From Ulvibacter litoralis (GTDB taxonomy: Bacteria; Bacteroidota; Bacteroidia; Flavobacteriales; Flavobacteriaceae), in assembly GCF_900102055.1 (NCBI RefSeq), contig NZ_FNBA01000002.1, positions 124,001 through 188,000 of the forward strand: a stretch of 64,000 bases of DNA, given 5' to 3'. Below the pieces are notes generated by a model, which was not told the DNA's origin, searched no databases, and saw only the letters and a list, made by a program, of their open reading frames with translations. Position numbers and translations under genes: made by a program. Shown here piece by piece: positions 1 to 64,000 of this stretch; the first letter of the stretch is position 1; each line of letters begins with the position of its first letter.

Positions 1-456
1 TAATAAGGTATGTAGGTATTTAGAGTCTCCTTGTGAAATAACACCATCAATAAATTTTCTACGAGTGTCGCTTCCTTCGGTAATTAAATCACGATCGGAA
101 GGGGAGATAATAACCAAAGGTAGAAAACCAATGTGCTCACTAAATTTTTCGTAGGCTTTGGCGTTTCGTTTTATAATTTTTTTCTGTCCTCTTTTCGCAC
201 TGACGAGTATTTTTTCGGAGCCTGTTTCTTTTTCATATTCGCCTTCTACTACAAAAAAATCTTCTCCGTGTTTTATGTTTTGACTCGTTATTGGATTGAA
301 ATAACTCTTTCCGAAGGATAAATGGTAAATAGCATCCAAAACATTCGTCTTTCCTACGCCGTTATGTCCTACAAAACAATTGATTTTAGGGTCGAACGAA
401 AAAGTTTCCGTTTCAAAATTTTTATAGTTTAGTAGTGATAATTTGTTTAAAAGCAT
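1..456 (-). CDS. recF: RecF, DNA replication/repair ATPase (N-terminal part, runs off the window)
   Basis: The minus strand reads open from ATG at 456 to the window edge, giving 152 residues without a stop. Seen: start [15 protein letters not shown] and Walker A loop GHNGVGKTN near residue 31, followed by [13 protein letters not shown] and later [13 protein letters not shown], all typical of RecF. RecF is an SMC-like ATPase that helps load RecA at gapped DNA through RecFOR. The C-terminal part with Walker B and the signature motif lies outside the window. It is divergent from the TPR gene at 605 across a 148-bp gap. Confidence 0.93.
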
Positions 457-577
457 AGTAGTTAATAAGTTACCGTTTTGTTTTAGAGATAATTTCTTTC
501 AGAAAAGCACTAAAAACAGGACTGCAAATTATTGAAAAATAAGAAATCTTTTCCCTTTTAAATTCTAATAAATATTT

Positions 578-585
578 TATTTTTG
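578..585 (+). promoter_or_regulatory. -7 promoter element for the TPR/ribH genes
   Basis: TATTTTTG matches the Bacteroidota -7 consensus TAnnTTTG and ends 19 bp before the ATG at 605. No clear TTG is seen at the -33 position. Confidence 0.5.
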
Positions 586-604
586 CGCTTCAACAAACAA
601 AACT

Positions 605-1369
605 ATGGCAACGTACAAGAAACGTGGTGGTAAACCAAGAACTAAAGTCGAAAAGGAGTTAGATATTGAAGAAGGAAGTACTACGGCTGAGGTATTTAAT
701 ACATTAGATGAAGGTGCGTCTAAAACGGAGGCGTGGGTAGAGAAAAACCAAAAATACATCTTAGGATTTATTGGTGTAATCGCTATCTGTGTGTTGGGTT
801 ATTTGGCATTCGAACAGTTTGTTCAAAAACCTAAAGAAGTAGAAGCAACCAATGAAATGTTTCAAGCGCAAACTTATTTTGAGCAAGCGTTAACAGCTGA
901 GGCTAAAGATTCATTATTCAATTTATCACTTACAGGTGGTGAAGGGAAATACGGATTTTTAGATATCATCGATAACTACGGTGGTACTAAAGCAGGAAAC
1001 CTTTCTAAGTATTACGCTGGAATGGCATACTTAAATACGAACAACTACAAAGAAGCTATCAGTTACTTAGATGACTTTAGTAGTGATGATGCTGTTTTAG
1101 GTCCTTTGGCAAAAGGAGCTATTGGTGATGCATTTGTTCAATTAGGACAAGATGATAAAGCATTAAGTTATTACGAAACTGCGGCTAAGATGAATGTAAA
1201 CGAATTTACTACACCTAGATTTTTATTGAAAGCTGGAACTACAGCATTAAAATTAGGTAATGCATCTAAAGCAGTTAGCTTTTTCTCTGAAATTACAGAA
1301 ACATATCCAACATCTACTGAAGCTACTAAAGCAACAGCAGGTTTAGGGAGAGCTGAAGCAATGAACTAG
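605..1369 (+). CDS. Membrane-anchored tetratricopeptide repeat protein
   Basis: 254 residues. A charged N-terminal cytoplasmic stretch of about 48 residues precedes one membrane segment (about 50-70, YILGFIGVIAICVLGYLAF). The rest is helical with repeats of TPR type, for example YYAGMAYLNTNNYKEAISYL and GDAFVQLGQDDKALSYYETA. The topology resembles YfgM-like proteins, which work as periplasmic chaperone or scaffold partners, but no specific partner can be inferred. It ends 2 bp before ribH, so the two are co-transcribed. Confidence 0.85.
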   Translation: MATYKKRGGKPRTKVEKELDIEEGSTTAEVFNTLDEGASKTEAWVEKNQKYILGFIGVIAICVLGYLAFEQFVQKPKEVEATNEMFQAQTYFEQALTAEAKDSLFNLSLTGGEGKYGFLDIIDNYGGTKAGNLSKYYAGMAYLNTNNYKEAISYLDDFSSDDAVLGPLAKGAIGDAFVQLGQDDKALSYYETAAKMNVNEFTTPRFLLKAGTTALKLGNASKAVSFFSEITETYPTSTEATKATAGLGRAEAMN

Positions 1370-1371
1370 AA

Positions 1372-1869
1372 ATGGCTACAGAAAATAATAATTTATCCAT
1401 TTACGATAAAGCAACAATCCCAAACGCGAAAAATTTTCGGTTTGGGATTGTTGTTTCTGAATGGAATCCAGAAATAACCGAAGGCATGTTTCAAGGTGCT
1501 TTTGACGCTTTGTTAGATTGTGGTGCTATTAGTGAAAACATTGTACGATGGAACGTTCCAGGAAGTTTCGAATTGGTGTATGGTAGCAAGCGTATGATTC
1601 AGAGTTATGACATGCTAGATGCAGTGATCGCTATTGGAAATGTGATACAAGGGGAGACCAAGCATTTCGATTATGTGTGTGAAGCCGTATCGCAGGGAAT
1701 TAAAGACCTAAATGTACAGTATGATATTCCTGTTCTGTTCTGTGTACTTACCGATAACAACAAGCAGCAATCTATTGATAGAAGCGGCGGGAAGCATGGA
1801 AACAAAGGAACCGAGGCAGCCATTGCAGCTATAAAAATGGCGCAACTACGTAAGGACGCAAAGTTCTAA
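1372..1869 (+). CDS. ribH: 6,7-dimethyl-8-ribityllumazine synthase
   Basis: 165 residues, the usual length. RibH condenses 5-amino-6-ribitylamino-uracil with 3,4-dihydroxy-2-butanone 4-phosphate, the penultimate step of riboflavin synthesis. Seen: FGIVVSEWNPEIT near residue 24, the substrate loop VPGSFELVYGSK, AIGNVIQGETKHFDYV with the catalytic His, and FCVLTDNN. Start ATG at 1372 is 2 bp after the TPR gene stop. No other riboflavin gene is nearby, as is common for ribH in flavobacteria. Confidence 0.95.
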   Translation: MATENNNLSIYDKATIPNAKNFRFGIVVSEWNPEITEGMFQGAFDALLDCGAISENIVRWNVPGSFELVYGSKRMIQSYDMLDAVIAIGNVIQGETKHFDYVCEAVSQGIKDLNVQYDIPVLFCVLTDNNKQQSIDRSGGKHGNKGTEAAIAAIKMAQLRKDAKF

Positions 1870-1972
1870 ATCTTCTTTTCTGATTTTATTCTGAATAATT
1901 GAGCGGTACTTCGGTATGGTAATTGTGTAAAATTTACCGCAGTTTGAAGTAAAAAAACTGTCATATTTTAAG

Positions 1973-1980
1973 TAACTTTG
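1973..1980 (+). promoter_or_regulatory. -7 promoter element before the mutL/rhomboid gene run
   Basis: TAACTTTG fits TAnnTTTG and lies 13 bp before the ATG at 1994. A TTTG at 1943-1946 is 26 bp upstream, longer than the usual 19-21. Confidence 0.45.
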
Positions 1981-1993
1981 AAACACGACAATT

Positions 1994-2281
1994 ATGGGAG
2001 TTTTAAATAGACGCAAGAATAAAAAATTTGATTATACCCCTCGTTATTTTGACGATAAAGGGGAGGGTAATCCATTTCAGATTGAACATAAATTTGATAA
2101 ATTTCGTAAAACGGTAGGTGAAAATACATCACTTAAAGGGAAGTTTATAAATGTTTGGGATGATATTCAAGATAAATCAAATCGGAATTCCAACCGAATA
2201 ATTTTACTGATTGTAACGCTTTTCATTTTCATCTTCCTATTTATTATTGATTTCGATTTGTCGATATTCTCGTTAAAATAA
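1994..2281 (+). CDS. Small membrane protein of unknown function (flavobacterial family)
   Basis: 95 residues: a basic, polar N-terminal part of about 70 residues (MGVLNRRKNKKFDYTPRYFD) and a C-terminal membrane segment (about 70-90). Similar short proteins next to ribH in flavobacteria are sometimes labelled riboflavin synthase subunit beta, but nothing here supports an enzymatic role. The stop overlaps the mutL ATG by one base at 2281, so translation is probably coupled. Confidence 0.75.
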   Translation: MGVLNRRKNKKFDYTPRYFDDKGEGNPFQIEHKFDKFRKTVGENTSLKGKFINVWDDIQDKSNRNSNRIILLIVTLFIFIFLFIIDFDLSIFSLK

Positions 2282-4128
2282 TGACAGACATTATTCAACT
2301 TTTACCGGACCATGTAGCGAATCAAATTGCTGCAGGGGAAGTCGTTCAACGCCCAGCTTCAGTAGTGAAGGAATTACTAGAAAATGCCATCGATGCTGGT
2401 GCTTCTACAATTACCTTAGTTATTAAAGATGCGGGTAAAACGCTTGTGCAAGTTATTGACGATGGTGCAGGAATGAGCACGACTGATGCTCGCTTGTGTT
2501 TTGAGCGTCATGCAACTTCAAAAATTAAATCGGCAGAAGATCTCTTCAGTTTAAATACAAAAGGCTTTCGAGGAGAAGCATTAGCCTCGATTGCTGCAAT
2601 CGCACACGTCGAGTTAAAAACAAAAACAGAAGCTTCCGAAGTAGGAACAAAAATAGTTATTGAAGGAAGTCAGGTGGTTTCTCAAGACGCGGTGGTAACT
2701 GCAAAGGGAACCACGATTTCAGTAAAAAATCTTTTTTATAACATTCCAGCACGACGTAACTTTTTAAAAAGTAACACCGTAGAAATGCGTCATATTATTG
2801 ATGAGTTTCATCGCGTAGCATTAGCACATCCTCAGGTTGGCTTTACTATGATGAACAATGGAAGCGATGTGTTTCAATTGCCGCAAAGTAATTCGAGACA
2901 GCGTATTGTTAGCATTTTTGGTGCGAAAACCAATGAAAAGTTAGTTCCTGTAACCGAAGAAACCGAAATTCTGAAAATTAGCGGATTCGTCATTAAACCA
3001 GATTTTGCGAGAAAGAGCCGGGGAGAGCAGTTTTTCTTTGTCAACGACCGTTTTATAAAAAGTTCATATTTGCATCATGCAGTGCTTGCTGCTTTTGAAG
3101 GCTTGATTAAGGACGGTATGAATCCAGGGTATTTCTTGTTTCTAGATGTAGATCCGAAATCGATTGATATCAATATCCATCCCACCAAAACTGAAATTAA
3201 ATTTGACGATGAGCACGCAATGTATGCGATGCTTCGTTCTACCATAAAACACAGTCTAGGTCAGTTTAGTATTGCGCCTGTATTAGATTTTAATAGAGAT
3301 GCAGGTTTTGATACGCCTTATGAGTACAGTAAAAAATCGCCTGTAACACCCACTATAGAAGTAGATCGCTCATTCAATCCTTTTAAAAAAGAGCCTTCTC
3401 AAGCAAATATTAAGTTTCCATACCAACGCGAAAAGACAAGTTCTTGGGAATCGTTATATGTTGGACTTAAAGATGACGATAGTGAGCTTCAATCTGGTTT
3501 TCAAAATATAGAATTTGAAAGCGAAGAGGTAACCGGAAAGCTTTTTGAAAAAGAAACAGAAGAGGTTGGACAAACCACTTTTCAATTACATAATAAGTAT
3601 ATTGTTAGTCCTATTAAAACAGGAATGATGATTATTCATCAGCATTTGGCGCATCAACGTGTCTTGTATGAAGAATTACTGAAAAATATAACCGTACAAG
3701 AAGCTGTAAGTCAGCAATTGTTGTTTCCTTTACAGTTTCATTTTTCAAAGCCTGATATTGAAATTCTGAAGAAAATTCAGGAGCAATTAGAGCAAACAGG
3801 ATTTGTATTTTCAAGCTTGAAAGAAGAAGCTTTTGAAATTAGTGGAATTCCAGTTTCAATTGTAGAAAGCAGCGTAGGAACTGTTTTAGAGCAATTGATA
3901 AAAGATATTAAAGAAGAAGTTCCCGATGCTGGCTTTAGTCAGAACGACTTACTGGCAAAGAGCATGGCAAAGAGTATGGCGGTTAAAACGGGGGTACCTT
4001 TAAACAGAGAAGAACGGGAACATTTAGTAAATCAGTTATTTGCTTGTAAGGAACCGAGTGTGGCTCCGAATAATAAGACAGTTTTAATAACGATGAATGT
4101 GAATGACTTTGATAAAAAATTTAGTTAG
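2281..4128 (+). CDS. mutL: DNA mismatch repair protein MutL
   Basis: 615 residues. MutL couples MutS mismatch recognition to strand removal. GHKL ATPase motifs are complete: ELLENAIDAGA (about 32), DDGAGM (about 60), GFRGEALASIAA (about 93). The C-terminal dimerisation domain begins near residue 430. The endonuclease motif DQHA(X)2E(X)4E is degenerate here, reading HQHLAHQRVLYEE near residue 450, so the acidic metal ligands seem reduced. The end at 4128 abuts the next ATG at 4129. Confidence 0.95.
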   Translation: MTDIIQLLPDHVANQIAAGEVVQRPASVVKELLENAIDAGASTITLVIKDAGKTLVQVIDDGAGMSTTDARLCFERHATSKIKSAEDLFSLNTKGFRGEALASIAAIAHVELKTKTEASEVGTKIVIEGSQVVSQDAVVTAKGTTISVKNLFYNIPARRNFLKSNTVEMRHIIDEFHRVALAHPQVGFTMMNNGSDVFQLPQSNSRQRIVSIFGAKTNEKLVPVTEETEILKISGFVIKPDFARKSRGEQFFFVNDRFIKSSYLHHAVLAAFEGLIKDGMNPGYFLFLDVDPKSIDINIHPTKTEIKFDDEHAMYAMLRSTIKHSLGQFSIAPVLDFNRDAGFDTPYEYSKKSPVTPTIEVDRSFNPFKKEPSQANIKFPYQREKTSSWESLYVGLKDDDSELQSGFQNIEFESEEVTGKLFEKETEEVGQTTFQLHNKYIVSPIKTGMMIIHQHLAHQRVLYEELLKNITVQEAVSQQLLFPLQFHFSKPDIEILKKIQEQLEQTGFVFSSLKEEAFEISGIPVSIVESSVGTVLEQLIKDIKEEVPDAGFSQNDLLAKSMAKSMAVKTGVPLNREEREHLVNQLFACKEPSVAPNNKTVLITMNVNDFDKKFS

Positions 4129-4866
4129 ATGGGGAATGTAACAGATACTGTAAAAGCGCTAATTATTGTAAATGTCCTTTTTTTTGTAGGAACAATGGTT
4201 ACTGGCGACGTAGCTTATAAATTATTTTCATTATACTATTTTGATAGTCCGAATTTTAAAATTTGGCAACCCATTACGCATATGTTTATGCATGGAAGTA
4301 TCATGCATATTTTGTTTAATATGTATGGGCTTTGGGCTTTCGGTTCGCCCTTAGAACAACGTTGGGGACGAAATAAATTTTTATTTTTTTATTTTTCAGC
4401 AGGAATAGGAGCAGCATTAATACATACCTTGGTTAATTACTATCAAGTAGAAAGTGTAACTACAGCTTTACTTGAAGCTGGTTGGAGTCAAAGTAATGTA
4501 ACTGACTTTTTAACGACGGGAACTGGAGGAAGTAATCGTGTTTTAGAAACGGTCTCTCAAGATAAAATTAATACCATGTTCTCTGCCTTTAATACTCCTG
4601 CAGTAGGGGCCTCTGGAGCGATTTACGGAGTTTTAGTTGCATTTGGTCTTATGTTTCCTAATGTAGCTTTAATGCTCATGTTTATTCCTGTGCCTATTAA
4701 AGCGAAGTATTTTATTCCGTTGATTATATTGGGAGATTTAATTTTCGGAATCACAGGTTCTCCTTTCGGAATTGCACATTGGGCGCACATTGGAGGAGCA
4801 TTATTTGGTTTTGTAATGGCATATTACTGGAAGAAAAACAGTTTTAACGACCGTCGTTGGGATTAA
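4129..4866 (+). CDS. Rhomboid family intramembrane serine protease
   Basis: 245 residues, about six membrane segments. Seen: the catalytic Ser in AVGASGAIYG (about residue 163), the His in GIAHWAHIGGALFGF (about 222) and the oxyanion-side motif HILFNMYGLWAFG (about 60). Rhomboids cleave membrane proteins inside the bilayer. The loop between segments 2 and 4 is longer than usual, with about 50 residues of Thr/Gly-rich sequence. It follows mutL with no gap and is followed by a second rhomboid after 6 bp. Confidence 0.9.
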   Translation: MGNVTDTVKALIIVNVLFFVGTMVTGDVAYKLFSLYYFDSPNFKIWQPITHMFMHGSIMHILFNMYGLWAFGSPLEQRWGRNKFLFFYFSAGIGAALIHTLVNYYQVESVTTALLEAGWSQSNVTDFLTTGTGGSNRVLETVSQDKINTMFSAFNTPAVGASGAIYGVLVAFGLMFPNVALMLMFIPVPIKAKYFIPLIILGDLIFGITGSPFGIAHWAHIGGALFGFVMAYYWKKNSFNDRRWD

Positions 4867-4872
4867 CACATT

Positions 4873-5742
4873 ATGGCAAATAATCTAACATATCAATTTA
4901 AAACGGCAAACATAATTGTAAAAATTATAGCGATTAACGCTGTTATATTTTTAACGGTTTATTTGGCTTCCTTCTTTTTTGGAACCACACAAGGAAACTT
5001 AGTGAAATGGTTTGTTTTGCCAGAAAATTTAAGTGAATTAATACTGCAACCTTGGTCTTTGTTTACCTATAGTTTCTTGCATTTTGGCTTATGGCATGTA
5101 CTCTTTAATATGCTGTGGTTGTACTGGTTCGGAACCATTATTTTAAATCTTTTCACTCCCAAACGACTGCTAACAATTTATTTGTTAGGTGGTTTCTTTG
5201 GCGGATTGTTATATGTAATCGCGTATAATATCTTTCCAGTTTTTACTACAACTACAGGAAGTTTGATAGGTGCATCGGGAGCTGTGATGGCTATTATGGT
5301 ATTTATCGCAACTTATACACCAAATACAGAAATGCGCATATTTATGTTCAACATTAAATTGTGGCATATTGCAGTGTTTTTTTTGCTGTTAGATCTTGTT
5401 CAGATTCCAACTTCTGGTAACGCTGGCGGACTTATAGCACACTTAGGGGGTGCTTTGTTTGGATATGTATACGCAGTACAATTAGGAAAAGGAAAAGACA
5501 TCGGAATTTGGTTTGAAAATGCGATGGATTGGGTTACAGATTTGTTTAAACCAAGAACTAAAAAACCTTTCAAGAAAGTACACAGAACACAACAACCTAA
5601 ATCATCTAGCGTTACACAAAAAGGCAACACTTCTGAAAACCAAAAGAAGATAGATGCGATATTAGATAAGATTGGAAAAAGTGGGTATGAAAGCTTAACC
5701 AAAGCCGAAAAAGATTTCCTTTTTAAAGCAGGTAAAGAATAA
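4873..5742 (+). CDS. Rhomboid family intramembrane serine protease with C-terminal tail
   Basis: 289 residues. Six membrane segments in the first 205 residues, with HVLFNMLWLYWFG, the catalytic Ser in LIGASGAVMAI (about 136) and the His in LIAHLGGALFGYVYA (about 190). A basic soluble tail of about 80 residues follows (FKPRTKKPFKKVHR and QKKIDAILDKIGKSGYESL). The tail resembles a small helical domain seen after flavobacterial rhomboids, where the terminal helix holds KAEKDFLF. It is in the same operon as the previous rhomboid. Confidence 0.9.
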   Translation: MANNLTYQFKTANIIVKIIAINAVIFLTVYLASFFFGTTQGNLVKWFVLPENLSELILQPWSLFTYSFLHFGLWHVLFNMLWLYWFGTIILNLFTPKRLLTIYLLGGFFGGLLYVIAYNIFPVFTTTTGSLIGASGAVMAIMVFIATYTPNTEMRIFMFNIKLWHIAVFFLLLDLVQIPTSGNAGGLIAHLGGALFGYVYAVQLGKGKDIGIWFENAMDWVTDLFKPRTKKPFKKVHRTQQPKSSSVTQKGNTSENQKKIDAILDKIGKSGYESLTKAEKDFLFKAGKE

Positions 5743-5757
5743 CATTAAAAATTTTTA

Positions 5758-6831
5758 TTGAAAAAAATAGGACTTTTTGGAAATACCATCTACTTGCTAA
5801 ATAGCATCGCTGCTTTCTTGCTAGTACTTTTTTTTGTCTTACCCTACATCCCTCCCAAATCTTTTCCAACGCTTTCATTGCTTACGTTAACCATTTCACC
5901 TTTATTAGTGGTTAATGCACTTTTTGCAGTGTATTGGTTACTTCGTAGAAAACGAAAAGCACTCTTGTCTATCATTGTTTTGGTGCTTTCTTTTTTTATG
6001 TTTCATTCCTTTTTTGAGTTTTCTTCAGAAAGCCATCCAAATAATTCAGAGAAAACGCTGAATGTTTTATCGTATAATGTTCGTTTGTTTAATAACTATC
6101 AAAAGTTTCCGACGAAAAATGTACCCAATATTATTTCAGAATTAATTGAAGACGAAAAACCCGACGTACTATTTATTCAAGAGTTTTATAGAGATAGTAC
6201 CATTCATTTTTCAGGATATCCTTATCAATACATTCATTTCAGAAAAAATAAAAACAAAAAAGGAGAACTAAAAGAGAATGCGCTCGGACATGCTATTTTG
6301 TCTAAATATCCCCTTGTAAATACGGGAGCTTTCGACTTTAAAAACACCTACAACAATACCATTTACGCCGACGTGGTAAAAGGAACAGACACGATTCGTT
6401 TGTACAATTTGCATTTGCGTTCGATGGGCGTTTTACCTTCTGTAGCTTATTTGCAAGAAGGAGATAAGGCAAAATTGCGAAAACGTATGGCGACTAGTTT
6501 TATGGAGCAACAAGATCAGGTAGAAAAAATTCTAGCCCACAAAGCAAAAACGAAGCATCCTGTATTGTTGTGTGGCGATTTTAATAATACCGCATTTTCA
6601 TACATCTACAATCAAATTTCTGAAGACATGAAAGACGCTTTTGTTGAAAAAGGAACGGGTATTGGCACTACGTATCTCTTCGATTTTTATCCCATGCGAA
6701 TTGATTTTATTTTTACTTCGGAAAATTTTGAGGTGCTGAAGTATAAGTCTATTAAAGAAACCTTTTCAGATCACTTTCCTGTGAGTGCAACCGTTGGTTG
6801 GAATAGTTCTTCGGAAGCTTCAGAAGAGTAA
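5758..6831 (+). CDS. Endonuclease/exonuclease/phosphatase family membrane protein
   Basis: 357 residues. Two or three membrane segments occupy the first 90 residues. An EEP catalytic domain follows: NVLSYNVRLFN (about 102), FIQEFYRD with the metal Glu (about 139), LYNLHLRSMG, LCGDFNNTAFS (about 270) and SDHFPVSATVGW at the end. The substrate is unknown; family members cut DNA or phosphodiesters of lipids. The start is TTG at 5758, since no in-frame ATG lies before the membrane segment. It is 15 bp after the rhomboid stop. Confidence 0.85.
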   Translation: MKKIGLFGNTIYLLNSIAAFLLVLFFVLPYIPPKSFPTLSLLTLTISPLLVVNALFAVYWLLRRKRKALLSIIVLVLSFFMFHSFFEFSSESHPNNSEKTLNVLSYNVRLFNNYQKFPTKNVPNIISELIEDEKPDVLFIQEFYRDSTIHFSGYPYQYIHFRKNKNKKGELKENALGHAILSKYPLVNTGAFDFKNTYNNTIYADVVKGTDTIRLYNLHLRSMGVLPSVAYLQEGDKAKLRKRMATSFMEQQDQVEKILAHKAKTKHPVLLCGDFNNTAFSYIYNQISEDMKDAFVEKGTGIGTTYLFDFYPMRIDFIFTSENFEVLKYKSIKETFSDHFPVSATVGWNSSSEASEE

Positions 6832-6859
6832 TAGACTGTATTGTTAAGTAATTGAAGCT

Positions 6860-7489
6860 TTACTTGATAAACTGTATCTGTTGCGACTCCAAGTAGTTTA
6901 ATGTATTCGGACCTTCATTAAAAAGTAAATCTAACACTGAAAGATTGGGTAAAAAACCGTGATGTGCTTGCAAAACTTGTGTGTAAGTATCTAGTGTATA
7001 TCCCTTGTTTTTTTTAATATCAATTAAGAACCGTAAATCGGTAGCTTCGGGTGTTTTATCATAGGTTTCCGAAGTAGATCTTTCCGCAGTAATTCCAATA
7101 AGGTCACATAAAAGATCAAATATTTGAAGGTTGAGTTCTAATAATGAATTCGCAGGCGTTTCAAATAAAGGCGCTAATTCGTCTTCATAATATTCAAAAA
7201 AAGGAGAGGTTCTATAGGCTGTTTTCATAGATTTCCAATGGTGTGATTGCCAAGGAAAATCATTTTCAATTTGAACCGCTTGCATCTGTTGACGCACGCC
7301 TTTTTTAAGATGTTTTATAGGAATGTTTAATAGTAACTCACCGTTATTATGCGCGGTATAGGTGCGATTTCGATAGGTTTGCTTTTGGTAGTTATCGTGT
7401 ATTTCTAACACAATATGTTCAGCCTGCGCGACTGCCACCATTTGTAAGATTGGTGGAAAATACGCAGGATGTATTATGATTTTCTTCAT
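6860..7489 (-). CDS. WbqC family protein
   Basis: 209 residues. Seen: the N-terminal HPAYFPPILQMVAVAQAE with the family Tyr/Phe-Pro motif, then NNGELLLNIPIKH and PWQSHHWKSMKTAYRTSPFF. WbqC proteins occur in polysaccharide or aminotransferase gene clusters, but the reaction is not settled. It is 21 bp downstream of lepB on the same strand and probably co-transcribed, an arrangement I regard as common in flavobacteria. Confidence 0.85.
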   Translation of the reverse strand: MKKIIIHPAYFPPILQMVAVAQAEHIVLEIHDNYQKQTYRNRTYTAHNNGELLLNIPIKHLKKGVRQQMQAVQIENDFPWQSHHWKSMKTAYRTSPFFEYYEDELAPLFETPANSLLELNLQIFDLLCDLIGITAERSTSETYDKTPEATDLRFLIDIKKNKGYTLDTYTQVLQAHHGFLPNLSVLDLLFNEGPNTLNYLESQQIQFIK

Positions 7490-7510
7490 AAACGATACTA
7501 CTTAAAACGT

Positions 7511-9085
7511 TTATTTATTTGCTTTTTTCTTTTTTCTGAAAAAGTCAAATACAAACCAACCTGCGAGTAAAATTAAAAAGTACTTAAAATAAGAAACAGG
7601 AGCTCCGCTACCGCCAACGGTAGTAAACAAACGTTCCCATCTTATTTTATTCATAATACCTTTTGCGTTGCTATCCCAACTCATCCAAACAAAAACAGGT
7701 TTTCCAACTACATGAGTAAAGGGTACAAATCCCCAACTACGCGCATCTTGCGAATTGTTTCTATTGTCTCCCATCATCCAGTAATGATCCATTTTAAAGG
7801 TATATTCTGTAAGCGGTTCGTTGTTTAGGAGTACTTGATTTCCAGACTGTGAAATTTTATTTTCAATCCCAATTTCACTTCCTTCATACACTTCAATAAT
7901 ACGTTTGTACAATGGTAATGTTTCAGGAGTAATCGCTACAGTAGCGCCTTCTTTCGGAATATACATCGGTCCGAAGTGATCGGTATTCCAAGCGTAATTC
8001 GGGCTGTGAGGAAATGTTCTATTATCACGTTCGCCTGCTTTAGCAGTTGTTTTAAAGATGGTATCTAAGTCTGGGTACTTCTTAAACTTCTCATACGCTT
8101 CGTCCGTCATATAAGCTCTAAACACTCTATAACTTGGCGGATTGTCCATAGGGTAGAGGTCGGTGATGTCAAATCGTTCCGCCGCATAACTTGGATTTAG
8201 TTGCTGTTTAGTTCTAAATGCATACCCAAATTGCAATTTAGCTCTGTCTGGTAATTCGTTTTGTTTCCCATTAATATACACATATCCATCTCTCACTTCG
8301 ATAGAATCGCCAGGCATCCCAACACAACGTTTTACATAATTCGACTTCTTATCAAGCGGCTTTATGTCTACTTTCGAATACGGATTGGTAATGTTTGTTA
8401 GGGTATCCGGTGGCCAGCTAAATACTACAATATCGTTTTGTTTTATTTTCTGAAAGCCAGGAAATCTGAAATAAGGTATCTGAGGTTCTTTTAAATACGA
8501 CTTGTTTTTTACAAACGGAAGCGTATCGTGAACCATAGGAAAGGAAATCGGCGTCATAGGTGTACGAGCTCCATAATGAAACTTACTTACAAAAAGAAAA
8601 TCTCCCACCAATAATGTTTTTTCTAGTGATGAAGTTGGGATGGTAAACGGCTGCATTACATACGTATGCACAATTGTTGCTGCAACAACAGCAAAGAGAA
8701 TAGAACTCACCCATTCTCCAGTCGAAGTGCGTGGTTTTAAACTTCTGTCCTTGATGTATGTAACGTCTTGAGTGTAGTTGATGTAGTAAATGTATAATCC
8801 GCAGGTAAGGACTCCTAATAGCGTATCTGTTGTGCTATTTCTCCCAAAACTACGCAGTGTTTCTACCCAAACCACAGGAAACATAATTAGGTTTACAATT
8901 GGAATAAACAGTAAGATGGTCCACCACCAAGGGCGATTGATAATCTTCATTAATACCACAGCATTGTAAACGGGTACAGCGGCTTCCCAAGCTTGTCTTC
9001 CTGCTTTAACGTATAATTTCCAAGTTCCTAAAAAGTGTATTACTTGAATAACTAGGATAAATAGTAACCAACCTGTCCAACTCAT
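7511..9085 (-). CDS. lepB: Signal peptidase I (large flavobacterial form)
   Basis: 524 residues, far longer than the 250-320 of typical SPase I. Three membrane segments in the first 110 residues form an extra DUF5684-like module. The peptidase part follows with a membrane anchor near 127-147, catalytic Ser in IPTSSLEKTLLVGD (about 153), catalytic Lys in NYVKRCVGMPGDSIEV (about 251) and box E GDNRNNSQDARSWGFV near 440. A final membrane segment ends in a basic tail FFRKKKKANK. It removes Sec signal peptides at the inner membrane. Confidence 0.95.
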   Translation of the reverse strand: MSWTGWLLFILVIQVIHFLGTWKLYVKAGRQAWEAAVPVYNAVVLMKIINRPWWWTILLFIPIVNLIMFPVVWVETLRSFGRNSTTDTLLGVLTCGLYIYYINYTQDVTYIKDRSLKPRTSTGEWVSSILFAVVAATIVHTYVMQPFTIPTSSLEKTLLVGDFLFVSKFHYGARTPMTPISFPMVHDTLPFVKNKSYLKEPQIPYFRFPGFQKIKQNDIVVFSWPPDTLTNITNPYSKVDIKPLDKKSNYVKRCVGMPGDSIEVRDGYVYINGKQNELPDRAKLQFGYAFRTKQQLNPSYAAERFDITDLYPMDNPPSYRVFRAYMTDEAYEKFKKYPDLDTIFKTTAKAGERDNRTFPHSPNYAWNTDHFGPMYIPKEGATVAITPETLPLYKRIIEVYEGSEIGIENKISQSGNQVLLNNEPLTEYTFKMDHYWMMGDNRNNSQDARSWGFVPFTHVVGKPVFVWMSWDSNAKGIMNKIRWERLFTTVGGSGAPVSYFKYFLILLAGWFVFDFFRKKKKANK

Positions 9086-9135
9086 TTTTTTTATGTTTTA
9101 ATCTGAAAGTTTTATTTCAGAGTAATTTATATTCT

Positions 9136-9837
9136 TTACTTAATATTTAGAACGTCTTTCATGGTAAAGATACCTTTTTTACCAACAAGCCATTCTGAAG
9201 CAACGATTGCACCAATGGCAAATCCGTCACGAGAATGTGCTTCATGTGAAATTGAAATGGTATCAACTTCTGAAGCATACGAAACAACATGAGTACCTTT
9301 TACATCGTCGATGCGCTTGGCAGTAATTTTGATTTCATCGGTGGTTGCTTCGTCTAAAGTCCAGCTTTTCTTTTCTGAATGTTTAACAATACCTTCAGCA
9401 ATAGAAATAGCGGTTCCACTAGGGGCGTCCTTTTTTTCTGTATGATGAATCTCTTCTATAGAAACATTATAATCTTTCCACGGTTCCATCAATGTTGCTA
9501 ATTGTTCATTTAATGAAAAGAACAAATTAACGCCAACACTAAAGTTGGACGCATAGATGAAGCTTCCGTTACGTTGTTCACATAACTTTATGATTTCATC
9601 GTATTGATTCAACCAACCTGTAGTTCCTGAAACAACGGGAATACCAGCCTCTAAACAACGTTGAATATTGTTAACAGCCGCTTCAGGAGAAGAAAACTCA
9701 ATGGCAGCATCTGCCTCTGTGATATTCCCTTCCGAAGAATTACTCGTGCTTTTATATACAATAGAATGTCCCTTTTGTAAGGCTAATTTTTCAATGGTTT
9801 TACCCATTTTTCCATATCCGAGGAGTGCTATTTTCAT
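9136..9837 (-). CDS. dapB: 4-hydroxy-tetrahydrodipicolinate reductase
   Basis: 233 residues, close to bacteroidetal DapB length. It reduces hydroxytetrahydrodipicolinate with NAD(P)H in the lysine/diaminopimelate pathway. Seen: Rossmann motif GYGKMGKTIE at residue 7 and the substrate motif EIHHTEKKDAPSGTAI (about 130-146) with catalytic His and Lys. The ATG at 9837 overlaps the stop of the upstream DUF5683 gene by 4 bp, so these genes are coupled. Confidence 0.95.
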   Translation of the reverse strand: MKIALLGYGKMGKTIEKLALQKGHSIVYKSTSNSSEGNITEADAAIEFSSPEAAVNNIQRCLEAGIPVVSGTTGWLNQYDEIIKLCEQRNGSFIYASNFSVGVNLFFSLNEQLATLMEPWKDYNVSIEEIHHTEKKDAPSGTAISIAEGIVKHSEKKSWTLDEATTDEIKITAKRIDDVKGTHVVSYASEVDTISISHEAHSRDGFAIGAIVASEWLVGKKGIFTMKDVLNIK

Positions 9838-10430
9838 TTTATACGATAGGTAAAAGACAAGCCGTAATTTGCTTGTGTATGTATAGGATTAAAATCTAAA
9901 TTAGGTTGTATAGACAAATCGTCGCTGACGTTAAATTGCCTAAAATGGGCGTCTACATTGGCGTCTACAATATTTAAAAGGTAAAAAGCCACGGTGACAA
10001 TTATACTAATGTCTTTGTTTTTTTGTGCATCAATTTGTGCATCTACCAATCGATAGGTCGATATTGTTGGGGTAGTGCCAGTTCCATAAAACTCATCATC
10101 GGTAAAACCGGCAAGTCTTCTTTTGTACGCATCTCTGAAACGATCGTAATCCTTGTCATTTCTAAGGTAGAAATAAACACCGGCACCCATTCCTGCGTAC
10201 ACCAACGGTATTTTCCAGTATTTTTTATTGTATGCTTGTCCTAATCCTGGTACCACAGCCGAATAAAACGCAGCTCTTGCTGGGGCTAGAGGGTCGTATG
10301 TTTCTTTAAAAATCAAGGTATCTTGAATTACCAAACCAGAAATCTCTTTTACTTTTAGAGAATCTGCTTTTTGGGCAAAAAGAGACGTTGCCAATAAAAA
10401 GAATAGGATATATAGTGCCCTATTTCTCAC
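9834..10430 (-). CDS. DUF5683 domain protein (secreted/membrane)
   Basis: 198 residues. A signal peptide ends near residue 20 (LFFLLATSLFAQ). The DUF5683 core reads PARAAFYSAVVPGLGQAYNKKYWKIPLVY with two hydrophobic helices (about 55-95 and 140-160). Function is unknown. It overlaps parB upstream by 11 bp and dapB downstream by 4 bp, so parA-parB-DUF5683-dapB-lepB is one transcription unit, a grouping often seen in Bacteroidota. Confidence 0.85.
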   Translation of the reverse strand: MRNRALYILFFLLATSLFAQKADSLKVKEISGLVIQDTLIFKETYDPLAPARAAFYSAVVPGLGQAYNKKYWKIPLVYAGMGAGVYFYLRNDKDYDRFRDAYKRRLAGFTDDEFYGTGTTPTISTYRLVDAQIDAQKNKDISIIVTVAFYLLNIVDANVDAHFRQFNVSDDLSIQPNLDFNPIHTQANYGLSFTYRIK

Positions 10431-11322
10431 CTTTAATAAGCTTCAGAATACGTTGGAAATCTTCTTTATTTTTGAAAGGAACTACTAATTGTCCTTTACC
10501 AGAAGTGGTAACTTTAACATCAACTTTACTATCAAAAAGGGTAGAAAGTTCTGTTTTTCCTTCTTTTGCGAATGAAGGGATTGATTTTTTAGCAGGTGAA
10601 GCCGCTTTACCGGTGTCAGCTTTGTAGTTTCTTACAATAGCTTCAGTATCACGAACCGAAAGGTTGTTGGTAACAATTTTTTCGTAAATATCTAACTGAT
10701 CGGTGGGGTCGTCTACGTTGATTAAAGCCCTTCCGTGACCCATCGATATAAAGCCATCGCGCATTCCAGTTTGGATAATCGGATCTAGTTTTAAAAGACG
10801 GAGGTAATTGGCAATTGTAGAACGGTTTTTACCTACACGATCGCTCAATTCTTCTTGAGTAACTTGAATTTCTTCAATAAGACGTTGGTAGGATAGCGCA
10901 ATTTCGATAGGATCTAAGTCTTGACGTTGAATGTTTTCCACCAAAGCCATTTCTAACGATTCTTGATCGTTTGCAATTCGAATATAGGCTGGAATGGTTT
11001 CCAAACCTATTAATTTGGAGGCTCGGAAACGACGTTCACCACTTACCAGTTGGTAGGTGTTGAAATTTAATTTACGAACAGTTATAGGTTGTATTACTCC
11101 TAATTCACGAATAGAAGATGCTAATTCGCGAAGCGATTCTTCATTAAAACTTGTTCTTGGCTGAAAAGGATTTACTTCAATCGAACTGAGATCTAGCTCA
11201 ACAATACTTCCTACTACCTTGTCTGCATTCTTGTCGTCTACAGATTTTATATCATTGGAAGGATCTTTCAATAATGCTGAAAGACCACGACCTAAAGCTT
11301 GTTTTTTTGTCGCTTTCGCCAT
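10420..11322 (-). CDS. parB: Chromosome partitioning protein ParB
   Basis: 300 residues. The CTPase/N-terminal domain shows NPFQPRTSFNEESLREL (about 52), IRELGVIQPITVR and the C-box SGERRFRASK (about 94). The helix-turn-helix lies near residues 140-165 (VTQEELSDRVGKNRSTIANY). ParB loads on parS sites and organises the origin with ParA. No CACGTG-centred parS-like site was found near the gene. It follows parA after 6 bp. Confidence 0.95.
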   Translation of the reverse strand: MAKATKKQALGRGLSALLKDPSNDIKSVDDKNADKVVGSIVELDLSSIEVNPFQPRTSFNEESLRELASSIRELGVIQPITVRKLNFNTYQLVSGERRFRASKLIGLETIPAYIRIANDQESLEMALVENIQRQDLDPIEIALSYQRLIEEIQVTQEELSDRVGKNRSTIANYLRLLKLDPIIQTGMRDGFISMGHGRALINVDDPTDQLDIYEKIVTNNLSVRDTEAIVRNYKADTGKAASPAKKSIPSFAKEGKTELSTLFDSKVDVKVTTSGKGQLVVPFKNKEDFQRILKLIKGEK

Positions 11323-11328
11323 CTACTC

Positions 11329-12093
11329 CTACTTGTTTTTCTGAATTAATTCTTGCGCCAAACTTAAGTAATTATTAGCACCTGTGCTACCTGCGTCGTA
11401 ACTAATAATACTTTCTCCATAACTTGGAGCTTCACTTAAACGTACATTTCGCTGAATGATTGTTTTAAAAACCATTTCTGAAAAATGTTTCTTTACTTCT
11501 TCAACGACTTGATTCGATAAACGCAATCTAGAGTCGTACATGGTTAGTAATAATCCTTCAATATCAAGTTCGGGATTGTGTATTTTTTGAACACTTTTAA
11601 TAGTGTTTAATAATTTTCCAAGTCCTTCTAATGCAAAGTACTCACACTGAATAGGAATTATAACAGAGTTTGCGGCAGTTAATGCATTAAGTGTTAACAG
11701 CCCTAATGAAGGAGCACAATCTATTAAAATATAGTCGTAATCTTTAGCTAGCCCTTCAATTGCTTTTTTTAGCATGTACTCTCTATTCTCCTTGTCTACC
11801 AATTCAATTTCGATAGCGACAAGGTCGATATGCGCAGGAATAAGGTCTACATTAGGAGATGTTGTAGCTACGATAGTGTCTTTAGGATCGATCGTGTGCT
11901 CAAGCACTTGATAGGATCCTGCCTCAACTTCTTCAACATTAATACCCAGTCCAGATGTAGCATTGGCTTGGGGATCTGCATCAATTAATAATACCTTCTT
12001 TTCTAAAACCCCTAGGGAAGCGGCTAAATTAACTGAGGTCGTTGTTTTTCCAACGCCTCCTTTTTGATTTGCAATAGCAATGATTTTGCCCAT
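11329..12093 (-). CDS. parA: Chromosome partitioning ATPase ParA (Soj)
   Basis: 254 residues. Deviant Walker A NQKGGVGKTTTSVNLA at residue 9, Walker B IDCAPSLGLLTLNAL near 125 and A-prime motif LLIDADPQANATSGLG near 35. It is a dimeric ATPase that moves ParB-bound origins. It is the first gene of the parA-parB-dapB-lepB run, and 255 bp of noncoding DNA lies upstream. Confidence 0.96.
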   Translation of the reverse strand: MGKIIAIANQKGGVGKTTTSVNLAASLGVLEKKVLLIDADPQANATSGLGINVEEVEAGSYQVLEHTIDPKDTIVATTSPNVDLIPAHIDLVAIEIELVDKENREYMLKKAIEGLAKDYDYILIDCAPSLGLLTLNALTAANSVIIPIQCEYFALEGLGKLLNTIKSVQKIHNPELDIEGLLLTMYDSRLRLSNQVVEEVKKHFSEMVFKTIIQRNVRLSEAPSYGESIISYDAGSTGANNYLSLAQELIQKNK

Positions 12094-12262
12094 TAATTTC
12101 TTCTAAAATTAAGAGTTAAAAATACGATTATTTATGCGGTTTGAAAATGAATTTTGTTAACAGAAAATCAACAAAATTATAAGCAATTTTTAATTTCATA
12201 AAAAGAATCAACACTTTGAAACTTATGTTGTTATTGTTGCTGTGAGCGCATGGTGTACAAAA

Positions 12263-12309
12263 AAACAGGCAAATGAAACCTATGCTTGGGTATTCAATGT
12301 TGCCTGTTT
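12263..12309 (-). terminator. Rho-independent terminator of the SDR gene
   Basis: Arms AAACAGGCAA (12263-12272) and TTGCCTGTTT (12300-12309) pair perfectly. On the minus strand the stem is followed by a run of T. The 27-nt loop is long. It lies downstream of the SDR stop at 12349. Confidence 0.6.
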
Positions 12310-12348
12310 ATGAACAAAAAATGATTCAAAAAAGAATCAAATTAATTG

Positions 12349-13230
12349 CTATTTATTCTTTTTTGAGCGAATCATAGCTTCAAGCATGTCCCACATTTGT
12401 TCTGGTACTTCTTCTAATAAATTCATTTGTCCGGCACCTTTTAACCATTCGCCACCATCAATTACAATAACTTCACCATTTATATAAGCCGAAAAGTCTG
12501 ATACCAAATATGCAGCCAAATTTGCCAATTCTTGATGTTCTCCAACACGTTTTAAAGGTACTTTTTTTGCGGCATCAAACTTTTCTTTTAAATCGCCAGG
12601 CAATAATCGATCCCATGCACCTTTGGTAGGAAAAGGACCTGGAGCAATGGCATTAAAACGCATTCCGTATTTTGCCCATTCTACAGCGAGTGATCTTGTA
12701 AGTGCTAATACTCCCGCTTTTGCGGTAGCACTTGGAACCACATATGCAGAACCTGTAAAGGCATAGGTTGTCACTATATTAAGTACAGTTTTATTGGTTT
12801 CTTTTTTATCAATCCAATGCTTCCCGAAGGCAAGCGTACAGTTTTTTGTTCCCTTTAATACTATGTCTATAACGGTATCGAAGGCATTTGCTGAAAGACG
12901 CTCGGTAGGTGAAATAAAATTACCCGCTGCATTATTTAGTAATACATCAACACTGCCAAAAGCTTCAACGGAAGCAGCAACCAAAGCTTCAACTTCATCG
13001 TAATTTCGAACATCACATTGAACAGGAAGTACCTTTCCGCCAGTTTGTGCTTCTAGTTCTGTTTTAACGGCTTGTAGTTTTTCTATATTTCTTGAGGTTA
13101 TCACCACATTAGCACCCAATTCAAGGAAGTACGTCGTCATCGATTTTCCCAAACCACTTCCACCACCAGTTACTACAATCGTTTTCCCTTTTAACGCATC
13201 ATCGCGTAACATTTTTGCTTTAAAATTCAT
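12349..13230 (-). CDS. SDR family oxidoreductase (2,4-dienoyl-CoA reductase-like)
   Basis: 293 residues. Classical SDR motifs: TGGGSGLGKS (cofactor binding, about 21), NNAAG (about 98) and PSATAKAGV in the active-site region near 167-175. The usual YxxxK appears as a Pro/Ser/Ala variant (VPSATAK): the Lys is kept but the Tyr is replaced, as in 2,4-dienoyl-CoA reductases of the DECR type. Role is probably in unsaturated fatty acid oxidation. It is a single gene, divergent from the alginate locus. Confidence 0.85.
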   Translation of the reverse strand: MNFKAKMLRDDALKGKTIVVTGGGSGLGKSMTTYFLELGANVVITSRNIEKLQAVKTELEAQTGGKVLPVQCDVRNYDEVEALVAASVEAFGSVDVLLNNAAGNFISPTERLSANAFDTVIDIVLKGTKNCTLAFGKHWIDKKETNKTVLNIVTTYAFTGSAYVVPSATAKAGVLALTRSLAVEWAKYGMRFNAIAPGPFPTKGAWDRLLPGDLKEKFDAAKKVPLKRVGEHQELANLAAYLVSDFSAYINGEVIVIDGGEWLKGAGQMNLLEEVPEQMWDMLEAMIRSKKNK

Positions 13231-13300
13231 TTTAAATAATTTTTAGTAAAAGTACAGAATACTCTTCAAAGTGCTATGCTTGCATAGTAAATATTTGGCG

Positions 13301-13312
13301 TTGGTAAACCTA
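13301..13312. promoter_or_regulatory. Partial GntR-type operator upstream of PL6
   Basis: TTGGTAAACCTA matches TTGGTWWACCAA at 10 of 12 positions. It lies 165 bp upstream of the tandem operators before the PL6 gene. A weaker relative (TTGGTTTACGTT) is at 13372. They may be accessory sites, or chance. Confidence 0.35.
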
Positions 13313-13424
13313 TTTAATCTATTTTTATGACGTTACATTTGATATTCAGCGCTTTGCGAAGGATTTAAACGTTGGTTTACGTTTTCTGAAACATCATTTT
13401 TTTAAAACTTTGATTGATGAAAAT

Positions 13425-13454
13425 TTGTGTCGCACCTAATTATGTTTATATTTG
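13425..13454 (+). promoter_or_regulatory. Promoter of the PL6-PL7 operon
   Basis: A -33 TTG at 13425-13427 and an exact -7 TATATTTG at 13447-13454 are separated by 19 bp, the spacing preferred in Bacteroidota. The tandem operators begin 11 bp downstream, over the expected transcription start. Confidence 0.75.
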
Positions 13455-13465
13455 AGATTATTAAA

Positions 13466-13490
13466 TTGGTTTACCAGTTTGGTTTACCAA
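13466..13490. promoter_or_regulatory. Tandem GntR-type operators before PL6
   Basis: Two palindromes, TTGGTTTACCAG (13466-13477) and TTGGTTTACCAA (13479-13490), are separated by one base, giving 13 bp between centres. The same arrangement recurs before PL17 and susC. The core resembles FadR-subfamily operators such as UxuR/ExuR sites (TTGGTATACCAA), which fits the GntR/FCD gene at 30371. Confidence 0.8.
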
Positions 13491-13542
13491 TCATTTGCGA
13501 GATTCATTTAACGGCCTTTTTGGTTTAAAGTTACTACCTCAT

Positions 13543-15852
13543 ATGAAAAAAATACTGTCAATTATATGTTTGTTTTTTTTGTTTTCAGCTTGTAATGAGA
13601 CAAAATCTATTAGTACTATAAAAGTTTCAACAATAGAAGAATTAAACAAAGCTATTAATGAATCTACCCCTGGAGACAACATTGTTTTAGCCAATGGTAT
13701 TTGGAAAGATGTTGAAATAAAATTTACAGGTAAAGGGACCAAAGACAATCCTATAACTATTAAGGCAGAAACCGAAGGAAAAGTTTTTATTGAAGGTGTT
13801 TCAAATCTAGCTTTTGGGGGTGAATATTTAGAGGTTAGTGGTTTACATTTTAGAAATGGATATTCTCCTTCTGAAAATGTAATCGCTTTCAGAATCGATG
13901 AAAATACAATAGCAAATAACTGTAAAGTGACAAACTGTGTTATTGTAGATTTTAATAAACTACAACGGGACGACGATGATCTTTGGGTGCAGTTCTACGG
14001 AAGATACAACGAGTTGAGTAATTGTTATCTCGCTGGAAAAACAAACGGAGGACCAACAGTTAGAGTGGATTTAAAAGGGGTTCAAAGTATTAAAAATTAC
14101 CATAAAATTATAAATAACCATTTCGGCCCTCGACCTAGAAAGGGTGGAGCAAGAGGAGAAACTATTCAGTTGGGAAGTAGCTTTACATCTATGAGTCCAA
14201 GTAATACAACAATTGCGAACAATTTATTTGAGGAGTGTAATGGGGAAGTAGAAATAATTTCTAGTAAAACAAATTTTAATGAGATTAGAAATAATGTGTT
14301 TTATAAGAGTGAAGGTTCTGTAGTTACCCGTCATGGAAATTACGTGACTATTGATGGTAATTATTTTATTGGTGATGGCGTAAATGAGCAATATGGCGGA
14401 ATCAGAATTATAAATACTGGACATTGGGTTACCAATAATTATTTTTTCAATTTAAAAGGAAAAAGCTTTAGAAGTCCGTTGGCAGTTATGAATGGAATTC
14501 CAAAATCACCCTTAAATCGTTACAATCAAGTAACAGATGTAGTGGTTGCGTATAATACCTATGTAAACTGTAGTGCGCCTTGGCAATTTGGTGTAGGACA
14601 AAATATTGCACAAGCAGATGTGTTGCCTAAATCAGAAATCCGTTCGGCAAGAGCCATTAGAACTACTGTTGCGAATAACGTTGTATATAATGAAAAAGGT
14701 TTAGAACATATTGTTATTGAAAATGACAAAGCAGACGGCGTAACGTTCAAAAATAATATAGTAGATAATCAAGGGGTGAATTTTAAGGACTTTGACGGCG
14801 GAATTATCCCAGCCTCTTTAGAGTTGAAAAAGATAGCAGATAACATTTTAATACCGACAGGTGTTCCTAATGATGTGGAAGCTTATCATGGTTTTGATTT
14901 CAATACGATTGAAAGAGATTTATTCGGAAACTCCAGAAAAGACAGTAAGACTATTGGTGCTGTTGTAGGTGTCGATGTTGTTGATCCGGCTATTTTAGAT
15001 ACATCCAAATATGGAGCTTCTTGGTTCTCTAGCGAAATTGAAACTACAGCTCCAGTAACGCATACAGTAACGAAGGCGGAAGAATTACAAACTAAAATAG
15101 CTGCTGCCAATAATGGCGATATTATTGCTGTGGCGGACGGTGTTTATGAAATTTCAAAATCTTTAGTAATTAATAAAACACTTACAATTCAGTCGGAAGG
15201 TACAGCACAACTTGTCTTTTCTGGAGCATCTGACACTCCATTATTTTCTTTACAACCTAAAGGAAAATTGACAGTACATAAGATGATCTTAAAAGGAAAT
15301 GCTTCAAATTATGCCTTTGCAAGTTTAAAAGAGAATATGTCGAATCATTTTGGTTTAGAAGTTATAGATTCTGAAATCAGCAATTTTAATTATGTGTTAC
15401 GAGTGTATAAACAATCCTATTCAGAAGAAATTACATTTAAAAATACATCTATTGCAGACTGCGAAAATGGCATCGAATTATCTGAAGAAACAAACGATAG
15501 AGGAGATTATAATACAGAATATTTAACCATAGATAATTGTGATTTCAACAACGTAAAACAAAATGTTGTAGACTATTACAGAGGGGGGTATGATGAATCT
15601 ACAATTGGAGGAAATCTTTTAGTCTCTAACAACACATTCACAAATTGCGGTGCAAAAGAGAAAAACAAAAGACTCTTAAATCACAATGGTATTGTGAATG
15701 TGAATATCACTAAAAATACCTTCAAAAATAATCCTGTTGAGTTTGTTTCTATTTTATGGGGCGCAAAAAATAATGTAGAGTCTGATAATACTCTAGTTAA
15801 TTCAGGGCAGATTAAAACGGAAGAAAATTTAGTGATGACATTGATGTATTAA
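13543..15852 (+). CDS. PL6 family alginate lyase, two-domain lipoprotein
   Basis: 769 residues from ATG 13543; a TTG 48 bp upstream is open, but the ATG gives a clean lipoprotein signal (MKKILSIICLFFLFSACNE). Two parallel beta-helices are seen: an N-terminal chondroitinase-B-like catalytic one (about 20-480) and a second from about 500. Catalytic features of PL6 appear near residues 235-260: NGEVEIISSKT with Ca-binding Glu residues and the Lys base, and TRHGNY with the Arg acid. PL6 lyases split alginate by beta-elimination, often at MG or poly-G. The arrangement resembles AlyGC-type two-domain enzymes. First gene of its operon, under the tandem operators. Confidence 0.92.
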   Translation: MKKILSIICLFFLFSACNETKSISTIKVSTIEELNKAINESTPGDNIVLANGIWKDVEIKFTGKGTKDNPITIKAETEGKVFIEGVSNLAFGGEYLEVSGLHFRNGYSPSENVIAFRIDENTIANNCKVTNCVIVDFNKLQRDDDDLWVQFYGRYNELSNCYLAGKTNGGPTVRVDLKGVQSIKNYHKIINNHFGPRPRKGGARGETIQLGSSFTSMSPSNTTIANNLFEECNGEVEIISSKTNFNEIRNNVFYKSEGSVVTRHGNYVTIDGNYFIGDGVNEQYGGIRIINTGHWVTNNYFFNLKGKSFRSPLAVMNGIPKSPLNRYNQVTDVVVAYNTYVNCSAPWQFGVGQNIAQADVLPKSEIRSARAIRTTVANNVVYNEKGLEHIVIENDKADGVTFKNNIVDNQGVNFKDFDGGIIPASLELKKIADNILIPTGVPNDVEAYHGFDFNTIERDLFGNSRKDSKTIGAVVGVDVVDPAILDTSKYGASWFSSEIETTAPVTHTVTKAEELQTKIAAANNGDIIAVADGVYEISKSLVINKTLTIQSEGTAQLVFSGASDTPLFSLQPKGKLTVHKMILKGNASNYAFASLKENMSNHFGLEVIDSEISNFNYVLRVYKQSYSEEITFKNTSIADCENGIELSEETNDRGDYNTEYLTIDNCDFNNVKQNVVDYYRGGYDESTIGGNLLVSNNTFTNCGAKEKNKRLLNHNGIVNVNITKNTFKNNPVEFVSILWGAKNNVESDNTLVNSGQIKTEENLVMTLMY

Positions 15853-15903
15853 TTATTTCCTGCGCAGGTTGGAATCTTATAAAATGTAATAAAATCCCTT
15901 AAA

Positions 15904-16935
15904 ATGAAAAAAACGCTAATCATTATAATCATAATTTTTACAGCTTTTGCATGTAAAAATACTTCTAAAGATGCTTCAGGTACGGCTGTTCAAGTTGAAA
16001 ATGAAAGTGTTTCTGAAACAAAATTTCCTAGTGATGTTATTCCGTTTATGGACAAATGGAAAATTCTTTTGGGAGATGGTACACATTTAGAAGATTTAAT
16101 GAATTATGAGAAAAAAGATTTTTTCTATGTTGAAAATGAAGGAGATACGGATTGGGTAGTGTATAAAACACCAAATTCAGGTATTACATCAAAAACATCA
16201 AGTAATACAAGGACTGAGTTAGGCGAAAAAAAACATTGGATTCCTGAAGAAGGAGGTAAACTAACAGGAACTCTTAAGGTACAACATGTGTCAACTACAG
16301 GACATGCAAATGTTGCGTCTTCTTATTCTGTTGTTGTGGGGCAAATTCATAGCGACGAAGGACACGAAAACGAACCTCTTAAAATATTTTATAAAAAATT
16401 TCCAGGGCATACAAAAGGTTCTGTTTTTTGGAATTACGAAATTAATACAGAAGGCGATAACTCTGGAAGATGGGATTATTCTACTCCCGTTTGGGGGTAC
16501 GATTTTTCGGTTGTTGGTGATGATGAAACTACTAGTCCTGCGGAACCAAAAGACGGTATTGCATTGGGCGAAGCGTTTAGTTACGAAGTAAATGTATACA
16601 ATGGTATTATGTATTTAACTTTTAAAAGTGAAGGACACGAAACGATAAAATTCACTAAAAACTTATTGAAATCAGATTTTTCAACAAAGAAGGGTATTCC
16701 GCAACAGATTATTGACGTGTATGCATCAAGACGAACTGTAGGTGTAGAAAGAGAAATTGCGTATGCAGGTGAAATTAATTATTTCAAACAGGGCGCTTAT
16801 AACCAAGCGAACGGAAAATCAACGAAGTCGGAAATCTATGGAGGGGATATAGCAAAGCAATATGCAAATGGAAGTTATGCAGAAGTTTGGTTTAAAGAAG
16901 CAACAGTAGGTCCAGGAACCGATCCTAATTTATAA
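15904..16935 (+). CDS. PL7 family alginate lyase (lipoprotein), copy 1
   Basis: 343 residues. Lipoprotein signal MKKTLIIIIIIFTAFACKN with Cys at 17. The alginate_lyase2 jelly roll shows all three PL7 signatures: NTRTELGE (about 101), VVGQIHSDE (about 146) and YFKQGAYNQ (about 295). It probably acts at the cell surface or in the periplasm on alginate oligomers or polymer. It is 51 bp after PL6 and is a paralogue of the PL7 at 20174, with a 35-nt identical run inside both genes. Confidence 0.93.
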   Translation: MKKTLIIIIIIFTAFACKNTSKDASGTAVQVENESVSETKFPSDVIPFMDKWKILLGDGTHLEDLMNYEKKDFFYVENEGDTDWVVYKTPNSGITSKTSSNTRTELGEKKHWIPEEGGKLTGTLKVQHVSTTGHANVASSYSVVVGQIHSDEGHENEPLKIFYKKFPGHTKGSVFWNYEINTEGDNSGRWDYSTPVWGYDFSVVGDDETTSPAEPKDGIALGEAFSYEVNVYNGIMYLTFKSEGHETIKFTKNLLKSDFSTKKGIPQQIIDVYASRRTVGVEREIAYAGEINYFKQGAYNQANGKSTKSEIYGGDIAKQYANGSYAEVWFKEATVGPGTDPNL

Positions 16936-16947
16936 AGCAAGATAATA

Positions 16948-18831
16948 TTGAAGAAAGTAATTTTCATCATAGGTGTTTCAGGATGTGGAAAAAGTACTAT
17001 TGGGAAATTACTCTCTGAAGAATTAAGCATTCCTTTTTTTGATGGCGATGATTTTCATCCGGAAGCTAATATTAAAAAAATGTCTGAAGGAGTCCCTTTA
17101 AATGACACAGACAGGCAAGGTTGGTTAGAGACTTTAAATAGTTTGGCTAAAGAACAATTGGTAGGTAACAGTTGTGTTATTGCTTGTTCTGCATTAAAAC
17201 AGAAGTATCGCGATACCTTAAGTGAAGGAATTATAGCTGAAACAAAATGGGTGCATTTAACGGGGTCTTTCCATCAGATTTTTGAAAGAATACACAGTAG
17301 GCCAAATCATTTTATGCCTTCGGAATTATTACAATCACAGTTTGATATTTTGGAAGAACCCAAAGATGCAATTCAAATAGCTAGTAGCTTATCACCAGAA
17401 AATAGTATACGAAAGATAAAGAAAGAATTAATGACTACATCAGAATTTGGATTATTTGGTTTAGGAGTTATGGGAAAAAGCCTGTGCCGAAATTTAGCCA
17501 ATAACGGATTTAAAATTTCAATGTTTAATAGACATGTGGCTGGAGTTGAAGAAGATGTAGCAGTAAGTTTTAAAGCTGCGCATTCTGAATTATCTCAAGC
17601 TGAAGCTTTTGACGATATAGCTTCATTTGTAAATTCTTTGCAACAACCTAGAAAAATAATGCTCATGGTGAATGCTGGGAAAACAATAGATTATGTTATT
17701 GAAGATTTGTTGCCCTATTTATCAGAGAATGATGTTTTAATTGATGGAGGAAACTCTAACTATGTAAATACTAAAGAACGGTTCGATTATTTAAAAACCA
17801 ATGGAATTCATTTTATAGGAACTGGTGTTTCTGGAGGAGAAGAAGGAGCTTTAAAAGGTCCGTCGATCATGCCAAGTGGAGATGTTGAAGCCTATGAAAA
17901 TGTAAAACCATTTCTAGAAAAAATTTCAGCAAAAGATCAAAACAATTTGCCTTGTTGCACGTATGTTGGTCCAGAAGGAAGTGGACATTTTATTAAAATG
18001 GTGCATAATGGAGTGGAGTATGTAGAAATGCAATTGCTGGCGGAAGTATGTACGCTATTAGAAGCTTCAGGTAACAATCCAGATGAAATTGCTACAATAT
18101 TGGAATCTTGGAAAGATACAGCAAATAGTTATTTATTAGAAATAACCATCGCAATTTTCAGAAAGAAAGAAGGCAACGATTGGTTGGTAAAAAAAATATT
18201 GGACAAAGCAGGGAATAAGGGGACAGGAAACTGGACGACAATCGCTTCAACCCAACTTGGTGTTCCAAGTACGTTAATCGCATCGGCTTTATTTTCTCGG
18301 TATACTTCTTTTTATAAAGAAGAACGAACACTTCTAAATAAGCATTTTAATCAAGCCGATCATTTAGAATTAAAGGTGTCAACCAACGATATTCTAGAAG
18401 CGTATCAGTTTGCTAGAATTATAAATCATTATCAAGGTTTCAAACTTATTACTGAAGCGTCAATTGCATATTCTTGGAATTTAAATCTAAGTGAAATTGC
18501 TAGAATATGGACAAGTGGCTGTATTATTAAATCTAATTTAATGCAAGATTTAGTTGATGTTTTTAAAAACACAACAAACATATTGACAGATACGCAATTT
18601 TCAGAAGGTATTAATAAATACAAACCATCCGTTAAAAAGGTGGTCTCACAAAGTGTACTTAATGATATTTCTGTGCCTTGTTTAGGAGAGTCTATTCAGT
18701 TTTTCAACGGAATTACAACGGCATATTCTTCAGCAAATATAATACAAGCGCAACGCGATTATTTTGGAGCACATACGTATCAAAGATTGGATGACGATTC
18801 TGGAAAGAATTACCATACTAACTGGAACTAA
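16948..18831 (+). CDS. Fusion of gluconokinase (GntK) and decarboxylating 6-phosphogluconate dehydrogenase
   Basis: 627 residues. Residues 1-160 are a GntK-type kinase: P-loop GVSGCGKSTIGKL, FDGDDFHPEANIKKM, IACSALKQKYRD. From about 167 a complete 6PGDH follows: GLGVMGKSLCRNLA, MFNRH (the Arg favours NADP), DGGNSNYVNT, GVSGGEEGALKGPSIMP, GSGHFIKMVHNGVEY with catalytic Lys and Glu, and IIQAQRDYFGAHTYQRLD near the end. Expected chemistry: gluconate to 6-phosphogluconate to ribulose-5-phosphate plus CO2. The start is TTG at 16948, 12 bp after PL7. I know of no role for gluconate in alginate breakdown, so its place here is unexplained; NADPH supply is one idea. Confidence 0.92.
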   Translation: MKKVIFIIGVSGCGKSTIGKLLSEELSIPFFDGDDFHPEANIKKMSEGVPLNDTDRQGWLETLNSLAKEQLVGNSCVIACSALKQKYRDTLSEGIIAETKWVHLTGSFHQIFERIHSRPNHFMPSELLQSQFDILEEPKDAIQIASSLSPENSIRKIKKELMTTSEFGLFGLGVMGKSLCRNLANNGFKISMFNRHVAGVEEDVAVSFKAAHSELSQAEAFDDIASFVNSLQQPRKIMLMVNAGKTIDYVIEDLLPYLSENDVLIDGGNSNYVNTKERFDYLKTNGIHFIGTGVSGGEEGALKGPSIMPSGDVEAYENVKPFLEKISAKDQNNLPCCTYVGPEGSGHFIKMVHNGVEYVEMQLLAEVCTLLEASGNNPDEIATILESWKDTANSYLLEITIAIFRKKEGNDWLVKKILDKAGNKGTGNWTTIASTQLGVPSTLIASALFSRYTSFYKEERTLLNKHFNQADHLELKVSTNDILEAYQFARIINHYQGFKLITEASIAYSWNLNLSEIARIWTSGCIIKSNLMQDLVDVFKNTTNILTDTQFSEGINKYKPSVKKVVSQSVLNDISVPCLGESIQFFNGITTAYSSANIIQAQRDYFGAHTYQRLDDDSGKNYHTNWN

Positions 18832-18855
18832 AAAATAACGAACAACAACTTATAA

Positions 18856-20130
18856 ATGGAAGCAGCGACGCCTACTAAATCATTTCTAAAAAAGATTATA
18901 GCTATTATATTAGGATTTGGCCCAGGTATTTTTGCTATTGGTTATACCATTGGTACGGGTAGCGTAACGGCTATGATTGTAGCTGGAAGTAAGTTTAATA
19001 TGCAATTGTTATGGGTGCTTTTTATCAGTTGTATTTTTTCTGGAGTTTTAATGTTTGCATACGGTAATTATTCTCTAATCACTAGTGAAACAGCACTCTA
19101 CGGATTTAAAAAACATTTAAAATTTGGTAAAACCTTAGCCATTTTAATTATTGTAGGAATTACGTTTGGACAATGGAATTCATTAATGGGAATCTTAGGG
19201 ATTTCATCTAATATTATTTTTGAAATATTAGCGATTAATTTTGAAGGGTTAGGGGCTTATAAATATGAAACCGTCTTAACAATAGCTGTTGTAATTATTG
19301 TTACTTTTTACTTATTGATGCTAGTAGGAAAATATACCTTCTTTGAAAAGATCCTAGTTATATTCGTAAGTCTAATGGGACTCTCGTTTGTATTGTCTTT
19401 ATGTTTTGTACAACCACTTTCTATAGATGTTGTAAAAGGATTAATACCAACAATACCAGATGTTCCTGGTGGTAAGATGTTAGTTGCAGCTTTCGTAGGA
19501 ACAACGATGGCTTCAGCTACGTTTTTGTCTCGCCCACTCTTCGTAAAGGGAAAAGGATGGACTATTGAAAATTTAGATCAACAGAAAAAAGATTCTATTA
19601 CAGCGGCTATTTTAATCTTCGTGATTAGTGGCGTAATTATGGCGGTAGCTGCGGGCGCATTGTTTTATCAAGGAAAAGAAGTTACTCAAGTGTTGGATAT
19701 GGCAAATACCTTAGAGCCAGTTGCCGGGAAGTGGGCGGTTACTATCTTCTTTTTTGGAGCATTAAGTGCTGGATTGTCTTCTATTTTTCCTTGCTTATTA
19801 ATTGCACCATTATTAATTGCAGATTATCAATCGGGAGTATTAGATACCAATTCGCGTCAGTTTAGAATAATAACGGCTATAGCTTGCTTGGTGGCTTTAA
19901 TTGGGCCTGCGTTTGGAGCAAACCCTATTGAAGTCCAAATTCTATCTCAAGTCTTTAATGTATTTGTATTGCCAATTGTAGTTCTCGGAATCATTCTAAT
20001 GTTACACAGTAAAAAAGTAATGAAAGATTATAAAACGAGCTTAGGTGTTTATATCGGCTTGTATGCAGCGTTGTTTTTTTCTTTAGTGATTTCATACAAT
20101 GGTATAGTAGCACTTTTAGAATATTTCTAA
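18856..20130 (+). CDS. Nramp-like membrane transporter lacking the metal-binding motifs
   Basis: 424 residues, about 11 membrane segments. The fold is recognisable as Nramp by GPGIFAIGYTIGTGSVTA in segment 1 and GSKFNMQLLWVL after it. The canonical metal motif DPGN of segment 1 is replaced by TIGTG. The MPH motif of segment 6 is absent (FVGTTMASATFLSRPLF). It therefore probably does not carry Mn or Fe; the substrate could be another ion or an organic acid. It lies 24 bp after the kinase/6PGDH fusion in the alginate operon. Confidence 0.8.
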   Translation: MEAATPTKSFLKKIIAIILGFGPGIFAIGYTIGTGSVTAMIVAGSKFNMQLLWVLFISCIFSGVLMFAYGNYSLITSETALYGFKKHLKFGKTLAILIIVGITFGQWNSLMGILGISSNIIFEILAINFEGLGAYKYETVLTIAVVIIVTFYLLMLVGKYTFFEKILVIFVSLMGLSFVLSLCFVQPLSIDVVKGLIPTIPDVPGGKMLVAAFVGTTMASATFLSRPLFVKGKGWTIENLDQQKKDSITAAILIFVISGVIMAVAAGALFYQGKEVTQVLDMANTLEPVAGKWAVTIFFFGALSAGLSSIFPCLLIAPLLIADYQSGVLDTNSRQFRIITAIACLVALIGPAFGANPIEVQILSQVFNVFVLPIVVLGIILMLHSKKVMKDYKTSLGVYIGLYAALFFSLVISYNGIVALLEYF

Positions 20131-20173
20131 TAATCAAGGAAGATTAAAAATAATATAATTAAACCATAAAAAA

Positions 20174-21262
20174 ATGAATAAAAAAATCATTCCATCGCTA
20201 ACTATGACTGTAGCTCTTAGTTTTTTTCTAGTGCTAACTAGCTGTAAAAATGAGGTTAAAGATCCAGTTAAAAAAGAAGTAGCAAAAACTGTTTATGCCA
20301 ATGATGTTATTCCATTTTTTGATCATTGGAAATTGATTTTAGGAGATGGGTCAAATGCAGGTATTGTAAACGATTTTGAAAATAAAGATTTCTTTTTTAC
20401 TGAAAATGATGGTACTAGCGACTGGGTGGTTTTTAAGACACCCAATGGAGGAGACACACACGGAACTTCAAATAATACAAGAACCGAATTAGCGCAAGTA
20501 AAAAAATGGTACCCAAAAACGGCTAATGAAAAATTGACAGCTACACTTAAAGTAATGAATGTATCTGCGACGGGTGATGCTCGTGTAGCAGCTACACATT
20601 CTGTCGTTGTAGGTCAGATTCATAGTGCTGATAAACATGAAAATGAACCTCTTAAAATATTTTATAAAAAATTTCCAGGTCATACTAAAGGTTCGGTTTT
20701 CTGGCATTATGAAATCAATACAGAAGGGGAAGACAACTCTGGAAGATGGGATTATTCTTCAGCTGTTTGGGGTAATGACTTTTCTGTGGTTGGAACTGAA
20801 GCAAACACGTATCCAGAAGAACCTAAAGATGGGATTGCTTTAGGAGAAGAGTTTAGTTATGAAGTTAAAGTGAAGGACGGAATGATGACCTTAAAGTTTA
20901 CAAGTGAAGGTCATGAAACCAAAACATTCGTCAAAAACTTAATCGAATCAGAATACACAACGAAAGCAGATATTCCAGAGCAAACACAAAAATTATTTGT
21001 ACCCATTGGTCAAGATGGAGTAGAACGTAAAGAGGCCTATGCTGGTGAGGGTTGTTTTTTCAAGCTCGGGGCATACAACCAAACAAATGGAAAGTCTCCA
21101 GAAATAAATAAAAATTGGTGTTCTGGCGCTGAAACACATGGAGGTAATATCGAAAAACAATATCAAGACGGAAACTACGCCGAGGTATGGTTTAAAACGG
21201 GAAGTATCTCTGTAAGTGATAACGCTGTTTCTAATGAAGGCTATTTCGCGAAAAATGATTAA
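20174..21262 (+). CDS. PL7 family alginate lyase (lipoprotein), copy 2
   Basis: 362 residues. Lipoprotein signal ending at LVLTSCKN, then a linker of about 15 residues. PL7 signatures: NNTRTELAQ (about 105), VVGQIHSAD (about 147) and FFKLGAYNQTNG (about 298). It is about 20 residues longer than copy 1, mainly at the C terminus. The two copies share clear protein similarity over the catalytic domain. 43 bp separate it from the transporter gene, with an A-rich leader just before the ATG. Confidence 0.93.
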   Translation: MNKKIIPSLTMTVALSFFLVLTSCKNEVKDPVKKEVAKTVYANDVIPFFDHWKLILGDGSNAGIVNDFENKDFFFTENDGTSDWVVFKTPNGGDTHGTSNNTRTELAQVKKWYPKTANEKLTATLKVMNVSATGDARVAATHSVVVGQIHSADKHENEPLKIFYKKFPGHTKGSVFWHYEINTEGEDNSGRWDYSSAVWGNDFSVVGTEANTYPEEPKDGIALGEEFSYEVKVKDGMMTLKFTSEGHETKTFVKNLIESEYTTKADIPEQTQKLFVPIGQDGVERKEAYAGEGCFFKLGAYNQTNGKSPEINKNWCSGAETHGGNIEKQYQDGNYAEVWFKTGSISVSDNAVSNEGYFAKND

Positions 21263-21288
21263 ATAAATATATAGGAGGGTGTGTTTCA

Positions 21289-22101
21289 ATGGTAACAGAA
21301 GACATTTTAAAACAAAAAAAGTATAGTCTCATGGAAAACAAAACGAAATTAACAGGTAAAAACGTTTTGATAACTGCCGGTGCTCAAGGCATTGGAGAAT
21401 CAATCACGAAGCATTTTATTGATAGTGGTGCTCATGTTGCCATTCACTATTATTCTAGTGCAGATACAGCAAATCAATTGATTGAATATGCAATTGGTAA
21501 AGGACAAAAAGCGGTTGCTATATCTGGTGATTTAACAAAAGAAACTGATGCGAATGCAATGGTTGAAAAAACAGTTGAAACGCTTGGGGGGGTAGATATA
21601 CTGATTAACAATGCAGGCTCACTTGTGGCACGTAAAATGTTGAATGAAATTGATACTGAATTTTGGACCAAAGTAATGGATATCAACCTAACCTCTATGA
21701 TGTTTGTAACGCGAGCAGTAGCTCCTTATTTAGCAGAAAACGAGAATAGTAGTATTGTTAATTTAGCATCTCTAGCAGGACGTAAAGGCGGTCACCCTGG
21801 ATCATTAGCATATTCTACGAGTAAAGGCGCTATTTTAACACTAACAAGAGCACTTGCTTCAGAATTAGGGCCTCAAGGTACTCGAGTAAATGCTGTAGCT
21901 CCAGGTTTAATACTTGGTACTTCGTTTCATAATACGCATACAACAAAAGAATCTGCAGATAAAACTACGGCAGGTATCCCAATTCAAAGAGCTGGGAATG
22001 CAGCAGATGTAGCACGTGCTGTTTTATATTTAGCGTCCGAATTTGACGGCTTTATTACCGGTGCTACTTTAGATATTAATGGCGGTGTCTACAATATGTA
22101 G
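21289..22101 (+). CDS. SDR family oxidoreductase in the alginate operon
   Basis: 270 residues from ATG 21289; an in-frame ATG at 21331 (MENKTKLTGKNVLIT) gives the usual SDR N terminus. GGAGGG at 21274-21279 sits 9 nt before 21289, rare in this lineage, and favours the longer start. Motifs: TAGAQGIGES (about 25-35), NNAGS (about 105), Ser in NLASLAGRKGG and YSTSK (active Tyr and Lys, about 178-182), ending in INGGVYNM. It may reduce a sugar-acid intermediate; the better DEH reductase candidate is at 32544. Last gene of the PL6 operon. Confidence 0.85.
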   Translation: MVTEDILKQKKYSLMENKTKLTGKNVLITAGAQGIGESITKHFIDSGAHVAIHYYSSADTANQLIEYAIGKGQKAVAISGDLTKETDANAMVEKTVETLGGVDILINNAGSLVARKMLNEIDTEFWTKVMDINLTSMMFVTRAVAPYLAENENSSIVNLASLAGRKGGHPGSLAYSTSKGAILTLTRALASELGPQGTRVNAVAPGLILGTSFHNTHTTKESADKTTAGIPIQRAGNAADVARAVLYLASEFDGFITGATLDINGGVYNM

Positions 22102-22270
22102 TTCGCCGTTATATTTCAATGGTTCTCAAACCTGTGGTTAAAGGCAATTTTTTATATTTAAAAACCTAGAGTTAATTTTTAAATTGTTGTTTCTTAGTGT
22201 TTTATGGTATATGGTTTTAGTGCGATTAACTGTGAATTATTTAAAATATCACTTTTAAATAATTACTTTT

Positions 22271-22301
22271 TTTGGGAAACAATAAAATATTCCTATATTG
22301 G
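22271..22301 (+). promoter_or_regulatory. Promoter of PL17-kdgF
   Basis: TTTG at 22271-22274 and TATATTGG at 22294-22301 (one mismatch to TAnnTTTG) are spaced by 19 bp. The first operator starts inside the -7 element. Confidence 0.6.
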
Positions 22302-22322
22302 TAAACCAATTTGGTAAACCAA
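22298..22322. promoter_or_regulatory. Tandem GntR-type operators before PL17
   Basis: Two perfect copies of TTGGTAAACCAA at 22298-22309 and 22311-22322, again 13 bp between centres. They overlap the -7 element and end 7 bp before the ATG at 22330. Confidence 0.82.
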
Positions 22323-22329
22323 TTGTTTT

Positions 22330-24603
22330 ATGAGAATCTCACAAACTTGCTTTTTTGTCTCAATCCTTTTTCTAGCACTTACTTTTTCATGTAAAGAAGA
22401 AACAAATTTGGTTTCAGAAAATGAAGATACAGCTTCAACACTAGGGGCACACCCTAAATTAATTCTTACTGCTCAGGGAGTTAAAGATATTAGAGCACAA
22501 TTAGGGAAGCTTCCCATTTTTGATAAAGCATTACAAGAAGTTAAAGAGGAAGTAGATGCTGAAATAGCGTTTGGAATTGACACACCAATACCTGTAGATT
22601 ATTCAGGAGGTTACACTCATGCGCGTCACAAACGAAATTTTTTAGTCCTACAAAAAGCAGGGGTATTATACCAAATTCTAGATGACGAAAAATACGCGAA
22701 GTATGTAAAAGACATGCTAATGCAATATGAGGCAATGTATAAAACATTACCATTACACCCAAAAACAAGATCGTACGCTAGAGGAAAATTATTTTGGCAA
22801 TGTTTAAACGATTCAAATTGGTTAGTGTATGTGAGTCAGGCGTATGATTGTGTTTATAATTATTTGTCTGAAGAAGAACGCAACAAGCTTGAAACAAATT
22901 TATTCAAACCTTTTGCAGATCATATCTCAATAGATAGTCCACAATTTTATCAAAGAGTTCATAATCATAGTACTTGGGGAAATGCAGCTGTTGGTATGAT
23001 TGGATTGGTTATGAATGACCAAGAATTAATTGATCGTGCTCTATATGGTATTCAAGGAGTAAATTTAGATACAAAGGCTAAAGATGACGATGGTGGATTT
23101 TTAAATAAAGATGGAAAAGCAGGTTTTTTAGCAAATATTGAAGAACCTTTTTCACCAGATGGGTATTATACAGAAGGCCCATATTATCAACGATATGCAA
23201 TGTATCCTTTTTTGATTTTTGCTGAAGGATTGCACAACGTACGACCCGACCTAAAGATTTTTGAATATAAAGACGGTGTTTTATTAAAATCTATTAATGC
23301 ACTCTTAAACTTATCGGATGCAGATGGTGATTTTTTTCCGTTAAATGACGGTCAAAAAGGAATGTCATACTATACCAATGCTTTGGTGACTGCAGTAGAT
23401 ATTTCATATCATTTCGGAACACAAGATCCAGGCTTGTTGAGTATAGCGGAAAAACAAAATAAAGTGTTGTTAGATGATTCCGGTTTGGCGGTTGCATTGG
23501 GTATAAAAAATGGAAAGGCAAAACCCTTCAATAAAAAGTCTATTAATTTATCTGATGGACCCGATGGAACACAAGGAGGTGTTGGTATTTTAAGAAGTGA
23601 AGATATAGAACTTGTTTTTAAATATGCAGCACAAGGGTCAAGTCATGGGCATTACGATAAGTTGTCTTATTCTTTATATGAAAAAGGAACTGAAATACTT
23701 CAAGATTACGGGTTGGCACGATTTGTAAATATTGAACAAAAAGGAGGTGGTAATTACCTGAAGGAAAATAAAACCTGGGCAAAACAAACCATAGCGCACA
23801 ATACAATTACACAAAATGAAACCTCTCATTTTAACGGGGAGTATGAAATAGGAAGTAAAAATCATTCAGAATTGCATTATTTTTCTTCGGAAAGTGAAGA
23901 ATTTCAGGTTGTAAGTGCTATTGAAAAGAATGCCTATCCAGCAACTGAAATGCTTCGTACCATGGCGATTATTAAAGATGAAGATTTTGAAAAACCATAT
24001 GTACTAGATATTATGAAAGTCACCTCAAAAAAGGCGCATCAATACGATCTTCCGTTTTATTTTATGGGGCAACTTTTAAAAACCAATTTTGATTATAAAA
24101 CACCAGAAACGTTAAAAGCGCTTGGAACTAAAAATGGCTATCAACACCTATATGTTGAAGGAACTGCTAAACTTTCCGAAGCAAACAGTAAAATAGCATG
24201 GCTACATGAGAATAAGTTTTACACGGCAACTTCTGTCACTAGTAATAACGATGAACTATTATTTACACGAATAGGGGCAAACGATCCCGAATTTAACTTA
24301 AGAAGAGAAGCTGCATTTATGCTAAGAAGAAAAAACGCCGCTAATACACTTTTTGTGTCAACAATAGAATCGCATGGTAGTTATAGTCCTGTTTCAGAAT
24401 TTGCATTAAATTCTAATAGTAGTATTAAAGAATTAAAAGTGGTTTTAGATACTGAAGCCTATACGGCGATTGAAATTGTCAATGTAAATGGAAACTCAAA
24501 ACTGTTTATAACTGCAAATACAACTACTACAAAAGAAGCAACACATACCATAAAAATTAACAATAAGAATTATACTTGGGTGGGTTCTTATTATTTCAAA
24601 TAA
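22330..24603 (+). CDS. PL17 family oligoalginate lyase (lipoprotein)
   Basis: 757 residues. Lipoprotein signal ending in LTFSCKEE. An alpha-toroid alginate_lyase domain (about 45-400) precedes a heparinase II/III-like beta-sheet domain (about 410-757). Expected PL17 catalytic residues are visible: Asn-His in QRVHNHSTWGNAA (about 210), Tyr in DGYYTEGPYYQRYAM (about 280) and His in GSSHGHYDKLSY (about 440). It releases unsaturated monouronate exolytically from oligoalginates, probably in the periplasm. First gene of a two-gene operon with kdgF. Confidence 0.94.
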   Translation: MRISQTCFFVSILFLALTFSCKEETNLVSENEDTASTLGAHPKLILTAQGVKDIRAQLGKLPIFDKALQEVKEEVDAEIAFGIDTPIPVDYSGGYTHARHKRNFLVLQKAGVLYQILDDEKYAKYVKDMLMQYEAMYKTLPLHPKTRSYARGKLFWQCLNDSNWLVYVSQAYDCVYNYLSEEERNKLETNLFKPFADHISIDSPQFYQRVHNHSTWGNAAVGMIGLVMNDQELIDRALYGIQGVNLDTKAKDDDGGFLNKDGKAGFLANIEEPFSPDGYYTEGPYYQRYAMYPFLIFAEGLHNVRPDLKIFEYKDGVLLKSINALLNLSDADGDFFPLNDGQKGMSYYTNALVTAVDISYHFGTQDPGLLSIAEKQNKVLLDDSGLAVALGIKNGKAKPFNKKSINLSDGPDGTQGGVGILRSEDIELVFKYAAQGSSHGHYDKLSYSLYEKGTEILQDYGLARFVNIEQKGGGNYLKENKTWAKQTIAHNTITQNETSHFNGEYEIGSKNHSELHYFSSESEEFQVVSAIEKNAYPATEMLRTMAIIKDEDFEKPYVLDIMKVTSKKAHQYDLPFYFMGQLLKTNFDYKTPETLKALGTKNGYQHLYVEGTAKLSEANSKIAWLHENKFYTATSVTSNNDELLFTRIGANDPEFNLRREAAFMLRRKNAANTLFVSTIESHGSYSPVSEFALNSNSSIKELKVVLDTEAYTAIEIVNVNGNSKLFITANTTTTKEATHTIKINNKNYTWVGSYYFK

Positions 24604-24621
24604 AATAAAACAATAAATATT

Positions 24622-24996
24622 ATGAAAAGATTTAGTGAAAAGTATGTCATCGCAAAAGACATGGAATGGGAAGTACTTGGTGGAGGAGTATCAAGAAAAT
24701 TTTTAGGATATGATAATCAAATTATGATGGTAAGAGTGAAGTTTGATAAAGGCGCTTTAGGGGCTCCACATCAACATTTTCACACACAGGCTACCTATTG
24801 TGTTTCAGGTAAATTTGAATTTGAAATTGATGGTGAGAAGAAAATTGTAGAAGCTGGAGATGGCGTGTACATTGAACCTAATTTATTGCACAGTGCAGTA
24901 TGTTTAGAAGAAGGAGAGCTCATAGATACTTTTAGCCCAGTAAGAGAAGATTTTTTAAGCGGAGCTGAGGTGTCTTACTTTGGAGATAAGGCTTAA
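24622..24996 (+). CDS. kdgF: KdgF-like cupin, unsaturated monouronate converting protein
   Basis: 124 residues, a single cupin. Metal ligands are visible in APHQHFHTQATYCVSG (about 47-62) and at the C-terminal cupin motif GDGVYIEPNLLHSAV (about 78-92). KdgF proteins speed conversion of delta-4,5 unsaturated uronates to the linear keto forms DEH/DKI. Its place directly after PL17, which makes this substrate, supports the call. No signal peptide is seen, so it acts in the cytoplasm. Confidence 0.9.
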   Translation: MKRFSEKYVIAKDMEWEVLGGGVSRKFLGYDNQIMMVRVKFDKGALGAPHQHFHTQATYCVSGKFEFEIDGEKKIVEAGDGVYIEPNLLHSAVCLEEGELIDTFSPVREDFLSGAEVSYFGDKA

Positions 24997-25243
24997 AAAA
25001 ATCTTCATGTCATAAAAGAGATAAAAAAACAGTTTCATTTAATTGCGTAGGTTCAATAAATATTCCTCTTTGACTGCTGCAAAGGGCTATCTGCAAAGAG
25101 CAGCATTACATATAAATGTATTTAGTTCAATTTAAGAGCGTTTTTCCAACGTAAAACATAAAAAGACTGTAGGTTTTTTCTCGATTTCTAAATTTTAACA
25201 GAGAAATTTTATTAAATCCTTGGTTTTAACAAAATATTATACA
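24997..25243. other. Noncoding gap between kdgF and the susC promoter
   Basis: No gene seen. A possible hairpin lies at about 25070-25105, where TGCTGC and GCAGCA can pair and CTGCAAAG occurs twice. It may terminate the PL17-kdgF transcript, but no clear T run follows. Confidence 0.4.
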
Positions 25244-25251
25244 TATATTTG
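25220..25251 (+). promoter_or_regulatory. Promoter of susCD
   Basis: TTG at 25220-25222 and an exact TATATTTG at 25244-25251, 21 bp apart. The first operator overlaps the end of the -7 element. Confidence 0.68.
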
Positions 25252-25273
25252 GTTAACCAGATTGGTTTACCAA
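25249..25273. promoter_or_regulatory. Tandem GntR-type operators before susC
   Basis: TTGGTTAACCAG (25249-25260) and TTGGTTTACCAA (25262-25273), 13 bp between centres as at the PL6 and PL17 promoters. They cover the expected transcription start about 200 bp before the susC ATG. Confidence 0.82.
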
Positions 25274-25286
25274 TTTGATTGACAAA

Positions 25287-25314
25287 AAAAGAACAGATGC
25301 ACATCTGTTCTTTT
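25287..25314. promoter_or_regulatory. Perfect hairpin in the susC leader
   Basis: AAAAGAACAGATG and CATCTGTTCTTTT pair over 13 bp around a 2-nt centre (CA). The stem ends in TTTT followed by A-rich sequence. It lies within the first 60 nt of the predicted leader, so it could act as an attenuator or protect the 5' end. Confidence 0.6.
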
Positions 25315-25328
25315 AAAAAAAATACTTC

Positions 25329-25368
25329 TTTGGAGGGAAGTAATTATGTTATAAAAACATAACACTAC
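25329..25368 (+). promoter_or_regulatory. Leader element with GGAGGG and hairpin, copy 1 (susC)
   Basis: TTTGGAGGG (25329-25337) is followed 8 nt later by ATG-TTA-TAA, and TTATGTT (25344-25350) pairs with AACATAA (25356-25362). Nearly the same element precedes the MFS gene at 31132. A GGAGGG is unusual in a lineage that mostly initiates without Shine-Dalgarno pairing. Confidence 0.6.
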
Positions 25369-25456
25369 AAAAGTAAAGAAATAATTACAACTTATGTAAG
25401 ATTATGTTTTTAAGTGTTTAAAGGATATTAACTAACTAAAACTTAAAAAACTAATT

Positions 25457-28400
25457 ATGAATTTAAAAGCTAAGTCGGCATTAATAGCGATACTATTTAT
25501 TTGTATCACTTCTTTTGCCCAAGAAAACTTAACAGTGACAGGGCAGGTGGTCTCTACTACCGATTCAATGCCTCTGCCTGGAGTTAATGTCATTGTTGCA
25601 GGAACAAGTAACGGAGCAACTACTGATTTTGATGGTAATTATGAAATCACTGTAAGCAAGGGTGATGTTATTCAATATTCTTACATCGGGTTTGTAACGC
25701 AACTTATTCCTGTTGAAGACAAAACAATAATTAATGTGTCCTTGGTGGAAGATGCCAATGCATTAGACGAGGTTGTTGTTGTTGGTTATGGTACACGGAA
25801 AAAGAGTCATGTAACGGGTTCAATTGCAAAAGTTGGAGGAGAAGATGTAGCGGCGATTCAGGCAACACGTGTGGATGAAGCATTAGCTGGTAAATTAGCA
25901 GGTGTTTTAATTCAAAATCAAAATGGATCACCAGGAGCAGATCCTAAGATTCAAATAAGAGCTGCTTCTTCCATTAATGGAAATTCTAATCCGCTGATTG
26001 TGGTAGATGGGTATCCAATTTCGGGAAGTTTAGCTACTGTTAATCCTAACGATATTCAGAGTGTAGAAGTTTTGAAAGATGCTGCTTCAGCTGCTATTTA
26101 TGGTTCTAGAGGAGCAAATGGAGTAATTTTAGTTACTACCAAAAAAGGAAAAAGTGGTAAGCCAAGTTTTAGTTATAATACGTATGCGAGTGTTTCAAAC
26201 AAGTACAAAAGTGGTACTATAAATATGACAGCTGGCGAATGGGCAAACACATTAGAAGCCGGTATTGCTAGTGGGAGATATGATGTTTCAGAATTAGACC
26301 CAGCCTTTGTAAATTATAAAATAAACGCGTATAGAGATGCGCCTGATGTTTGGGCTGTAGAAGATTGGCTTTACGGGAGTGGTTATAGTACAAATCATGA
26401 CTTTAGCTATAGTGGTGGTTCGGATGATTCAAACTATTTTGCTTCAGTTGGTTATCAAAATACAGATGGTATTGTGAGAACTGAAGGATACGAAAGACTA
26501 AATGCGCGCTTAAATGTAGATACTGAACTAGGAGACAAATTTAAAACAGGAATAAGTTTTAATGGATTCGTAGCAGATAGACAAATTTTAGGACACGATC
26601 AGAGAGATCTTTTAAGAGCATATAATGTAAGTCCTATTTATCATACAGAAGCGTCTATTGCGTTTGTACAACAATTAGATCAACAAGCACAGGCTTTAGG
26701 GCTTGATCCATTTGATGATGGGTACAGAGGAGGTGATGCACCTTTTAATAATAGTATCTATACATTACAACCTGGCGATACAGCGCAAGATTGGCATTAT
26801 GGTAGAAGTGGTAATGGTATTGGAGGAACTGGAGATGCAGGTCCTGCAACCAAACTTGACAATACAGAAAGATATCAGAAAACTTTTTTCGGTAATGTAT
26901 CTACCTATTTACAATACACTATTATGGATGGCTTAAATATTAAAGCTGTTTTAGGAGCTGATGTAAGAGATACTAAAGATTACTTCTGGAGAGGACTTGA
27001 GTTTGATTCTAGAGCACGTGGTAATCAAACGGCCTTAGATGAGACGAACGTAAAACAAACCTCTACTCTGAGCGAAACTACATTGAATTATGCAAAAGAA
27101 ATTGGCAAGCATAGTGTGTCTGCCGTGGCTGGAGCTGAATTTCAAAAAATCTATTTTAAAGGCACCTCAACTAATGGTACAAACGTTCCATATAGCGACA
27201 TTGTAAATTATAACCTCTTAGAGCCTGAAGATATTATTGTTACTGAAAGAGACGAAACTATTACAAGATGGAGTATGTTTGGAAGAGTAAATTATGCTTT
27301 TGATGATCGTTATTTAGTGTCGGCATCGATACGAAGAGATGGAGATTCTCGTTTTGGATCTAATGAAAGATATGCGGTATTCCCAGCAATTTCTTTGGGA
27401 TGGAATGTGCATAACGAATCTTTTTATAATATAGAATTCATAAGTTTATTAAAACCAAGATTTAGTACGGGTTCTTTAGGATCTACTTCCGATTTAGGAG
27501 CATACAACTCATTAAGTCTTTTAAATCCTCAGCCAACGATATTAGGAACTGGTTTCCTTATTCCTGATGATATCGCAAACTCAGATTTAACATGGCAAAC
27601 CAATACAGAAACGAATTACGGAATTGATTTAGGTTTTGTAAACAACAGATTTAGATTTAGCGCAGATTATTATACGTCTGACATTGAAGATATCTTAATT
27701 AATCTAAGTGTTTCTGAAGTTTTCGGTGTTCCTTCTATTAGAGTGAATGCGGGAGATGTAAGAAGTTCTGGTTTGGAACTTGAATTAAGTGCAGCTATTA
27801 TTCGAAATGAGAATTTTAAATGGGATTTCGGAGGTAACTTATCTACAGTAAAAACAGAAATAACAGATTTAGGTGGATTAGATGAATTACCTCAATCAAT
27901 TTACGGACAAAGTGGTAGAGGTCCTGTGTTTAGAAATTATGTAGGAGGAGAGATTGGTGAAATGTGGGGATTAGAAACGATTGGACAAGTTGAAGATAAT
28001 TTCATTGAAGACCCAACGAGAGCAATAGGGCTTAACAGCTCAGCTTTTTATGTAAAAGATCAAAATGGTGATGGAGTAATTGATAAAACAAGAACTGTTG
28101 AAGAGGGTGGAGATTTAGTGAAAATAGGACAAAACACACCTGACTTTTATTATGGTTTCAATAGTTCTATAAGCTATAAATCTTTTGATGTGGCATTCCA
28201 AGTTCAAGGAGCTCAAGGAGGCGACGTTTGGAATGTGGATCCTATTTACTATAATTCAGAATTTGGTGGAAGATTACGTGATAGCTTTGACGCCGATAAC
28301 GATGGTATAGCTGATCATAATGGACAGTACTATTTAGATTCAAACAATCAATTAGATGCGCAGCTTCAAGATGCGTCATTCTTAGCCTTGAGAAACTTGA

Positions 28401-28636
28401 CGATAGGGTATACGCTTCAATCAGATTTAGTTAGTAGAGTAGGAATAAGTTCAGCAAGGGTTTATTTAGCATCCACTAATTTATTTTACATATGGGGAGA
28501 TGATTATACATCATTTAATCCAGAGGGTGTAGATACTTCTCAATCTAATTACTTAGGGCCTACTACTTATGGGGTTCAAATAGGAGCAAGTCCTATTGTT
28601 AGAAGCTTTACGTTCGGTTTTAATGTTAATTTTTAA
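25457..28636 (+). CDS. SusC-like TonB-dependent outer membrane transporter
   Basis: 1059 residues. Signal peptide ending at ITSFAQ, then a carboxypeptidase-D-like N-terminal domain (TVTGQVVSTTDSMPLPGVNV), the TonB box region ANALDEVVVVGYGTRKK (about 103-119), the plug (VDEALAGKLAGVLIQNQNG) and a 22-strand barrel ending in FTFGFNVNF. SusC proteins import oligosaccharides across the outer membrane with a SusD lid. Context points to alginate oligomers. It follows a leader of about 200 nt with operators, a hairpin and the GGAGGG element. Confidence 0.96.
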   Translation: MNLKAKSALIAILFICITSFAQENLTVTGQVVSTTDSMPLPGVNVIVAGTSNGATTDFDGNYEITVSKGDVIQYSYIGFVTQLIPVEDKTIINVSLVEDANALDEVVVVGYGTRKKSHVTGSIAKVGGEDVAAIQATRVDEALAGKLAGVLIQNQNGSPGADPKIQIRAASSINGNSNPLIVVDGYPISGSLATVNPNDIQSVEVLKDAASAAIYGSRGANGVILVTTKKGKSGKPSFSYNTYASVSNKYKSGTINMTAGEWANTLEAGIASGRYDVSELDPAFVNYKINAYRDAPDVWAVEDWLYGSGYSTNHDFSYSGGSDDSNYFASVGYQNTDGIVRTEGYERLNARLNVDTELGDKFKTGISFNGFVADRQILGHDQRDLLRAYNVSPIYHTEASIAFVQQLDQQAQALGLDPFDDGYRGGDAPFNNSIYTLQPGDTAQDWHYGRSGNGIGGTGDAGPATKLDNTERYQKTFFGNVSTYLQYTIMDGLNIKAVLGADVRDTKDYFWRGLEFDSRARGNQTALDETNVKQTSTLSETTLNYAKEIGKHSVSAVAGAEFQKIYFKGTSTNGTNVPYSDIVNYNLLEPEDIIVTERDETITRWSMFGRVNYAFDDRYLVSASIRRDGDSRFGSNERYAVFPAISLGWNVHNESFYNIEFISLLKPRFSTGSLGSTSDLGAYNSLSLLNPQPTILGTGFLIPDDIANSDLTWQTNTETNYGIDLGFVNNRFRFSADYYTSDIEDILINLSVSEVFGVPSIRVNAGDVRSSGLELELSAAIIRNENFKWDFGGNLSTVKTEITDLGGLDELPQSIYGQSGRGPVFRNYVGGEIGEMWGLETIGQVEDNFIEDPTRAIGLNSSAFYVKDQNGDGVIDKTRTVEEGGDLVKIGQNTPDFYYGFNSSISYKSFDVAFQVQGAQGGDVWNVDPIYYNSEFGGRLRDSFDADNDGIADHNGQYYLDSNNQLDAQLQDASFLALRNLTIGYTLQSDLVSRVGISSARVYLASTNLFYIWGDDYTSFNPEGVDTSQSNYLGPTTYGVQIGASPIVRSFTFGFNVNF

Positions 28637-28647
28637 TTAAAGGAAAG

Positions 28648-29967
28648 ATGAAAAAAGTATATATATTATTATTAGGAGCAATATTAGTAACCGCATCTTG
28701 TAGTACAGATTTAGATGAAGTTCCGCCAAATATTGCAAGTTCAGATTCTTTAACAGATTTTGAAGGAGTTTTAAATGCTGCTTATTACTATCAACTTGGC
28801 GCTGTTACACCTATGGCAGTAATGGGAGATTTTAGAGCAGATAATGCTTTAATGTTAGAGTCTCCATACACTGAATATGATCTTTATGGTCCTGGTTTAA
28901 CAGCAATGGAAGATCAGTTTTTTGGACCTTTTTATACAGCTTTATACAGATCAATATTAAGTACAAATAACGTAATTGAGAATTCAGAAGACCCTGTTCA
29001 AATTGGGGAGGCTAAATTTTTAAGAGCATTGTCTTATTTTAAATTAGTACAAGCTTTTGGAGATGTTACAGTAATTTTGACATCACCAGATATAGGTGAT
29101 ATTCCTACCTTCGATTTGAAGAGAAAACCAGTTAATGAAGTTTACAATAATGTAATCATTCCAGATTTACAAGACGCAATGAGTCTTTTAGATAATACAA
29201 GTGTAAACGGTAGAGCGTCAAGACTTGCTGCACAGGCTTTATTAGGTAAAGTATATGTGCACATGGGGAATTTTGCAAATGCTGCGACACAATTTCAAAC
29301 TTTTTTAAATAGTGCTGGAACAGCTGGAATTAGTTTAGAAACAGAGTATGCTGATGTTTTTGACTTAGCAAATATTGAGAATTCAGAAATAATTTACGCA
29401 ACTCAAATTTCTAGTTCAGTAATAGATGAGTATGGTTTTTCAGAATTTTGGGAATGGTACTTAGGACAAGATTCAAAGTCACCTGCACCATTAGATCCGG
29501 ATTTAATTAGTGCTTACGATGCTAGCCCTGGAGATTTAAGAAGAGCAGTAAATATTGATGAAACTGCTTTAAGATCTCCAAAATATCCACAATCTGGAGG
29601 ACCAGATCATGATTGGATAGAATTGCGATTAGCAGATGTAATTTTATTATATGCAGAAGCATTAAATGAGAATGGTTCTCCTGCAACAACAGTACTTCCT
29701 TTGTTAGATGATATTAGAGAGAGAGCAGGATTAGATGTATTAGATCCTACTATTATTAATACACAAACTTTAGTGAGAAAGGCAATACAAGATGAAAGAA
29801 GATTGGAGTTGGCTTTTGAAGGACATAGATGGTTTGATTTGGTAAGAACAGGAACTGTTGATTCTGAAATGGGGCAAACGATAAACCCTAATTATTATGT
29901 ATTCCCAATTCCAATTTCAGAGGTTCTTGTGAGTAATGGAGTTATTACTCAGAATCCTGGTTACTAA
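28648..29967 (+). CDS. SusD/RagB-like glycan-binding lipoprotein
   Basis: 439 residues. Lipoprotein signal with Cys in LVTASCSTDLDE. The SusD fold shows helical TPR-like parts (GEAKFLRALSYFKLVQAFGD near 126-146, RLAAQALLGKVYVHMG near 190) and the typical C-terminal signature DERRLELAFEGHRWFDLVRT (about 378). It caps the SusC barrel on the cell surface and captures alginate oligomers. It is 11 bp after susC. Confidence 0.95.
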   Translation: MKKVYILLLGAILVTASCSTDLDEVPPNIASSDSLTDFEGVLNAAYYYQLGAVTPMAVMGDFRADNALMLESPYTEYDLYGPGLTAMEDQFFGPFYTALYRSILSTNNVIENSEDPVQIGEAKFLRALSYFKLVQAFGDVTVILTSPDIGDIPTFDLKRKPVNEVYNNVIIPDLQDAMSLLDNTSVNGRASRLAAQALLGKVYVHMGNFANAATQFQTFLNSAGTAGISLETEYADVFDLANIENSEIIYATQISSSVIDEYGFSEFWEWYLGQDSKSPAPLDPDLISAYDASPGDLRRAVNIDETALRSPKYPQSGGPDHDWIELRLADVILLYAEALNENGSPATTVLPLLDDIRERAGLDVLDPTIINTQTLVRKAIQDERRLELAFEGHRWFDLVRTGTVDSEMGQTINPNYYVFPIPISEVLVSNGVITQNPGY

Positions 29968-30348
29968 TTTATTGTGTCTCATAACACTTTAGTAATGATT
30001 CTTGTGAACATACAAATGAAACAACGAAACTGTTTCAACTCTAAATAAAAGATTAAGGAGAAGAGACAAGAGGTGATTTGTTTAACTTATATAAAATTAA
30101 AATAGCATTTTTCAAAAAGACTGAAACTTATACGTAAAAAACTAAAACTCATACATTGTTTGTGTTTGTTTCAGTCTTAAGTTGAAAGTGTTTAATATAA
30201 GTAGAGTTTAAAGGTTAAAAAGGTACATATTGATAGTTTATTGAAAAAGTGAGAATATGTAAAGCTCCTTTTTTTCTGAAAGAGTTTGATAAAACTCTCT
30301 TTAAAGTTTCCTTTTTAAAAGATATGAGTTAATTTAGCACGATGTAAA
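29968..30348. other. Noncoding gap between susD and the gntR operator
   Basis: No gene seen. It holds an 11-bp inverted repeat, AAGACTGAAAC (30117-30127) and GTTTCAGTCTT (30168-30178), around a 40-nt loop, which may end the susCD transcript. A weak promoter for gntR (TAATTTAG, 30330-30337) lies at its right end. Confidence 0.45.
30117..30178. terminator. Inverted repeat, possible susCD terminator
   Basis: Perfect 11-bp arms as given for the gap, with a long A-rich loop and no strong T run. It could be a terminator or an mRNA 3'-end stabilising stem. Confidence 0.4.
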
Positions 30349-30360
30349 CTGGTTAACCAA
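30349..30360. promoter_or_regulatory. Single GntR-type operator before the regulator gene
   Basis: CTGGTTAACCAA matches TTGGTWWACCAA at 11 of 12 positions and ends 10 bp before the ATG at 30371. It lies 11 bp downstream of a possible -7 element (TAATTTAG at 30330). This suggests autoregulation. Confidence 0.7.
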
Positions 30361-30370
30361 TTATTAGCTT

Positions 30371-31072
30371 ATGAAATTAGACATGCGGACAAAGACTGAA
30401 AATTTTAGCGTTCAACAACATATTATAGCTAGCATACGGGATTTAATTAATTTAAAAAACCTTGAACCTGGCGATAAACTTCCGTCTGAACGTATGCTTT
30501 CTGAAAAATTTGAAGTCTCAAGAGGAAATGTTAGAGAAGCCATTCAAAAGCTAGAATTTTATGGTTTATTAGAGTCAATTCCGCAAAGTGGAACATTTGT
30601 AGCAAATATAGGAGTGATTGCTATGAATGGTATGATTGAAGATATTCTAGGGTTAGAAGATCCCGATTTTAAATCATTAGTTGAAACTAGAATATTATTA
30701 GAGCTTAAAACAGTTCGTTTGGCAGCTTTAAGAAGATCTCCTGATGACCTTGAAAAGATGAGAACAACCTTAGACGCCTATAATAAAAAAGTGTTGAATG
30801 GTGAAGATGCAGTACAGGAAGACTTGTTGTTTCACTTAGCGATAGCAAAAGCAAGTGGAAATAGTAGTATGAATACATTTATGCTAACCATCACGCCAGA
30901 AATTATCACAAATTTTGAAAAATATCATGTCTGTGATAAAACTTTAGATCAGAAGGTCATTAAAGAACACGAAGAAATATTTAATGCAATTAAAGATCAA
31001 AACCCACAGTTGGCAAAACAAAAAATGAAAGAACATTTTAGTGAATTGTATAAATATTGTTACAACGTTTAA
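30371..31072 (+). CDS. GntR family (FadR/FCD subfamily) regulator of the alginate locus
   Basis: 233 residues. N-terminal winged helix: LEPGDKLPSERMLSEKFEVS and RGNVREAIQKLEFYGLLES (about 32-75). The C-terminal FCD ligand domain (about 95-225) has VETRILLELKTVRLAAL, LLFHLAIAKASGN and VIKEHEEIFNAI, which carry the Asp/His metal-type positions of the family. Established: AusR of Zobellia galactanivorans is a GntR repressor of an alginate operon. Inference: this is its counterpart, binding TTGGTWWACCAA and released by a catabolic product such as KDG. Confidence 0.9.
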   Translation: MKLDMRTKTENFSVQQHIIASIRDLINLKNLEPGDKLPSERMLSEKFEVSRGNVREAIQKLEFYGLLESIPQSGTFVANIGVIAMNGMIEDILGLEDPDFKSLVETRILLELKTVRLAALRRSPDDLEKMRTTLDAYNKKVLNGEDAVQEDLLFHLAIAKASGNSSMNTFMLTITPEIITNFEKYHVCDKTLDQKVIKEHEEIFNAIKDQNPQLAKQKMKEHFSELYKYCYNV

Positions 31073-31131
31073 TAAAAATAAATACTAAATAAAGTGCACA
31101 ATTTATTTAGTAAATCAATCAAAATTTAAAA

Positions 31132-31176
31132 TTTGGAGGGAGAGTAATTATGTTTAAAACATACTACTCACCATAA
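31132..31176 (+). promoter_or_regulatory. Leader element with GGAGGG and hairpin, copy 2 (MFS)
   Basis: TTTGGAGGG (31132-31140), then ATG 9 nt later opening an 8-codon reading frame that ends at 31176. TATGTT (31149-31154) pairs with AACATA (31158-31163). It matches the susC leader element in order, spacing and most bases. Confidence 0.6.
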
Positions 31177-31180
31177 ATAA

Positions 31181-31217
31181 ATCAGTATTTCCAACACTGA
31201 TAGTAAAGGGAACTATC
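31181..31217 (+). promoter_or_regulatory. Two overlapping alternative hairpins in the MFS leader
   Basis: ATCAGT (31181-31186) can pair with ACTGAT (31196-31201), while GATAGT (31199-31204) can pair with ACTATC (31212-31217). The two stems share the bases GAT at 31199-31201, so they exclude each other. Confidence 0.45.
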
Positions 31218-31249
31218 AAATTGTTTTCTTTTAAATAGTAAAAAAACAT

Positions 31250-32524
31250 ATGAAAGTAAAAGGACTTAGATGGTGGGTAATTGCGTTAATTTGTCTAGCG
31301 ACTGTAATCAATTATATTGATCGAACTGCATTTGGAGTAATGTGGCCAGAAATGGGAAAAGACTTAGGAATGGACGAGTCTGACTATGCAATTATGCTGA
31401 ATGTCTTCATGATTACCTATGCAGCCGGAAAGTTCCTTTCAGGCAAATTATACGATATTATAGGAACTCGTTTTGGGTTTGTAGTTTCAATTGTTGTCTG
31501 GTCTGTGGCTTCTATATTCCATGCATTCTCAAGAGGCTTATTATCATTAACCTTTTTTAGAGCACTTCTTGGTTTAGGAGAAGCAGGTAATTGGCCTGGA
31601 GCAGTGAAGAGTAATGGTGAATGGTTTCCAGTTAAACAACGGGCAATCGCCCAAGGTATTTTTAACGCTGGGGCTTCTTTAGGAAGTGTTATTGCTCCTG
31701 TATTAATTGCCTATTTATATGGTCACTTTGGATGGAGAACAACTTATATTATCATTGGAGCAGTTGGTATTCTTTGGGTAATTCCTTGGTTATTTATCAA
31801 CAAAGCAAAACCAGAAAAGCATCCTTGGATTACTGAAAAAGAACGAAATGTAATTCTATCTAGTCGTATTAGCAAAGAAGATGATACTAAAAAAGTCAAA
31901 GGACTTAGTGTATTTAAAATTTTAAGTTTTAAAGAAGCATGGGGAGTTTTAGCATCACGATTTTTTATTGAACCAATTTGGTGGTTGTTTGTAGGTTGGA
32001 TGCCTTTATACCTTCATTCTAAATTTAACTTTAGTATCGCTGAAATTGGATCTACCATTTGGATCTCTTACTTAGGAGGTATGGCAGGAAGTCTTTTAGG
32101 AGGATGGTATTGCGGTAAATTAATGGAAACAAAATCGGTTGATATCGCACGTAAAATAACGATTGCAATTGGAGGGTCATTAATCTTTTTAGGATTATTA
32201 GGAATTATATTCCTAGTCAATGAAAACAATCCAATGACCTTTATTTATATAGTTGGAGTTGTACTTTTTGGATTTCAGTTCGCAATCGGAAACATTCAAA
32301 CAATTTCAAGCGATTTATTTAGAGGACCGTCAGTAGGAACTTTAGCAGGATTAGCTGGAAGTGTAGGAGCAGTTTCAGTAATTATAATGAACTGGTTAAT
32401 ACCAAAAATAACAATAAGTTCTTACACACCAGCATTCATAATAATAGCAGTATTAGCACCATTAGCTGTATTGTCAATTTTCGGATTGATTAGAAAAATA
32501 GAACCAGTTGAAAATAAAAAATAA
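31250..32524 (+). CDS. MFS transporter, ExuT-like (anion:cation symporter family), likely uronate importer
   Basis: 424 residues, 12 membrane segments. N-terminal signature RWWVIALICLATVINYIDRT, then GLGEAGNWPGAVKSNGEWFP (about 108-127) and GWRTTYIIIGAVGILWVIPW, all typical of hexuronate/glucarate carriers of the ACS family. It should move DEH or another monouronate across the inner membrane. It is 177 bp downstream of gntR behind a structured leader and 19 bp before the SDR gene. Confidence 0.9.
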   Translation: MKVKGLRWWVIALICLATVINYIDRTAFGVMWPEMGKDLGMDESDYAIMLNVFMITYAAGKFLSGKLYDIIGTRFGFVVSIVVWSVASIFHAFSRGLLSLTFFRALLGLGEAGNWPGAVKSNGEWFPVKQRAIAQGIFNAGASLGSVIAPVLIAYLYGHFGWRTTYIIIGAVGILWVIPWLFINKAKPEKHPWITEKERNVILSSRISKEDDTKKVKGLSVFKILSFKEAWGVLASRFFIEPIWWLFVGWMPLYLHSKFNFSIAEIGSTIWISYLGGMAGSLLGGWYCGKLMETKSVDIARKITIAIGGSLIFLGLLGIIFLVNENNPMTFIYIVGVVLFGFQFAIGNIQTISSDLFRGPSVGTLAGLAGSVGAVSVIIMNWLIPKITISSYTPAFIIIAVLAPLAVLSIFGLIRKIEPVENKK

Positions 32525-32543
32525 AAGATAAAAATTGAATAAG

Positions 32544-33308
32544 ATGAGTAAACAAACAGGAAGAGTAGCGGTAATTACAGGAGCAACAGGAGGTATAGGT
32601 TTCGAAGTAGCTAAAAGATTAGGTACTGATGGATATACTGTAGTTTTAAACGGTATTGAAGACTCTAAAGGAGCTGAAAGAATAAAAGAACTTACCGATC
32701 TTGGTATTTCTGCTGAATACTATGGTTTTGATGTTACTAAAGAAGAGGAAGTAACAGCAAACATTCAAAAAATTGGAGAAAAACACGGTAAAATCGATGT
32801 ACTGGTTAACAACGCTGGTGGTTTAGGTGGAAGATCTAGATTTGAAGAAATGACAACCGATTTTTACAGATCTGTAATGGCATTAAATCTTGATTCAGTC
32901 TTTTTTGCTTCTAGAGCAGCTATCCCTTTTCTAAAAAAAGGAGAAAGCACTTCTATTATTAATTTTACATCGAATGCAGCATGGACTGCAGGAGGACCTG
33001 GAGCTGGAATCTACGGAACATCTAAAGCAGGAGTTCATTCAATAACTCGCGCCTTAGCTAAAGATTTAGCGGAATACGGAATTAGAGTAAATGCAGTGTC
33101 TCCTGGTACTATCGATACTCCTTTTCACGCACAAATTAAAGCAACAAAACCAGAAGTATTCGCTTCTTGGGCAAATAATATTATGTTAGGAAGATTAGGA
33201 CAACCAGAAGATGTAGCAGGTGTTATTTCTTTCTTGGCTAGTAAAGATGCAGCTTTTATTACTGCTGAAACAATCCAAATTGGTGGTGGACAAGCGTTAG
33301 GAATTTAA
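32544..33308 (+). CDS. SDR oxidoreductase, likely DEH reductase
   Basis: 254 residues from ATG 32544 (an in-frame TTG is 9 bp upstream). Motifs: TGATGGIGFEVAKRLG (about 12-27), NNAGG (about 90), Ser in IINFTSNAAW and YGTSKAGVHS with the active Tyr and Lys (about 157-161), ending GGGQALGI. DEH reductases convert 4-deoxy-L-erythro-5-hexoseulose uronate to 2-keto-3-deoxygluconate, usually with NAD(P)H. Position between the uronate importer and kdgK supports this role. Confidence 0.86.
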   Translation: MSKQTGRVAVITGATGGIGFEVAKRLGTDGYTVVLNGIEDSKGAERIKELTDLGISAEYYGFDVTKEEEVTANIQKIGEKHGKIDVLVNNAGGLGGRSRFEEMTTDFYRSVMALNLDSVFFASRAAIPFLKKGESTSIINFTSNAAWTAGGPGAGIYGTSKAGVHSITRALAKDLAEYGIRVNAVSPGTIDTPFHAQIKATKPEVFASWANNIMLGRLGQPEDVAGVISFLASKDAAFITAETIQIGGGQALGI

Positions 33309-33322
33309 AAATGAAAGTTTAG

Positions 33323-33408
33323 AAAGCCAAATAGCTTTATATTAACACATTCTCTTTATCAATTAACTTAATCAGAATGAATGTTAAGCTCTAAAACTAT
33401 TTGGCTTT
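33323..33408. terminator. Long imperfect hairpin between the SDR and kdgK genes
   Basis: Outer arms AAAGCCAAATAG (33323-33334) and CTATTTGGCTTT (33397-33408) pair perfectly. Inside, TTAACA/TGTTAA and CATTCT/AGAATG can extend the stem. It is followed by TTTTG on +. Probably a terminator or processing site. Confidence 0.5.
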
Positions 33409-33442
33409 TGATTTAATAAAGAATAGTAATTAAATTCAAGAA

Positions 33443-34465
33443 ATGAATAAGATTGTAACATTTGGTGAAATTATGTTGAGGCTCTCTACAGAGCGTCATT
33501 TAAGATTTTCCCAAGCAAAAACATTTGCTGCTTCTTATGGTGGTGGAGAATTTAATGTAGCAGTTTCATTGGCTAATTATGGAATTCCAGTTGAATTCGT
33601 TACAAGATTACCAGAAAATGAAATTGGAGCCTGCGCATTAAAAGAGATGCGTAAATTTAATGTTGACTCTAAAAACGTAATTTATGGAGGAGACAGATTG
33701 GGGATCTATTATCTTGAAACGGGTGCTGGTACACGTGGAAGTAATGTAGTGTACGATAGAGCTAATAGTTCTATGGCAACAATTGAAAAAGGTTCTATAG
33801 ATTGGGAATCTGTTCTAAAAGATGCTACTTGGTTTCATTGGAGTGGTATCACACCTGCAATTTCAGAATCTGCCGCTCAAGAGTGCTTAGAAGCATTAAA
33901 AGTGGCTCATAAATTGGGAATCACAATTTCTTCCGATTTAAATTATAGATCTAAATTATGGCAATATGGTAAAGAACCAAAACAGGTAATGCCAGAGCTA
34001 TTGAAATATAGTAATATTATTTTAGGAGATATTGATACTGCGCTTTTCATGTTGGGAAAAGATAAAGTTTCTCCTAATTATCAAGACGAAAAATCATTGC
34101 CAGTTTTATACGATCAGATTTTTAAATCATGTCCTAATCTAAAAATAGTAGCGACAACACTAAGATATTCTGTAAGTGCTTCGCATCAACGCATTGGAGG
34201 AATATTATATGATGGAAAGGTGGTGTATAATGCAGATGTTAAAGAAGTAACTCCTGTTGTAGATAGAGTAGGAAGTGGAGACGCCTTCATGGGAGGATTA
34301 ATCTACGGATTGGTAAACGATGTAAACAACAAACAAAGAGCTCTAAATATTGCAGTCGCAGCTTGCTGCTTAAAACACACAATTTCAGGTGATTATAATT
34401 TAATTACACTGAATGAAATTGAAAAATTACTCAGTGGTGATTCTTCAGGAAAAGTTTCAAGATAA
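33443..34465 (+). CDS. kdgK: 2-keto-3-deoxygluconate kinase
   Basis: 340 residues, PfkB/ribokinase fold. Seen: TFGEIMLRLSTERHLRFSQA at the start, FNVAVSLANYG (about 35), and the ATP/anion-hole motif DRVGSGDAFMGGLIYG (about 273-288) with the catalytic Asp. It phosphorylates KDG to KDPG. It is 10 bp before the aldolase gene. No GntR operator is seen in its upstream region, which holds the long hairpin. Confidence 0.93.
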   Translation: MNKIVTFGEIMLRLSTERHLRFSQAKTFAASYGGGEFNVAVSLANYGIPVEFVTRLPENEIGACALKEMRKFNVDSKNVIYGGDRLGIYYLETGAGTRGSNVVYDRANSSMATIEKGSIDWESVLKDATWFHWSGITPAISESAAQECLEALKVAHKLGITISSDLNYRSKLWQYGKEPKQVMPELLKYSNIILGDIDTALFMLGKDKVSPNYQDEKSLPVLYDQIFKSCPNLKIVATTLRYSVSASHQRIGGILYDGKVVYNADVKEVTPVVDRVGSGDAFMGGLIYGLVNDVNNKQRALNIAVAACCLKHTISGDYNLITLNEIEKLLSGDSSGKVSR

Positions 34466-34475
34466 ATAAAATAGA

Positions 34476-35144
34476 ATGGCACAATACTCAAGGATAGAAG
34501 TTGTAACAGTAATGCAGAAAACAGGACTAGTTCCATTATTTTACGATAGTGATATAGATACCTGCAAACACGTTTTAAAAGCATGTTACAATGGTGGCGC
34601 AAGGCTTATGGAGTTTACAGCTCGCGGAGATTTTGCACACGAAATATTTGGAGCACTTAATAAGTATGCTTTAAAAGAATTACCAGGAATGATTCTTGGA
34701 GTTGGTTCTGTTACAGATGCTGCTTCTGCTTCATTATTTATGGCATTAGGAGCAAACTTTATTGTAACTCCAGTGTTTAGAGAAGATATTGCAGTAGTAT
34801 GTAATAGACGAAAAGTACTTTGGTCACCGGGTTGTGGTTCTCTTTCTGAAATTGCGAAAGCTGAAGAACTAGGTTGCGAACTCGTTAAATTATTCCCAGG
34901 AGGGATCTATGGACCAAATTTCATTAAAGCTATAAAAGGGCCTCAACCTTGGACAAGTATCATGCCTACGGGTGGAGTTTCTCCAACTAAAGAAAACCTT
35001 AAAGGTTGGTTTGAAGCAGGTGCAACGTGCGTTGGAATCGGTTCAAAACTAATTAGCAAAGATGAAAATGGAGCATATGACTTTAAAGCGATTGAATTGC
35101 TTTCAAAAGAGGCAATAGCGATCATCAAAGAACTTAAATCATGA
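34476..35144 (+). CDS. eda: KDPG aldolase (bifunctional KDPG/KHG type)
   Basis: 222 residues, TIM barrel. Seen: LVPLFYDSDID near the start, the Glu region GARLMEFTARGD (about 43-54), ILGVGSVTDA, and the Schiff-base Lys in ELVKLFPGGIYGP (about 135). IMPTGGVSP follows. It splits KDPG into pyruvate and glyceraldehyde-3-phosphate, the last step of the alginate route here. The stop overlaps the LacI-type gene start by 4 bp (ATGA at 35141). Confidence 0.94.
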   Translation: MAQYSRIEVVTVMQKTGLVPLFYDSDIDTCKHVLKACYNGGARLMEFTARGDFAHEIFGALNKYALKELPGMILGVGSVTDAASASLFMALGANFIVTPVFREDIAVVCNRRKVLWSPGCGSLSEIAKAEELGCELVKLFPGGIYGPNFIKAIKGPQPWTSIMPTGGVSPTKENLKGWFEAGATCVGIGSKLISKDENGAYDFKAIELLSKEAIAIIKELKS

Positions 35145-35659
35145 ATAGTCTAGAATCTATAATAACTTTAAAAGAGTTGTCATTTTTATCGGGCTACTCT
35201 GTGTCTACGGTATCTAAAGCGTTAAATAATAAGCTTGATATTAGTACAAACACAAGAAGAATTATTAAAGATATCGCCGAAAAACACAACTATATTCCTA
35301 ATAAACATGCTGTTGGGTTAAGAAAGAAAAGAGCGCAAGCTTTAGCAGTAATAATTCCGCAAGCAAATACAAATCATTACAGTTGGTTTCTGTTTAATAT
35401 AGAAAAACTAGCAACTAGTAATGGCTATAAAATTGTGTTGTACCAGTCTTTTGAATCTCCATCAAAAGAAATGGAATGTATAAAAAATAGTAATGACGGT
35501 AGTGTCGATGGTGTAATTCTGCTCTCTAGAAATAAACCTCAAATTAATAACTATAGTCACCCCATTGAATACCTTCAAATCACTGAAGATCAATCGGAAG
35601 AGCAAATACAGAGATATTGTGTGACTAGTTTTAATGCATTGTTGAAAAATATCGCTTAA
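35141..35659 (+). CDS. Half-length LacI family protein
   Basis: 172 residues against about 340 for LacI family members. The HTH is intact: LKELSFLSGYSVSTVSKALN near 10-30, the hinge helix follows (NKHAVGLRKKRAQALAVIIP), and the first part of the sugar-binding domain is present (GYKIVLYQSFESPSKEMEC, DGVILLS). It then ends at TAA, and no remainder of the domain is found in any frame before the next gene 28 bp on. It may be a genuine short regulator, or a truncated one kept by coupling to eda. Confidence 0.8.
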   Translation: MNSLESIITLKELSFLSGYSVSTVSKALNNKLDISTNTRRIIKDIAEKHNYIPNKHAVGLRKKRAQALAVIIPQANTNHYSWFLFNIEKLATSNGYKIVLYQSFESPSKEMECIKNSNDGSVDGVILLSRNKPQINNYSHPIEYLQITEDQSEEQIQRYCVTSFNALLKNIA

Positions 35660-35687
35660 TTTACATGCCAATTTAACCTACGTTAGC

Positions 35688-36533
35688 ATGCTGAAAAAGG
35701 CAATACAATACATGATTATTAGTGCGTTTGCATTTGCACTATTAAACGCTTTCGTAAAAAATCTCAATCAATTTAGTGTCTATCAAATAGTTTTTTTTAG
35801 ATCCATAGGATCGTTACTATTTACCATCCCTTATTTACTTCGGAATAAAATCTCAATGCTTGGTAATAAAAAAGGACTCCTTGTTTTAAGAAGTGTTTTT
35901 GGCGTTATTTCCATGATTTTATTTTTTCTTTCTATTAAGTTTCTTCCTATGGGATCGGCAGTATCTATAAGATATACGGCGCCGATATTCGCAACAGTAT
36001 TGGCTTTCTTTTTACTGAAAGAGAACATAAAAATTCTTCAATGGGTATGCTTTTTAATAGCTTTTCTCGGAGTGGCTTTTTTAAAAGGTTTTGATGCTGA
36101 GGTGAGTACTATAGGATTGATGTACGCCATTATTTCAGCTATTTTTAGTGGACTAGTATTCATTACGATACGAAAAATAAATACCAACGACCACCCCATG
36201 GTTGTGGTAAACTATTTCATGATTATCGCTGCAATAGTAGGTGGTGTTCTATCAATTAACACTTGGGTTCAGCCAAAAGGAACAGAATGGTTATTCTTAT
36301 TAGGTCTAGGTGTTTTTGGATATTTTGGACAATATTATATGACAAAGGCACTACAAACTTCAGAAACAAACTTGGTAGCGCCGTTAAAATATATTGAAGT
36401 TATTTTTACAATGTTAATAGGATTGGCCTACTTTAAAGAAGCATATACTTTTTGGAGTCTAATCGGAATAGGTTTAATTATTACAGGACTGGTTTTTAAC
36501 ATCATTGTGAAACAGTCTAAAAGAGCAATTTAA
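35688..36533 (+). CDS. EamA/DMT family transporter
   Basis: 281 residues, ten membrane segments in two EamA repeats. Seen: AFALLNAFVKNLNQFS, VFFRSIGSLLFTIPYLL and ALQTSETNLVAPLKYIEVIF. DMT carriers export or import metabolites, with no specific substrate visible here. It is 28 bp after the short LacI gene and may belong to the same transcript. It is convergent with the GNAT gene and their ends overlap by 4 bp. Confidence 0.88.
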   Translation: MLKKAIQYMIISAFAFALLNAFVKNLNQFSVYQIVFFRSIGSLLFTIPYLLRNKISMLGNKKGLLVLRSVFGVISMILFFLSIKFLPMGSAVSIRYTAPIFATVLAFFLLKENIKILQWVCFLIAFLGVAFLKGFDAEVSTIGLMYAIISAIFSGLVFITIRKINTNDHPMVVVNYFMIIAAIVGGVLSINTWVQPKGTEWLFLLGLGVFGYFGQYYMTKALQTSETNLVAPLKYIEVIFTMLIGLAYFKEAYTFWSLIGIGLIITGLVFNIIVKQSKRAI

Positions 36534-37069
36534 TTTCCGTTCTCTAATTTGTAAACCACACAATGCTTAAAACGAGGATCATTCAAAATAAAAGGGTGTT
36601 GCACGGTTCCAATTAATTTCATCCCAATCTTTTTCATAACGTGTTCTGACGGAATGTTGGTGTCTGTTGTAAATGAAAGGACCTCTTTCAAATTAAACAT
36701 TGAAAAAGCAGCTTTCATGCACGCCTTAGCAGCTTCAGTTGCATATCCTTTTCCCCAAGCGGCCCTTTTTAAACGCCATCCAATATCTACACAAGGCGTA
36801 AAATCACTTTCCCAATCTTGGTTTTTTAACCCTGCAAAGCCAATAAATTCAGACGACTCTAATACATCGACAGCAAAATAGGTGTAGCCGAATGTATCGA
36901 AGTGTGTTTTAAGTCGGTGAATTAAATCTATTGTTTCTTCTGCTGAAAGTGTCTTCGGAAAGTGCTCCATGACCGCTTCATCTTGGCACATTTCAATAAA
37001 TGGAAGCTCGTCTGAAGGCAACCAGTTTCGAAGTCCAAGGCGTTCGGTTTTTAGAAGGTATGCTCTCAT
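36530..37069 (-). CDS. GNAT family N-acetyltransferase (RimJ/RimL type)
   Basis: 179 residues. Seen: [25 protein letters not shown] and the acetyl-CoA loop [20 protein letters not shown] (about 105-125), then [12 protein letters not shown]. Its acceptor is unknown; relatives modify protein N termini or small amines. The ATG overlaps the end of the methylmalonyl-CoA mutase large-subunit gene by 4 bp. Confidence 0.88.
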
Positions 37070-39201
37070 TCAGCTACCGAATCAATCAATATCTGAAGCA
37101 TTTCAATAGCAGCTTCACTAATTTTAGTTCCAGGGCCATACACCGCAACCGCACCTGCGTCAAATAAATATTGGTAGTCTTGCGCCGGAATTACACCCCC
37201 TACAATCACCATAATGTCTTCACGACCGTACTTTTTTAATTCTTCAATTACTTGTGGCACTAGCGTTTTATGTCCTGCTGCTAACGAAGAAACACCCAAT
37301 ACGTGCACATCATTCTCCATGGCTTGTTTCGCAGCTTCTGCTGGCGTTTGGAACAATGGGCCTATATCTACGTCAAAACCTACGTCAGCATAGCCTGTAG
37401 CGACTACTTTGGCACCGCGATCGTGACCATCTTGTCCCATTTTGGCAATCATGATACGAGGACGACGCCCTTCTAACACTGCAAATTCGTCAGCCATTTC
37501 ACGAGCTTTCGCGAATGATGGGTCTTTCTTTATTTCTTTACTATACACGCCGCTAAAGGATTTAATTTGTGCTTTGTAACGTCCAAATTCTACTTCTAGA
37601 GCATCACTTATTTCACCTAGAGTTGCTCGTTCGCGAGCTGCTTCAACAGCTAAAGCTAATAAATTTCCATCACCTGTTTTAGCACAAGCTGTTAATTTTG
37701 AAAGTGCTAGCGTTACTTTTTCCGTATTTCGTTCCGCTTTAATTCGATTGAGACGTTCAATTTGAGAAAGGCGAACCTTCTGATTATCGACATCTAAAAT
37801 TTGTAACGGATCTTCTTTATCAAGTCGGTATTTATTAACTCCTACAATAATATCTTGGCTGCTATCAATACGCGCTTGTTTTCTAGCAGCAGCTTCTTCA
37901 ATACGTAGCTTCGGAATTCCAGCTTCAATAGCCTTCGTCATACCGCCCAACTCTTCAACTTCTTGAATTAATTCCCACGCTTTGTTTGCAATATCGTTGG
38001 TGAGGTTCTCAACGTAATAACTACCAGCCCACGGATCTACCGTTTTGGTAATATTTGTTTCCTCTTGAAGATAAATCTGTGTATTTCTAGCAATACGTGC
38101 CGAGAAGTCTGTAGGCAATGCAATCGCTTCATCCAACGCATTGGTGTGCAATGATTGTGTGCCTCCAAAAGCCGCAGCGCTAGCTTCAATGCAGGTTCTA
38201 GCGACGTTATTAAATGGGTCTTGTTCGGTAAGACTCCAACCACTGGTCTGACAGTGCGTTCGTAAGGCTAACGATTTTTGATTCTTTGGATTGAACTCAC
38301 TCACTATTTTTGCCCATAACATCCGTGCCGCTCGCATTTTGGCAATTTCCATAAAATGGTTCATCCCAATGGCCCAGAAAAAGGAAAGTCGAGGCGCAAA
38401 AGTATCAATGTCCATTCCTGCTTTTATTCCAGTTCTGATGTAATCCAATCCATCGGCTAGGGTGTACGCTAATTCAATATCGCAAGTTGCTCCCGCCTCT
38501 TGCATATGGTATCCTGAAATAGAAATAGAGTTGAATTTCGGCATTTTTTCCGAAGTAAATTCAAAAATATCACTGATAATTTTCATGGATGGAGTAGGTG
38601 GGTAGATGTACGTATTACGCACCATAAACTCCTTTAAAATATCGTTTTGAATGGTTCCTGCTAAATCTTTAATGGCAACACCTTGTTCTTGAGCAGCAAC
38701 AATATAAAAAGCCATAATAGGCAATACAGCGCCGTTCATGGTCATAGAAACACTCATTTTGTCCAATGGAATCTGATCGAACAAGATCTTCATGTCTTCC
38801 ACACTATCTATCGCCACTCCTGCTTTTCCAACATCACCAACCACACGTTCGTGATCACTGTCATACCCTCTGTGCGTCGCCAAATCGAAGGCTACCGAAA
38901 GTCCTTTTTGACCAGCCGCTAAGTTTCGTCTGTAAAACGCATTACTATCTTCCGCAGTAGAAAATCCAGCGTATTGACGAATGGTCCAAGGTCTGCGGAC
39001 ATACATCGTAGAATACGGACCTCGAAGGTTTGGTGCCAATCCAGCAACAAAATTTAAATGTTTCAAAGATTCAATATCGGTTGCCGTGTATTGTTTCTTT
39101 ACATCAATTGTTTCCGCAGTAGAAAATGTCTCCGTTGTGACTTTTTCAGCTTCCACGTTTAGATTTTTAAGCGTTATATGTTGTATGTTCTTTCTACTCA
39201 T
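37066..39201 (-). CDS. scpA: Methylmalonyl-CoA mutase, large (alpha) subunit
   Basis: 711 residues, the usual length. Catalytic barrel: [20 protein letters not shown] (about 62-81), [12 protein letters not shown] and [13 protein letters not shown]. The C-terminal B12 domain has the base-off motif [20 protein letters not shown] (about 580-600). It interconverts succinyl-CoA and (R)-methylmalonyl-CoA. The small-subunit gene is 54 bp upstream, and a biotin carboxylase set that could feed it is at 51.4-54.9 kb. Confidence 0.97.
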
Positions 39202-39255
39202 AGCGTCCTATTCTTAAAACATTCGGTATTGTCACGTATATAGTGTTTGTAAAAT

Positions 39256-40638
39256 TTACTCCTTTTCGATTCGCTCTTTTTCTATCTTTTCTGAAAGTCG
39301 CCTTTCTATGATAGGAGAAATTAGAGTTTTACGAACATTGGTTTTTACAAAAGGGTACAATTCTAGGTCGTCTTTCATCCTGTCGTTTGTATTAGGATGT
39401 TTATTTGTTCCTAAAAGTACTAATGTACCAGTATCGAAAAGTTGTTGCTCTTTGTCGGCACTTTCTTTTATTTTTCGCTGAATGGTTCCTTCTTTCAATT
39501 GATGTAAAAAACCACCATTGGCTTCTATGCTTTTAAAAAGTGCTAATGCTTTTTCGGCCAATTCGTTGGTCAGATTTTCAATATAATACGTTCCATCTGC
39601 TGGATTGCTTACCGTATCGAAATAACTTTCCGCTTTTAAAATAAGCAATTGATTTCTAGAAATTCGTTCTCCAAATTCATTGCTTTTATGATACAAAGCA
39701 TCGTAAGGCATATTAGAAACAGTATTTGCTCCCCCTAAAATGGCGCTCATACACTCAGTTGTGGTACGAAGCATATTTACATTATAATCGTAGAGCGTTT
39801 TATTCCGTTTGGAAGGTGTTGCAACAATATGGCAAGTTTTCAAACAGTTATATTCTGAAGCCAAGGCTGCATATAATTTTCGAAAGGCTCTAATTTTAGC
39901 GATTTCAAAAAAGTAATTGGGACCTACCGCAAAATGGAAGGTGAGTGTTCCTTGTTTTTCTGAAACTTCTTTGTCGTTATTATAAAAATGATTTAAATAT
40001 TCATTGGCGTGGGCCAGAGCATACGCAAGTTGTTGAATGCTATTAGCACCCGCATTTTGATATAAAGAAGCATCAATGCTTAGTAAGTTTTCGGAACTGT
40101 TTTTCTGAAAAATACGATCTAAAATTTGATGATCTTCGTTTAAATTATAAAACCAATTTCCGGTACGGGCAAGGTTTCCTATAAGGTCGATGTTGTAATA
40201 AACAGTTGCATTCTTGTTTGTGAAAAAGTCCTTCAGCTGAAGGATAAATTTTTCAGAAAGAAAGGTAAAGTGACAATAGATAGCTGCTTTTTCAAAAGGA
40301 AATGCTTCAAAAACCTGCGTCGGATCAAATTCCTTTTCCGAAGAAATAGAAATTGCTTCAGCGCCTCTTTCAATAGCATCTATAATTAAATTGTGTGCAA
40401 TTTTTGTGTCATCGATAAAAACCGCTTGTGCAATATTCCACTTTTTAGGGTGTCCAGGAATGGGCGTAAAGTCGGCCTCAAAGTCGTCTGCGTGGTAGAT
40501 TGGTTTTACGTGAATCCCTTCTAAACTTTGCCACACTAAGGTTTCATTATAATCGGCGCCTTTTAAATCGGCTTGGATTTTTTGTTTCCATTGTTTGGAC
40601 GTAACAGGCTCGAATTTGTTAAATAAAAACTCACTCAT
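39256..40638 (-). CDS. mutA: Methylmalonyl-CoA mutase, small (beta) subunit
   Basis: 460 residues. Similar to the barrel of the large subunit (GIHVKPIYHADD near 45, FHFAVGPNYFFEIAKIRAFR near 240) but lacking the B12-binding DxHxxG motif and stopping about 250 residues short. This is a heterodimer arrangement found in Bacteroidota and Propionibacterium. The ATG at 40638 overlaps the DivIC-like gene stop by 8 bp. Confidence 0.93.
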   Translation of the reverse strand: MSEFLFNKFEPVTSKQWKQKIQADLKGADYNETLVWQSLEGIHVKPIYHADDFEADFTPIPGHPKKWNIAQAVFIDDTKIAHNLIIDAIERGAEAISISSEKEFDPTQVFEAFPFEKAAIYCHFTFLSEKFILQLKDFFTNKNATVYYNIDLIGNLARTGNWFYNLNEDHQILDRIFQKNSSENLLSIDASLYQNAGANSIQQLAYALAHANEYLNHFYNNDKEVSEKQGTLTFHFAVGPNYFFEIAKIRAFRKLYAALASEYNCLKTCHIVATPSKRNKTLYDYNVNMLRTTTECMSAILGGANTVSNMPYDALYHKSNEFGERISRNQLLILKAESYFDTVSNPADGTYYIENLTNELAEKALALFKSIEANGGFLHQLKEGTIQRKIKESADKEQQLFDTGTLVLLGTNKHPNTNDRMKDDLELYPFVKTNVRKTLISPIIERRLSEKIEKERIEKE

Positions 40639-40966
40639 TGGTTCTCTTTGTTTTTAGACTGTCTTCGTGTTCGATGATAAAAATATCTTCGTTTTCTTTT
40701 TTGAGGAAGTATTTTTCGCGGGCAAATTTTTCTACTTCGTCGCTATCTTTCATTTTTTCAATAAAGACCTTGTCGTGTTCGATTTCCTTTTTGTAAAATT
40801 CTTTATTATCTTCTAACGCATTAATATCGTGGTCTAATTCTTTGTGCATTAGGTACGAATTTGTGTCGAAAAAAAGCATCCAAATAACAAATAGGATGAG
40901 TATGAGCATGTATTTATTGCTCATCCATTTCACCCATTTTTGTTTTTTTAGTTCTGAAAGCTTCAC
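40631..40966 (-). CDS. Septum formation initiator family protein (FtsB/DivIC-like)
   Basis: 111 residues. One membrane segment (about 19-35, MLILILFVIWMLFF) followed by a coiled coil (about 45-80) and the typical end EVEKFAREKYFLKKENEDIF. Proteins of this type join FtsL/FtsQ in the division complex. It is 6 bp after udk. Confidence 0.88.
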   Translation of the reverse strand: MKLSELKKQKWVKWMSNKYMLILILFVIWMLFFDTNSYLMHKELDHDINALEDNKEFYKKEIEHDKVFIEKMKDSDEVEKFAREKYFLKKENEDIFIIEHEDSLKTKRTNE

Positions 40967-40972
40967 CTTGAT

Positions 40973-41581
40973 TTATGCTAATTTTTGATGAATAATTGTT
41001 CTAATTAAGTTCACTGCAACCGTGTTGTATCTATTGGTTGGAATAATAATATCGGCAAACTCCTTAGTGGGTTCTATAAATTGCTGATGCATGGGTTTTA
41101 ACGTGCTTTGATACCTGTTTAGTACTTCGGTAAGATCTCTTCCTCGATCTGCTATATCACGTTTTAAACGTCTAATAAGGCGTTCGTCACTATCGGCATG
41201 CACATACACTTTAATATCGAACATTTCCCGAATGTCTGGATGTGTGAGTATTAAAATTCCTTCTACAATTACCACCTTTTTTGGGTAAGTTGTAATGGTT
41301 TCTCCGGTTCGGTTATGATCTACAAACGAATAGACAGGTTGCTCAAAAGAGTTTCCTTTTCGAAGTTCGTGTAAATGACTTACTAATAAATCAAAATCGA
41401 TCGAATTAGGATGGTCAAAATTGATTTTAACCCGGTCTTCCATTTTGAGATGACTGGTGTCTTTGTAGTACGAATCTTGCGATATAACACAAACCTCATC
41501 CTTAGGAAGTTCGGATACAATTTGATCTACAACAGTTGTTTTTCCACTTCCGGTTCCTCCGGCGATGCCTATTATGAGCAT
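40973..41581 (-). CDS. udk: Uridine kinase
   Basis: 202 residues, close to the family length of about 205-215. P-loop GIAGGTGSGKTTVVDQI at residue 5, SQDSYYKD (about 35), NFDHPNSIDFDLL and VEGILILTHPDIR. It phosphorylates uridine and cytidine in salvage. First gene of the udk-divIC-mutA-scpA-GNAT run on the minus strand. Confidence 0.95.
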   Translation of the reverse strand: MLIIGIAGGTGSGKTTVVDQIVSELPKDEVCVISQDSYYKDTSHLKMEDRVKINFDHPNSIDFDLLVSHLHELRKGNSFEQPVYSFVDHNRTGETITTYPKKVVIVEGILILTHPDIREMFDIKVYVHADSDERLIRRLKRDIADRGRDLTEVLNRYQSTLKPMHQQFIEPTKEFADIIIPTNRYNTVAVNLIRTIIHQKLA

Positions 41582-41639
41582 AAAATTAAAGTTTTGCCAA
41601 AGGTAATGAGAATTATGTTTTTACCTTTAGTGGAGTTAA

Positions 41640-42098
41640 TTACTTTTCAACAGTAGAAACTTCTTCTTTTGTTACCATTTTTTCTTGGGTATTTCCCCAG
41701 CTATTCATTACATAATTAAGCACATCGGCAACTTCTTCATTGCTCAAACCCATAGGTGTCATAATTCCATTATAGGTAACACCGTTCACTTCAATTTCGC
41801 CACGTTGTCCATATTTTACAGCATGAATGCTTTCGGTGCGCTTTTCTGTGAGCCAATTAGATCCTGCCAAGGGAGGAAAGTTATTAGGAACTCCTTTTCC
41901 AGTAGGGAGATGGCATTGCATACAAAAATTGGCATATATATCTTTTCCTTTTTCAATACTTTGAGCTAACGTCGTTTGAGGCGCACTATAGTTTTGTCCT
42001 ATTTGAACGGTCTCTTTTTTCTTTTCTTTTTTTTCTTCTGAATTGTTGCACGAAAGAAAGCTGAAAGCAATTAAAAATGAAATACTTAATTTAAACAT
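41640..42098 (-). CDS. c-type cytochrome lipoprotein
   Basis: 152 residues. Lipoprotein signal ending FSFLSCNNSEE, a Glu/Lys-rich linker, then one class I cytochrome c domain: heme site CMQCH (about 59-63), PPLAGSNWL and the axial Met region IMTPMGLSNEEVADVLNYV. It likely carries electrons in the periplasm. It is 52 bp downstream of the PQQ-type dehydrogenase gene, which may be its donor. Confidence 0.9.
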   Translation of the reverse strand: MFKLSISFLIAFSFLSCNNSEEKKEKKKETVQIGQNYSAPQTTLAQSIEKGKDIYANFCMQCHLPTGKGVPNNFPPLAGSNWLTEKRTESIHAVKYGQRGEIEVNGVTYNGIMTPMGLSNEEVADVLNYVMNSWGNTQEKMVTKEEVSTVEK

Positions 42099-42150
42099 TG
42101 TTTGTACGGTTTGTTTTGTTGAATGTTATATTTTACGGCTGAAGGTTTTT

Positions 42151-43275
42151 TTAATTGGGTATAATTTTTACAATTCCTTGTCCTTCAATGGCAATGTAAA
42201 TATAACCATCTGGTCCCATTTTTACATTGCGAACGCGACCAATATCTTCTGCTATTTTTTTTCGGCCTATTACTTTGTCTCCGTCAAGTTTCAGTAGTTC
42301 TACATAATTAAATTTTAAAGATCCTATTAGCAAACCGCCTTTCCATTTTGGGTACTTGTCGCTGGTAACAAAAGCCATTCCGCAGGGCGCAATAGACGGG
42401 TCCCAATAATGAATAGGGTCTTCCATACCCGGACGGGAGGTTTCATCTGTGAATTTTGTACCGCTATAATTAATACCATACGATATAACAGGCCAGCCAT
42501 AATTTGCTCCTTTTTTGATAATATTTACTTCATCTCCACCCTTTGGACCGTGCTCGTGAATCCAAATTTCTCCAGTGATTGGATGTTTCGCCATTCCTTG
42601 CGGATTCCTATTTCCGAAGGTGAAAATCGCTTTTTTAGCGTTTGGTTCATTTACAAACGGATTGTCGGTGGGAATACTACCATCATCGTTGAGTCGATAT
42701 ATCTTTCCGCAGTCACGGGTAATATCTTGCGGATTCACATCTCGATCTCCGCGTTCTCCAATTGAAAAGTAGAGGTAACCATCGTTGTCAAATTCAATTC
42801 GAGAACCAAAATGTTGTCCTCTAGTTGTATTGGGTGTTGCTTTGTATAAAGTTTCAATCTGTGTTAGCGAATCTCCTTCAAGTTTGCACCTAATTAATGC
42901 CGTGTTTCCGCCATCTTCGTCTCCTTCCGAAGAGGCGTAGGTAATATAGATCCATCCGTTTTCAGAATAATTAGGATGCAATTCAATATCTAAAAGGCCT
43001 CCTTGACCACGGTTGTATACGTCAGGCACATTTTTCAGTTCTGTTTTAATTTCATCTTTAAAATGAATTAGTGCACCGCTTTTTTCAGTAATAAGCATAC
43101 TTCCGTCTGGCAACCATGTCATTCCCCACGGATTGGATAAATTAGAAACAACGGTTTCAATTTGATATGATCTTTGTTCTGTTTCGAGTGCGTGCTTTTG
43201 TGCAACGGCTTCTTTTGTTTTAGGACAGCCCGTAAAAACAAATAACAGTGACAGTAATAAGAAGTTAATTTTCAT
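42151..43275 (-). CDS. PQQ-dependent sugar dehydrogenase family protein (lipoprotein)
   Basis: 374 residues from ATG 43275, chosen because it starts a lipoprotein signal (MKINFLLLSLLFVFTGC); an open start lies 18 bp upstream. Six-bladed propeller of the soluble glucose dehydrogenase type: NPWGMTWLPDGSMLITEKSG near 48, GLLDIELHPNY with the catalytic His, RGQHFGSRIEFD, FGNRNPQGM and HEHGPKGGDEVN. Substrate is unknown. Paired with a cytochrome c, so a periplasmic oxidation route is plausible. Confidence 0.88.
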   Translation of the reverse strand: MKINFLLLSLLFVFTGCPKTKEAVAQKHALETEQRSYQIETVVSNLSNPWGMTWLPDGSMLITEKSGALIHFKDEIKTELKNVPDVYNRGQGGLLDIELHPNYSENGWIYITYASSEGDEDGGNTALIRCKLEGDSLTQIETLYKATPNTTRGQHFGSRIEFDNDGYLYFSIGERGDRDVNPQDITRDCGKIYRLNDDGSIPTDNPFVNEPNAKKAIFTFGNRNPQGMAKHPITGEIWIHEHGPKGGDEVNIIKKGANYGWPVISYGINYSGTKFTDETSRPGMEDPIHYWDPSIAPCGMAFVTSDKYPKWKGGLLIGSLKFNYVELLKLDGDKVIGRKKIAEDIGRVRNVKMGPDGYIYIAIEGQGIVKIIPN

Positions 43276-43313
43276 AGCTTTTTTCTGAACCAAAAAGATA
43301 CTAAAAATGTACT

Positions 43314-43490
43314 TAAAAAAGAATAGCCTTAACTAAAAGAAGTTAAGGCTACTACAGGGGAACTTTGTTTTTTAAATCTATCCATTTATGGTCGCAATAA
43401 CACTATGGGTCTCTGATTTATTATACATACGATTAAATTGAAAGTTCGGTTCTTTAAAATTATTAATTTTTTAAGTTTTTTAAAAATTTT
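43314..43490 (-). ncRNA. Candidate structured small RNA ending in a terminator
   Basis: Between two divergent genes, the minus strand has a possible -7 element (TATATTTC, 43494-43501), a closing stem GAACTTT/AAAGTTC flanking about 80 nt with TTTAATC/GATTTAAA continuing it, and then an 11-bp hairpin TAGCCTTAACT/AGTTAAGGCTA (43324-43351) followed by TTCTTTTTT. A long closing stem with an open middle recalls 6S RNA, but I cannot confirm a family. The rest of this 357-bp gap holds no gene. Confidence 0.4.
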
Positions 43491-43608
43491 TTTGAAATAT
43501 AATAGTGTTTATAGTCTGTTGCCCCTAAATTAATTTTTAAAACTTGTTTATAAGAAATTCTTATTTAAACCTTTATGATTGAATAAGAAACAATAAAAAA
43601 TAAATTGC

Positions 43609-43616
43609 TAGCTTTG
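43609..43616 (+). promoter_or_regulatory. -7 promoter element of the T9SS-sorted protein gene
   Basis: TAGCTTTG fits TAnnTTTG exactly and ends 16 bp before the ATG at 43633. A TTG at 43579 is 27 bp away, longer than usual. Confidence 0.5.
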
Positions 43617-43632
43617 AGAAAACCTTTAAAAG

Positions 43633-44526
43633 ATGCGTAAACTAATTGTCGTTTTATCACTTTGCTTATCTACTTCAATAATGGCTCAAGACTATAAACC
43701 ATTATTAGATATCTATAATGAATGGCATTTTACGGGCTGTAATTTTGGGTGCTTAACCGATACCTATTATACCAATGGAGATACAATAGTGAATGGTGTT
43801 GGGTATAAGGTGTTGGATGGCTATCATTTTATTTCAAGAAGTTTTTTGCTTCGAGAAGAGGTGAACACCAAAACAGTCTTTTTAAATTTTGTCCAGCCTT
43901 CTGGTAATAACGAGTATTTATTGTATAATTTTTCATTAAATGTGGGCGACTCTATCGATATGAAAAATCCAATCAGTCCGTTCCCGACACATGCAGGGTA
44001 TTATCGGTTAGACTCTATTATAAATAGGCCTTTGGTAGATGGCAATGAGTACCGTCATTTTTACTTGTCACCATCAGAGTCGAATACTGTTAGTACAACA
44101 AATGCGGTTTGGGTTGAAGGAGTAGGTTCGTTATCATTAATAAATGCACCAAGTGGTGAACCAGATATTAATCAAGGGGGGCATTTAAGTTGCTTTTTTA
44201 AGAACGGTGAACTGTTTTATTCCAATTTAGATTCAATTTCGGCTTGTGAACCTGTCATTGTGTTAGGCACTGAAGCATTTACAAAACCACTAAGTGAAGT
44301 AACACTTGTAGCAAATTCCTCTACAAAACAATACCAACTTTATAATGCTGAAAAGGTTCGATTTATAGATGTTTTTGATGTTAATGGCAGAAGACTCGAT
44401 GCTTTAGAAAATACGGGGCAAAAAGAAATACAGCTTCAATTTTCTCAATACAAGGCTGGAATTTATATTGTTGTAGCATATACCAAAGCCTTTGAGAAAC
44501 GAACTTTTAAGATGGTTCTTAAGTAG
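43633..44526 (+). CDS. Secreted protein with type IX secretion C-terminal sorting domain
   Basis: 297 residues. Signal peptide ending at TSIMAQ (about residue 19). The middle part (20-215) matches no domain I recognise. It has Cys residues in GCNFGCLTD and repeated aromatic strands. The last 75 residues are a type A T9SS sorting domain: VRFIDVFDVNGRRLDALE and FSQYKAGIYIVVAYTKAF, ending KMVLK. It should be exported through T9SS and held at the surface or released. Single-gene unit, convergent with the Crp/Fnr gene. Confidence 0.85.
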   Translation: MRKLIVVLSLCLSTSIMAQDYKPLLDIYNEWHFTGCNFGCLTDTYYTNGDTIVNGVGYKVLDGYHFISRSFLLREEVNTKTVFLNFVQPSGNNEYLLYNFSLNVGDSIDMKNPISPFPTHAGYYRLDSIINRPLVDGNEYRHFYLSPSESNTVSTTNAVWVEGVGSLSLINAPSGEPDINQGGHLSCFFKNGELFYSNLDSISACEPVIVLGTEAFTKPLSEVTLVANSSTKQYQLYNAEKVRFIDVFDVNGRRLDALENTGQKEIQLQFSQYKAGIYIVVAYTKAFEKRTFKMVLK

Positions 44527-44553
44527 GTTGTTTCAGAATTTACTCGATAGCTT

Positions 44554-45234
44554 CTAATAAAAATTTGCTATTTGAATAAGGCGTTCAATGTTTAGCAATT
44601 GAATTTTACGTCCATCGGTCGCAATAAGCTTATCATGTTTAAAATCGTGAAGCACGCGAGCCAATGTTTCAATTACAGTACCAGCCATATTTGCTAAATC
44701 GGAACGAGAGAGCATGATGTAGGTATTCGGAACATCTTTCACTTTGTATTTATCGTGTAAAATTAGCAAATTGAGAGCTACTCGTTCTCTTACGGTACGT
44801 TGCGACAGTACAGCCATAAGATTTGCTAAAACACTAAACTCATGGCTCAAATTTTTCAAAAGCAATCGTGAAAAAGAGGAAGAGCTTTTTAGAATCTCAT
44901 TAAAATCTCTGATGGTAATAAAGGAAATGATAGAATTTTCGATGGCGACAGCTGTATCTCCATAAGTGCTTTCGCTTAAAACAGATGAATACCCAAAAAA
45001 CTCGCCTGCGTTATAGATGTAAATGATTTGTTCCCGTCCATCATTGTCCATTTTGTATTTTTTTACTTTCCCACTTTGTAAATAAAAAATACCCGATGGC
45101 AATGTTCCTTCTGTGAATATAGGTTGGTTTTTACGATACTTTTTGTCAGTCATTATCTTTTCAAGCAACACCTTATCTTCTGAAGGCAATTCGCTTAAAA
45201 TATTTTGACTGTTGAATGTGAATTTAGTAATCAT
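44554..45234 (-). CDS. Crp/Fnr family regulator without Fe-S cysteines, copy 1
   Basis: 226 residues. The cyclic-nucleotide-type barrel (about 18-120) shows FTEGTLPSGIFYLQSGKVKK and YNAGEFFGYSSVLSESTYGD. A dimer helix follows, then the HTH at about 174-200 (LSRSDLANMAGTVIETLARV). The recognition helix has the E..xR pattern of FNR, fitting TGA/TCA half sites. There are no Cys residues, so it is not an Fe-S sensor. It is divergent from pckA, and a matching palindrome lies between the two. Confidence 0.92.
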   Translation of the reverse strand: MITKFTFNSQNILSELPSEDKVLLEKIMTDKKYRKNQPIFTEGTLPSGIFYLQSGKVKKYKMDNDGREQIIYIYNAGEFFGYSSVLSESTYGDTAVAIENSIISFITIRDFNEILKSSSSFSRLLLKNLSHEFSVLANLMAVLSQRTVRERVALNLLILHDKYKVKDVPNTYIMLSRSDLANMAGTVIETLARVLHDFKHDKLIATDGRKIQLLNIERLIQIANFY

Positions 45235-45244
45235 ACGCGCGTTT

Positions 45245-45252
45245 CAAAGTTA
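45245..45252 (-). promoter_or_regulatory. -7 element of the Crp/Fnr gene (minus strand)
   Basis: Read on the minus strand this is TAACTTTG, an exact TAnnTTTG, ending 10 bp before the start at 45234. Confidence 0.55.
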
Positions 45253-45279
45253 CGTCTTATTTATTTTTTAATCTAAAAT

Positions 45280-45293
45280 TTGACTTAAATCAA
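45280..45293. promoter_or_regulatory. FNR-like palindrome between the Crp/Fnr gene and pckA
   Basis: TTGACTTAAATCAA differs from the FNR consensus TTGATnnnnATCAA at one base, and the flanks AAA/TTT extend the symmetry. Its core fits TGAYYTARRTCA found at four or five other promoters here. The centre is 51.5 bp from the pckA -7 element, like a class I activator site. Confidence 0.7.
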
Positions 45294-45337
45294 ATTTAAG
45301 TAAGGTTCTAATCAAGGCATACAAAAAGGAAGCGTGG

Positions 45338-45345
45338 TAGCTTTG
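45338..45345 (+). promoter_or_regulatory. -7 element of pckA
   Basis: TAGCTTTG, an exact TAnnTTTG, ends 13 bp before the ATG at 45359. No TTG at -33, which suits an activated promoter. Confidence 0.6.
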
Positions 45346-45358
45346 TAGCAACAATTAA

Positions 45359-46975
45359 ATGATCATTTCTATGAAAAAAATTGAACAATTAAACGCACTT
45401 GGAATTCAACCAACAAAAGAATATTTCTGGAATTTACCAGTTTCTAAATTAGTTACACATACGCTTCAAAAAGAACAAGGGGTATTAACTAGTACGGGAG
45501 CTCTAGCTTGTGATACAGGTGAGTTTACTGGGCGATCTCCAAAAGACAAGTACATCGTAAAAGATGCTATTACTGAAGGTTCTATCTGGTGGGGAGATGT
45601 AAATCATCCGTTTTCTACTGAAGATTTTGATCGTTTGTACGATCGTGTTACTTCATTTCTTTCAACTAGTGAACTTTATATTAAAGATGTTCAAGCAGGA
45701 AGTAAAAAAGACTACCAATTAAACGTTCGAGTTATTACACAAACCCCTTGGCAAAGTTTATTTGCGAACAATCTTTTTTTAAGACCTTCGGAAAATGAAT
45801 TGGAAACGTTTGAACATGAGTGGCTTATTTTGGCTGCGCCAGAATTTATGGCAGACCCAAAGATTGATAATACAAGACAACACAATTTTACAATTATTAA
45901 TTTCACGAAAAAAGTAATCCTAATAGGAGGGAGTGCTTATACAGGGGAAATTAAAAAAGGAATTTTCACAATATTAAATTATATATTACCACATAACAAA
46001 AATGTACTATCTATGCATTGCTCTGCTAATATAGGGGAAGATGGAAATACAGCAGTCTTTTTCGGATTATCGGGAACAGGAAAAACAACCTTGTCTGCAG
46101 ATCCTTCCAGAGCGCTTATTGGGGACGATGAACACGGTTGGGATTCTGAAAGCGTGTTTAATTTTGAAGGTGGATGTTATGCAAAATGCGTTAACTTAAG
46201 TGAAGAAAAAGAACCACAAATATTTTCTGCAGTACGATTTGGAACACTGCTTGAAAATGTGCGTTTTTATAAAGATTCGGATGTTGTAGATTACGATAAT
46301 GTAACCGTTACTGAAAACACAAGAGCTGCGTATCCTATTAATTTTATTGACAATGCGACAAATCCATCTATTGGAGGAGCTCCTAAAAATATTTTCTTTC
46401 TAACCTGTGATGCTTTTGGTGTATTGCCTCCAATTTCGAAATTAACTGTAGGACAGGCGATGTATCATTTTATTTCTGGATATACCGCAAAAGTAGCAGG
46501 AACTGAAGCGGGTATTACAGAACCACAAACTACTTTCTCCGCTTGTTTTGGGGAACCTTTTTTACCGCTTCATCCTACAAAATATGCTGAGTTATTAGGG
46601 CAAAAACTAAAAGGAGATAATGTTAATGTATGGCTTGTAAATACAGGATGGTCTGGTGGTGCTTATGGAATTGGAGAACGTATCAAATTAAAATACACCA
46701 GAGCCATGATTACTGCTGTTCTTAACGGAAAATTAGACCAAGTAGATTATGTAAAGCATAGTGTTTTTGGGTTGCAAATGCCAACAACATGTGAAGGTGT
46801 GCCTTCAGGGATTTTAAGTCCAAAAAATACTTGGGAAAATAAAGAGGAGTATGATGAAACTGCCGATAAACTTGCAGCACAATTCAATGAAAACTTTAAA
46901 ATGTACGAGTCGTTCGCAAATGAAGAAATTCGCTCCGGAGCACCTAAGGTAAACGCAACTCTTGAAAAAGCGTAA
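45359..46975 (+). CDS. pckA: Phosphoenolpyruvate carboxykinase (ATP)
   Basis: 538 residues, the usual ATP-type length. Seen: TGEFTGRSPKDKYIV (about 50-65), P-loop GLSGTGKTTLSAD (about 238-250), DDEHGWDSESVFNFEGG with metal Asp residues, and ENTRAAYPINFI. It turns oxaloacetate into PEP in gluconeogenesis, or runs in reverse as an anaplerotic step. A second in-frame ATG is at 45371. Sits alone with an FNR-like site upstream and a small Cys-rich gene 3 bp downstream. Confidence 0.96.
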   Translation: MIISMKKIEQLNALGIQPTKEYFWNLPVSKLVTHTLQKEQGVLTSTGALACDTGEFTGRSPKDKYIVKDAITEGSIWWGDVNHPFSTEDFDRLYDRVTSFLSTSELYIKDVQAGSKKDYQLNVRVITQTPWQSLFANNLFLRPSENELETFEHEWLILAAPEFMADPKIDNTRQHNFTIINFTKKVILIGGSAYTGEIKKGIFTILNYILPHNKNVLSMHCSANIGEDGNTAVFFGLSGTGKTTLSADPSRALIGDDEHGWDSESVFNFEGGCYAKCVNLSEEKEPQIFSAVRFGTLLENVRFYKDSDVVDYDNVTVTENTRAAYPINFIDNATNPSIGGAPKNIFFLTCDAFGVLPPISKLTVGQAMYHFISGYTAKVAGTEAGITEPQTTFSACFGEPFLPLHPTKYAELLGQKLKGDNVNVWLVNTGWSGGAYGIGERIKLKYTRAMITAVLNGKLDQVDYVKHSVFGLQMPTTCEGVPSGILSPKNTWENKEEYDETADKLAAQFNENFKMYESFANEEIRSGAPKVNATLEKA

Positions 46976-46978
46976 TGC

Positions 46979-47191
46979 ATGGTGAAAATTAGTACCGAAG
47001 CTATAATGAGCTGTCCTGTCTGTGGTTTTACCTATAAAAAACAAATGCCACAGATAGGGAAGCATATAAATAGTAAATGTGTTTCCTGTCACACTGTTTA
47101 TGGAATTAACAACGCGAGCGATTGTTGCGTTTATTGCAAATACAGTGATGTAACATGTCCTAAAACACAAAAACAAAACAATAAAAAATGA
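46979..47191 (+). CDS. Small GDCCVxC-type cysteine-rich protein
   Basis: 70 residues with eight Cys: CPVC near residue 12, CVSC near 34, then SDCCVYCKYSDVTCP near 47-61. The last motif is the hallmark of the GDCCVxC family, whose members sometimes carry selenocysteine; here all positions are Cys and Gly is Ser. Function unknown; metal binding or redox is likely from the Cys pairs. It is 3 bp after pckA and overlaps gcvH by 4 bp, so the four are an operon. Confidence 0.8.
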   Translation: MVKISTEAIMSCPVCGFTYKKQMPQIGKHINSKCVSCHTVYGINNASDCCVYCKYSDVTCPKTQKQNNKK

Positions 47192-47568
47192 AAATACCGT
47201 CAAATTTATTATATACAAACGACCACGAATGGTTGCGAATTGAAGATGATATCGCCTACATCGGAATTACAGATTTTGCGCAAAGCGAATTAGGAGATAT
47301 TGTTTATGTTGAAATTGAAACTGTGGATGAACAATTACAAAAAAATGATGTTTTTGGTACGGTGGAAGCCGTAAAAACAGTCTCAGATCTTTTTCTTCCG
47401 GTACGTGGTATCGTTTTAGAACTAAACCCAAAATTAGAGTCTAATCCTGAATTAGTAAATGAAGATCCTTATGGGGAAGGCTGGATGATTAAATTGAAAA
47501 TGGAAGCAGATACAGATCTTGAAGGGTTATTGAAAGCAGATGCGTATGCATTGCTAATAGGTTCTTAA
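47188..47568 (+). CDS. gcvH: Glycine cleavage system H protein
   Basis: 126 residues. Lipoyl domain with the lipoylated Lys in VFGTVEAVKTVSDLFLPVRG (about 52-71) and the end motif NEDPYGEGWMIKLKM. GcvH shuttles the aminomethyl group between P, T and L proteins. No gcvP or gcvT gene is in the window, and this copy sits with pckA, so it may serve a lipoyl-relay role or be a second H protein. Confidence 0.93.
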   Translation: MKIPSNLLYTNDHEWLRIEDDIAYIGITDFAQSELGDIVYVEIETVDEQLQKNDVFGTVEAVKTVSDLFLPVRGIVLELNPKLESNPELVNEDPYGEGWMIKLKMEADTDLEGLLKADAYALLIGS

Positions 47569-47590
47569 AGCATATTTAAACAATACCAAA

Positions 47591-47965
47591 ATGCTGCAAG
47601 TTCCTAAAAATAGATATTACACAAAAGACCATTTATGGTTGCAAAAAATCGGGATCTATGATTTTTATGTCGGAATTACTGATTTTGGTCAAAAAGAACT
47701 TGGAACTATTGATTTAATTGAACTCACCCCAAAGAAGAAACTACTTAAAGAGGGGACTTCTTGGGGTGTTGTATATGGTATTAATAACATACTTAATTTA
47801 ATGACACCCTTTGATTGTGTAATTCTAGAACGCAATGAAGAATTGCAGAAACATATCACGTATATAAATACAGCTCCCTACAAATATTGGTTTGCAATTT
47901 TATCATCAAAAATTGAAACTGCTTCTTTATTAACTTATCAAGAGTATAAAGAACTCACTCAATGA
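47591..47965 (+). CDS. Degenerate GcvH paralogue without the lipoyl lysine
   Basis: 124 residues. It aligns along its length with GcvH: YYTKDHLWLQKIG against YTNDHEWLRIEDD, VGITDFGQKELGTIDLIEL, and NTAPYKYWFAIL in place of NEDPYGEGWMIKL. The segment around the lipoylation site reads SWGVVYGINNILNLMTPF, with Asn where Lys is needed. It cannot be lipoylated there. It begins 22 bp after gcvH, so it looks like a tandem duplicate that diverged. Perhaps a regulatory or structural partner. Confidence 0.82.
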   Translation: MLQVPKNRYYTKDHLWLQKIGIYDFYVGITDFGQKELGTIDLIELTPKKKLLKEGTSWGVVYGINNILNLMTPFDCVILERNEELQKHITYINTAPYKYWFAILSSKIETASLLTYQEYKELTQ

Positions 47966-48019
47966 TGTTTTATTTTTTTACCCATTTTAAACTATTCAAA
48001 AAAAATAATTTAGATTAAT

Positions 48020-48253
48020 ATGAATGAGCTATGCGATTCTGTTAGTAAACAAAAGGAAGTTTTAGTAGCGCAAGGAGTAGAAAAACTTAAAATATTAGGT
48101 TTTTCAAAGGTTACAATTCATACTATTTTGAAAGATGAAATGTATCAACTTTATTTTTTAAGTTTTTTGAATAGCAAATCGAATTGTAATAATAATGAAA
48201 TTATTGCCATAAACGAATTGAAAGCTCTTATTCTAAAGGTTCTTAAGGTGTAA
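48020..48253 (+). CDS. Hypothetical 77-residue protein
   Basis: 77 residues, not recognised. A helical N-terminal half (SVSKQKEVLVAQGVEKLKIL) and a hydrophobic C-terminal helix (INELKALILKVLKV). It is 54 bp after the GcvH-like gene on the same strand, with an A-rich leader before ATG, and ends 3 bp before the convergent SulP gene. Coding status is plausible but not certain. Confidence 0.55.
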   Translation: MNELCDSVSKQKEVLVAQGVEKLKILGFSKVTIHTILKDEMYQLYFLSFLNSKSNCNNNEIIAINELKALILKVLKV

Positions 48254-48256
48254 CCC

Positions 48257-49906
48257 TTATAAACTTTCTTTTGCTTTCTCAATGGCTAAATGAATCTTTT
48301 CAACAACCATTTCTTTTTCAATAAAATTGAAGACTTCATTCTTCTTGAAATCTTTCCGAAGCGGTTTTCCAACTCCTGAAATAATCACCTTTATTTTTTT
48401 CTTCTTATACGTTTTTATAATCTCTTTTATGCTCTGGTATCCCGTTGCGTCAATTAAGGGCACATAGCGCATTCGTATAATAATAACCTTTGGCTGTTCA
48501 TGGGTATTGGTAATGGTTTCCTGAAATTGCTTTGCTGCTCCAAAAAATAAAGGACCATTAATCTCATATAGAAGAACCCCTTTTGGGATGTCTAAAAGTT
48601 CTTCATCAAAAAGGTGTTCTTTGTTACCGTTTTCAGATGAAAACCCCTGAATATGGATCGATTCACTCATTCGTTTCATAAAAATAAAACTAGAAAGTAC
48701 GATTCCAATTTCAATCGCAATCACCAAATCAAAAATAACTGTAAGAAAGAAAGTAGTGAGTAAAATGATAATATCCATTCGATTCCCTTTCAAGATAGAT
48801 CTAAATTGTTTCCACTCACTCATATGGTACGCAACAACCACTAAAATTCCAGCTAAGCATGACATAGGAATTAACTTTGCGTAAGGAGCCACAAGGAGCA
48901 TTATGGCTAATAATACTAGGGAGTGAACAATACCTGCGATGGGTGTTCTTCCTCCATTTTTGACATTAGTAGCAGTTCTGGCAATTGCTCCCGTAGCAGG
49001 AATACCCCCAAAGAGCGATGACATGATGTTTGCGGCTCCTTGTGCCACTAGTTCCATATTGGAGCGGTGTTTTCCTCCTATCATAGAATCTGACACCACA
49101 GCAGATAGAAGAGATTCTATACCTCCTAAAATAGCTATGGCAAATGCAGGTTGAATAAGTGCTTGGATGGTGTCAAAATTTACATTGGGAATGTGAGGAA
49201 GTCCTAATTTATTAGGGATTGCCCCAAAATTACTTTCAATGGTATCTACCGGAATGTCAAAAAGCACAACAAGAATAGTGGAAGCAACTATGGCAACGAT
49301 AGATCCAGGTATTTTTTTTACTAGTTTTTGAAAATAAAGAGTTATGAATATAGTGGCAACGGCTATTCCAACGGCATACCAATTTATGGTGTGAAAATTG
49401 GCTGCGTAGACCACCCACTTATCAATAAAATTTGCAGGAACCTTACTAATATGAAGTCCGAAAAAGTCATTAATTTGAGAAGAGAAAATAATGAGAGCGA
49501 TACCGCTTGTAAAACCTACAATAAGCGAATATGGGATGTATTTTAATAGGTTTCCAAGACGCGCCAAGCCAAAGCCAATCATGATAAAACCAGCCATAAA
49601 AGTGGCGATGATTAATCCGTCGGGTCCAAATTCTTGAATGATACCGTAAACAATCACAATAAAAGCACCTGTAGGGCCGCCAATTTGAACGCGACTTCCT
49701 CCAAATGTTGAAATAATAATTCCCGCTATTATTGCTGTTATAATTCCTTTTTCAGGCGATACTCCAGAGGCAATTGCAAATGCAATAGCCAAGGGCAATG
49801 CTACAATACCTACAATTAATCCTGAAAGTACATCTTTTGTAAAAGTTTCTTTTGAAATTCCCTCTTTCAGAAGAGAGAACAATTTTGGGGTAAACTCTTT
49901 TCGCAT
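48257..49906 (-). CDS. SulP family anion transporter with STAS domain
   Basis: 549 residues. A 12-14 segment membrane domain: TKDVLSGLIVGIVALPLAIA (about 23), GGSRVQIGGPTGAFIVIVYG (about 68) and GGIPATGAIARTATNVKNGG (about 295). A cytoplasmic STAS domain covers about 435-545, with LIDATGYQSIKEII at the conserved loop. Substrates in this family are sulfate, bicarbonate or dicarboxylates. It is 34 bp downstream of DUF983 and probably co-transcribed with it. Confidence 0.92.
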   Translation of the reverse strand: MRKEFTPKLFSLLKEGISKETFTKDVLSGLIVGIVALPLAIAFAIASGVSPEKGIITAIIAGIIISTFGGSRVQIGGPTGAFIVIVYGIIQEFGPDGLIIATFMAGFIMIGFGLARLGNLLKYIPYSLIVGFTSGIALIIFSSQINDFFGLHISKVPANFIDKWVVYAANFHTINWYAVGIAVATIFITLYFQKLVKKIPGSIVAIVASTILVVLFDIPVDTIESNFGAIPNKLGLPHIPNVNFDTIQALIQPAFAIAILGGIESLLSAVVSDSMIGGKHRSNMELVAQGAANIMSSLFGGIPATGAIARTATNVKNGGRTPIAGIVHSLVLLAIMLLVAPYAKLIPMSCLAGILVVVAYHMSEWKQFRSILKGNRMDIIILLTTFFLTVIFDLVIAIEIGIVLSSFIFMKRMSESIHIQGFSSENGNKEHLFDEELLDIPKGVLLYEINGPLFFGAAKQFQETITNTHEQPKVIIIRMRYVPLIDATGYQSIKEIIKTYKKKKIKVIISGVGKPLRKDFKKNEVFNFIEKEMVVEKIHLAIEKAKESL

Positions 49907-49940
49907 GCCTACTGTTTTTTTGTTACAATTGAATTGATAT

Positions 49941-50315
49941 TTATTTAGCTTGATAGTCTATATTCATATTCAATAGAATTGCCCTCGCAATACGCATTAA
50001 TGGAACTTGTAACATAAAACTAAAGAGTATTATAAAAGGGTACATGAACTTGAAAAAATAATGCATACTATCTAATGAAAAGCCTAAGAGTAATAATGGA
50101 ATAAAAATTAGGAGTACAATAGGGTAGCTAATCCATAATGCCGCCGTGTAAAAACCAGGTTCTAATTTAAAATCTTGCTCGCAATGCGGACACTTATCGG
50201 GCATTTTCAAGATATCTTTATACACAAATAATCCTGGACTACAGAATAAATCTCCAATTTGGCAGCGAGGACATTTTAATTTTAATATACTGTACAGTTT
50301 ATTTCCTCTTTTCAT
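49941..50315 (-). CDS. DUF983 membrane protein with two zinc-ribbon-like Cys pairs
   Basis: 124 residues. N-terminal CPRC (about 15-18) and CPHC (about 43-46) could bind one metal ion. Two membrane segments follow (about 57-80 and 88-112). DUF983 has no set function; it occurs near respiratory and anion-transport genes. Its promoter shares a palindrome with the divergent Crp/Fnr gene. Confidence 0.85.
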   Translation of the reverse strand: MKRGNKLYSILKLKCPRCQIGDLFCSPGLFVYKDILKMPDKCPHCEQDFKLEPGFYTAALWISYPIVLLIFIPLLLLGFSLDSMHYFFKFMYPFIILFSFMLQVPLMRIARAILLNMNIDYQAK

Positions 50316-50343
50316 GGATGATTACCCCCTTTTTAATGAAAAG

Positions 50344-50351
50344 CAAATGTA
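50344..50351 (-). promoter_or_regulatory. -7 element of DUF983-sulP (minus strand)
   Basis: On the minus strand it reads TACATTTG, an exact TAnnTTTG, whose first base is 28.5 bp from the centre of the palindrome at 50369-50390. Confidence 0.6.
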
Positions 50352-50368
50352 CGATAAATGTTATTTTT

Positions 50369-50390
50369 AAACATAACAAATGTTATGTTT
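50369..50390. promoter_or_regulatory. Perfect palindrome shared by two divergent promoters
   Basis: AAACATAACA, two bases AA, then TGTTATGTTT: 10-bp perfect arms. The inner part ATAAC-AAAT-GTTAT has the 5-4-5 layout of Fnr-type sites. Its centre is 28.5 bp from the first base of both the DUF983 and the Crp/Fnr -7 elements, so one bound dimer could act on both promoters. Confidence 0.7.
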
Positions 50391-50407
50391 TTACTTTTGT
50401 TTTATTC

Positions 50408-50415
50408 TATATTTG
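50408..50415 (+). promoter_or_regulatory. -7 element of the second Crp/Fnr gene
   Basis: TATATTTG, an exact TAnnTTTG, ends 4 bp before the ATG at 50420. The mRNA would be leaderless or nearly so. Confidence 0.65.
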
Positions 50416-50419
50416 TGCT

Positions 50420-51112
50420 ATGAAAAGTTTTTATTCACGATTTGATTTTCAAAGCAACTTGTTATTTGAAGCGTTAACCACTGCTGAAAAAAAGACAGTG
50501 TACAATGCAATGGAGTCTTTAAGTATCAAGAAAGGAAGTCTTTTGTTTTATGAAGAAGGAATCCCTACAGGAATCTTTCAAATTAAAAAAGGGAAAGCTA
50601 AAAAGATCAAAAAGGGGTTTTCTGGATCAGAACAAATATTTTACATCTATACAACGGGCGATGTTTTAGGTTATCATGCTTTATTTGGTGAAGAACGGTA
50701 TCAAGATTCTTGTGAAGCATTGGAAGACTTAGAAGTAAATTTTATAGCAAAGGATGTTTTTTTTCAACTATTAAAAAGCATTCCTAGGTTGCAACAAACA
50801 TTTATAAAAAATATTGGTCACGAGTTTGGAGTATTAGCCAATATTATAGCTGTACTTGCCCAAAAAAATCTAAACGCACGATTGGCTATTAACTTACTCA
50901 TTTTAAACAATCGATTTCAAAAGCAATACAAAGCGGGGAGTGGTATCGACCTAACACGAGAGGATTTAGCAAATGTGATAGGTACTTCGCCCGAAAGTTT
51001 AGGAAGATGTCTAAAATACTTTAAAGATCAAGGGAGTATCGAAGTGGATAAAAGAGTGATTTACATAAAAAATGAAGAATCCCTATTCCAACTATTGAAT
51101 AGTTCTAGTTAA
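50420..51112 (+). CDS. Crp/Fnr family regulator, copy 2
   Basis: 230 residues from ATG 50420. The frame stays open for 34 codons upstream, but that part runs through the promoter and palindrome, so it is not coding. Barrel with LFYEEGIPTGIFQIKKGKAK and YTTGDVLGYHALFGEERYQD; HTH LTREDLANVIGTSPESLGRC (about 178-198). The domain order and the motif HEFGVLANIIAVLAQ match copy 1 at 44554. Only one Cys is present, in the HTH, so it is not an Fe-S sensor. Probably autoregulated through the palindrome at 50369. Confidence 0.92.
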   Translation: MKSFYSRFDFQSNLLFEALTTAEKKTVYNAMESLSIKKGSLLFYEEGIPTGIFQIKKGKAKKIKKGFSGSEQIFYIYTTGDVLGYHALFGEERYQDSCEALEDLEVNFIAKDVFFQLLKSIPRLQQTFIKNIGHEFGVLANIIAVLAQKNLNARLAINLLILNNRFQKQYKAGSGIDLTREDLANVIGTSPESLGRCLKYFKDQGSIEVDKRVIYIKNEESLFQLLNSSS

Positions 51113-51142
51113 AAAACACTACATAATTTCTGTTTAAAACAA

Positions 51143-51176
51143 AAAACCTTGCAAATCATTTGATTTACAAGGTTTT
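51143..51176. terminator. Bidirectional terminator between crp and tRNA-Pro
   Basis: AAAACCTTG (51143-51151) pairs with CAAGGTTTT (51168-51176), and AAATC/GATTT extends the stem inside. A on the left and T on the right fit termination in both directions, for the convergent Crp/Fnr and tRNA genes. Confidence 0.75.
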
Positions 51177-51186
51177 GGTTTTTTCG

Positions 51187-51261
51187 TCGGGGTGGCAGGA
51201 TTCGAACCTGCGACCTCCTGCTCCCAAAGCAGGCGCGATGACCGGGCTACGCTACACCCCG
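51187..51261 (-). tRNA. tRNA-Pro (anticodon TGG)
   Basis: On the minus strand the acceptor stem CGGGGTG/CACCCCG closes a cloverleaf. Anticodon stem CCTGC/GCAGG surrounds loop TTTGGGA, giving TGG, and the T arm reads GGTTCGAATCC. The discriminator base is A and CCA is not encoded. Confidence 0.96.
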
Positions 51262-51399
51262 AAAAAACGTGAGTGCAAAAGTAACCAAATTTTATTGTTC
51301 TGCAAGTACAATTCATTTTATTTCAAAACTATTTTAAATCTTAAAATTCCTTCTTGTGCTATTGTGGGACAACCCTTATATTTATACAAATATTTTTTT

Positions 51400-51885
51400 A
51401 TGGAAGCAAGGTATACTTTAGTGGTAAACGATACACATAATTTCAGTGTCACTAAAAAAGAAACAGAACAATTCGATACAGTAACTTCAGACAAATTAGT
51501 CCATACCATTTCCGACAATCATTCTTTAACAGCAACTCTTGAAAAATCAGATTTTTTAAAGCGAACTTATACCGTTAAGGTGAATGGAAATCGGTACACA
51601 GTTCGTATCGAAGACGAGTTAGATGCACTGATTGCTGATATGGGGTTATCTTTAGGAGAAGATTTAGTTGCGAACGACATTACAGCACCCATGCCAGGAT
51701 TAATTATAGAAGTAGCTGTTACAGAAGGACAAGAAGTGAAGAAAGGCGACTTTTTATGCGTTTTGGAAGCCATGAAGATGGAAAATGCATTGACATCTCC
51801 TCGCGATGGGGTGATTAAATCGGTTACCATCAGTACTGGTCAAACTGTAGATAAAGGAGATATATTAATTGAATTTGAAGCCTAA
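51400..51885 (+). CDS. Biotin carboxyl carrier protein of an acyl-CoA carboxylase
   Basis: 161 residues from ATG 51400; the frame is open 80 codons upstream but runs antisense through tRNA-Pro, so this ATG is the start. N-terminal part (1-85) links to the carboxylase; the C-terminal biotinyl domain starts at [18 protein letters not shown] with the biotin Lys in [14 protein letters not shown] (about 125-138). First gene of a three-gene set with biotin carboxylase (1 bp gap) and carboxyltransferase. Confidence 0.93.
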
Positions 51886-51886
51886 T

Positions 51887-53332
51887 ATGATACAGAAAAT
51901 ATTAATAGCCAATAGAGGAGAAATAGCAGTACGTGTCATGAAAACAGCACGTAGTATGGGAATAAAAACGGTTGCTGTTTATTCTGAAGCCGATCGTAAT
52001 GCACCGCATGTAAAGTTTGCAGATGAAGCAGTTCTTATTGGACCACCCCCTTCAAACGAATCGTATTTACGAGGCGATCATATTATTGAAGTCGCCAAGG
52101 GATTAGGAGTGGATGCCATACATCCAGGGTACGGATTCTTGAGTGAAAATGCTGATTTTGCTGAAAAAGTGGAGGAGAGCGGAATGATTTTTATAGGACC
52201 GAAATCGCACGCCATTCGGATCATGGGAAGTAAGCTTGCCGCAAAAGAAGCTGTAAAAGCATACGATATTCCGATGGTTCCTGGTATTGATGAAGCAGTG
52301 ATAGATGTAGATAAAGCTTCAAAAATTGCTTCGGAAATAGGGTTTCCTATTCTTATTAAAGCCTCAGCAGGAGGTGGAGGTAAAGGGATGCGAGTGGTTG
52401 AAAACCCTTCAGAAATTAAAGAACAAATGAAGCGTGCCATTAGTGAAGCTGAAAATGCTTTTGGAGATGGTTCCGTTTTTATTGAAAAATATGTAAGCTC
52501 ACCAAGACACATCGAGATTCAAGTATTGGCAGATACTCATGGTAATACAGTTCATTTATTTGAACGCGAATGCAGTGTGCAACGTCGTCACCAAAAAGTG
52601 GTAGAAGAAGCACCATCGGCAGTTTTAACGCCTGCTTTACGTCAGAAAATGGGAGAAGCTGCTGTTAAAGTGGCAAAAGCCTGCGATTATGTAGGTGCTG
52701 GAACGGTTGAATTTTTATTAGACGAGCATCTAAATTTTTATTTTTTAGAAATGAACACACGCTTGCAAGTAGAACATCCTGTTACTGAGTTTATCACAGG
52801 AATCGACCTTGTAGAGCAGCAAATAAAAGTGGCGAATGGTGAAATGCTTTCTTTTAAACAAAAAGAAATTGAGTTAAAAGGACATGCTGTAGAGTTGCGA
52901 GTGTATGCGGAAGATTCGCTACATAATTTTATGCCGAGTGTCGGGAAATTAGAAGTCTATAAAACTCCCAAAGGAGAGAATATTCGTGTAGATGATGGAT
53001 TTGAAGAAGGAATGCAAGTGCCGATTCAGTACGATCCTATGTTGTCTAAATTAATTACCTACGGAAAAACAAGAGCTGCTGCCATTCAGTTAATGATTGA
53101 AGCTATTTCGAACTATGAAGTTGAAGGTATTAGCACGACCTTACCTTTCGGAAAGTTTGTGTTTGAACATGAAGCCTTCCGAAGTGGAAATTTTGACACA
53201 CATTTCGTGAAGAAGTATTATTCCGAAGAAAAAATGAAATCAACGTTGGAGGCTGAAGCAGCAATCGCAGCCAAAATCGCTTTACAACAGTATTTGAAAG
53301 ACGCAGAAAAATTACGTATTCCTAGTCATTAA
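51887..53332 (+). CDS. accC: Biotin carboxylase subunit of acyl-CoA (propionyl-CoA) carboxylase
   Basis: 481 residues from ATG 51887 (MIQKILIANRGEIAVRVMKT); an in-frame TTG 18 bp upstream is less likely. ATP-grasp motifs: KASAGGGGKGMRVVENP (about 158-174), EKYVSSPRHIEIQVLAD, FLEMNTRLQVEHPVTE (about 287-302). It carboxylates biotin using ATP and bicarbonate. With BCCP and the carboxyltransferase beside it, this is a complete acyl-CoA carboxylase. Confidence 0.94.
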   Translation: MIQKILIANRGEIAVRVMKTARSMGIKTVAVYSEADRNAPHVKFADEAVLIGPPPSNESYLRGDHIIEVAKGLGVDAIHPGYGFLSENADFAEKVEESGMIFIGPKSHAIRIMGSKLAAKEAVKAYDIPMVPGIDEAVIDVDKASKIASEIGFPILIKASAGGGGKGMRVVENPSEIKEQMKRAISEAENAFGDGSVFIEKYVSSPRHIEIQVLADTHGNTVHLFERECSVQRRHQKVVEEAPSAVLTPALRQKMGEAAVKVAKACDYVGAGTVEFLLDEHLNFYFLEMNTRLQVEHPVTEFITGIDLVEQQIKVANGEMLSFKQKEIELKGHAVELRVYAEDSLHNFMPSVGKLEVYKTPKGENIRVDDGFEEGMQVPIQYDPMLSKLITYGKTRAAAIQLMIEAISNYEVEGISTTLPFGKFVFEHEAFRSGNFDTHFVKKYYSEEKMKSTLEAEAAIAAKIALQQYLKDAEKLRIPSH

Positions 53333-53347
53333 TTTTGAAATTTTAGC

Positions 53348-54889
53348 ATGAGCAACAATATAAAAAGTTTACAAGATAAAATTGCTGAAGCCCACAAAGG
53401 TGGTGGTGATAAACGGATTGAAAAACAACACGCAAAAAAGAAATTAACGGCAAGAGAGCGAGTTCAATATCTTTTGGACGAAGGATCTTTTGAAGAAATG
53501 GGAATTCTAGTAACCCATCGTACCACCGATTTTGAGATGGATAAAGAAATCTATTACGGAGATGGTGTAGTTACAGGGTACGGAACTATTAACGGCCGAT
53601 TGATATATGTTTTTGCACAAGATTTTACGGTTTTTGGTGGTGCCCTTTCTGAAACACACGCTGAAAAAATATGTAAAATAATGGATCACGCCATTCGTGT
53701 AGGAGCGCCCGTAATTGGATTAAATGATTCGGGAGGAGCTCGTATTCAGGAAGGAGTACGTTCTTTAGGTGGTTATGCAGATATTTTTTATAGAAATGTG
53801 CAAGCTTCAGGTGTAGTGCCACAAATTTCTGCGATTATGGGACCCTGTGCCGGTGGCGCTGTGTATTCGCCTGCAATGACCGACTTTACACTAATGGTTC
53901 AAGATAGTAGTTATATGTTTGTAACGGGACCAAACGTAGTAAAAACTGTTACCAATGAAACAGTTACTTCGGAAGAGTTGGGAGGTGCAAAAACACATGC
54001 TACAAAAAGTGGTGTGACGCATTTTACAGCGGCTAGCGATATTGTCTGTCTTAATCAGATTAAGCAGTTGCTAAGTTACCTTCCGCAGAATAATAAAACA
54101 GCTCCTGAAAAATTGCCGTATGAATTAGGCGATGAAATTCGTGAAGAGTTAGAAACCATTGTGCCCGATTCGGCAAACAAACCTTACGACATGCACGCAG
54201 TAATACAAGGTATTATTGATGAAAAGTCATTTTTTGAAGTACATAAAGACTATGCAGATAATATTATTGTAGGTTTTGCCCGTTTGGGAGGAAGAAGCAT
54301 TGGTATTGTCGCCAATCAGCCAATGAGTTTGGCAGGAGTGCTCGATGTGGAAAGTTCTAAAAAAGCAGCTCGATTTACGCGTTTCTGCGACTGTTTTAAT
54401 ATTCCGTTATTAGTTTTAGTTGATGTCCCAGGATTTTTACCAGGAACCGACCAAGAGTGGAATGGGATTATTTTAAACGGTGCAAAATTGTTGTACGCAT
54501 TAAGTGAAGCAACCGTACCAAGAGTGACTGTAATTACACGTAAAGCCTATGGTGGCGCTTACGATGTGATGAATAGCAAGCACATTGGTGCCGATATGAA
54601 TTTTGCTTGGCCTACGGCCGAAATTGCTGTAATGGGAGCAAAGGGAGCTAGTGAAATTATCTTTAGGAGAGAAATTGCCGCTGCCGAAAATCCTGAGTTG
54701 AAGCTTTCTGAAAAAGAAGCAGAATATGCCGAGAAATTTGCGAATCCGTTTAAAGCCGCGCAACGTGGTTTTATTGATGAGGTCATTCTTCCGAAGGAAA
54801 CAAGACGTAAATTACTGAAAGCTTTTGCCATGTTAGAAACCAAAGACGTGGAACGACCAAAACGAAAGCACGGAAATATTCCGTTGTAA
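53348..54889 (+). CDS. Acyl-CoA (propionyl-CoA) carboxylase carboxyltransferase subunit
   Basis: 513 residues, the PccB/AccD5 type length. Seen: [20 protein letters not shown] near the start, [20 protein letters not shown] (about 122-141), [35 protein letters not shown] (about 357) and [18 protein letters not shown]. It moves carboxyl from biotin to acyl-CoA. The methylmalonyl-CoA mutase pair at 37-40.6 kb makes propionyl-CoA the likely substrate. A tRNA-Pro gene follows 42 bp downstream. Confidence 0.93.
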
Positions 54890-54931
54890 GTTGTTCTAAA
54901 ATAGATATTTATCATCATATTTTAATAGAAT

Positions 54932-55008
<77 letters not shown>

Positions 55009-55052
55009 ATAGAGCTATCTAAAGGATAGTAAGTTTAAAAAAATGATAATGA

Positions 55053-55064
55053 TGATTTAAATCA
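55053..55064. promoter_or_regulatory. TGAYYTARRTCA site before the ArsC-like gene
   Basis: TGATTTAAATCA, a perfect palindrome extended by A/T on each side. Centre is 29.5 bp from the first base of TATTTTTA (55088-55095, one mismatch to TAnnTTTG). The rest of the 187-bp gap from the tRNA to 55193 holds no gene. Confidence 0.72.
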
Positions 55065-55087
55065 TTTATTATAGTTAGTATCTCTAC

Positions 55088-55095
55088 TATTTTTA
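55088..55095 (+). promoter_or_regulatory. -7 element of the ArsC-like gene
   Basis: TATTTTTA matches TAnnTTTG at 7 of 8 positions. The leader to the ATG at 55193 would be about 90 nt. Confidence 0.5.
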
Positions 55096-55192
55096 GGCTT
55101 TTAATAGCATACTTTGAACAATGCTTCGGAAAGCTTGAATACCTGTTATTGAGTAACTATTAAAAAAAAAACATTGAATTAAAAGAAAAACT

Positions 55193-55558
55193 ATGGGAGA
55201 AATAACCACTTCAGACAGACAAATTACCTTGTTTTACAGTTCTAACTCTGAAAGAGCGAAACAAGCCTTAGTATATGCTAAGGCGGAGGGCTTGGCTATT
55301 CATGAAATTGATATATTAAAAACAAAACTAACGGGTACTCAAATAGTGGAGCTAGCCGATCGATTAAAAATTAATGTCGAAGATTTAGTAAATCAGGAGC
55401 ATCCTTCTTATGCATCAAATTTTGAACCTCATTCCTTTTCTACAGACGATTGGATAAAAATGATTCAAAAGCATCCTGAAATAATGAAGCAACCTATTGC
55501 ATTACGAGGAGATAAAACCATTTTGGTAGAAACCCCTACAGATATTGTTAAGATTTAA
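55193..55558 (+). CDS. ArsC/Spx-like thioredoxin-fold protein without cysteine
   Basis: 121 residues. The fold is suggested by ITLFYSSNSERAKQALVYAK (where ArsC has its Cys after the first strand), IHEIDILKTKLTG, the motif MIQKHPEIMKQPIALRGDKT (about 85-105, equal to the family's hPxLhxRPIv) and VETPTDIVKI. No Cys is present, so it cannot reduce arsenate by the usual route. It may be a stress or regulatory protein. Its promoter carries a Crp/Fnr-type palindrome. Confidence 0.72.
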   Translation: MGEITTSDRQITLFYSSNSERAKQALVYAKAEGLAIHEIDILKTKLTGTQIVELADRLKINVEDLVNQEHPSYASNFEPHSFSTDDWIKMIQKHPEIMKQPIALRGDKTILVETPTDIVKI

Positions 55559-55623
55559 AAAGCAGACTGCAGTTTTATCTAAGCAATTAGATTCCCTTTC
55601 ATAATCACACAATAATAGAGAGC

Positions 55624-55635
55624 TGACCTAGGTCA
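55624..55635. promoter_or_regulatory. TGAYYTARRTCA site before the 55694 operon
   Basis: TGACCTAGGTCA, a perfect 12-bp palindrome. Its centre lies exactly 29.5 bp from the first base of TACATTTG at 55659. Confidence 0.75.
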
Positions 55636-55658
55636 TTTTACAGCTTTAGGATTTGAAA

Positions 55659-55666
55659 TACATTTG
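55659..55666 (+). promoter_or_regulatory. -7 element of the 55694 operon
   Basis: TACATTTG, an exact TAnnTTTG, 27 bp before the ATG at 55694. No -33 TTG at the usual distance; the upstream palindrome occupies that area. Confidence 0.65.
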
Positions 55667-55693
55667 AATTCTCATTATTAAATAAACAAGATT

Positions 55694-56080
55694 ATGAAAA
55701 AAGAAGTTATTTACAATTCAGATTTACATTTTGAACACAACCAATGGCGTAGTGAACTTAGCTTTTGGGAAGACGAATTAAAATCGTTTAAAAATCGTTT
55801 AGAGGAATTAGTTACTCGCTGGACAGATAAAGATATGTTGGCGCAACTTGAACATTTTCAAAATTCGTTTATACGCCATGGTGAGGTTATTGATACATTA
55901 CAACACGATATTAATGTGCATGAAACTAGTATGAGTGCTCACGACTCAAAAGGGGAAAATGTGCTTAATAAGACATTAGTTAAAAGCCATATCGAGTTTA
56001 GAGATAAAATGGAGACTCAAAGAAAGATTTATGCGGATCTTAAACAAGAGTTCTTTCGCTTTTTGTCTAAATATATGTAA
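55694..56080 (+). CDS. Hypothetical coiled-coil protein
   Basis: 128 residues, no domain recognised. Charged and helical throughout, with heptad-like stretches (WEDELKSFKNRLEELVTRW and EFRDKMETQRKIYADLKQEF). No signal or membrane segment. Similar short coiled-coil proteins occur in flavobacterial stress islands. Probably first gene of an operon with HdeD, DUF2238 and MgtC. Confidence 0.72.
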   Translation: MKKEVIYNSDLHFEHNQWRSELSFWEDELKSFKNRLEELVTRWTDKDMLAQLEHFQNSFIRHGEVIDTLQHDINVHETSMSAHDSKGENVLNKTLVKSHIEFRDKMETQRKIYADLKQEFFRFLSKYM

Positions 56081-56165
56081 GTTTTAAAACGGCAGGTTTA
56101 TTTTTTAAAATTAACAACAAAGATTGTTCGTTTAGAAAAGGCTTACCATAACTAATATCGAAATT

Positions 56166-56741
56166 ATGGAAACAACAATTTTAACTTCAGCTAAATCGGC
56201 TGTGAAAAACTGGTGGATATCTGTTTTATTAGGAATCATGTATATATTTGTAGGAGTCTGGGTAATTCGCACACCTCTTGCAAGTTATGTGTCATTAAGT
56301 TTCATTTTTAGTATTTTTATTTTTACCTCAGGAATACTTCAAATTATATTTTCAATTTCAAGTAGGAGTAAAATAGAAGGATGGGGATGGTATCTTGCAG
56401 GCGGTATTATAGATCTAATCATTGGTTTTCTATTGATGAGTCATCCCGTAATGACCATGGCAATTTTACCTTTTTATGTCGGATTTTGGTTACTATTTCA
56501 AAGTATGATGGCAATTGGATTTTCTTTTCAATTTAAGGCAATTAATATGCCTTATTGGGGATGGTTGCTATTTTTTGGTATCTTAACACTACTATTTTCA
56601 ACATTATTAATAGCGAATCCTATTTTTGCAGGACTAAGCATTGTATACATGACTGGAATGGCGTGTATTACTGCAGGAGTTTTTAGAATATTTCTAGGGA
56701 TTGATTTAAAAAGAATGAATACTATAATTAAAGACTTCTAG
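56166..56741 (+). CDS. HdeD/DUF308 family membrane protein
   Basis: 191 residues, six membrane segments in three pairs, the pattern of HdeD. Seen: WWISVLLGIMYIFVGVWVIR, GWGWYLAGGIIDLIIGFLL and WGWLLFFGILTLLFSTLLI, with repeated motif G..dl..G..l. HdeD is tied to acid stress in E. coli, and its mechanism is not settled. It is 85 bp after the coiled-coil gene. Confidence 0.88.
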   Translation: METTILTSAKSAVKNWWISVLLGIMYIFVGVWVIRTPLASYVSLSFIFSIFIFTSGILQIIFSISSRSKIEGWGWYLAGGIIDLIIGFLLMSHPVMTMAILPFYVGFWLLFQSMMAIGFSFQFKAINMPYWGWLLFFGILTLLFSTLLIANPIFAGLSIVYMTGMACITAGVFRIFLGIDLKRMNTIIKDF

Positions 56742-56783
56742 TACTTAAAGTTTTTAATTGTTATCTTAAGTAGTGTAATAACA

Positions 56784-57386
56784 ATGAAGGGACATAAGCC
56801 AATTTGGTATATTTTATTATTTTCTGCCGTATGGATTAATTCATTAATAGGAACAACAGATGTAATAAATTGGCTTATAGAAAATACCTTGACTGTTATT
56901 GCATTACTTTTTTTATTTTATACGTATAAGAAATTTAAATTTAGTGGTCTTAGCTATTTTTTGATTTGTATTTTTTTATGCCTACATGTATATGGCTCAA
57001 AAAACACTTATGCTGAAAACTTATTTGGCTATTGGTTGCAAGATGTATTTCACTCCTCACGAAATCATTATGATAGAATAGTCCATTTTAGCTATGGATT
57101 TTTACTCTTTTATCCATTGCAAGAGTATTTTAATAAATGGCTTCATTACCCCAAAAAGATTGCATGGTTTGTGTCAATCTTAATCATTATTGCGACAAGT
57201 GGTCTCTATGAAATAATAGAATGGTTAGTCGCAGCTGTATTTTTTGTTGAAGAAGGGATTTCTTATTTGGGAACGCAAGGGGATGTATGGGATGCTCAAA
57301 AAGATATGTTCTTAGCTTCTTTAGGAGTGCTGTTAGCATTTGGAATTTTTTATATCTCTAAACAAACCTCAAACTTGAAAGAATAA
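56784..57386 (+). CDS. DUF2238 (YjdF-like) membrane protein
   Basis: 200 residues with about six membrane segments. Conserved motifs of DUF2238: YDRIVHFSYGFLLFYPLQEY (about 92-111), SGLYEIIEWLVAAVF (about 133) and GTQGDVWDAQKDMFLASLG (about 157-175). Function is unknown. Its stop overlaps the MgtC gene start by one base at 57386. Confidence 0.87.
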   Translation: MKGHKPIWYILLFSAVWINSLIGTTDVINWLIENTLTVIALLFLFYTYKKFKFSGLSYFLICIFLCLHVYGSKNTYAENLFGYWLQDVFHSSRNHYDRIVHFSYGFLLFYPLQEYFNKWLHYPKKIAWFVSILIIIATSGLYEIIEWLVAAVFFVEEGISYLGTQGDVWDAQKDMFLASLGVLLAFGIFYISKQTSNLKE

Positions 57387-58678
57387 TGGAGGAGGTTTTT
57401 ATTATTAATACGGACAGTTTTCAACTTACGCAGTCTGAATTTCTCATACGGATGCTCATTTCAGTTGGAATTGGGTTGGTAATCGGGTTGGAGCGAGAGT
57501 TTTCAAATTCAAGTCAGAAAGAACTATTTGCAGGTCTTCGAACACTTTCCATTGTAGCAGTTATAGGGTTTACATTTGCATTGCTCAACTTTTTAATTCA
57601 CCCGTGGCTTTTTAATCTTGGATTGCTAAGTGTGTTTGTCATTGTAGCTATTTCGTATTGGATTACAGCTAGTCAAGGCGAGATAGGTAGTACCACTGAA
57701 TTTGCCACTATTTTCACGTATTTACTTGGAGGATTGACACTATTAGGACATATCGAGCTTAGTTTAGCATTGACTGTGATTCTGGTCGTGATATTATCAC
57801 TGAAGATGAAATTTAAAAGCATCGTAGGGCAAATTAGTCAAGAGGAACTTTCTGCTTTTATCCGCTTTGTTGTAATTGCACTATTAATTTTACCTTTTTT
57901 ACCGGATAAAAACCTCGGACCATATGCCGTTGTTAATCCAAGGGATATTGGGTGGATTATTGTATTAACTTCTGGAATCGGTTTTGTAGGCTATATTTTA
58001 ATGAAGTTTTTAGGAGCGAATAGAGGCATCTTATTAACAGGAATTTTTGGAGGTTTGGTGTCAAGTACTGTGGTAACCTGGACGTTTTCAAAAAAAAGTA
58101 AGGAAACCCCAGAGCTTTCAGCTAATTATGCTGTTGCCATTTTTGCTGCTGCCACAATCATGGTTTTACGAGTCGGAGTTTGGGTTTATATTTTTAATAA
58201 GCCAATGTTAAATGATCTAATACTTTCTTTATTACTCATTTTCAGCGCAGCCTTAGGGACCACTATTTATTTTTATAAAAAACAAAATGGTGAAAAACAT
58301 TTTAAAGATACGTTGCCATTAGGGGCTCCTTTAAATCTGAAAGACGCTGTTTTTTTTGGATTTTTATACACAGGAATATTAATACTCGTTAGTTATGCCA
58401 GTACTGAATACGGTGCTAAAGGGATTTACCTCTCCAGCGCAATTAGTGCCTTAACAGATATAGATGCAATTGCTATTTCAGTATCAAAGTTAGGAGGGGA
58501 GACAATCAATTTTTTAACGGCTCAAAATGCTATTTTATTAGCAACCTTGGCAAATACAATTGTTAAGATTGGTATTGCTCTTTATTCTGGTAGTAATCGT
58601 ATGAAAACCTACATTCTTCTGGGGTACGGTGTTATTTTTATAGCAGGTATTCTAGGGTTCCTTCTTCTAAATTTTTAA
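57386..58678 (+). CDS. MgtC/SapB N-terminal and DUF4010 membrane protein
   Basis: 430 residues. MgtC-like part in the first 150 (LISVGIGLVIGLEREFSNSS, FAGLRTLSIVAVIGF, GEIGSTTEFATIFTYLLGGL). The DUF4010 part follows with about eight segments (FLGANRGILLTGIFGGLVSS, ALTDIDAIAISVSKLGG). MgtC proteins modulate membrane ATPase or growth at low Mg; the transport role is not settled. Last gene of the 55694 operon. Confidence 0.88.
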   Translation: MEEVFIINTDSFQLTQSEFLIRMLISVGIGLVIGLEREFSNSSQKELFAGLRTLSIVAVIGFTFALLNFLIHPWLFNLGLLSVFVIVAISYWITASQGEIGSTTEFATIFTYLLGGLTLLGHIELSLALTVILVVILSLKMKFKSIVGQISQEELSAFIRFVVIALLILPFLPDKNLGPYAVVNPRDIGWIIVLTSGIGFVGYILMKFLGANRGILLTGIFGGLVSSTVVTWTFSKKSKETPELSANYAVAIFAAATIMVLRVGVWVYIFNKPMLNDLILSLLLIFSAALGTTIYFYKKQNGEKHFKDTLPLGAPLNLKDAVFFGFLYTGILILVSYASTEYGAKGIYLSSAISALTDIDAIAISVSKLGGETINFLTAQNAILLATLANTIVKIGIALYSGSNRMKTYILLGYGVIFIAGILGFLLLNF

Positions 58679-58689
58679 TTTTTATTCAC

Positions 58690-58701
58690 TGATTTAGATC
58701 A
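58690..58701. promoter_or_regulatory. TGAYYTARRTCA site before the 58815 gene
   Basis: TGATTTAGATCA within a nearly symmetrical 16-mer ACTGATTTAGATCAGT. Centre is 29.5 bp from the first base of TATTATTG (58725-58732). Confidence 0.72.
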
Positions 58702-58724
58702 GTATTTATCCTATTGGGATGTAC

Positions 58725-58732
58725 TATTATTG
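58725..58732 (+). promoter_or_regulatory. -7 element of the 58815 gene
   Basis: TATTATTG matches TAnnTTTG at 7 of 8 positions; leader of about 75 nt to the ATG at 58815. Confidence 0.5.
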
Positions 58733-58814
58733 TAGTATGTAATGGTTGCACTAAGTTTAAAAAAGAACCTTACTGATTTAACTGAAATCTATATAATTAA
58801 TTAAAACGATACTT

Positions 58815-59711
58815 ATGAACTATAAGAATATAACCATAGCTGGGAGTGGTGTTTTAGGATACCAAATTGCGTTTCAAACAGCGTTTCATGGTTTTAATGT
58901 AACCGTTTATGATATAAATGATGCTGTATTAGAAAAATCAAAAACAAAGTTTAATACTTTAAGTGAAGCTTATAAATTAGATCTAAACGCAACACAGGAA
59001 CAGCTTGATAAAACATATAAAAATTTACAGTACACTTCAAACTTAGCTGAAGCTGTTAAAGATGCAGATTTATTAATTGAAGCTGTACCAGAAAACCCAA
59101 AGATTAAAATAGAGTTTTACGAAAAATTAGCGAAAGTAGCTCCTGAAAAAACTGTTTTTGCTACAAACTCTTCCACACTTTTACCAAGTCAATTTGCAGA
59201 CGTAACGGGAAGACCTTCAAAATTTATAGCCTTACATTTCGCAAATACCATTTGGATTCACAATACTGCGGAAATTATGGGGCATGCGACTACTGATCCG
59301 AAAGTTTTTGACGAGTTAGTGGCGTTTGCAAAAGCTATTGGAATGTTGGCTTTACCCTTGCATAAAGAACAACCAGGATACATTCTCAATTCATTGTTAG
59401 TGCCTTTGTTGAGTGCTGCTACTAACTTATTGGTACATGAGGTTGCCGATCCAGAAACGATAGATAAAACGTGGATGAAAGCAACAGGGGCTCCTGTGGG
59501 GCCTTTTGGGATTCTAGATGTTGTTGGTATTACTACAGCATATAATATTGATAAAATTGCTGCTGAAACTACGAATGATGCGACGAAAATTAAGACCGTA
59601 GCTTATTTGAAAGAAAATTTTATTGATAAAAATAAATTAGGCGTGTCAACTGGAGAGGGTTTTTATACATATCCTAATCCAGCGTATAAAGCCCCAAATT
59701 TTTTAAAATAA
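58815..59711 (+). CDS. 3-hydroxyacyl-CoA (3-hydroxybutyryl-CoA) dehydrogenase
   Basis: 298 residues. NAD-binding ITIAGSGVLGYQIAFQTAFH-type start (GSGVLG at about 10) with VYDIND, ADLLIEAVPENPKIKIEFY (about 83-102), TNSSTLLPSQFA, and the active-site region IALHFANTIWIHNTAEIMGH (about 138) with the catalytic His and Glu. Compared with HFFNP of classic enzymes it reads HFANT. Monofunctional, possibly in butanoate or PHB-type metabolism. A terminator lies 22 bp downstream. Confidence 0.9.
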   Translation: MNYKNITIAGSGVLGYQIAFQTAFHGFNVTVYDINDAVLEKSKTKFNTLSEAYKLDLNATQEQLDKTYKNLQYTSNLAEAVKDADLLIEAVPENPKIKIEFYEKLAKVAPEKTVFATNSSTLLPSQFADVTGRPSKFIALHFANTIWIHNTAEIMGHATTDPKVFDELVAFAKAIGMLALPLHKEQPGYILNSLLVPLLSAATNLLVHEVADPETIDKTWMKATGAPVGPFGILDVVGITTAYNIDKIAAETTNDATKIKTVAYLKENFIDKNKLGVSTGEGFYTYPNPAYKAPNFLK

Positions 59712-59732
59712 AGAGGGAGTGTATGTTTCAAC

Positions 59733-59770
59733 AAAAAAGTCCTTATGTATACTTTCATAAGGACTTTTTT
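59733..59770. terminator. Bidirectional terminator
   Basis: AAAAAAGTCCTTATG (59733-59747) pairs perfectly with CATAAGGACTTTTTT (59756-59770) around an 8-nt loop. It separates the convergent dehydrogenase and SpoIIAA-like genes. Confidence 0.9.
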
Positions 59771-59780
59771 ATTGTAGTAT

Positions 59781-60140
59781 TTAGTGATTTTCGCTTATCC
59801 AATCCCAAGCTTTTTCCAGCTCATTAAGTTCAAAATATTTTTCTTTAAATTTAGTGAAGAGGTTATCGATTGCAACTACTATTTTCAAGTTTTTATGATC
59901 TGCTACGTATGCTATTTTATTTATTTTATTCCAATATTTAATTCCTAGTTGAAATTCTTTTATAAAAGAGGCTACTGTTTCTCCTTTTACATTGATAAAA
60001 ACCATCATGTTAATGGGTTCTATTTCAGTAAGTTTAGCGCTAATCTCTTTATCTATTAACTGTATTTCTTCAGCAGTAATAAATCCCTCTAAGTCGAATA
60101 CAAGTGTGTTGTCTTTAATTGATTCAAGTTTTCGTATCAT
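59781..60140 (-). CDS. SpoIIAA-like (STAS-related) small protein
   Basis: 119 residues. The fold is suggested by LVFDLEGFITAEEIQLID, MMVFINVKGETVASFIKEF, KIAYVADHKNLKIVVAIDN and the end ELEKAWDWISEN, the layout of SpoIIAA-like proteins (PF11964). Role is unknown; likely cytoplasmic. The gene is divergent from exonuclease III, and its minus-strand promoter has an exact TAnnTTTG with the TGAYYTARRTCA-type site 29.5 bp away. Confidence 0.8.
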   Translation of the reverse strand: MIRKLESIKDNTLVFDLEGFITAEEIQLIDKEISAKLTEIEPINMMVFINVKGETVASFIKEFQLGIKYWNKINKIAYVADHKNLKIVVAIDNLFTKFKEKYFELNELEKAWDWISENH

Positions 60141-60205
60141 TATGTTATGGTTTAAAAGTGAAACTAAGACTTTTTCATTTTCATAAAAAAACTAGTTTCA
60201 TTTAA

Positions 60206-60213
60206 CAAAGGTA
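60206..60213 (-). promoter_or_regulatory. -7 element of the SpoIIAA-like gene (minus strand)
   Basis: Reads TACCTTTG on the minus strand, an exact TAnnTTTG, with a leader of about 60 nt to the start at 60140. Confidence 0.62.
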
Positions 60214-60236
60214 CTTTTGAAGGAAGTAACTACAAA

Positions 60237-60248
60237 TGATTGAAGTCA
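60237..60248. promoter_or_regulatory. TGAYYTARRTCA-type site before the SpoIIAA-like gene
   Basis: TGATTGAAGTCA matches the motif at 11 of 12 positions. Centre is 29.5 bp from the first base of the minus-strand -7 element at 60213. Confidence 0.62.
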
Positions 60249-60468
60249 GTTTGAAGAAAGTTGTAAAATTAGAATCTCTTACCAGAAGATTGTTTAAAAA
60301 AGGTAGCTTCCGAAGTTAGAAAAGAAATAAATTATTGTTTATTTTTATTGAAAAAGATACACTCGTTTGTTGTAAAGAGCTTGTTTTAATTTACTAATGT
60401 TGAAATATACTACAGAAAATTCCGCAGAGCATTTTTTACAGATGTGCTGGACTTAAAACATATGTAAG

Positions 60469-61233
60469 ATGAATATTATTTCTTGGAATGTAAATGGAAT
60501 AAGAGCCATTACTAAAAAAGACTTTTATAACGACATAAAAACGTTATCGCCCGATATTCTTTGTTTGCAAGAAACCAAAGCGCAAGATAAAGAGGTGATC
60601 AATGCACTTTCATCACTATCTGAGTATAATTTATATGTTAATTCTGCAGAAAAAAAAGGATATTCAGGAACAGCCATACTTACTAAGAGCAAGCCCATAA
60701 ACGTTGTGAATGATATGGGTATTGAGGCACACGATAACGAGGGAAGATTGCAATGTGCTGAGTATTCTGATTTTTATTTGGTTAATGTATATGTTCCAAA
60801 TTCGGGACAAGGACTGAAGCGGTTGTCTTATCGAGAAAACTGGGATGAAGATTTTTTGGCGTATGTAAAACAACTTGAAAAAGTTAAGCCGGTGATTGTT
60901 TGTGGAGATTTAAATGTTGCTCACCAAGCGATTGATCTTAAAAATGATGCTTCAAATTACAATAAGACTGCGGGGTATACTCAAATTGAAATTGATGGTA
61001 TGACCAACATAATTCAAGCGGGTTTTGTAGATTCTTTTAGACACTTCCATCCTGATGAGGTTGCTTATACGTATTGGAGTTATCGCTTTAAAGCAAGGGA
61101 GCGAAATACAGGCTGGCGAATTGATTATTTTTTAGTGAGTACTCTTTTAGTTTCTAAAATTAATGCCGTTTCTATTCTTTCAGAATTTTATGGTTCTGAT
61201 CATTGTCCCATTCAATTGAATATTGAAGTTTAA
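60469..61233 (+). CDS. xth: Exodeoxyribonuclease III
   Basis: 254 residues. EEP nuclease motifs: IISWNVNGIRAITKKDF at the start, LCLQETKAQDKEV (about 32-44), NVYVPNSGQGLKR, CGDLNVAHQAIDLKND (about 145-160) and YGSDHCPIQLNIEV at the end with the catalytic His. It is an AP endonuclease and 3'-5' exonuclease in base excision repair. It is convergent with the 61243 gene. Confidence 0.95.
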   Translation: MNIISWNVNGIRAITKKDFYNDIKTLSPDILCLQETKAQDKEVINALSSLSEYNLYVNSAEKKGYSGTAILTKSKPINVVNDMGIEAHDNEGRLQCAEYSDFYLVNVYVPNSGQGLKRLSYRENWDEDFLAYVKQLEKVKPVIVCGDLNVAHQAIDLKNDASNYNKTAGYTQIEIDGMTNIIQAGFVDSFRHFHPDEVAYTYWSYRFKARERNTGWRIDYFLVSTLLVSKINAVSILSEFYGSDHCPIQLNIEV

Positions 61234-61242
61234 CTACTGGTG

Positions 61243-61602
61243 TTAGAATTTATCGGCAAGGAAATTTGTGAGCATTCCTACTTGAAAATCGCCTACTACG
61301 GGTAAATTAGCATCTGCATTCATAACTACGAGACCGTACCCTAAGGAGGAAAGTTTACAGTCTTTAATTATTTCATTTTGTCTTTGACTAAAAATGGGCA
61401 TAAAGTGTTTTCGGATTTCAATACCTGAAGATTTTCCCACTTTCATAGCTTTTAAAATCGCTTCTGATATTTGTTGTTGCGACAAGCCTTTCTCTAATAA
61501 ATCGCTAGCAAGAAAATGCATTTGTAAACTATAGTAATAATTTACAAAAGAGTCTATTGAATTTACAGGATTGAAGGTGTCCATAAAAATTGATAGTTTC
61601 AT
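61243..61602 (-). CDS. Hypothetical 119-residue protein
   Basis: 119 residues, not recognised. Helical N-terminal half (IDSFVNYYYSLQMHFLASDL, LSQQQISEAILKAMKVGK) and a mixed C-terminal half (LGYGLVVMNADANLPVVGDF). No signal or membrane segment. It is 78 bp downstream of dnaJ on the same strand and probably in its operon. Confidence 0.68.
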   Translation of the reverse strand: MKLSIFMDTFNPVNSIDSFVNYYYSLQMHFLASDLLEKGLSQQQISEAILKAMKVGKSSGIEIRKHFMPIFSQRQNEIIKDCKLSSLGYGLVVMNADANLPVVGDFQVGMLTNFLADKF

Positions 61603-61680
61603 AAGGAATCATTTTAATAGTTGTTTAAATATTTTTTAAAACACATAAGACTGATGGTTTGATATTTTTTTTATTGAGAT

Positions 61681-62604
61681 TTAACTAGTTTTTTTTTCTC
61701 TTATAGCCTTTAATTGTTGAAAAAGTTCTTTTTCTTCTGAAGATAAATTTTTAGGCAACACTATATTTAGTTTTACCAATAAATCACCATGTTGCGTAGG
61801 GGCGTTATATTTTGGCATTCCTTTGCCTTTTAAACGTAACGTCTTCTCAAGATTGACTCCTTCAGGAATCGACATTTTTACAGCTCCCGACATGGTCGGA
61901 ATTTCAATTTTGCCTCCAAGAATCGCTTCGTAAATATCTATTTTCGATTCATAGATAAGATTATCTCCTTTACGCTGAAATTTAGAATCTGGTTCTAATA
62001 CTAAAACAATGTATAAATCGCCTCTTGCTCCGCCATTAATTCCAGGTTGTCCTTTTCCTTTTATTTTTAATTGTTGTCCGTCGTAAGAACCCGGTTTTAT
62101 GGTGATTCGTAATTTTTCATTGTTTATTTCAAAACTGCGTTTACTTCCGTGGTATGCCTCTTGAAGCGTAATGGGTAATTCTGCTTTAATATCGCCTCCT
62201 GTAAATGTTGCTTGTTGCCTACCTCTAGAACCGCCTCTGTATGAATTTGCATTTCCTTGACCAAAGAAAGCATCAAAAAAGCTTGAGAAGTCTTCTCCTT
62301 CAGCGCTTTGTCTTTGATATTGATTGGCTCTTTTAGATTGGTTTGCATATTGCTTCCAATCATCTCCCGAATTTTTATATGCATCCCAGTTGGCACCTAA
62401 AGCGTCATATTTTTCTCTTTTCTCTTTATTACTTAAAACTTCATTTGCCTCGTTAATTTCTTTAAATTTTTCTTCGGCATCACTTTTATCTGGGTTTTTG
62501 TCAGGATGGTATTTAGCCGCTAATTTTCTATAGGCTTTTTTAATATCCTTTGGAGTAGCATCTTTGTTTACTCCTAATATTTTATAATAATCCTTATAAT
62601 CCAT
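61681..62604 (-). CDS. DnaJ family chaperone (CbpA-like, no zinc fingers)
   Basis: 307 residues. J domain at 1-70 with the HPD motif in [20 protein letters not shown], a Gly/Phe-rich linker (about 100-135, [13 protein letters not shown]), and two C-terminal beta domains ([14 protein letters not shown] and [20 protein letters not shown]). No CxxCxGxG repeats, so it is of the CbpA type and partners DnaK. It is 42 bp downstream of the sigma-like gene. Confidence 0.93.
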
Positions 62605-62646
62605 TTTGTGTTAAAATTCTTGAATTTATAATTAAGAATACTTTTT

Positions 62647-63417
62647 TTATTTTATGGAATATCTGTTGAGTAGGCTAACTTGAATTGCTTTTCTAGCATT
62701 GTTTAAAAGCTTTTCTACTTCTTCGTAGCTTCTATTTTTAATTACGGCAATTTCTTTTACTGAAAACTGATGATTTGTGGCTAAAAGAAACACATCTCGC
62801 ATTGCTGCAGGTACGTTTTGTAGCACCATAGCTACATGACGATTTACGGCATCATCATTTAAATCTTTATCTATTTTATCGGTTAACTTTTTTTCTTGAT
62901 TAGTGATAAAAACATGATTAAGTAAATAGTCATTATGATTATAAGAAGAGTCGTCTAGCTCTTCAATCATTAATAAATCACCGTCTCCATCGGTACTGTA
63001 ATTTTCGGTCATTTCGTCCCACTCGGGTTTGGAATAATCATCAATATTTTTGAAAAACAAATCATTAAACTCTTCTTCTACAATGGCATCATCAAGGAGT
63101 TCGTTGGTTTTTTTGAACAACCATAGGTAGAAATCTTTTGCTTCTTTTACTTCGTCAATAGCATCGTATATTTCAATAAATAGTTGATCTATAAAGTCAT
63201 CAGCTTTGTATTTTCCTTTTGAAAAATCTCCTTTTTTAATAGCGGCAGCTAACCTTTGGTTGATGTATTTTTTTACTTCAGGGAGTATTTCTAGTAAGTT
63301 CTTATTAAAAGAAGCTTGATCTCCTTCTTTTTTTAATTTAATAAAGTCTGGAAACGTTTTTTCGATACTTAAACGAATCTCTTGTTGTCGTTGTAGATAT
63401 ATGCTTGTGGTTTTCAT
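62647..63417 (-). CDS. Sigma-70-like protein with a region 4-type helix-turn-helix
   Basis: 256 residues. The C-terminal part resembles sigma region 4: VPAAMRDVFLLATNHQFSVK followed by EIAVIKNRSYEEVEKLLNNA (about 200-243). The N-terminal part is helical and acidic, with a loosely region 2-like stretch near 60-110 (INQRLAAAIKKGDFSKGKYK, FIDQLFIEIYDAIDEV). It may be a divergent ECF-type sigma factor or a regulator using the same fold. First gene of the run with dnaJ. Confidence 0.68.
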   Translation of the reverse strand: MKTTSIYLQRQQEIRLSIEKTFPDFIKLKKEGDQASFNKNLLEILPEVKKYINQRLAAAIKKGDFSKGKYKADDFIDQLFIEIYDAIDEVKEAKDFYLWLFKKTNELLDDAIVEEEFNDLFFKNIDDYSKPEWDEMTENYSTDGDGDLLMIEELDDSSYNHNDYLLNHVFITNQEKKLTDKIDKDLNDDAVNRHVAMVLQNVPAAMRDVFLLATNHQFSVKEIAVIKNRSYEEVEKLLNNARKAIQVSLLNRYSIK

Positions 63418-63479
63418 AAATTCCTATTTATTTCAATAAATGTTTAAGTAAAAATGCAATTAACTTAGGTAAAATAATA

Positions 63480-63491
63480 TGACGTATGTCA
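63480..63491. promoter_or_regulatory. Weak TGAYYTARRTCA-type site before the sigma-like operon
   Basis: TGACGTATGTCA matches at 10 of 12 positions and keeps the TGAC/GTCA ends. At 29.5 bp on the minus strand there is only a 6 of 8 match to TAnnTTTG, so this is the weakest member. Confidence 0.4.
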
Positions 63492-63506
63492 TTAAAATAA
63501 AGATTG

Positions 63507-63998
63507 TTACTGTAAATGAGCAAGAAGGGAAGTAGTGCTATCTATTTCTTTTTTAGGTCCTCTCAATATTATTAAAAGCTGTCCATTTTTTAATTTTTCT
63601 AGAAACTTTGTGGCTTGCTTTTCATTGACTCCTATTCCCCTAAGAATACCATGTGGGCCCGAAGACATGATAGCTAATGGTTTGCCTCCTACATCATGCA
63701 AAAAAATAGGAACCAATGCTCCTGCAATATAAACGACCCCTATTTCGGGGTTGCGAAAGCTTCCGAAGAAATTTGGCAGGCCTAGTAACTTTTTAAAATA
63801 AAGTTTTTTATTCTGAATAGCGAGTTCTAAAGAATCTTTGTGATTAGAAGTATCCTCAAGCTTTCCAAGAACTGTTACTTCTACTTCAGAAATACTTTTT
63901 GTAGTAATTATTTTTAGGACGTTTTCTACCTCTATTATATTAGAATACGCCTGTATGAAAACGTGCTTCTGTTTCGTATTAAATGCTTCTGTATTCAT
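63507..63998 (-). CDS. Hypothetical protein, possibly general-stress-related
   Basis: 163 residues from an ATG at 63998, two bases from the window edge, so a start further upstream is possible. Not confidently recognised. Strand-rich N terminus (KHVFIQAYSNIIEVENVLKI), a Gly/Ala-rich hydrophobic centre (IGVVYIAGALVPIFLHDVGG) and a Gly-rich loop followed by a helix (GIGVNEKQATKFLEKLKNGQ). The layout recalls general stress proteins with a glycine-zipper centre, but this is only an impression. Confidence 0.6.
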   Translation of the reverse strand: MNTEAFNTKQKHVFIQAYSNIIEVENVLKIITTKSISEVEVTVLGKLEDTSNHKDSLELAIQNKKLYFKKLLGLPNFFGSFRNPEIGVVYIAGALVPIFLHDVGGKPLAIMSSGPHGILRGIGVNEKQATKFLEKLKNGQLLIILRGPKKEIDSTTSLLAHLQ

Positions 63999-64000
63999 AT

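Follow-up and report, generated by a model that had tools for sequence, protein, structure and literature searches.

A predicted antisense small RNA at susC and its coevolving partner site in the gntR-MFS spacer of flavobacterial alginate loci

The window, by which we mean the whole stretch of 64,000 nucleotides analysed here, carries a flavobacterial alginate utilization locus with PL7 and PL17 lyases, a cupin, SusC, SusD, a GntR regulator, an MFS transporter, an SDR, KdgK and KdgA. Among these names, those of SusC and the aldolase were assigned above curated cut-offs, and the others come from weaker matches or from gene order. A LacI-family gene of only 172 amino acids, shorter than the models that it matched, is located at 35141-35659. 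Relatives of the locus were gathered via GntR, which was found at E <=1e-50 in 102 of the 397 genomes of the family, and comprise 80 named loci and 60 further stretches. Identical sequences were counted once, and L087 and L146 (susC) and L021 (MFS), being false or misplaced pattern hits, were left out of several counts, including those of the T-run and of the -7 box. The features discussed below are the following (positions in the window; a dot marks features without strand).

25244-25251, plus strand: probable -7 box of the susC promoter, TATATTTG, read from the sequence, with a start predicted near 25256
25250-25272, dot: probable GntR operators formed by two palindromes, TGGTTAACCA and TGGTTTACCA, from TGGTnnACCA upstream of susC in relatives
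25284-25363, minus strand: predicted antisense sRNA of 80 nt, with a 5' hairpin, a seed hairpin (loop CCUCCAAA), a terminator hairpin and U7; from alignment A2, ends predicted
25287-25314, minus strand: terminator hairpin, P1 of the predicted sRNA, with loop UGUGCA on the minus strand; from sequence, fold and stem wobbles
25324-25341, minus strand: seed hairpin P2, ACTTC-TTTGGAGG-GAAGT on the plus strand and loop CCUCCAAA on the minus strand; from sequence, alignment and fold
25368-25375, minus strand: predicted -7 box of the sRNA promoter, TACTTTTG (TAnnTTTG), read from the sequence and from counts in relatives
30350-30359, dot: probable operator upstream of gntR, from TGGTnnACCA
31083-31112, plus strand: MFS-side hairpin in the gntR-MFS spacer, with loop UGCACA at 31095-31100; from sequence, covariation and a spacer test
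31132-31154, plus strand: seed site on the MFS side, TTTGGAGGGAGAGTAATTATGTT, with complementarity to the seed of the sRNA and, in this lineage, also to its 5' hairpin

The earlier note had described a GGAGGG element common to the leaders of susC and of the MFS gene, and the shared words are indeed present, TTTGGAGGGA at 25329-25338 and 31132-31141 and GTAATTATGTT at 25340 and 31144. Within the window, each exact word is confined to its two places. When one mismatch is allowed, each word taken singly is unremarkable, the two giving 8 matches (as many in 8 of 100 shuffles) and 7 matches (7 of 100). The joint pattern TTTGGAGGGA-N0-4-GTAATTATG has 2 matches genome-wide; neither the other strand nor a backwards control gave any, and the other three genomes of the genus examined had none either. 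A search of positions 25000-31400 against Rfam, on both strands at E <=1, returned nothing above threshold, the only hit being STnc50 with 24.6 bits against 55. The motif is genuinely shared, yet the two copies do not represent a single leader element in two places.

The element is larger than first described. In relatives, the susC leaders contain a hairpin with the loop UGCACR followed by ACTTC-TTTGGAGG-GAAGT, and the gntR-MFS spacers a hairpin with the same UGCACR loop followed by GGAGGG. In an alignment of 59 copies, partly chosen for pairing, all 8 pairs of this hairpin (P1) vary on both sides, 93.4% of the cells are paired, and 149 cells are changed on both sides, against 40 in shuffles. 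Because these copies had been chosen with a pairing rule, the analysis was repeated without any such rule; 44 of 59 spacer sites then had at least 6 of the 8 P1 pairs, and a shifted control gave 5 of 59. The hairpin whose covariation is informative is this upstream P1, with its loop UGCACR, and not the one that the earlier note had named.

Further copies and covariation in related genomes, on which the earlier note had made its idea depend, were both found, P1 covarying and the covariance model R1 matching at E <=1e-3 in 62 of 397 family genomes, with at most 14 candidates scored per genome. Two matches were obtained in 43 of these genomes, one in 18 and three in 1, and all 62 fall among the 102 with GntR. 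Model R2, built for the minus-strand RNA, gave 83 matches in 81 genomes at E <=1e-5, and 79 of these genomes are among the 102. At weaker E-values the R2 matches resemble ordinary terminators, with 215 genomes reaching E 0.01. Two strong R2 matches per genome occur in G238 and G250. At L174 (G029) there are two susC genes with a TTTCGAGGGAAG copy upstream of each, and the MFS gene was not found in that stretch.

The susC-side copy is well supported as the complement of a predicted minus-strand sRNA of about 80 nt with a -7 box, three hairpins, a terminator and a U-run. In the window, the predicted 80-nt RNA folds into three hairpins with an MFE of -22.1 kcal/mol. A minus-strand T-run of at least 4 follows the first hairpin in 43 of 48 susC copies against 1 of 55 MFS copies. 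The word TAnnTTTG, given as the sigma-A -7 box consensus in F. psychrophilum (PMC9723704), stands upstream in 35 of 48 susC copies when the minus strand is read (shuffle mean 3.4, maximum 9), against 3 of 55 MFS copies, and the plus strand of the same stretch has none. The wobble pairs were also counted: the P1 stems on the susC side have 36 A.C pairs as read on the plus strand, which are G.U on the minus strand, against 1 G.T, and those on the MFS side have 5 A.C against 37 G.T, plus 36 other mismatches, the MFS sequences having been preselected for at least 5 of 8 pairs by a rule that counts G.T but not A.C, which biases the counts towards the MFS result and away from the susC one. These counts assign the susC-side structure to a minus-strand RNA and the MFS-side structure to a plus-strand RNA. 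Since the susC-side structure belongs to the minus strand, the idea of a single sense-strand leader motif of two transporter genes is not supported. Among 33 aligned sRNA genes, 5 of the 11 pairs of the terminator helix show changes on both sides, and the seed helix, whose stem was demanded by the search pattern, hardly varies. Likewise, the seed stem of R2, which is 99% paired, provides no evidence, because the pattern that found its sequences required that stem.

The palindrome TGGTnnACCA, the probable GntR operator, occurs in the window at 25250, 25263, 30350, 22299 and 22312. Every one of 97 loci has it upstream of susC, against a shuffle mean of 0.3. Upstream of gntR it is present in 79 of 137 stretches, so that it is not universal there, and upstream of PL17 in 14 of 34 loci. 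Upstream of MFS it was found in only 4 of 130. A plus-strand -7 box was found in none of the 66 spacers with the site (shuffle mean 8.4), and together with the few operators before MFS this suggests that MFS is read through from gntR, which would make the site intercistronic.

The MFS-side copy is well supported as the pairing partner of the predicted sRNA, and the option of an sRNA target, one of several raised by the earlier note, is the best reading of this copy. In the predicted pairing, the UGCACR loop faces the terminator loop YGUGCA of the sRNA, and GGAGGGAAG faces the seed CUUCCCUCC. For the window, the cofold of the sRNA with the MFS-side site has an energy of -58.5 kcal/mol, against -41.2 kcal/mol for the two apart. 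The seed site follows the gntR stop by a median of 65 nt and precedes the start of MFS by 158 nt, too far away to cover that start.

The presence of the spacer site follows the type of sRNA found at susC. Among 109 loci, the MFS site is present in 49 of 49 with a cognate-loop sRNA, in 1 of 26 with an sRNA of another loop and in 2 of 34 in which no sRNA was found. The site is absent from 57 of the 60 non-cognate loci, and the three exceptions (L109, L165 and L193) do carry an sRNA, which the pattern had missed. An earlier count of 76 loci without the stem rule gave 50 of 51 against 2 of 25 (Fisher 4e-16, ignoring relatedness and including a few chance hits), and the same contingency under the strict stem rule gave 42 and 13 against 1 and 20. 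The longest word shared by seed and spacer averaged 9.58 nt in cognate and 8.31 nt in non-cognate combinations, a value reached in 0 of 5000 permutations, with relatedness ignored.

The two copies change in concert. In counts drawn from related genomes, the loop position R is the same in both copies of 46 of 47 genomes, with 8-9 changes on the GntR tree and L054 discordant, and position x2 (GGAGGG or GAAGGG) is the same in 47 of 47, with 5 changes (46 of 47 without the correction of L173, which was set by hand, the pattern having taken the wrong frame). Position x1, scored as G or not G, agrees in 45 of 47 genomes, with 3-5 changes on the GntR tree; it is discordant at L157 and L168. L166 and L180 have lost G on both sides, but to different letters. 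For independent pairs on well supported branches of a tree of GntR and SDR, the latter taken from 30 of the 47 genomes, concordance was 4 of 4 for loop R and 2 of 2 for x2. Pooled, the 6 of 6 give 0.03 in a two-sided sign test by our own arithmetic, and neither position alone reaches 0.05, as there are too few independent pairs per position.

Individual genomes illustrate these changes. L109, which was in the sample before the model was formed, has UGUACG in both copies. For the G-numbered genomes the missing halves were fetched after the model had been formed, and some share a genus, so that not all are independent. G267 has UACACG in the spacer and on the sRNA side, G389 has CGCACA on the sRNA side and in the spacer, and G308, G238, G383 and G014 have GAAGGG in both copies. 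G262, G037, G127 and G393 show the common state in both copies and add little information. G142 is discordant, with GGAGGA in the MFS spacer against GGAGGG, and in G287, whose sRNA loop is UGCUCG, the site is absent from the 330 nt past that gntR. In addition, L152 has kept the sRNA loop and lost the spacer loop, and L154 and L178 have kept the AGGG seed and have no spacer site.

Conservation of the loops is limited to loci with the spacer site; the stems, the T-run and often the -7 box persist without it. sRNA genes with drifted loops and no spacer site were seen in Oceanihabitans, Olleya, Dokdonia, Tenacibaculum, Psychroserpens and some Lacinutrix (L033, L036, L057, L064, L071, L107 and others). 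New partners for the drifted loops were sought within their own loci, and no convincing site was found there. We read this pattern as a cis antisense function that would be free of the loops and a trans function that would need them.

The two sites, their strands, the anatomy of the sRNA and the coevolution are supported by computation; that the predicted sRNA is made, and what its pairing does, we infer. It is very probable, in our judgement, that a minus-strand sRNA gene lies between the susC promoter and susC, and that its product is antisense to the leader in cis and pairs in trans with the gntR-MFS spacer. The sRNA would be fully antisense to the predicted susC leader, and in trans it would contact the spacer through the loop-loop pairing UGCACR/YGUGCA and the seed pairing GGAGGGAAG/CUUCCCUCC. 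Most likely, when alginate is lacking, the GntR repressor would limit expression of its own operon and of susC, and the sRNA would hold down stray susC message. When the repressor is released, the gntR-MFS spacer and the susC leader would both pair with the sRNA and deplete it, and the outer and inner uptake steps would be switched together, similarly to the titration of ChiX by the chbBC spacer. The direction of the effect is fixed by no sequence feature.

Two uses of the same sRNA and pairing come into question for the spacer. A trap like that of chbBC seems to fit the distance of the site best, and control of the gntR-MFS message appears nearly as likely. We tentatively favour the trap, with the sRNA tying together susC and gntR-MFS uptake, the spacer, with which its two loops would stay in register, serving as a regulated sponge and each message freeing the other from the sRNA; where the spacer site is missing, a cis-only sRNA would be left and its loops would drift. 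If this is true, PUL antisense RNAs in general may have hidden trans partners. It is also quite possible, though rather doubtful, that the gntR-MFS message is itself the target, being cut, destabilized or terminated past the gntR stop, which would uncouple gntR from MFS and the catabolic genes. The short distance of the site from the gntR stop (median 65 nt) would suit such a role, and the flavobacterial Rfp18, whose predicted pairing site is intergenic, is reported to uncouple two operon genes (PMC9723704). Hairpins resembling terminators, followed by a T-run, were seen by eye between the site and the MFS start at L035, L092 and L100; they would agree with targeting or attenuation rather than with a trap, but by eye they are not general among the spacers, and attenuation before MFS was set aside because they occur in few leaders only. 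Moreover, the site is kept before MFS proteins that are 44 to 100% similar to that of the window, so that no particular downstream gene is favoured.

Explanations without this sRNA fare far worse. A third RNA encoded elsewhere and pairing with both sites is very unlikely: concerted change would follow from it too, but it leaves unexplained why a minus-strand terminator and promoter occur at susC only. Own-genome searches for CCCTCC and GTGCA no more than 30 nt apart, whichever came first, gave 13 places, namely the element's antisense and 12 in open frames (L203 near a frame end). In the element-bearing loci, most of which span 12 to 19 kb, the candidate that is conserved is again the elements' own antisense. 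A trans sRNA from elsewhere was thus rejected, none being found outside open frames, at this spacing in the own-genome searches or in the locus scan, except the elements' own antisense. A sense-strand element in both messages, either a riboswitch or a protein site, would account for the location of both sites in transcribed leaders or spacers, for the covariation of P1 and for the conserved loops; the wobbles, the T-run and the -7 box place the susC-side structure on the minus strand, however, the loops change in concert between the copies, and an Rfam match above threshold is absent. We regard it as highly unlikely, and a sense-strand leader or riboswitch shared by susC and MFS was rejected on the strand evidence. 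That GGAGGG serves as the Shine-Dalgarno site of tiny leader peptides is extremely unlikely. The ATGs that the earlier note placed 8 and 9 nt past GGAGGG, opening frames of 2 and 8 codons, can be read in the window, but the frames are not conserved, an ATG 5-12 nt after GGAGGG being present in only 14 of 48 susC-side and 5 of 55 MFS-side distinct copies; this led us to discard the Shine-Dalgarno reading. Besides, GAAGGG replaces GGAGGG in both copies of several genomes, which is not explained by pairing with the invariant rRNA end. Finally, the chance that the GntR repressor uses the shared block as a DNA operator is negligible. GntR is encoded between the two sites, but TGGTnnACCA, found before susC in every locus counted and seldom before MFS, is the better candidate, GGAGG lies in the non-palindromic middle of the repeat, and the stems keep G.U pairs; the block was rejected as an operator in favour of that palindrome.

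Several known systems resemble parts of this arrangement. In E. coli, the chbBC spacer acts as a trap for the ChiX sRNA (PMC7815308). The likeness lies in the spacer of an uptake operon that is complementary to an sRNA, here a predicted one with which it coevolves, and titration in the present case is drawn by analogy. To our knowledge, ChiX and chiP do not form a cis-antisense pair, and we know of no relation between its sequence and that of the sRNA described here. Rfp18 of Flavobacterium psychrophilum is likewise a flavobacterial sRNA with predicted pairing in the intergenic region of an operon, but it targets metalloproteases and, in the available part of that report, is not described as antisense to susC (PMC9723704). 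At the protein level, AusR of Zobellia galactanivorans is a GntR-family repressor of most alginate-utilising genes, which the GntR of the window resembles by family and locus only, and the accessible portion of the review makes no mention of an RNA layer (PMC8286568). RNA in flavobacterial alginate loci is announced in none of the titles or abstract openings of the literature searched, which is not proof that it is unpublished.

The closest likeness is to the DonS family of Bacteroides, RNAs of 78-128 nt that are divergently encoded and antisense to PUL susC homologues, whose expression they are reported to lower (PMC7366714). B. thetaiotaomicron has 32 annotated PUL-associated antisense RNAs that need functional study, and how such RNAs of gut Bacteroides work is described as largely open (PMC10994844). 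The sRNA predicted here is also short, with 80 nt in the same size range, its own -7 box and terminator, and lies opposite to and within the predicted susC leader, an arrangement that is the same in relatives; at L118/L176 (G104), susC was not found downstream. It differs from DonS in belonging to a marine alginate locus and in having conserved loops and, in the gntR-MFS spacer, a second partner whose letters change together with its own. A trans partner of PUL antisense RNAs is not mentioned in the available parts of the literature on them (PMC7366714, PMC10994844). By comparative genomics, one predicted PUL antisense RNA of marine alginate degraders gains a second, coevolving partner in the same locus, which makes the function of PUL antisense RNAs testable by compensatory changes, in a system for the uptake of a main brown-algal polysaccharide. 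By its position, the predicted sRNA is a DonS-like antisense RNA of susC, and the new part is its coevolving partner in the gntR-MFS spacer.
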